Source of the DNA: Candidatus Hydrogenedentota bacterium
Lineage (GTDB): Bacteria; Hydrogenedentota; Hydrogenedentia; Hydrogenedentales; JAGMZX01
Assembly: GCA_029556545.1 (NCBI GenBank)
Contig: JAKQEQ010000099.1
Location: 1-22,594, forward strand
Direction of reading: 5' to 3'
DNA length: 22,594 nt
Both the position numbers and the translations under genes were made by a program. The notes under the pieces were generated by a model that had not been told where the DNA came from, searched no databases, and worked only from the letters and a program-made list of their open reading frames with translations. Shown here one piece after another: positions 1 through 22,594 of this stretch; within the stretch, counting starts at the first letter, position 1, and every line of letters starts with the position of its first letter.

Positions 1-159
1 CTCGCCTTCACCCTCGCCTTCGCCTTCACCCTCGCCTTCGCCCTCGCCTTCACCCTCGCCTTCGCCTTCACCCTCACCTTCACCTTCACCCTCGCCCTCA
101 CCCTCGCCTTCGCCCTCACCCTCGCCTTCACCCTCCCCTTCGCCTTCACCCTCCCCTTC
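1..159 (-). repeat. Hexanucleotide coding repeat encoding alternating Glu-Gly
   Basis: Every triplet from 1 to 159 reads, on the minus strand, GAG/GAA (Glu) alternating with GGC/GGT/GGG (Gly), with no interruption: 27 Glu and 26 Gly. The wobble bases vary. A 33-base stretch at 1-33 is repeated exactly at 43-75, so a 42-base unit was duplicated on top of the six-base repeat. The tract continues past the window edge, so its full length is unknown. Confidence 0.95.
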
Positions 160-1590
160 GGCCGCGACGAGCACGCCCACTACTCGGCTATAGATCGCGA
201 CTTCCCCATCACAGGGGTCTTTGATCTCGCACACATAATAAGTGAGGCCCTCCGGCCGGGTCGGCGCGCCATAAATCCTGTTTATGGCGCCGCCTATAGG
301 GCTGAACGGCCCTGCATCTTCGGCGCTCCGCATCCACTGATAGGCGAACGGTTTGTCTAAGTCCTCGCTGTCTACCCCGACACTCAGCCACCACGGCGGC
401 CCGCCATAGGGAATCGTCACTTCCGGGTCGGGCGGGATGTTCCCGACGGGCTGGAGGTCCAGGTCGATGAGGTCGGCGTAGGCCGCCCATTCCCGAATCA
501 AGAACTGGTCGCGGTCGCCGAGCACGGCGGCATACGTGTCGAGGTTCGTTACGCCGTTGCCGTTCAGGTCGCCGGCAGGGTCCTGCGCCGAGAGCAGGGC
601 GCCCTGGCAACTGTAATTCGCGCACCGGAGGGAGTTCAGGTAATTGGTCAATGCCGTGCAGAGATTCGCGCTCGATACGCGAATGCGCATATTGACCGTG
701 CCGAGCCTTGGAATACTCGCCCGAACGGTCTCGTCGAGGTCTTCCAGACCGTCGCAACTCCAGTGCCTCGCCGCGCCTTTCGTCATCGCGCCGGAAGGCG
801 CCTGCGTCGCGAAATCCTCCGGCACGTCGCGCAACATGCCGTCGCCGAGCGCCTTGGACGGTGCCGCGCTCTCACTGACGCCAGCCACCCATTGCGGCAG
901 CATTGCCACGATGACGCGCTTCATGATCGCGGCCTGCAGGTCCTGCCAGTAGTTGATGCCATACTGGTCGCCGAGGGTCATAAACCCCGCCCCCAAGTCA
1001 ATACTGTCCTGGAGAAAATGAGGATAGTCGTCGCCCTCGAGGAACGAACCGCCCGGCTTGCTTGCTTCATACAGGCTGGGCACGTCGAAGCACGTGGTGC
1101 CCACAAAAGGCAGGCTGGGCAGGCAGTTGCGCGTGCCGGTCGTTATGGTGATTGTGCGGTTGTAGTACCAGATAGAATATGAGAAGGTAACCCGCACGCC
1201 GGGAACGGTCAGTTCCGTCGCCTTGATTGTCGCCCGGTTCGCCTCATAGGCCACGCGGACCGCGGTGGCCGGAATGCTCGGCGCCACGCAGCCCATACCG
1301 TTCAGCAGCGCTTCGAGCAACGCGAAATGATCGTCGTCCTGAATGCCGTTCGCATCGTTGTCCACGCCCACGAACTCCGGCGTATCCTGGGGAACCTCCT
1401 CGTACACCGGCGGCGAGCCGTCCAGCCACTGGTTGTCGCCGAATTCATCCACGAGCAACCCGCCGATTTGCTCGTCATAGCGGTCCAGCGCCGTGTCGAA
1501 GTCGACCGGCGGATCAACCTGCGCGTACACCGAGACGGCGCAACAGATCAGCATAGCCGCCAACATGATGGTTCGCGTTCGCCCGTTCAT
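1..1590 (-). CDS. Secreted Ig-like/EF-hand protein with C-terminal Glu-Gly linker (3' end outside window)
   Basis: The frame is open from an ATG at 1590 to the window edge, giving 530 residues without a stop. GGAAAG lies about nine bases before the ATG. Residues 1-23 form a signal peptide (basic start, hydrophobic core, VYA then Q), so the protein should be exported. Residues 77-89 (DNDANGIQDDDHF) and 341-353 (DLNGNGVTNLDTY) look like dockerin/EF-hand calcium loops. About 390-475 resembles a bacterial Ig-like domain (YQW core, then YYVCEIKD). From residue 478 the chain is strictly alternating Glu and Gly for at least 53 residues. I do not recognise residues 100-330. In related lineages such acidic linkers usually lead to a C-terminal anchoring segment, but that end is missing here. 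Best read as a surface or matrix protein of unknown role; the gene is certain, the function is not. Confidence 0.85.
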   Translation of the reverse strand, partial: MNGRTRTIMLAAMLICCAVSVYAQVDPPVDFDTALDRYDEQIGGLLVDEFGDNQWLDGSPPVYEEVPQDTPEFVGVDNDANGIQDDDHFALLEALLNGMGCVAPSIPATAVRVAYEANRATIKATELTVPGVRVTFSYSIWYYNRTITITTGTRNCLPSLPFVGTTCFDVPSLYEASKPGGSFLEGDDYPHFLQDSIDLGAGFMTLGDQYGINYWQDLQAAIMKRVIVAMLPQWVAGVSESAAPSKALGDGMLRDVPEDFATQAPSGAMTKGAARHWSCDGLEDLDETVRASIPRLGTVNMRIRVSSANLCTALTNYLNSLRCANYSCQGALLSAQDPAGDLNGNGVTNLDTYAAVLGDRDQFLIREWAAYADLIDLDLQPVGNIPPDPEVTIPYGGPPWWLSVGVDSEDLDKPFAYQWMRSAEDAGPFSPIGGAINRIYGAPTRPEGLTYYVCEIKDPCDGEVAIYSRVVGVLVAAEGEGEGEGEGEGEGEGEGEGEGEGEGEGEGEGEGEGEGEGEGEGEGEGEGEGE

Positions 1591-1673
1591 GATTGCCGTC
1601 TTTCCGTTGCGATGCAATAAGACGTATATCGAACGTCCGGATTCAACGCGTCACACGCCGCCAATCACAACAG

Positions 1674-1696
1674 CGCCATAACCCGCCGCTATGGCG
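1674..1696. other. Inverted repeat in the spacer upstream of the 1590 start
   Basis: CGCCATA (1674-1680) pairs with TATGGCG (1690-1696) across a nine-base loop. A competing five-pair stem, CCGCC (1683-1687) with GGCGG (1693-1697), would exclude the first. It lies about 85 bases upstream of the 1590 start, in the 276-base gap between the two leftmost minus-strand genes. It could be an operator or leader hairpin; the evidence is only the symmetry. Confidence 0.3.
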
Positions 1697-1756
1697 GTTC
1701 GACGTCCGCAAGGCAAATTCCGCCCGCCCCGGCCCCGCGGATCTCGCTACTCGCTT

Positions 1757-1780
1757 TCAGGCATGCCATAACATGCCTGA
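1757..1780. terminator. Perfect 9-bp inverted repeat downstream of the aminotransferase gene
   Basis: TCAGGCATG (1757-1765) and CATGCCTGA (1772-1780) are exact reverse complements around a six-base loop CCATAA. The element lies about 87 bases beyond the minus-strand aminotransferase stop at 1867 and 167 bases upstream of the next start. No T-run follows on either strand, so it is not a classical Rho-independent terminator. It may instead be an operator or an RNA-stabilising hairpin. Confidence 0.35.
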
Positions 1781-1866
1781 TCGTGGCCGTTTAGACAGAT
1801 TGCAGCATATAGAAACTCCGCCGGAGTGTCAAGAATTCGATGAAAACAGCTTTGATTTTCTCCGCC

Positions 1867-3129
1867 TCAGCGCACCCCCTGCGCCACTTTCCGGATACCG
1901 CAGATGATCCATTCCGCGTGCCGGTCTTCGAAGGTCTGCGCAAGCGAAATAATGACGGCGCGGCCGAGGATGTCCAGGGTCCTGGGGCACATGTCTGGAC
2001 GGTACTGCCGCGAGACGTCGTGAAGCGGCGAGGTCCAGGGCCGACCATGCGCATCCGAGGACCGCTTTTCCATCACATACTCCCAGTAGCAGTAGATATG
2101 CCGGTCGGGGATTCCCCTATCGTAGATGCTGGCCGCCGGGATGCCTTCCGCGTTCAGGGCCTCTGCGAAACGCCTCGCGCGGTCCCCCGATTCAAGCAGC
2201 ACGGCCACCGCGATGCCGCAGTCCCCTTCCGGGTCCGGGGATCGGTGCGGCTGAATTCCGGGACAATCCGCGATGCCCTCGTGAATCCGCCGGTACAGCG
2301 CCCGGGTGCGCTTGAGAATGCCCGCCATGCGCCCGAATTGCACACACCCAAGCGCGCCTTCCATTTCATTCATGCGGCAGTTCTCGCCGGGGAAAGGGCC
2401 AATCGTCGTGTCCGCGGGATTCCAGAAACACATGGCCGAATCATGCCGAATGGCCGCGCGCTCGAATACCTCGCGACGCCCGGTCACGATCACCCCTCCC
2501 TCGCCCGCCGTGATAACCTTGTACTGTTGCAGGCTGAAGCAGCCCACGTCGCCCAGCGAACCCAGCGCCCGCCCCTTATAGCGCCCGCCGCACGCCTGCG
2601 CGCAGTCCTCGATTACCAGCAGATTATGCCGCCGCGCGACATCGAGGATGCGGTCCATGTCGCAGGGAATCCCGCGCATGTGCACCGGCATAATCGCCTT
2701 CGTCCGCGGCGTGATTTTCCGCTCGATATCCTCTGGGTCTATCGTGAACGACTCGTCTATCTCCGCGAGCACCGGCACCGCGCCGCAGATCAACACCGCT
2801 GATGCGGACGCGATATAAGTAAAGGCCGGAACGATCACTTCGTCGCCGTCTCCAATGCCAATCCCCACCAGACCGCAAATCAGCGCGGCCGTGCCGCCGC
2901 CGACCGCCAGCGCATGCTCGCATCCGGTCATCCCTTTGAACAGGTTTTCCAGTTGCGTGCACTTCGAGTTCTCGTGGTCCAGAAAGCGGAACAGACTCTT
3001 GCTGCGCACCACCGCGGCCACCGCCTCCACCTCTTCCTCTCCGATTTCCGCCGGCCCCAGCCACGGCGACGGAAAAGACTCCGTCGCAACCGGACTGCCG
3101 CCCGCGATCGCAAGTGTTTCATCACACAT
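1867..3129 (-). CDS. DegT/DnrJ/EryC1/StrS-family PLP-dependent aminotransferase
   Basis: This 420-residue protein has the full DegT/StrS fold-type I pattern. It has an N-terminal substrate-entry segment, then VGGGTAALICGL (76-87) for cofactor phosphate binding. KAIMPVHMRGIPCDMD (144-159) and LVIEDCAQACGGRYKG (171-186) follow, with Asp175 facing the pyridine nitrogen. SLQQYKVITAGEGG carries the Schiff-base lysine, Lys204. Family members transfer an amino group from glutamate or glutamine to keto-sugars, mostly in the cytoplasm. The substrate cannot be read from the sequence, and PLP-lysine-containing members of this family are sometimes of unknown role in PVC genomes. I chose the ATG at 3129 over the longer frame starting at 3315 because family homology begins near it and GAGGG stands about ten bases upstream. 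It is divergent from the glycosidase-like gene at 3358. Confidence 0.9.
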   Translation of the reverse strand: MCDETLAIAGGSPVATESFPSPWLGPAEIGEEEVEAVAAVVRSKSLFRFLDHENSKCTQLENLFKGMTGCEHALAVGGGTAALICGLVGIGIGDGDEVIVPAFTYIASASAVLICGAVPVLAEIDESFTIDPEDIERKITPRTKAIMPVHMRGIPCDMDRILDVARRHNLLVIEDCAQACGGRYKGRALGSLGDVGCFSLQQYKVITAGEGGVIVTGRREVFERAAIRHDSAMCFWNPADTTIGPFPGENCRMNEMEGALGCVQFGRMAGILKRTRALYRRIHEGIADCPGIQPHRSPDPEGDCGIAVAVLLESGDRARRFAEALNAEGIPAASIYDRGIPDRHIYCYWEYVMEKRSSDAHGRPWTSPLHDVSRQYRPDMCPRTLDILGRAVIISLAQTFEDRHAEWIICGIRKVAQGVR

Positions 3130-3291
3130 GTCTTGTATCCCTCGCGTGTTGCGCCCCGCGCTGCCCAACCCTTCCCCCGCCGCGTCAGTCTGCCACAGAT
3201 ATCTCGAATGCGCAAACACAGCCTGCGGGTACTCGGAGTGCGCGGCGCATAAACGCCGGATCTGCCGACCTCGGGACGTTGTCTTTTTCAG

Positions 3292-3321
3292 TTGGCCCTT
3301 GAATTCGCGGTCCACTATACT
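3292..3321 (+). promoter_or_regulatory. Possible sigma70-type promoter for the gene at 3358
   Basis: TTGGCC (3292-3297) is followed after 18 bases by TATACT (3316-3321). The -10 box matches consensus at five of six positions; the -35 box matches at only three. Transcription would start near 3328, leaving a leader of about 30 bases containing the AGGGAGA ribosome site. Found by eye only. Confidence 0.4.
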
Positions 3322-3357
3322 CGTTCAACGCTTCGCATCGGAAAGGGAGACGGCACG

Positions 3358-5907
3358 ATGAATTACTCGATAGCAGGTCTAGTCCTCGCACTGGCTAGTC
3401 TGTCCGTGCAGGCGGCCCACGCCGCAACGACACAAAAACATTATTACGCGCACCCCGCCACAGAAGACGCGAACGGTGTCATCGCGCCGTGGTATCAGGG
3501 ACTCAACGGCCAACTGGACTTCCGTCTCCGGGTGTCCGCCGAAACCCTCAAACGCTACCCGTGGGTTAACACGGACGCGGCCGTCATGGCCGCCCCCCAT
3601 TTCGTCTACACCTCGATGTGGAGTATCTCAGAGGACGGCGTTATCGGCGCGCCGCCACTCGAAGATTGGGCGTGCGGAGACCTTGGCCAGCGAACCGTCA
3701 GCGTAATAAACGCCTTCGCGGATTATTACCGCTATTCGGGAGATCCCGCCGCCGTCGCATTGCTCACGCTTCAGGCGGACTACATACTGGACTATGCATT
3801 GACGCCGCCCAATCATCCGTGGCCGAAATTCCCCATAAGTTGTCCCACAAAAGGAAAGCCTTACGGCGTGTGCGACCCGGAAGGCTTCATACAACTCGAC
3901 CTCTCGGCGGATATCGGCGCGGCGATACTCCGGGCCTTTCAAATTACGGGCGACGCCCGCTACCTGGACGCGGCGAAGCATTGGGGTGACCTGCTCGCCC
4001 AACACTGTGACCTCAGCCCCGGGGCCGCGCCATGGAACCGGTATGCAAATCCGAAAAATGTGCCATGGAGCAATCAGCTCGCCGGCAGCATTTCCATGAT
4101 CCTCCATTTCCTCGATCAACTTATCCGCCTTGGTCACACAGGTGATGATAACGCGATTGTTCGCGCCCGCGATGCCGGCCGCGCCCACCTCGATCGCACC
4201 TTGTTCCCGCGTTGGACCGCACCGGACACTTGGGGCCGCTGCTACTGGGACTGGGAGTGCCCGGTCTTCTCACTCGTCAGCGCATGGGCAATGAAATATG
4301 TTCTCGACCAGCGCGACGCCTTCCCGAGCTGGAGAACCGATGTGCGCAATGTCCTCACGTTGATTTTCAATCGCACCGGCGTGGACCCTGCATCCGCGGG
4401 CGAAGTCTACACCGGCGCGTGGGCTATCCCGGAATCACCCAGTTGTTGCGGCCTGTCGCTTTCGTATGGACAGCAACTCATCGCGGCGGGACTGGCCCAG
4501 TACGCCGCGACCACCGGCGACCCCTGGGCGCGTGAACTCGCCCGGCGCATGGCGATCCAGGGCTCGTATGACGCGCTCGACAACGGAACGGTCATCGACG
4601 GCATCACAGGCACGCCAATCGTGGCTGGATCGTGGCTGAACATAATCCATCCGCTCGCGATGCGACAGATGCTGCACGTGATCGCGTGGCTGCCGGACCT
4701 GTTCGCGCCCAATCGCGAGAATCACATCGTGCGGAGCGATGCCGAGGTGATCTCCGTCACCTATGGCAAGGGACATGTCGCATATACCACCTTTGATGCG
4801 CCCGATCGGACCACCGATGTGCTGCGATTGGCTTTCGTGCCGGATCGCGTCACCGCGGACGGGCGGAATCTGGAGAAGCGAGGCAACCTCGATGCGAACG
4901 GGTACACGGTCGTCCCGTTGTCGAATGGCGATTGTATTGTCAGTGTTCGGCACGACGGACTCAGGAACATCGTCGTGGAAGGAGACGACCCTCAAACCGT
5001 CATCGACGTTGCGGCGCTGGCGTTCACCGGCCCTTGGGCCGACACGCCTCCTGAAAACGGCGGGCGCGTCAGCGAAGCGTCCGGCGCAACGATGGCGTGC
5101 TCCTTGGAAGGGAATCAGGTGCGCGTAATCGGCGGCGTCGATCCTTCGGGTGGCCGCGCCGATGTGTATATTGACGGCGAGAAAGCGCGGACCGGTATTG
5201 ACTGCTGGAACCCGACGACCCATCACGGCCAGGTACTCTTCGCACGAAGCGGCTTGAGCCCCGGACCACATGATCTGAAGATTGTCGTCCGCGGCGAGCG
5301 GAATCTCCGGTCCCAGGGAGACAAGGTCCGCATCGAGGGCGTGCAGTATTCCGCCGCGACGGGAGACAGCGGGTACGGTTCGGGCGAAGGCCCCACGGAT
5401 GCGCAGCGCATGGTGTTCGGCTATACGGGACGCGAGGACCTGCGCGATGCGGACGGGCAGCCTTGGAGACCGGCTACGGAATGGTTCGTGCGACTCGGGC
5501 GAGGCGCGGATTCCGTGGGCGAGGCGTGGTGGACCACGCCCGCCGAGGAGACAATCGCGGGTACCGCCTCGCAGGACCTCTACCGCTACGGCGTCCACGC
5601 GCCGGAATTTGTCGTGAACGTCACGGTTGCCCCCGGCGTCTACCGCGCGAGACTGTTGTTCGCCGCCACGCGCGACCTTAATACCGCAATCAACCGGGTC
5701 ACCGTCCTCATCAACGGGCAGGTCGCCTTTGACAAACTGGATGTCGCCGCGAAGGCCGGTGGCCCAAACCGCGCACTCGACTTGCACGTGGACTCCCTGA
5801 CCCCTCGCAACGGCGTCATAGAATTCCGCTTCATCGGCGGCGACAAGGATGCGGGCATCGCCGGAGACGCCTTCATACAAGCCCTGGAGGTAGCGCCCCA
5901 GAAATAG
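3358..5907 (+). CDS. Secreted alpha/alpha-barrel glycosidase-like protein with C-terminal malectin-like domain
   Basis: Residues 1-22 are a signal peptide ending AHA, so the 849-residue product is exported. Residues about 60-480 are rich in paired helices with Trp/Asp/Glu-rich loops (YYRYSGD, DLSADIGAAILRAF, CYWDWECP), typical of an (alpha/alpha)6 barrel such as GH127, GH88/105 or related enzymes. ESPSCC (359-364) recalls the Glu/Cys zinc site of GH127 but is not an exact match. Residues about 558-662 form a beta-sandwich ligand-binding module (DVYIDG, then LSPGPHDLKIVV). About 741-849 matches malectin-like sugar-binding domains (YRARLLFAATR, VLINGQVAFD). I start at 3358, not 3292, because GGGAGA and a signal peptide fit it. 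It probably cleaves or binds an extracellular glycan; the enzyme family is unassigned. It is followed 252 bases later by a symporter. Confidence 0.85.
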   Translation: MNYSIAGLVLALASLSVQAAHAATTQKHYYAHPATEDANGVIAPWYQGLNGQLDFRLRVSAETLKRYPWVNTDAAVMAAPHFVYTSMWSISEDGVIGAPPLEDWACGDLGQRTVSVINAFADYYRYSGDPAAVALLTLQADYILDYALTPPNHPWPKFPISCPTKGKPYGVCDPEGFIQLDLSADIGAAILRAFQITGDARYLDAAKHWGDLLAQHCDLSPGAAPWNRYANPKNVPWSNQLAGSISMILHFLDQLIRLGHTGDDNAIVRARDAGRAHLDRTLFPRWTAPDTWGRCYWDWECPVFSLVSAWAMKYVLDQRDAFPSWRTDVRNVLTLIFNRTGVDPASAGEVYTGAWAIPESPSCCGLSLSYGQQLIAAGLAQYAATTGDPWARELARRMAIQGSYDALDNGTVIDGITGTPIVAGSWLNIIHPLAMRQMLHVIAWLPDLFAPNRENHIVRSDAEVISVTYGKGHVAYTTFDAPDRTTDVLRLAFVPDRVTADGRNLEKRGNLDANGYTVVPLSNGDCIVSVRHDGLRNIVVEGDDPQTVIDVAALAFTGPWADTPPENGGRVSEASGATMACSLEGNQVRVIGGVDPSGGRADVYIDGEKARTGIDCWNPTTHHGQVLFARSGLSPGPHDLKIVVRGERNLRSQGDKVRIEGVQYSAATGDSGYGSGEGPTDAQRMVFGYTGREDLRDADGQPWRPATEWFVRLGRGADSVGEAWWTTPAEETIAGTASQDLYRYGVHAPEFVVNVTVAPGVYRARLLFAATRDLNTAINRVTVLINGQVAFDKLDVAAKAGGPNRALDLHVDSLTPRNGVIEFRFIGGDKDAGIAGDAFIQALEVAPQK

Positions 5908-6134
5908 TTCCCGCGGACCGAAACGCCAAACGTCGTGGTTTCCAGACGTTCTGTCAACGGCGTCGACGCGATCTCTCCCTTGGCTGAACGTGACGGGCCG
6001 CGAATTGCCACTTTCGGCACAGGGTGGAATCCCGGCAAGAGCATCGGGACCCATCGGAGTTCGGTTATTGCGAAAAACAGTCCGCTTGCTGAATCGTCGA
6101 CACCTTGAAATACGTGGCCACACTGGCGATAGTG

Positions 6135-6156
6135 ATGCCGAGAGGCCTCGCGGCAT
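6135..6156. promoter_or_regulatory. Near-perfect 22-bp palindrome immediately before the symporter start
   Basis: The left half ATGCCGAGAGG (6135-6145) and the right half CCTCGCGGCAT (6146-6156) are reverse complements except for one mismatched pair (A6141 opposite G6150). It ends three bases before the ATG at 6160 and contains the only purine-rich ribosome-site candidate (GAGAGG). As DNA it could be a repressor operator. As RNA it would fold into a hairpin hiding the ribosome site. Confidence 0.5.
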
Positions 6157-6159
6157 AGA

Positions 6160-7728
6160 ATGATGGTGAGATTCACGCTGCTCGACACCATTGTGCTGGT
6201 CGCCTACCTGGCGGCGCTCGTGGGCATCGGTTTGCTCGTGAGCTACCGTCGCCGGAAGGAAGAAGACCAGTTCCTGGCCGGCCGCACCTTCGGCTGGTTC
6301 AACGTCGGACTCTCCATCTTCGGCACCAACATCGGCCCTTCATTCCTCATCGCCTCCGCCAGCGCGGCGTACGCCACCGGCATGGTCACGGCGAATTTCG
6401 AGTGGCTTGCATGGTTGTTCCTGCTGCTGCTCGCCATGGTCTTCGCGCCCCACTATCTGCACATGCAGTTGGGCACCATGCCGCAATTCGTCCGGCGGCG
6501 CTTCGGTAACGGCCCCGCCGAGTTCGTGTCCTGGTACGCCTTGCTCTCCACCGTGATCCTGTGGCTCGGCGGCACTTCCTATGCCGGAGGGAAACTGTTG
6601 AGCCAAATCATGGATTGGCCCCTGTGGACCTCCGTGGTTGCATTGACCGCACTTGCCACCTTTCTTACGGTGGTTGGGGGCCTCGCCGTCGTCATCGTCA
6701 CCGACACGTTCCAGTCAATCCTGATGCTGGCGGGCGCCGGGCTGCTCACGCTGTTCGGACTGCGCGCGGCGGGCGGTCTTGGCGCGGTCATCGAGAATGT
6801 CGAACCAGATCGGTGGACCTTGTTCAGGCCGGCCTCGGACCCCGATTACCCCTGGCACGCCATCGTGCTCGGCTACCCGGTCCTGGGCATCTGGTTCTGG
6901 TGCACGGACCAGACCATCGTCCAGCGCGTGCTGGGCGCGCGCGACTTGCGCCAAGGCCAACAGGGCGCCCAATTCGCGGCCTTCCTGAAAATCCTCACGC
7001 CGTTCTTCTTCATGCTGCCCGGGTTCGTCTGCTTCGTGCTCTATCCTGACCTCGACGATCCGGACAAGGCCTTCACAACCATGATCAGCCGGCACCTTCC
7101 GTTCGGCATGTTGGGACTGATGATCGCGGTGTTGATCGCCGCGCTCATCAGCACCGTCGACTCCGGACTCAACTCGTTCAGCACCGTCTTTACGCTGGAC
7201 ATCTACCAGCGCAAATGGCGCCCGATGGCCACACCGCGCGAATTGAAGGTCACCGGCCGCGTCGTGACGGTCGCCATCGCGGTGTGTTCCGTCTTCATCG
7301 CCCTCTCCATGGAAACCGTCGGCAAGAACCTCTTTGACCTCATGCAAAGCATCATCGCGTACTTCGCGCCGCCCATCGCCGCCGTGTTTCTGATCGGCAT
7401 CCTGTGGAGACGGGCCACCGCCAAGGCCGCGCTCGCGACGCTGCTCGGCGGTTCGACGCTATGCCTCGGGATTGGGCTCATGGACTTCATGAATCTCCCC
7501 GGCGAAGGCTTCTGGCCTCACTTCCTTCTGACGTCCTTCCTGCTCTTTGCATGGCTTTGCCTGGTGATGATCGGCGTGTCGCTGCTTACCCAAAACGCTC
7601 CGGAGGAGGAGACGTTGCCGTCGTTCCGCGAAACCTACGCGCGACAAGGCAGATCCCCCGCGCAAGTTTGGATCGGTTGGGCGATCCTCGCGGCGATTAT
7701 GGCCGCAATCTACCTTGTGTTCAACTGA
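6160..7728 (+). CDS. Sodium:solute symporter (SSS/SLC5 family)
   Basis: This 522-residue protein is almost all hydrophobic helices, consistent with the 13-14 spans of SSS transporters. It has the family signature WCTDQTIVQRVLGARD from residue 247 and the later helix ALISTVDSGLNSFSTVFTLDIY from 328. In that helix, serines around 331-339 fall where vSGLT-type proteins bind sodium. The N-terminal helix (LDTIVLVAYLAALVGIGLLV) is followed by EDQFLAGR, also typical. It should couple sodium entry to uptake of a small solute across the inner membrane. Because glycosidases surround it, a sugar is the likeliest cargo, but SSS members also carry other solutes. Two in-frame ATGs (6160, 6163) are equivalent. 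The 252-base gap before it holds a 22-bp palindrome at the start codon and no separate gene. Confidence 0.93.
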   Translation: MMVRFTLLDTIVLVAYLAALVGIGLLVSYRRRKEEDQFLAGRTFGWFNVGLSIFGTNIGPSFLIASASAAYATGMVTANFEWLAWLFLLLLAMVFAPHYLHMQLGTMPQFVRRRFGNGPAEFVSWYALLSTVILWLGGTSYAGGKLLSQIMDWPLWTSVVALTALATFLTVVGGLAVVIVTDTFQSILMLAGAGLLTLFGLRAAGGLGAVIENVEPDRWTLFRPASDPDYPWHAIVLGYPVLGIWFWCTDQTIVQRVLGARDLRQGQQGAQFAAFLKILTPFFFMLPGFVCFVLYPDLDDPDKAFTTMISRHLPFGMLGLMIAVLIAALISTVDSGLNSFSTVFTLDIYQRKWRPMATPRELKVTGRVVTVAIAVCSVFIALSMETVGKNLFDLMQSIIAYFAPPIAAVFLIGILWRRATAKAALATLLGGSTLCLGIGLMDFMNLPGEGFWPHFLLTSFLLFAWLCLVMIGVSLLTQNAPEEETLPSFRETYARQGRSPAQVWIGWAILAAIMAAIYLVFN

Positions 7729-7948
7729 TCGGAGATCAGCACACGACTTCCCCCTTCAAGACCGTGGCCAAAGCTGTCTGTTTGCGGATATCCGGGGTCG
7801 CCGGGCGACCTTCCCCAATTCCTTTGCCCCACAGGCTCCCTGCGTGGTAGCCTCACATGGAAGGGGGACGGGCGCCGGCGGCGGATTCTCCCCTCTCGGG
7901 GCAACGTTATCGCTGAACCGCGAATGCCGGAGAGAGAGCGCCTTGACA

Positions 7949-9217
7949 ATGACTCGGTCCGACAATGCCTGCATGGCGGGCCCGGGGCGCCGGGTGCGCG
8001 CGTCGATGCCTGAGTTCTTCTTCATGGATTGGACGTTACGCCGGCAAGATCCCGGGCGCATGGTATTTCGGCCCAGTCTCGTAACGCTCGCACGGCGCTT
8101 GGTCCTCACCATTTTGGCGGGGGTCGTCGTAGTAATCCTGATATGGGGGAATACAGGGTGGAATCCCCGGACCAAGCGGGACCCCCATACCTCGGAAGAC
8201 TTGGAGCGCATTCGGCGGGAGACGCTGGCGCTGGCGGACCAGGCGGGCTTGGACAAGGCGGAACTGGAACGGCTTCAGCGGGTTCAGGAAGCCCGGCACG
8301 CGGAAGGGCAGGCACGCCTGGCCCGGCAGCGGGACTTGTATTCCCAGGTCACCTATGGATTGGCGGGAATGCTGGCTTTGGTGGGGATCCTGGCGCCACT
8401 GAGCACGATTTGGAGCCGAGTGGTCATTAACCATGACCTGAGAGGCAACTTGTCCGTATTCGTGTGGCATATTCTTCCACGCACCTACACCTATGATCTG
8501 CGAGACTTCGGCGGCATCCAGTACGGAGCCGAGGAAATCGTTCACCGCGGGAAATACCAGATGGTGACGGATCGGTATTGGCGCTGGTATGTGCGGTTGA
8601 TGCCCGCTGCGCCACCGGGATCAGGGCCCGGCCACCCCCTCGACCTGACATCGATTTCCCTCAGTTTCCATCCCTTTCGGCAAAAGGATCGGCCCAGTGC
8701 AACGGGACGTCCCCCACAGCCCGTTACGGCGTTGATCGCGTGGCTTCGGCAACAGGGCAATTTCCCGGCGACGGGGCCGTTGTTCTTCGAGGAATCCCAG
8801 GAGCGACGAGGATTCTTGAGGGGCAGGCGGAAGCAGTTAGCGGGATACCAACCCGAGGTATGTGTGACAACACAACGGGGAACAGAGGACTTGACGCCGG
8901 AGGAACGAACGGAAGCGCTACGTCATGCGAGGAAAGCCGTTCGGCCCGGCGATCCGTGGCGGCGCCACACGACGGACATTTCCTATCAGGATAGTTCCGG
9001 ACAGATGCACCGCGCGCGGACCTTGGAAGAACTGCCGGAGGAGATTCAGGCCAGAATACGAGAAGCCAAGGCGCAGGCGGGGAATGCTCCGCGGACGTTC
9101 ACCTTCAAGGACGCGAGCGGGGTGGAGCACACCTACCATTCGCTAGAGGAGATGCCGCCGGAGTTGCGTGAAGTATTCCTGCGACAGATGGAGCAGTTTC
9201 GCGGCAAGAGGCCGTGA
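7949..9217 (+). CDS. Two-helix membrane protein with coiled coil and C-terminal tandem repeat; function unknown
   Basis: The 422-residue product has two clear membrane helices (about 51-67 and 135-154). They are joined by a charged, probably coiled-coil segment rich in Glu, Arg and Ala. After the second helix comes a basic/aromatic soluble region (TYTYDLRDFGGIQYGAEE, about 179-196). The C-terminus holds two copies of a motif exactly 40 residues apart: near 344-366 (YQDSSGQMH then TLEELPEEI) and near 384-406 (FKDASGVEH then SLEEMPPEL). I do not recognise the family. The start is uncertain: 7949 follows GGAGAGAGA, but in-frame ATGs at 8006, 8024 and 8060 would still leave both helices intact. 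It sits between the symporter and the GH36 gene on the same strand, with gaps of 220 and 174 bases, so it is probably transcribed separately. Confidence 0.75.
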   Translation: MTRSDNACMAGPGRRVRASMPEFFFMDWTLRRQDPGRMVFRPSLVTLARRLVLTILAGVVVVILIWGNTGWNPRTKRDPHTSEDLERIRRETLALADQAGLDKAELERLQRVQEARHAEGQARLARQRDLYSQVTYGLAGMLALVGILAPLSTIWSRVVINHDLRGNLSVFVWHILPRTYTYDLRDFGGIQYGAEEIVHRGKYQMVTDRYWRWYVRLMPAAPPGSGPGHPLDLTSISLSFHPFRQKDRPSATGRPPQPVTALIAWLRQQGNFPATGPLFFEESQERRGFLRGRRKQLAGYQPEVCVTTQRGTEDLTPEERTEALRHARKAVRPGDPWRRHTTDISYQDSSGQMHRARTLEELPEEIQARIREAKAQAGNAPRTFTFKDASGVEHTYHSLEEMPPELREVFLRQMEQFRGKRP

Positions 9218-9232
9218 TCCCGCGCTCGGTCG

Positions 9233-9251
9233 GTGCGGATTCGAATCGCAC
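9233..9251. terminator. Hairpin after the membrane-protein gene
   Basis: GTGC, one bulged G, then the palindrome GATTCGAATC and GCAC give a nine-pair near-perfect inverted repeat 16 bases after the stop at 9217. There is no T-run, so a terminator call is weak. The TTCGAAT core resembles a tRNA T-loop, but the stem register is wrong and no other tRNA arms are present. Confidence 0.3.
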
Positions 9252-9391
9252 ACTCGGGGCGCTTCAGAAGACGCAGCCCTGTTCTGTAAGTTGTATCTAC
9301 TGGCTACGCATCGCTTGACGGACGCGGAGATTCCCCGAATTCCGTGTTAACCGTTCAGTTCGTTACCGTCTTAACCTCAGGACATGTCCCA

Positions 9392-11446
9392 ATGACAGAC
9401 CGAATCATACACCGGTTGACGGCGGTGGCCGGCTCAGCCGCCGCGGTGATCGCATTGCTCTCTTGTGCCATCCCGTCTTACGCAAGCGTAGACGGCGCAA
9501 TGCGACAGCGAGACCAATGGGCCGAGACGCATCTGCTGAACTCCAATCCGCAACTGCCCTTCTCGTTCGTCTGTGACGATAACCCCTCATACGCCTTCCT
9601 CGCCGCCTGCCCCAACGAATTCGACACGGTAATGCTTGACAAAAACCGAACCCGGCATACGCGCGTTTGGGTCGACGGGAAGACCGGCTTGGAGGTGCGT
9701 TGCCTGGCAGTAGTGTATAACGACTACCCGGCGATCGAATGGACCGTATACTTTAAGAATACACGTGCGACAAATACGCCCATTCTGCGGGACATCCAAG
9801 GGCTCGATGCACGTTTCGAACGCGCCGACGGCGGCGAGTTCGAACTCCATGGAATCAAAGGCGATTCCTGTTCGGCGGACAGCTACCAACCCTATCGATA
9901 TCTACTCGATGCCGACGCCGCAAGACGCTTCGCCCCCGCGTCATCGGGCAAATCCTGCGACGGCCCGGACGGCTGGCCATACTACAATCTCCAAATGCCC
10001 GGCGGCGGCGTCATGCTCGCCGTGGGCTGGCCGGGGCAATGGGCTGCTTCCTTCACGCGCGACAAGAAGAATGGATTGCGCATCACAGCCGGACAAGAGT
10101 TGACACGTATGTATCTGAAACCCGGCGAGGAAATCCGGACTCCCTTGATTGCCCTGTTGTTCTGGAAGGGCACCGATCCGGGCCAATCCCAGAACCTCTG
10201 GCGACGCTGGTACATCCAGCATAACATGCCGCGCGTCGCCGGCAGGCCCCAGCCGCCTGTCGCCCAAATACAAGTCAGCGGATCCGATCAGGATATCGAG
10301 TACGTCAACCGGTTTCTGCTGGCGGGCATCAAGCCCGATATCTGCTGGCGGGACGCGGGCGCCGGCGCAGTCACCTGGTATCCAAGCGACATAGGTCCCT
10401 ACAAAGGCAAGGACGCCTGGTTGAACACTGGCACATGGGAAATCGATCCGACGAAGTACCCGCGAGGATTCAGGCCTTTCAGTGACTGGGTACATCAACA
10501 CGGCATGAAATTCCTCCTGTGGTTCGAACCGGAACGCGTGGGCAGTCCGGAGTCGTGGTTGGGCACGAACCATCCCGAGTGGCTCTTGCCGGGCACGTCC
10601 CATGGGGCACTCCTGAACGAGGGCAATCCGGCGGCGTGGGAATGGCTGGTCGAGCATATCGACGGCATGATCAAGTCCCAAGGGATAGACTGGTATCGCG
10701 AAGACATGAACGGTGCAGGCCCGCTCCCGGCGTGGCGCGGGAATGACGCCGTTGATCGCCAAGGGATTACGGAGAACCTCTATGTGCAGGGCCACCTGGC
10801 CTTCTGGGACGAACTGAAACGCCGCAATCCCGACCTGTGTATCGATTCGTGCGCCTCCGGCGGGCGGCGCAACGATCTGGAAACCATGCGGCGGGCCGTG
10901 CCGTTATTACGCAGCGATTTCCAGTTTCCCGATATGCCGGGCGTTGTCGAAGGGAATCAGGGCCACACCTATGGATTGTCATTCTGGCTACCCTTTCAGG
11001 GATCCGGCGTCTATTCCTATGATTCCTATTCTTACCGCAGTTTCTACATGGCTTCCTTTGGCATGGCGCTTCTCACTGCCGACAACATAACCGCCCAGCA
11101 AAAAGCTTACGCCGAGTGCCGGAGAATTGCGCCGTTGATGCTTGGCGACTACCACCCGCTCACACCGTACAGCCTGGCGCACGACGCGTGGATCGCCTGG
11201 CAGTTCAACCGCCCCGAAACGGGGGACGGCGTGATTCAGGCATTCAGGAGGGCCGAATGCCGCGAAGACGAAATGATCTTCCGTCTCAAAGGCCTCGACC
11301 CTGACGCGTCGTACGAAGTCACCGACTTTGACGGGCCGGGCGCGCGACGAATCGTCGGGAGTGAACTGTTGGAGAAGGGCCTGACGGTGAAAGTCGACGA
11401 CAAACCCCGCGCGGTGGTGCTTGTTTATGAGAGGGCGGACCACTGA
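9392..11446 (+). CDS. Secreted GH36-type alpha-galactosidase
   Basis: The 684-residue product has an N-terminal signal peptide (hydrophobic 11-24, cleavage near SYA at 32). Residues about 35-280 form the GH36 N-terminal beta-sandwich and 290-600 the (beta/alpha)8 barrel. The barrel carries GMKFLLWFEPERV (371-383). WYREDMN follows, with the likely nucleophile Asp438, then CIDSCASGGRRND (483-495) and LLRSDFQF with the likely acid/base Asp509. A small C-terminal beta domain follows. It should hydrolyse terminal alpha-linked galactose (or a close relative) from oligosaccharides or glycan side chains outside the cytoplasm. The start at 9392 is preferred over 9344 because the signal peptide begins there and CAGGA precedes it by nine bases. 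Some GH36 members act on alpha-N-acetylgalactosamine, so exact substrate is open. It converges on the MBL gene across 46 bases. Confidence 0.92.
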   Translation: MTDRIIHRLTAVAGSAAAVIALLSCAIPSYASVDGAMRQRDQWAETHLLNSNPQLPFSFVCDDNPSYAFLAACPNEFDTVMLDKNRTRHTRVWVDGKTGLEVRCLAVVYNDYPAIEWTVYFKNTRATNTPILRDIQGLDARFERADGGEFELHGIKGDSCSADSYQPYRYLLDADAARRFAPASSGKSCDGPDGWPYYNLQMPGGGVMLAVGWPGQWAASFTRDKKNGLRITAGQELTRMYLKPGEEIRTPLIALLFWKGTDPGQSQNLWRRWYIQHNMPRVAGRPQPPVAQIQVSGSDQDIEYVNRFLLAGIKPDICWRDAGAGAVTWYPSDIGPYKGKDAWLNTGTWEIDPTKYPRGFRPFSDWVHQHGMKFLLWFEPERVGSPESWLGTNHPEWLLPGTSHGALLNEGNPAAWEWLVEHIDGMIKSQGIDWYREDMNGAGPLPAWRGNDAVDRQGITENLYVQGHLAFWDELKRRNPDLCIDSCASGGRRNDLETMRRAVPLLRSDFQFPDMPGVVEGNQGHTYGLSFWLPFQGSGVYSYDSYSYRSFYMASFGMALLTADNITAQQKAYAECRRIAPLMLGDYHPLTPYSLAHDAWIAWQFNRPETGDGVIQAFRRAECREDEMIFRLKGLDPDASYEVTDFDGPGARRIVGSELLEKGLTVKVDDKPRAVVLVYERADH

Positions 11447-11492
11447 TCAGGAGGCCGGTGGCGCGCGTCGTGCATCATCCCGGCGGCGACGC

Positions 11493-13427
11493 TTACCGGA
11501 CACGAACCAGGGCGTGCCGAATGGCGCCGAGTTTCCATTCGCGATAGTCCACGGAAAACGGGATTACGTGCAGGCCGGGCGCCGCGCCCGGCGGCACGCG
11601 GACGGTAACCGACAACACCGCATCGGGCCGTGATGCGCCGGGGCCTACCCAGCCATCGGTCCGGCTGGGCGATTCAACGCGCGTAGTACTCACAGCCGGC
11701 TCCAGACTCCATGCCATCGGCAATGCCGGCCTGACAGAGATCGCCGCCGAGACGCGGCTATGGTTGGTCACGTGGATTTGTATCGTAACCCGATCTCCCG
11801 GGGCGGCTTCCTGCTCGTAGGGGTACGAACGAATCCAATGCTCGTCGATTGCGAAATCCGCCTCGTCCCAAGGAATCATCGTCTTGACCAGAGCCTCCCG
11901 CTCGATCAATATCCGCTCCATGTAATCCAGTTGCGTTTCCGTAAAGCGGAAAGCCTTGTCCTGATGCTGGTTGAAGATGTAGTCCGGCCGCGTTGCGCGC
12001 CAGATGGCCAGGCAGCGCCGCGAACCACGCCCTTCCCCCAGGAATGTTCGGTTACCCGCGCAGTAGTCGTCCAGCCCGGTGGGCGCGCCCGAGTCGCCCG
12101 CGAAGAACACCTTCGCCCCGTGGCCCTCGACCAGAAGCCCGCCGTGGTAGAGCGTCTGCCCCGGAAAATGGAAGGCGGTCAGCGTAAACTCCCGCCATGT
12201 CCACGATTCGCCGTCCGACGTCTTGCGCGCAACCTGCACGGGCGTCGGCGCAATGCACGGCAGCCAATAGCGCTGCGGATACTCCAGGATTTCCGCCACG
12301 CGCGCGTCCGTCATGATCGGACACGACCACGACGCCAACCGGTCCAGCGCGTCCACGTGATCGTCATGGTAGTGCGTGACCCAGCACGCCTCGACCGATT
12401 TCAACGTTCCGTTGTTCCGCCACTCCTCCAGTTTCGCGATCACGCTTTCATCCCCGCAATCAACCAGCAACGCGTCTCCGGAATCAGCCATGACCGCAAA
12501 GCTGGTGGCCGCCACCCGCCGCACCCACTCCGGCGGAGACCGTCGCTCCGCCGGAGACATTCGAGCCGCGTCGTCCTTGAGTTCCTCAAACTGGGCTGGA
12601 AAGTAGAAATTCAACGCCGATATGGACACGTAGTTCCGGAAAAGGCGGTTCAGCCGGTCTTCCATCAAGGCAGCGGCATCCGCAACGTTATCGAAGGGGG
12701 CGCCGTGCGATGGGACGGCCGGCGTCGCCCCCGTCGCCTTGAGTCTGTGAAGACTCTCGATCAATGGTTCGCGCATACCAAGAAAGCCGTGGTAGTCGCC
12801 AACCACCCGGAACCCCTTCTGCAACGAATAGAGGTCCCAGACCTGCCCCGGACCGTACAACAGGTCGCCAATAAAGGCTATGTGCTTTCCGTCCGTCTCC
12901 ACACAGTATGAAATGGCGCCTTCCGTGGCCCCAGGCGTCTCCAGCACGCGTAACGTAAAGCCGCGCCATTCGATAGTATCCCCATCCTTCACGGTGCGGG
13001 CCACAGGCAACGGACGATCAAGCACCTGCGGTCCGGGCTGCATATGATAGAGATGCCAGCGGTTACGCCCGTCTCCCCAGTAGGCGTCCACGTCCTCGAA
13101 CAATGGCCGGTCCTTTTCGGAAACAAGGAGTCGCGCCCCTTGCTCCTCCACAAACCGGTATGCGCCCATGGCATTGGGCCGTCGGTGCTGGGTCATGCAG
13201 ATCATCTCGACCTGCTCCACCCCGATCGCCCGCAGCCGCTCCCGGGTCACCGTCTCACAGCAGTCGATCAACAGCGCTTTCCCGTCGGACACAAGAACGC
13301 CCGTGTTCACCGCGCCGCCCAGCACGTATAGGCCCGGCCCAAGCATCACGGCGTCCGGCACGGCCGGACGCTCGTTCACCGCGGGCAATGCCGCATAGAT
13401 GACCGCCGCGCAAACCACGGATGACAT
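11493..13427 (-). CDS. Tandem metallo-beta-lactamase-fold hydrolase with C-terminal beta domain
   Basis: The 644-residue product contains two MBL folds. The second (about 305-515) has a complete metal site: HYHDDH at 352-357, His428 in LYHGG, Asp445 in FFAGDSG and His488 in NQHQD. The first (about 25-260) keeps the fold (LLIDC, PGATEGAISY, FIGD, PSHGAP), but where HxHxDH should stand it reads TQHRRPNAMG from residue 79, leaving a single His. It is therefore probably structural or altered. Residues about 540-644 look like a NEW3/CARDB-type beta-sandwich (APGDRVTIQIHVTNHS). A short hydrophobic N-terminus (SSVVCAAVIYAALPA) may be a signal peptide. The ATG at 13427 has GGAGGGG seven bases upstream, better than the 13532 start. 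The substrate (ester, phosphodiester, lactone) cannot be inferred. Confidence 0.88.
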   Translation of the reverse strand: MSSVVCAAVIYAALPAVNERPAVPDAVMLGPGLYVLGGAVNTGVLVSDGKALLIDCCETVTRERLRAIGVEQVEMICMTQHRRPNAMGAYRFVEEQGARLLVSEKDRPLFEDVDAYWGDGRNRWHLYHMQPGPQVLDRPLPVARTVKDGDTIEWRGFTLRVLETPGATEGAISYCVETDGKHIAFIGDLLYGPGQVWDLYSLQKGFRVVGDYHGFLGMREPLIESLHRLKATGATPAVPSHGAPFDNVADAAALMEDRLNRLFRNYVSISALNFYFPAQFEELKDDAARMSPAERRSPPEWVRRVAATSFAVMADSGDALLVDCGDESVIAKLEEWRNNGTLKSVEACWVTHYHDDHVDALDRLASWSCPIMTDARVAEILEYPQRYWLPCIAPTPVQVARKTSDGESWTWREFTLTAFHFPGQTLYHGGLLVEGHGAKVFFAGDSGAPTGLDDYCAGNRTFLGEGRGSRRCLAIWRATRPDYIFNQHQDKAFRFTETQLDYMERILIEREALVKTMIPWDEADFAIDEHWIRSYPYEQEAAPGDRVTIQIHVTNHSRVSAAISVRPALPMAWSLEPAVSTTRVESPSRTDGWVGPGASRPDAVLSVTVRVPPGAAPGLHVIPFSVDYREWKLGAIRHALVRVR

Positions 13428-13790
13428 CGGGAAACCCCTCCTCTCATCGATCCTTCCAGCACTACCCAAACGCCGCAAACCCGCATCGCCATGTCCCTCA
13501 CTCCCAAACGGAGACGGCGGGTAATACCGCATTCCGCGTCACCTCGGCGCTCATCGTTCGTATCCGCGCCGCATGAATCCATCCTACAATACCTGCAACC
13601 CTGGAGCGTAGCCGTCCGCAAGACCGCTTCGAATCGGCAACTCATAATACTTCCAAACAGGTGATTCACATCGGCAGCGCGCCGCCCGCGGGCCAAACCC
13701 CGCCGGTCCGATCGTCGACATCAACGGGTGCGAGAAGTCCCCGTTCCGCTATAATGCGCCTCTTAAACGGGATGGAAGGGAGGGTTCATT
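13428..13790. promoter_or_regulatory. 363-base divergent intergenic region
   Basis: No convincing gene lies here; the open frames crossing it lack ribosome sites and family features. It must hold the promoters of both the MBL gene (leftward) and the isomerase-like gene (rightward). The rightward -10 box is clear (see 13750); I could not identify a leftward promoter with confidence. A GC-rich stretch at 13676-13695 contains the short palindrome CCCGCGGG. Confidence 0.6.
13750..13755 (+). promoter_or_regulatory. Consensus -10 box TATAAT upstream of the isomerase-like gene
   Basis: A perfect TATAAT at 13750-13755 stands 35 bases before the start codon at 13791, with a very strong GGAAGGGAGGG ribosome site in between. 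The -35 region at normal spacing (GGTGCG at 13727) is poor, so an activator may be needed, or a non-sigma70 promoter is used. Confidence 0.5.
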
Positions 13791-15356
13791 ATGAAGAACG
13801 TACCACGTGAGAGAAGCAGGGGATCAGGCGCCGACGCCCGTGCGGACGCCGCGGGAATCAGTCGGCGCGTGTTCCTGGGGAGCGTCGGCGCAGGAACGGG
13901 CGCGGTCGCTCTTGCGGCCCACGCCGCAACACAGGCTGCGGCGGATCGCGTCAGAACGCTTCTGCCGTTTGGCAAGCCCCTTCGCGTCCTTCCCGTATTG
14001 GTCTATGCGGTGGCGCAGCCGCAGGATCGCAGCAGTTGGCGCGCCTACGGCGCCATCCACACGAAAACCGACGCCGAAGACGAGGCGCGCCGAATCGAAA
14101 CGGAACTCAAGGACCTCGCGGCCAACGCCGAATTCCCAATCGACTTTCAACCCCTCGCCTTGGTCTCCGACGACGCCCAAGTCCGCGAGGCCGCCGCAAC
14201 CGACGCCGATGCGATCCTCGTGTACGCCTCCGGCGGACCGCCCAACTGGTACGCCGCGCTCGCCGCCGCCCAGACCCCCAATATCATGTTCATCCGCCAC
14301 AAGTCTGGCGCATACTACCTCTATCACGAAATCGTCCACTGGCGCTTCCTCCGCCAAAGCGACGACGCAATGGTCGAACCCCACATGGGCCTCGACGACA
14401 TCGTCGTCGACGACTACGGCAACGTCCTATGGCGACTGCGCGCCTTGTACGGTCTCAAGAACGCCTTCGGCACGAGGATGTTGGCGATTGGCAGCCTCGC
14501 CGCCTACAGCGCGCCCGGACAGGAGCTGGGCCCCGGGCACGCCCGAGACGTGTGGGGCTACCAGATCGAAATCGTGCCCTACGACGACTTCAAAAAACGT
14601 TTGGCCGGCATCCGATCCGACCCTTCCCGCATGACCGCGGTCCGGCGCGAGGTGGACGCATTGTTGGACCGCCGCGACGTTACCCTCAAGACCGACAAAC
14701 GCTTCGTCGAGAATTCTTTCGTCGCGCTGCACGCCTGTCGCGACCTCTTGCGGGAAAAGGACGCCTTCAACATTGCCTTTGACCACTGCATGGGCCGCGA
14801 CATCATCGAAATGCTTGATACGCCCCCGTGTCTCCTCGAAGCGCTCATCAACGACGAAGGCTATACGTCCTATTGCCACACCGACCTTACCCACACCGTC
14901 CCCGGCGTGTTGCTCCGATGGATCGCCGGAAGGCCCACCTTCGTCTGCAACACCCATCTCCCGCACGACGGCGTGTTTACCGTCGCGCACTGTGCCGCAC
15001 CTATGGCAATGGACGGGACGACCCCCGATCCGACGACTATCATGACCCACTACGAATCGGATTACGGCGCCGCCACCAAGGTCGAATACCGAAAGGGCCA
15101 GCAGGTGACCGTCATCATTCCCAATCTGCACTGCACCCGCTGGCAAGGCTTCAAAGGCGCCGTTATCGCCGCGCCGTCGCTCCCCGCGTGCCGTTCGCAA
15201 ATGGATATTCGCGTCGAGGGCGACGTGGACACCCTCGCCCGCGAAATGGAAGGCTTCCATGCACAGGTCGTATATGGCGACTACCTTCGCGAAGTCGGCT
15301 ACGCACTGCGCGGAATAAAGGCGCTCGAATGGAAAAACTACAGCGAGAACGCCTGA
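13791..15356 (+). CDS. Tat-exported L-fucose/L-arabinose-isomerase-like protein
   Basis: The 521-residue product starts with a twin-arginine signal: SRRVFLG at 24-30, a hydrophobic stretch to about 45, then an Ala-rich cleavage region. This suggests export as a folded, possibly metal-bound protein. The rest resembles the sugar-isomerase fold of FucI/AraA-type proteins: an N-terminal Rossmann-like part (DADAILVYASGGPP), and a C-terminal region with EALINDEGYTSYCHTDLTHT and GRPTFVCNTHLPH. VFTVAHCAAPMAM there matches the FucI C-terminal pattern of a conserved His-Cys near the end of the metal site. FucI-type enzymes interconvert aldoses and ketoses in the cytoplasm, so export is unusual and catalysis is unproven. 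The ATG at 13791 follows GGAAGGGAGGG by six bases. The HzsA-related gene follows on the same strand 126 bases on, probably cotranscribed. Confidence 0.82.
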   Translation: MKNVPRERSRGSGADARADAAGISRRVFLGSVGAGTGAVALAAHAATQAAADRVRTLLPFGKPLRVLPVLVYAVAQPQDRSSWRAYGAIHTKTDAEDEARRIETELKDLAANAEFPIDFQPLALVSDDAQVREAAATDADAILVYASGGPPNWYAALAAAQTPNIMFIRHKSGAYYLYHEIVHWRFLRQSDDAMVEPHMGLDDIVVDDYGNVLWRLRALYGLKNAFGTRMLAIGSLAAYSAPGQELGPGHARDVWGYQIEIVPYDDFKKRLAGIRSDPSRMTAVRREVDALLDRRDVTLKTDKRFVENSFVALHACRDLLREKDAFNIAFDHCMGRDIIEMLDTPPCLLEALINDEGYTSYCHTDLTHTVPGVLLRWIAGRPTFVCNTHLPHDGVFTVAHCAAPMAMDGTTPDPTTIMTHYESDYGAATKVEYRKGQQVTVIIPNLHCTRWQGFKGAVIAAPSLPACRSQMDIRVEGDVDTLAREMEGFHAQVVYGDYLREVGYALRGIKALEWKNYSENA

Positions 15357-15482
15357 GAAGTGGAGCAGGCGCGGATATCCTGTGTCGCTAAAGACCGTTA
15401 CGTGCCGCGTCGAGTCCAAGACGACGATCGGGCTCAGCGGCAAGCCACAATTGCAGCAGATGCATTTGGGAAAGACTTTCGA

Positions 15483-17786
15483 ATGGCGCGTCTTAGAATA
15501 GTTGCGGTGATCTTGCCCGTGTTGTTATCTCCTGCCGCGTGCGGGGAACACGCCGCGCCGGAATGGCGCGAAAACCCGCTCGTAACCGGCCGGCCCATCC
15601 TCTACGTGATGCGCAAACAGTACAAGCCCGACCACCACAACACCGAGACCATGTTCCAGACGAATGAGATCAATACCGCGAGTTTCGAGGGCGGTCATGC
15701 GCTGAAAACGGTCAACCTCAAGACCGGCGAAGTAAGAACCCTTGTCGATGCGCCGGAAGGCGGCATCCGCGACCCGGAAGTGCATTTCAGCGGCGAGAAG
15801 ATTGTCTTTTCCATGCGCAGGAACCGCGACGACGACTACCACATCTACGAGGTAAACGCCGACGGCACGAACCTGCGTCAACTGACCTCCGCGCCCGGCG
15901 TCTTCGATATCGATCCCATCTATCTGCCCGACGACACCATTGTGTTCTCGTCGTCGCGCGAGCCCAAGTATTGCATGTGCAACCGGCATATTATGGGCAA
16001 CTTGTTCCGAATGGACGCCGACGGCGCGAACATCATCCAGATCGGCAAGAGCACGCTGTTCGAGGGTCATCCCGCTCTCATGCCCGATGGCCGCGTGATC
16101 TACTCGCGCTGGGAATACGTTGACCGCAATTTCGGCGACGCGCACGGGCTGTGGACCGTTTACCCCGACGGGACGGCCCACGCCGTGTATTGGGGAAATA
16201 ATACGGCCTCGCCCGGCGCCGTGCTGAACGCCCGCCCCATACCCGGAACCGAGCAGGTGGTCTGCGTGTTCGGGTCCTGCCACGACCGCCCTTGGGGCGC
16301 AATCGCCGTCATCGACCGGCGACTGGGCCTCGATCTGCGCCCGCCGGTCGTGCGCACGTGGCCCACGGATGCCGTGAATCTCGTGAAGGACGGTTGGGAG
16401 AAGTTCGACGAGTATGCGCACCTGCGCATCAAGTACGAAGACCCGTTTCCGCTGAGCGACTCGCTCTTTCTTTGCTCGCGTATGACGGGCGACGGCGAAC
16501 AAACGGGCATCTACCTGCTCGACATGGCCGGCAACGAGGTCTTGCTCCACACGGACGGCCCGGGTTGTTTCGACCCGATGCCGCTCGCGCCGTCGCCGCG
16601 CCCGCCAGCCCTGCCGCTCCGTCGCGATTACGATAATGCCCCAGGATATTTCTACGTGGCCGACGTCTACCGGGGAACCCACATGCGGGGCGTTGCCCGC
16701 GGCGCCGTCAAGTCGCTGCGCGTGGTCGAGTCCCCCGAGAAAAGGTACTGGACCGACCTGCCGTGGGGCGGCCAGGGCATAGCCGCGCCCGCCATGCACT
16801 GGCACGAATTCAACAACAAGCGCATCCTCGGCGTCGTGCCCGTCGAAGAAGACGGATCCGCCTATTTCGCCGTGCCCGCGGACACGTTCGTGTATTTCCA
16901 GTTGCTCGACAAGGACGGCATGATGATTCAGTCGATGCGCAGCGGGACCCTCATCCAGTCGGGCGAAACACAAGGTTGCGTCGGCTGCCACGAAGATCGG
17001 CGGGAAGCGCCCGCAGCCGCGCGCAGCGTCCCGCTCGCAATGCGGCGACCGCCCAGCGTGTTGAACGACTGGTACGGCCCGCCGCGACTCTTCAGTTACC
17101 TCGCCGAGGTCCAACCCGTCTTCGACAGGCACTGCGTCCGCTGTCATGACTACGGCAAGGAAGCGGGAGAAACGCTGAACCTTTCCGGTGACCGGACGAC
17201 GGTGTTCAACACGTCCTATGACGAATTGTGGCGCAAGAAATACTTAGCCGCAATCGGGGCCGGCCCCGCCGCGATACAACCCGCGCTGTCGTGGGGCGCG
17301 CGGAAGAGCCGCCTGATCACGAAAATCTGCGAACACGCGGAAATCGATCCCGAAGGCTGGGACCGCCTGATTACCTGGATTGATATCAACGCGCCGTACT
17401 ACCCGAGTTACGCCTCGGCCTATCCCGAGGGTCTCGCCGGGCGCTGCCCGCTGACCGCTGAGGAAGTGGAGACATTGCACCGATTGACCGGTATCCCCTT
17501 TGCCGACCAACTGGCGTGGAACACGTATCCGGGCCCGCGGATCAACTTCGACCGACCCGCGTTGAGCACTTGCCTGCGGGAGATTCGCGACGATGACCAA
17601 CGCCGGCAAGCGCAGGACATCATCGAAAGGGGCAAGGCGCGACTGGACGCGCGTCCCCGGGGCGATCTCCCCGAGTTCTTGTTCTGTGAGAGGGACCAGG
17701 CGCGCGAGGCCAAGTACCAGACGCGCCGCGCCATCGAGCTGAGAAACCGCCAAGCCCTGCGCGACGGCATCAAGAACTACGATTGA
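15483..17786 (+). CDS. HzsA-related beta-propeller dihaem cytochrome c lipoprotein-like protein
   Basis: The 767-residue product begins with a short signal ending LLSPAAC (Cys20, a loose lipobox). Residues about 35-400 contain TolB/PD40-type propeller blades (DPIYLPDDTIVFSSSRE, GHPALMPDGRVIYSRW). Two c-type haem sites follow, CVGCH at 499-503 and CVRCH at 551-555. This order (propeller, then two haem domains) matches the hydrazine synthase alpha-subunit-related family, widespread in planctomycete-type genomes that do not make hydrazine. In true HzsA, as I recall it, a Tyr four residues after the first CxxCH His binds the haem; here that position is Arg507, arguing against hydrazine synthesis. 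It is likely a periplasmic or envelope electron-transfer or redox enzyme of unknown substrate. I prefer ATG 15483 to the GTG at 15360 because the signal peptide begins there, although its ribosome site (GGGAAAG) is modest. Confidence 0.88.
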   Translation: MARLRIVAVILPVLLSPAACGEHAAPEWRENPLVTGRPILYVMRKQYKPDHHNTETMFQTNEINTASFEGGHALKTVNLKTGEVRTLVDAPEGGIRDPEVHFSGEKIVFSMRRNRDDDYHIYEVNADGTNLRQLTSAPGVFDIDPIYLPDDTIVFSSSREPKYCMCNRHIMGNLFRMDADGANIIQIGKSTLFEGHPALMPDGRVIYSRWEYVDRNFGDAHGLWTVYPDGTAHAVYWGNNTASPGAVLNARPIPGTEQVVCVFGSCHDRPWGAIAVIDRRLGLDLRPPVVRTWPTDAVNLVKDGWEKFDEYAHLRIKYEDPFPLSDSLFLCSRMTGDGEQTGIYLLDMAGNEVLLHTDGPGCFDPMPLAPSPRPPALPLRRDYDNAPGYFYVADVYRGTHMRGVARGAVKSLRVVESPEKRYWTDLPWGGQGIAAPAMHWHEFNNKRILGVVPVEEDGSAYFAVPADTFVYFQLLDKDGMMIQSMRSGTLIQSGETQGCVGCHEDRREAPAAARSVPLAMRRPPSVLNDWYGPPRLFSYLAEVQPVFDRHCVRCHDYGKEAGETLNLSGDRTTVFNTSYDELWRKKYLAAIGAGPAAIQPALSWGARKSRLITKICEHAEIDPEGWDRLITWIDINAPYYPSYASAYPEGLAGRCPLTAEEVETLHRLTGIPFADQLAWNTYPGPRINFDRPALSTCLREIRDDDQRRQAQDIIERGKARLDARPRGDLPEFLFCERDQAREAKYQTRRAIELRNRQALRDGIKNYD

Positions 17787-17811
17787 CCGCGCGACGCTTG
17801 CAATGATTGAA

Positions 17812-17927
17812 ATCCCCCGGGGACTGCCACAAGCGACCCCGCGCCACAATGCGGACTGGCACAAGCGAGTCTTCGAGACGTGCCTGTCCCCGATCCCCCG
17901 GGGGGGAGACGTGCCCGTCCCCGACCC
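17812..17927. repeat. REP-like bulged palindrome array between convergent genes
   Basis: The 141-base gap between the dihaem gene and the GH2 gene is almost filled by related repeats. GGACTGGCAC (17853-17862) pairs with GTGCCTGTCC (17880-17889) at nine of ten positions. Inside is GTCT-TCG-AGAC (17869-17879), leaving AAGCGA as a one-sided bulge. The left arm recurs as GGACTGCCACAAGCGA at 17821-17836. The right arm GAGACGTGCCTGTCCCCGA (17875-17893) recurs at 17906-17924 with one change. ATCCCCCGGGG occurs at 17812 and 17893. This is the architecture of REP/RAYT-type interspersed palindromes; no RAYT transposase is in the window. It could also end transcription from both sides. Confidence 0.7.
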
Positions 17928-20900
17928 TCACGGGACTGCGACAACGACATCCAGTTCCGCAAGCGACGCCCAGGGGTGATCCGGATGAATCGGGCTGATC
18001 GCCGCAAGCTTTAGATAGCGCCCCTTGCGGGTCTGCGCGAAACGTACCGTTTCCGGTTTTCCCGCTCGCCCAAACCGCCCTGCGGCGCACGGCGGCCCCC
18101 ACTCCCCCGGCGAGTCGCTGACATACACTTCGTAGCGGCCAATATGGCCGTTGTTCATGTCCGGCCGCGGGGTTACACGGATCCCGGCCAACTCGACGCA
18201 GGTCTGCATATCGACGATCAACCAATGAGGATACGGCGCCGGCTGCGGCTCCCACGCGCTGTGCCACATCGTATTCGGGTTGTCGTCCAATACGTTTGCC
18301 GCCCCGAATCCCGGCTGCTCGCTGTCCGCCGTCGCCCGCGCGCGTAAGCGCCGCAGCACCGGCGGATCGCGGAACAACGCCTGCACCGCGGCCCCGTCGC
18401 CCCCGACACACGGTGCGAATTCGTCGGACGCCATGTAGTCGAGGATGCTGCGCCGCATCTGGCGCGCCACCGGACGATGCGCAAGATCGGTTTCGAGATC
18501 GCACCCGCAGATCAGCAGCGAACCGCCGTTCACGCGTAGTTCAAGAATCAACCCGAGGCGCCGGTTCGTCACCCAGTCGTCAATCACGCGCACGACGGGC
18601 TCCAGCTCTTTCGGAAGCGCGTTCAATATAAGAATCTGGCTGTTGTGCACGAGGTCCCACCACTGCCAGTTACTGTGAAATTCCGTCGGAAACGCCCTCA
18701 AGGCGGGATGCCCCGGATCGCAGAGCAGCCCGAGCGTGTGCGGCGCCTGAAATCCGGTCCACAACGTGTTCCAGAAGATGGGCGACCACCCGGCCGGAAC
18801 CGTTCCCGCCGCGTCGCCCCGCACGGACCCCGGCTCAGGCAACAGCAACACCCTTCCGCCCGACGCCAGCGTCTTCAGCGCGTCCTCGTCCAGGCACCGC
18901 GCCACGTGAACTCCATCCGGCGTTTCCGTCGAAACGTCGCGAGGATACACCCATATATCCCAGGCATTGGCGGCCTCGGCTTCGGGAAGCGAAATCTCAA
19001 TCACGTAATTCCCGGGCGCGGGCAAGTCCCCAAGCGCAATCTCAATTCGGCCAAGCGGGACCGCCGTGCCCCGCTGGATGGTGCGTGCCGGCCACTCGCC
19101 TTGATCCATGATATTGCCATCAACCCCGGCGAGCGTCCAGCGTGCCGCGGTATTCTCCAAGGGGGCCGGGCCGTAGTGGGTCACTTCGGCGTCTCCGACG
19201 AAGGTCTCGCTCGCGACCCATACACATTTGTCCATGCGCAACAGCGGCGCCGTCGGCCCGGCGAAGCGCCGGTATTCCGCATACGTGATGTAACCCTTCT
19301 CGTCCCAAAATGGATCCAGCACGCCCACCAGGGCCGTGCCTTGCCCGGGGAAGTCGTGCAGGTCAAGCAATTGAAAACCGCCGAAGCCCCGCGTGCGCAG
19401 CGCCGCCTCGATTTCCTCCTTATAGCAGATCGCCTGAAGCTTGCCCGACGCCATCAGAAATGCTTGCGCCAGTTCTCCCATCCCGTTCTTTTCCAGGGTA
19501 TCTCGGAAGATTTCAAAATTGCGCGGCTTGAGCGGACCCGTGTATTTCCGCATCTCATCGAAATTCGGATACACGCACCATTGACCGATCTCGTGGCTCA
19601 CCACCGGCACACTCTGTTCAGCAACAAAATCCCCGTAGTCGACACGCGAATTGAAGGGTTCCGCGTTATAGCGGCACTTGAGCCCCCCGCCCCAGGAATG
19701 CACGCGCGGCGCCGGCGTCACGTGATACTGGTTCTCGGGGATCTCCGGCCATCCGGACGCGGCGGTATACAACCGGCGCGGGTCGGACGTCTTCCAGCGT
19801 TCCACGAGTTCCCCGAGAAACGCTTTCTGATTCCGTCCGGCCGGTTCGTTCCCGTAAGCTAACAGGCAGAATGAGGGATGGTTGCCGTAAGCGCGAAGTA
19901 TGCGGTCGATCTCGTCACGGATATACTCGTCGATCGCCCCGCCGTCGCCTACCTTCGTCCAGAAGGGTCCTTCCACCTGGAACATGAACCCCAACTGGTC
20001 CGCCGCATCGAACGCCGCTTCCGGCGGACACCACGAGTGAAACCGCAAGTGGTTCAACCCGCAAGCCCGCGCCTTGAGCATCAGGGTTTTCCAGGAATGT
20101 GCGTCCGTCGGCGGATAACCGGTCTTCGGGAAAATGCAGCACTCAAGCGTGCCGCGAAGGAATAGCTTCTCGCCGTTCATAGCGAACTGCGTCCCCTCGA
20201 CCCTGATTTCGCGCATCCCAAAATTCGCGGTGCGCGTGTCGCGATACGCAGCGCCGCCGCCCGTTCCGGAGAGCGTAGCAGTCATTTCGTAAAGCGCGGG
20301 ATGGAACTCACTCCAGGTCTCGAAACGCCCGCCAAAGGGATACTCGATCTCAAGAAGCGCCAGCCCTTTTTCGGAGACTTCGACCGCCACGGTGTATGGC
20401 GCGTGATGCGACGGGACAGTCCGCTCCGCCGGAACGTTCCAGAGGCGCGCCGCCAACGCGATCGTGCCGGTCACTTCCCGCTCTGTTTCGTTCGCCAATT
20501 CCAGACGAACACGGGCGCATTTCCGTTCAAGGTCGGGATATACCTGCATGTCCCGGATATGGACCGGATCAACCGCCCGCAGTTCCATCCGGCCCACAAT
20601 CCCGTTCCAGTTCGATTGCGTGTTATCCGACACGCTGTGCGCGTCTCGTCCGACGTCGATCTTGACCGTATTGTCCATCCGAATCGTGATCGTGTGCCTG
20701 CCCGGTAAGAGCGTATCGCTCAGATCATATTCATGCGGCACAGACAAACTGTTCCGCATGCCGCGGAATTGGCCGTCCACCCACACCTGTGTCTCCCAAT
20801 GACACCGTTCGAGAAAGAGCATCACCCGCTTGCCGCGATAGCTTTCGGGAACCTCGATGTCGCGCTGATACCACGCCGGCCCGACGTAGTACTTGTCCGG

Positions 20901-21227
20901 CTGCAGCCAGAACGGCGCCTTCACGTTGCCCGGTTCGCGATACGGCGCAAAGGCGTCCTTCGCATGCCCCAAGTCGCGCACGGTGCCCGTCCACGGCGTA
21001 TCCATCGTCACCTCCTCCCCGTAACCGCCCTCGTTCATCGATCCGGGCAGACGGATTGCCTGCGCCAGCGGCCGCTGAAACCACCCTTCCCGCACGCCTG
21101 CGTCCCCCGGGCCCATTTGAAACCCCCACGTCCCCGCCAGGGAAACAATAGGCGGCGTCTCCTGCCCAATCGCCGCTTGTCGCGCAAAAACTACCGACGT
21201 CATTACTCCCCATAACACGATGCGCAT
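17928..21227 (-). CDS. Secreted multidomain GH2 glycosidase (beta-galactosidase-like) with discoidin domain
   Basis: The 1099-residue product has a weak signal peptide (1-22). Residues about 25-220 form the GH2 jelly-roll sugar-binding domain (PAWYQRDIEVP, VWVDGQFRG), 220-340 an Ig-like sandwich and 345-640 the TIM barrel. AYGNEPAG contains the likely acid/base Glu461 and VSHEIGQW the likely nucleophile Glu546. HSWCPPEAAFDAADQLGF (398-415) is typical of the barrel. About 690-950 holds a beta domain and a GATase-like module (LASGGRVLLLPEPG, then WWDLVHNSQILILNALP). About 960-1099 is an F5/8-type discoidin domain (ANVLDDNPNTMWHSAW). It should hydrolyse a beta-linked sugar (galactoside, glucuronide or mannoside) of an extracellular glycan. 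The ATG at 21227 follows GGGAG by seven bases; upstream extension to 21449 lacks family homology. Confidence 0.9.
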   Translation of the reverse strand: MRIVLWGVMTSVVFARQAAIGQETPPIVSLAGTWGFQMGPGDAGVREGWFQRPLAQAIRLPGSMNEGGYGEEVTMDTPWTGTVRDLGHAKDAFAPYREPGNVKAPFWLQPDKYYVGPAWYQRDIEVPESYRGKRVMLFLERCHWETQVWVDGQFRGMRNSLSVPHEYDLSDTLLPGRHTITIRMDNTVKIDVGRDAHSVSDNTQSNWNGIVGRMELRAVDPVHIRDMQVYPDLERKCARVRLELANETEREVTGTIALAARLWNVPAERTVPSHHAPYTVAVEVSEKGLALLEIEYPFGGRFETWSEFHPALYEMTATLSGTGGGAAYRDTRTANFGMREIRVEGTQFAMNGEKLFLRGTLECCIFPKTGYPPTDAHSWKTLMLKARACGLNHLRFHSWCPPEAAFDAADQLGFMFQVEGPFWTKVGDGGAIDEYIRDEIDRILRAYGNHPSFCLLAYGNEPAGRNQKAFLGELVERWKTSDPRRLYTAASGWPEIPENQYHVTPAPRVHSWGGGLKCRYNAEPFNSRVDYGDFVAEQSVPVVSHEIGQWCVYPNFDEMRKYTGPLKPRNFEIFRDTLEKNGMGELAQAFLMASGKLQAICYKEEIEAALRTRGFGGFQLLDLHDFPGQGTALVGVLDPFWDEKGYITYAEYRRFAGPTAPLLRMDKCVWVASETFVGDAEVTHYGPAPLENTAARWTLAGVDGNIMDQGEWPARTIQRGTAVPLGRIEIALGDLPAPGNYVIEISLPEAEAANAWDIWVYPRDVSTETPDGVHVARCLDEDALKTLASGGRVLLLPEPGSVRGDAAGTVPAGWSPIFWNTLWTGFQAPHTLGLLCDPGHPALRAFPTEFHSNWQWWDLVHNSQILILNALPKELEPVVRVIDDWVTNRRLGLILELRVNGGSLLICGCDLETDLAHRPVARQMRRSILDYMASDEFAPCVGGDGAAVQALFRDPPVLRRLRARATADSEQPGFGAANVLDDNPNTMWHSAWEPQPAPYPHWLIVDMQTCVELAGIRVTPRPDMNNGHIGRYEVYVSDSPGEWGPPCAAGRFGRAGKPETVRFAQTRKGRYLKLAAISPIHPDHPWASLAELDVVVAVP

Positions 21228-21282
21228 AGCCCGACTCCCATTCTTCTCGTGCCACCCGAAAACGGTGCGTCTTCTGCCTTGG

Positions 21283-21311
21283 CATAAAACACAACAATCA
21301 ACCGCTGCCAA
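21283..21311 (-). promoter_or_regulatory. Possible sigma70-type promoter for the GH2 gene
   Basis: On the minus strand TTGGCA (21311-21306) matches the -35 consensus at five of six positions. After 17 bases comes TTTATG (21288-21283), a weak -10 box (three of six). Transcription would begin near 21276, leaving a leader of about 50 bases before the start at 21227. Confidence 0.35.
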
Positions 21312-21398
21312 TGATCGGTGTAACACACCAGTCTTCCTCCTTGCCACTGCCCGTCCGCGAACCGTCCCGTAGCGCCCTGACCTTGCACGACGCCGCAC

Positions 21399-21415
21399 CG
21401 CAGTGCCACACTGCG
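21399..21415. promoter_or_regulatory. Perfect 7-bp hairpin in the leader of the rightmost gene
   Basis: CGCAGTG (21399-21405) and CACTGCG (21409-21415) pair around a three-base loop CCA. The element lies 25 bases before the start at 21441 and just upstream of its AAAGGTGA ribosome site. It could be an operator or leader hairpin; only the symmetry supports this. Confidence 0.35.
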
Positions 21416-21440
21416 TCAAGGAACTCAAAGGTGATCGGCC

Positions 21441-22594
21441 ATGAGACACGCCCTTCTCTCGATACTCTTCCTACTCGGCGTCATGTCTACCGGCTTCGCG
21501 GAAGACCTGTCGTTCAAGGATCCGTTGCGACAACGCCTGATCGATCAGGCCCCCGGACTACTTAAGTCCTTTGACGCCCCTACCGGGCATTTCGGCGAAG
21601 GCATCTGGATCGTGAACGACCAGCACCCCATGTACCCGCTCGCCGTGGCGTACGCGTTGGACATACCGGGAAATCCGTATCACAAGAGCGCGGAATTGCT
21701 CGAAGTCATTATGAAAGCGGGTGACGCGCTCATCGCGGATGCCGACGCGGACGGCAAGTGGGAATTCCGCAAGAAGGACGGCAGCACCTGGGGCACGATT
21801 CACATGCCGTGGACCTATTCGCGGTGGGTGCGCACGTTCGCGATCATCAAGGAGGACATGCCCCCGGACCGCCGCGAACGGTGGACCAAGGCACTGCTGC
21901 TCGGCTACGGCAATATCGCGAAGACCGCTTTGGGAAACGTTCACAACATCCCCGCCCATCACGCTATGGGGCTGTACGTCGCCGGTAAGTCGCTCGACCG
22001 TCCCGAGTGGTGCGATCAGGCCGCCGCATTCCTGCGGCGCGTGGCCTCGGATCAACGCGAAGGCGGCTACTGGTCGGAAGGCGCGGGACCGGTCGTGGCC
22101 TACAATTTCGTCTACGTCGACGCCCTGGGAACCTATTACGCGATCTCCGGAGACGCGGAAGTCCTTCCGACGCTCGAACGCGCCGCCGCCTTCCATCTCC
22201 GTTTCACGTACCCGAACGGGCACCGCGTCGAGACCATCGATCAGCGCAACCCGTATGATCCCGGCGTTAACGTCGGAAACGTCGGGTTCACGCTCACCGC
22301 CGCGGGCCGCGCGTATCTGCATCGACAATGGGCGCTGCGCGGTATCGAGCATTTGGACACAGACTTGATCGCATCGCTGCTGCTCTATGGGAAGGAAGGC
22401 CCGACCGCGCCGGAGAGCGCGGCTACGGGGCAGTTTCTCCTGGTCGAAGATGGCGTGCCGCGCGCCGCGACGCTGCGCCAGGAACCGTGGTTCGTGTGCC
22501 TGTCCGCCTACTGCGGCCCTGTCGAGCAGAACCGGTGGCTTCAGGATCGCCAGAACCTTGTCAGCGTCTACCATGACCGCACCGGCCTGATCCT
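21441..22594 (+). CDS. Secreted alpha/alpha-toroid protein, possibly heparinase- or lyase-like (3' end outside window)
   Basis: The frame is open from the ATG at 21441 to the window edge (384 full codons). Residues 1-20 form a clear signal peptide (LLSILFLLGVMSTGFA then E). The visible part is helix-rich with aromatic loops (MPWTYSRWVRTFA, EGGYWSEGAGPVVAYNF). NVHNIPAHHAMGLYVAG at 166-182 recalls the Asn/His loop of heparinase II/III-type and related polysaccharide lyases with an (alpha/alpha) toroid. A C-terminal beta-sandwich would be expected but is beyond the edge. It may cleave an acidic polysaccharide, but a glycosidase or non-catalytic toroid is equally possible on this sequence alone. 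AAAGGTGAT sits about five bases before the ATG. It is divergent from the GH2 gene across a 213-base intergenic region. Confidence 0.75.
   Translation, partial: MRHALLSILFLLGVMSTGFAEDLSFKDPLRQRLIDQAPGLLKSFDAPTGHFGEGIWIVNDQHPMYPLAVAYALDIPGNPYHKSAELLEVIMKAGDALIADADADGKWEFRKKDGSTWGTIHMPWTYSRWVRTFAIIKEDMPPDRRERWTKALLLGYGNIAKTALGNVHNIPAHHAMGLYVAGKSLDRPEWCDQAAAFLRRVASDQREGGYWSEGAGPVVAYNFVYVDALGTYYAISGDAEVLPTLERAAAFHLRFTYPNGHRVETIDQRNPYDPGVNVGNVGFTLTAAGRAYLHRQWALRGIEHLDTDLIASLLLYGKEGPTAPESAATGQFLLVEDGVPRAATLRQEPWFVCLSAYCGPVEQNRWLQDRQNLVSVYHDRTGLI

Follow-up and report, generated by a model that had tools for sequence, protein, structure and literature searches.

The region 17819-17947 of the window, which is the whole stretch of 22,594 nt analysed here from a Candidatus Hydrogenedentota bacterium, is made of pieces of one repeat family. 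The members of this family are probably non-autonomous REP-like mobile palindromes with a shell derived from terminal inverted repeats (TIRs), moved in trans by a Y1 transposase that is encoded on contig C101 of the same genome. The preliminary description placed a bulged palindrome array at 17812-17927, and all the pieces that it named (arms, bulge, inner hairpin and duplicated arms) are present in the sequence, although the real span reaches 20 nt further right. In the proposed mechanism, each element would be a minimal terminal inverted repeat pair (GGGGACTGGCAC-AAGCGA / GAGAC-GTGCCTGTCCCC) closed by a replaceable inner hairpin. The C101 transposase would recognize the folded shell on single-stranded DNA, cut at the foot of the shell and re-join the element elsewhere without target duplication, and copies would spread in trans. 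The GATCCC just after the element, read on the bottom strand as a 5'-GATC foot, may act as guide or target.

The array lies in the gap between two convergent genes. The left neighbour is an 808-aa ORF on the forward strand (15360-17786, stop codon at 17784-17786), and the right neighbour is a GH2 gene on the reverse strand (17928-21449) with a Pfam Glyco_hydro_2 match and a C-terminal F5/8 type C domain. In the left ORF, PD40 repeats are combined with the middle domain of hydrazine synthase alpha (HZS_alpha, PF18582, 116.7 bits), here in a Hydrogenedentota genome. The centre of the array is an intact short-type element at 17851-17891 on the forward strand, GCGGACTGGCAC-AAGCGA-GTCTTC-GAGAC-GTGCCTGTCCCC, which departs from the consensus at its second base alone and scores 59.2 bits under the covariance model (E 1.1e-10 genome-wide). 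Its arms are GGACTGGCAC (17853-17862) and GTGCCTGTCC (17880-17889); the ten-base arm pair described earlier exists but is not perfect, with 9 of 10 positions paired and one T-T mismatch. The one-sided AAGCGA bulge lies at 17863-17868 and the inner hairpin GTCT/AGAC at 17869-17872/17876-17879, both as first described.

The intact element lies within an older, broken one, which is also on the forward strand. The left half of the older element (17819-17844) consists of GGGGACTGCCACAAGCGA, with 17 of the 18 bases of the left shell, and CCCCGCGC, which is the start of a CCCCGCG...CGCGGGG inner hairpin and is shared with about 15 other copies. The right half (17900-17922) consists of CGGGGGGGAGAC and GTGCCCGTCCCC, partly overlapping the GATCCCCCGG flank, and is a direct repeat of 17875-17903 (83%) and an inverted repeat of 17818-17830 (85%). 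The duplicated arms are at 17819-17836 on the left and 17911-17922 on the right. The repeats had been said to run to the last base before the GH2 stop codon, and position 17927 does abut the TGA (17930-17928), but a third arm remnant lies beyond it: CGGGACTGCGACAACGA, a decayed left-arm fragment at 17931-17947 on the forward strand, inside the last GH2 codons and 92% identical to the arm at 17820-17832. From the way the pieces are ordered, the younger copy is read as lying inside the older one, and the window array would thus be a nested pair. A short-type copy would have inserted into the loop of an older, CCCCGCG-type element within the convergent gap, and the array would have no necessary role at this site.

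The same sequences are abundant in the genome, whose assembly has 195 contigs and an estimated contamination of 4.3%. The 16-mer GGACTGGCACAAGCGA occurs in 53 exact copies, against 0.005 expected by composition and none in the reversed control; the arm GGGGACWGGCAC occurs 123 times and a strict pattern finds 47 complete shells, both with a control of 0. A covariance model built from 24 copies recovers at least 77 copies among the 150 candidates scored, and the family occurs at unrelated sites on dozens of contigs. The common shell, GGGGACTGGCAC-AAGCGA...GAGAC-GTGCCTGTCCCC, is nearly invariant and surrounds an inner hairpin. Folded as single-stranded DNA, it forms a stem of GGGGAC, the T-T mismatch and GGCAC, followed by the internal loop AAGCGA/GAGAC and by the inner hairpin. 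None of the four main element types has a stop codon in any of the six frames. Rfam covariance models give no match to the element up to E = 1, which rules out a known structured RNA family.

The inner hairpin differs between copies in blocks: GTCTTC is found in 11 copies, CCCCGCGCTTCGCGGGG in 8, GCGAGTCTTCGAGC in 6, CCCCGCGCCGCGCGGGG in 5 and GTCCGCCGCAGGCGGAC in 3, and the remaining inner hairpins are singletons of up to 74 nt. This part of the element co-varies, with 18 double-changed cells, a number matched by none of 500 shuffles, and therefore its pairing is kept while its sequence differs between subfamilies. Free genomic hairpins as the identity of these inner parts were considered and ruled out, because CCCCGCGCTTCGCGGGG occurs 9 times in the genome, each time inside a model match; this confinement to elements indicates that subfamilies amplify as units. 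In some copies (L042:12667-12776, L029:2070-2149 and L054:2025-2105) the inner hairpin has a longer interior that ends in ...GGCGAAGGAGG and may represent another small repeat nested within the shell.

The mobility that was first proposed for this palindrome family is supported by a genome of the same genus, G001, in which orthologous sites are without the element. Three genes, encoding an alpha/beta hydrolase, an Ig-like protein (both names are a reading of the translations) and a third protein, have a plain reading frame in G001, while the window genome reads through the insert in frame; the alpha/beta hydrolase gene contains two tandem copies there. A syntenic intergenic site in G001 also has no element, and no element was found at a shared site among the loci compared between the two genomes. 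The window neighbours are not adjacent in G001. Since the reading frames are intact in G001, insertion in the window genome is the simpler reading, loss in G001 being possible in principle. A first gene caller placed 15 of 46 copies inside genes, a count that was rejected; when coding signal is required on either side of the element, 4 of 47 remain, and three of these four are confirmed against G001. G001 itself has 28 model matches with a median of 50.7 bits, against 67.1 bits in the window genome (p 7e-6), in a comparison that favours the window genome because the model comes from its copies. In the draft assembly of G001, where gaps are possible, the transposase is represented by no more than fragments or distant relatives. 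These observations fit spread in the window genome and decay in G001.

The preliminary description also suggested that the array may be a bidirectional terminator, and the related explanation that the elements are terminators or mRNA-end stabilizers kept by selection in convergent gaps is unlikely. In its favour, REP hairpins can terminate transcripts or shield them (PMC3733652, PMC6006769), the hairpin is strong (z of -3.7 for the consensus short element) and the window copy is found between convergent genes. There is no T tract after the array, however, nor generally after the elements. Copies show no preference for convergent gaps (20 tandem, 4 convergent and 4 divergent contexts by a crude gene call), at least three lie inside open genes, and several are missing at orthologous sites. 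A local effect of the elements on transcripts is possible, and it is not what maintains the family.

The flanks of the elements are conserved on one side. On the right, position +1 is G or A and position +2 is A (43 of 48 copies, 1.79 bits), followed by T or C and by Cs, which together read GATCCC; on the left, conservation in 48 copies does not exceed 0.25 bits. On the bottom strand, 5'-GATC stands directly before the hairpin, at the position of GTAG in classical REPs. Insertions made by Y1 transposases of the IS200/IS605 kind have a one-sided, non-duplicated flank, and a long flanking direct duplication is found at only one of about 47 copies. This copy, L045:2054-2095 (contig C25, about 39,850-39,900), lies between 59-nt direct duplicates that are 96.6% identical. 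The GATC-like flank may be the guide or target sequence of the transposase.

The candidate transposase is one of five Y1_Tnp genes in the genome. It is encoded at C101:33385-34002 (205 aa from ATG; Pfam Y1_Tnp, 50.5 bits) and has intact elements on both sides, at 33226-33274, 110 nt before the ATG, and at 34012-34060, 9 nt after the stop codon. These two are in direct orientation, and inverted copies lie further out at 34164 and 35268, which gives four elements within 2.1 kb, an arrangement with a chance of about 2e-8. The protein has an HxH motif (HVH, residues 60-62) and Tyr119 in YTERNP (YxxxNP), and H60, H62, Y119 and N123 are invariant in 16 aligned relatives. Its best solved relative is TnpA-REP 4er8 (E 1e-7), which is reached only by a 16-row profile; the single protein has no phmmer match in the PDB. 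With the NCBIfam model REP_Tyr_transpos the protein reaches 71.8 bits, short of the RAYT equivalog cut-off (80) but far more than the 19.4 bits that it has with IS200. The C-terminal tail is shorter than in most relatives, and no HTH domain (Bac_DnaA_C, HTH_23 or HTH_28) is matched in this protein or in two scanned relatives. The 113-nt 5' leader of the gene is repeated on the same contig (78%; L016:3270-3383 and 4056-4169), in the stretch that separates the downstream element from the next inverted element, and looks like the remnant of a second unit that has lost its gene.

Passive palindrome duplication by slippage or gene conversion, with no transposase, could account for nested and tandem copies, such as those of the window, the two copies 61 nt apart in L014 and the 59-nt flanking duplication of L045, and also for inner hairpins replaced as blocks. 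It is nevertheless highly improbable, since copies are dispersed at unrelated sites with a common one-sided flank and cluster at a HuH transposase gene. The REP/RAYT type that was suggested at first is a different matter. Its general part holds, in that the palindrome is multi-copy and flanks a Y1 transposase gene, a positive outcome for both halves of the check first proposed, but membership of the classical REPs does not. A family of classical REPs or REPINs, mobilized by a canonical TnpA-REP (subclasses 2.2, 2.4, 2.5 and 2.7), would explain an imperfect bulged palindrome of high copy number with a RAYT nearby, and contig C36 encodes a suitable RAYT-like protein (96.8 bits to NF047646, cut-off 80) with one element 0.66 kb beyond the stop codon of its gene. 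There is no GT[AG]G at either foot, however, and the C36 element is at a distance and on one side only, unlike the C101 gene with its intact copies at both ends; this alternative is improbable. Movement in trans by the C101 transposase remains the preferred explanation.

Relatives of the C101 protein at 41-58% identity are found across many phyla. Both within the order and in other phyla, inverted repeats with GGGGACA or AGGGACAG, that is (G/A)GGGACA, accompany most intact loci of relatives; they usually lie about 54-65 nt upstream of the ATG and directly behind the stop codon. Because these relatives carry GGGGACA inverted repeats, the C101 transposase is probably a TIRYT, of the RAYT group 1 or TnpA-Y1 subclass 2.1 kind. 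Related shells with the same inner parts are single occurrences in four members of the order (G047, G052, G057 and G059). A fifth member, G056, has 23 copies of a cousin family with a different inner stem (e.g. C11:18158-18208), GGGGACTGGCTCG...CGTGCCTGTCCCC, in which A/T-rich inner stems vary around a conserved GGCAGTTTG loop. Over 3588 nt the RAYT locus of G056 is identical to a Candidatus Hydrogenedentota MAG record, which places the window genome in this phylum too.

Long direct, palindromic flanking copies are found at 4 of 5 short-tailed transposases and at 6 of the 85 others, a difference (Fisher p 4e-4) that is exploratory, chosen after the fact and confined to this sample. The short-tailed transposases do not form one clade. 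Short-tailed TIRYT relatives with direct or palindromic flanking repeats, and not single TIRs, are seen at L151, L153, L157 and L164, and such flanks apparently arose in several independent lineages. The arms GGGGACTGCC are in excess in two genomes with short-tailed genes (142 against 26 reversed in G026, 94 against 39 in G016) and not in three genomes with long-tailed genes; their count is also low in G037, whose own repeat has another arm. A broader idea is tentative and on balance doubtful. TIRYT (group 1) transposases may have repeatedly turned from IS-like elements with single TIRs into REP-type systems, with the tail shortened, the TIRs collapsed into one trans-spreading palindrome whose inner hairpin can be exchanged, and GTAG replaced as guide by a GATC-like foot. 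If true, this conversion would be an independent origin of REPs.

The general kind of repeat is known, and REP-like palindromes had been reported as lacking for this branch of transposases. Quentin et al. (2018) equate TIRYT with RAYT group 1 and TnpA-Y1 subclass 2.1, place the HTH domain of this subclass in the C-terminal tail and list no REP-like sequences near its genes (PMC6006769). The present family would give that branch a cognate, amplified palindrome, and it points to a possible route from a terminal inverted repeat to a REP. It shows REP-like palindromes entering protein genes in frame, and with its shell, its one-sided foot and an element-free sister genome, cleavage specificity is directly testable. 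No paper on such repeats in Hydrogenedentes was found in the literature.

Among known systems, the GTAG REPs, REPINs and BIMEs (REPtron, e.g. in E. coli) share with the present family a short, bulged, imperfect palindrome that is dispersed and mostly intergenic, one cognate transposase gene flanked by copies and a single-stranded-DNA transposase fold. They differ in the GT[AG]G tag, in place of which the present family has a conserved foot that is GATC-like on the other strand, and in their inverted doublets, the copies described here being mostly solitary or nested. CGTC-tagged palindromic repeats are also short and multi-copy but have no dedicated transposase (PMC3733652), whereas the present family has one and contains CGTC only internally, not as a terminal unpaired tag. 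The TIRYT 1152 repeats of S. maltophilia K279a are similar in being described as a self-complementary TIR family of many copies (PMC3733652).

The closest comparison is with the TIRYT transposases and TIRtrons of De Nocera et al. (2013), which have GGGG(A/T)(C/G)A(C/G) (GGGGWSAS) TIRs, some families of which are self-complementary and repeated in the genome (PMC3733652). Like these, the present system has a HuH-Y1 transposase with Y---NP, whose homologues have inverted repeats about 55 nt upstream of the ATG and directly behind the stop codon. The right arm, reverse-complemented as GGGGACAG, fits GGGGWSAS, while the left arm, GGGGACTG, departs from it at one position. Unlike in TIRtrons, every single repeat forms a full palindrome, whose two ends differ and whose inner hairpin can be swapped, the C101 gene is bounded by direct complete palindromes and not by single inverted repeats, and the C-terminal tail of its product is shortened. 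Judged by their sequence, the arms of the window family are the TIRYT TIR motif folded into one palindrome.
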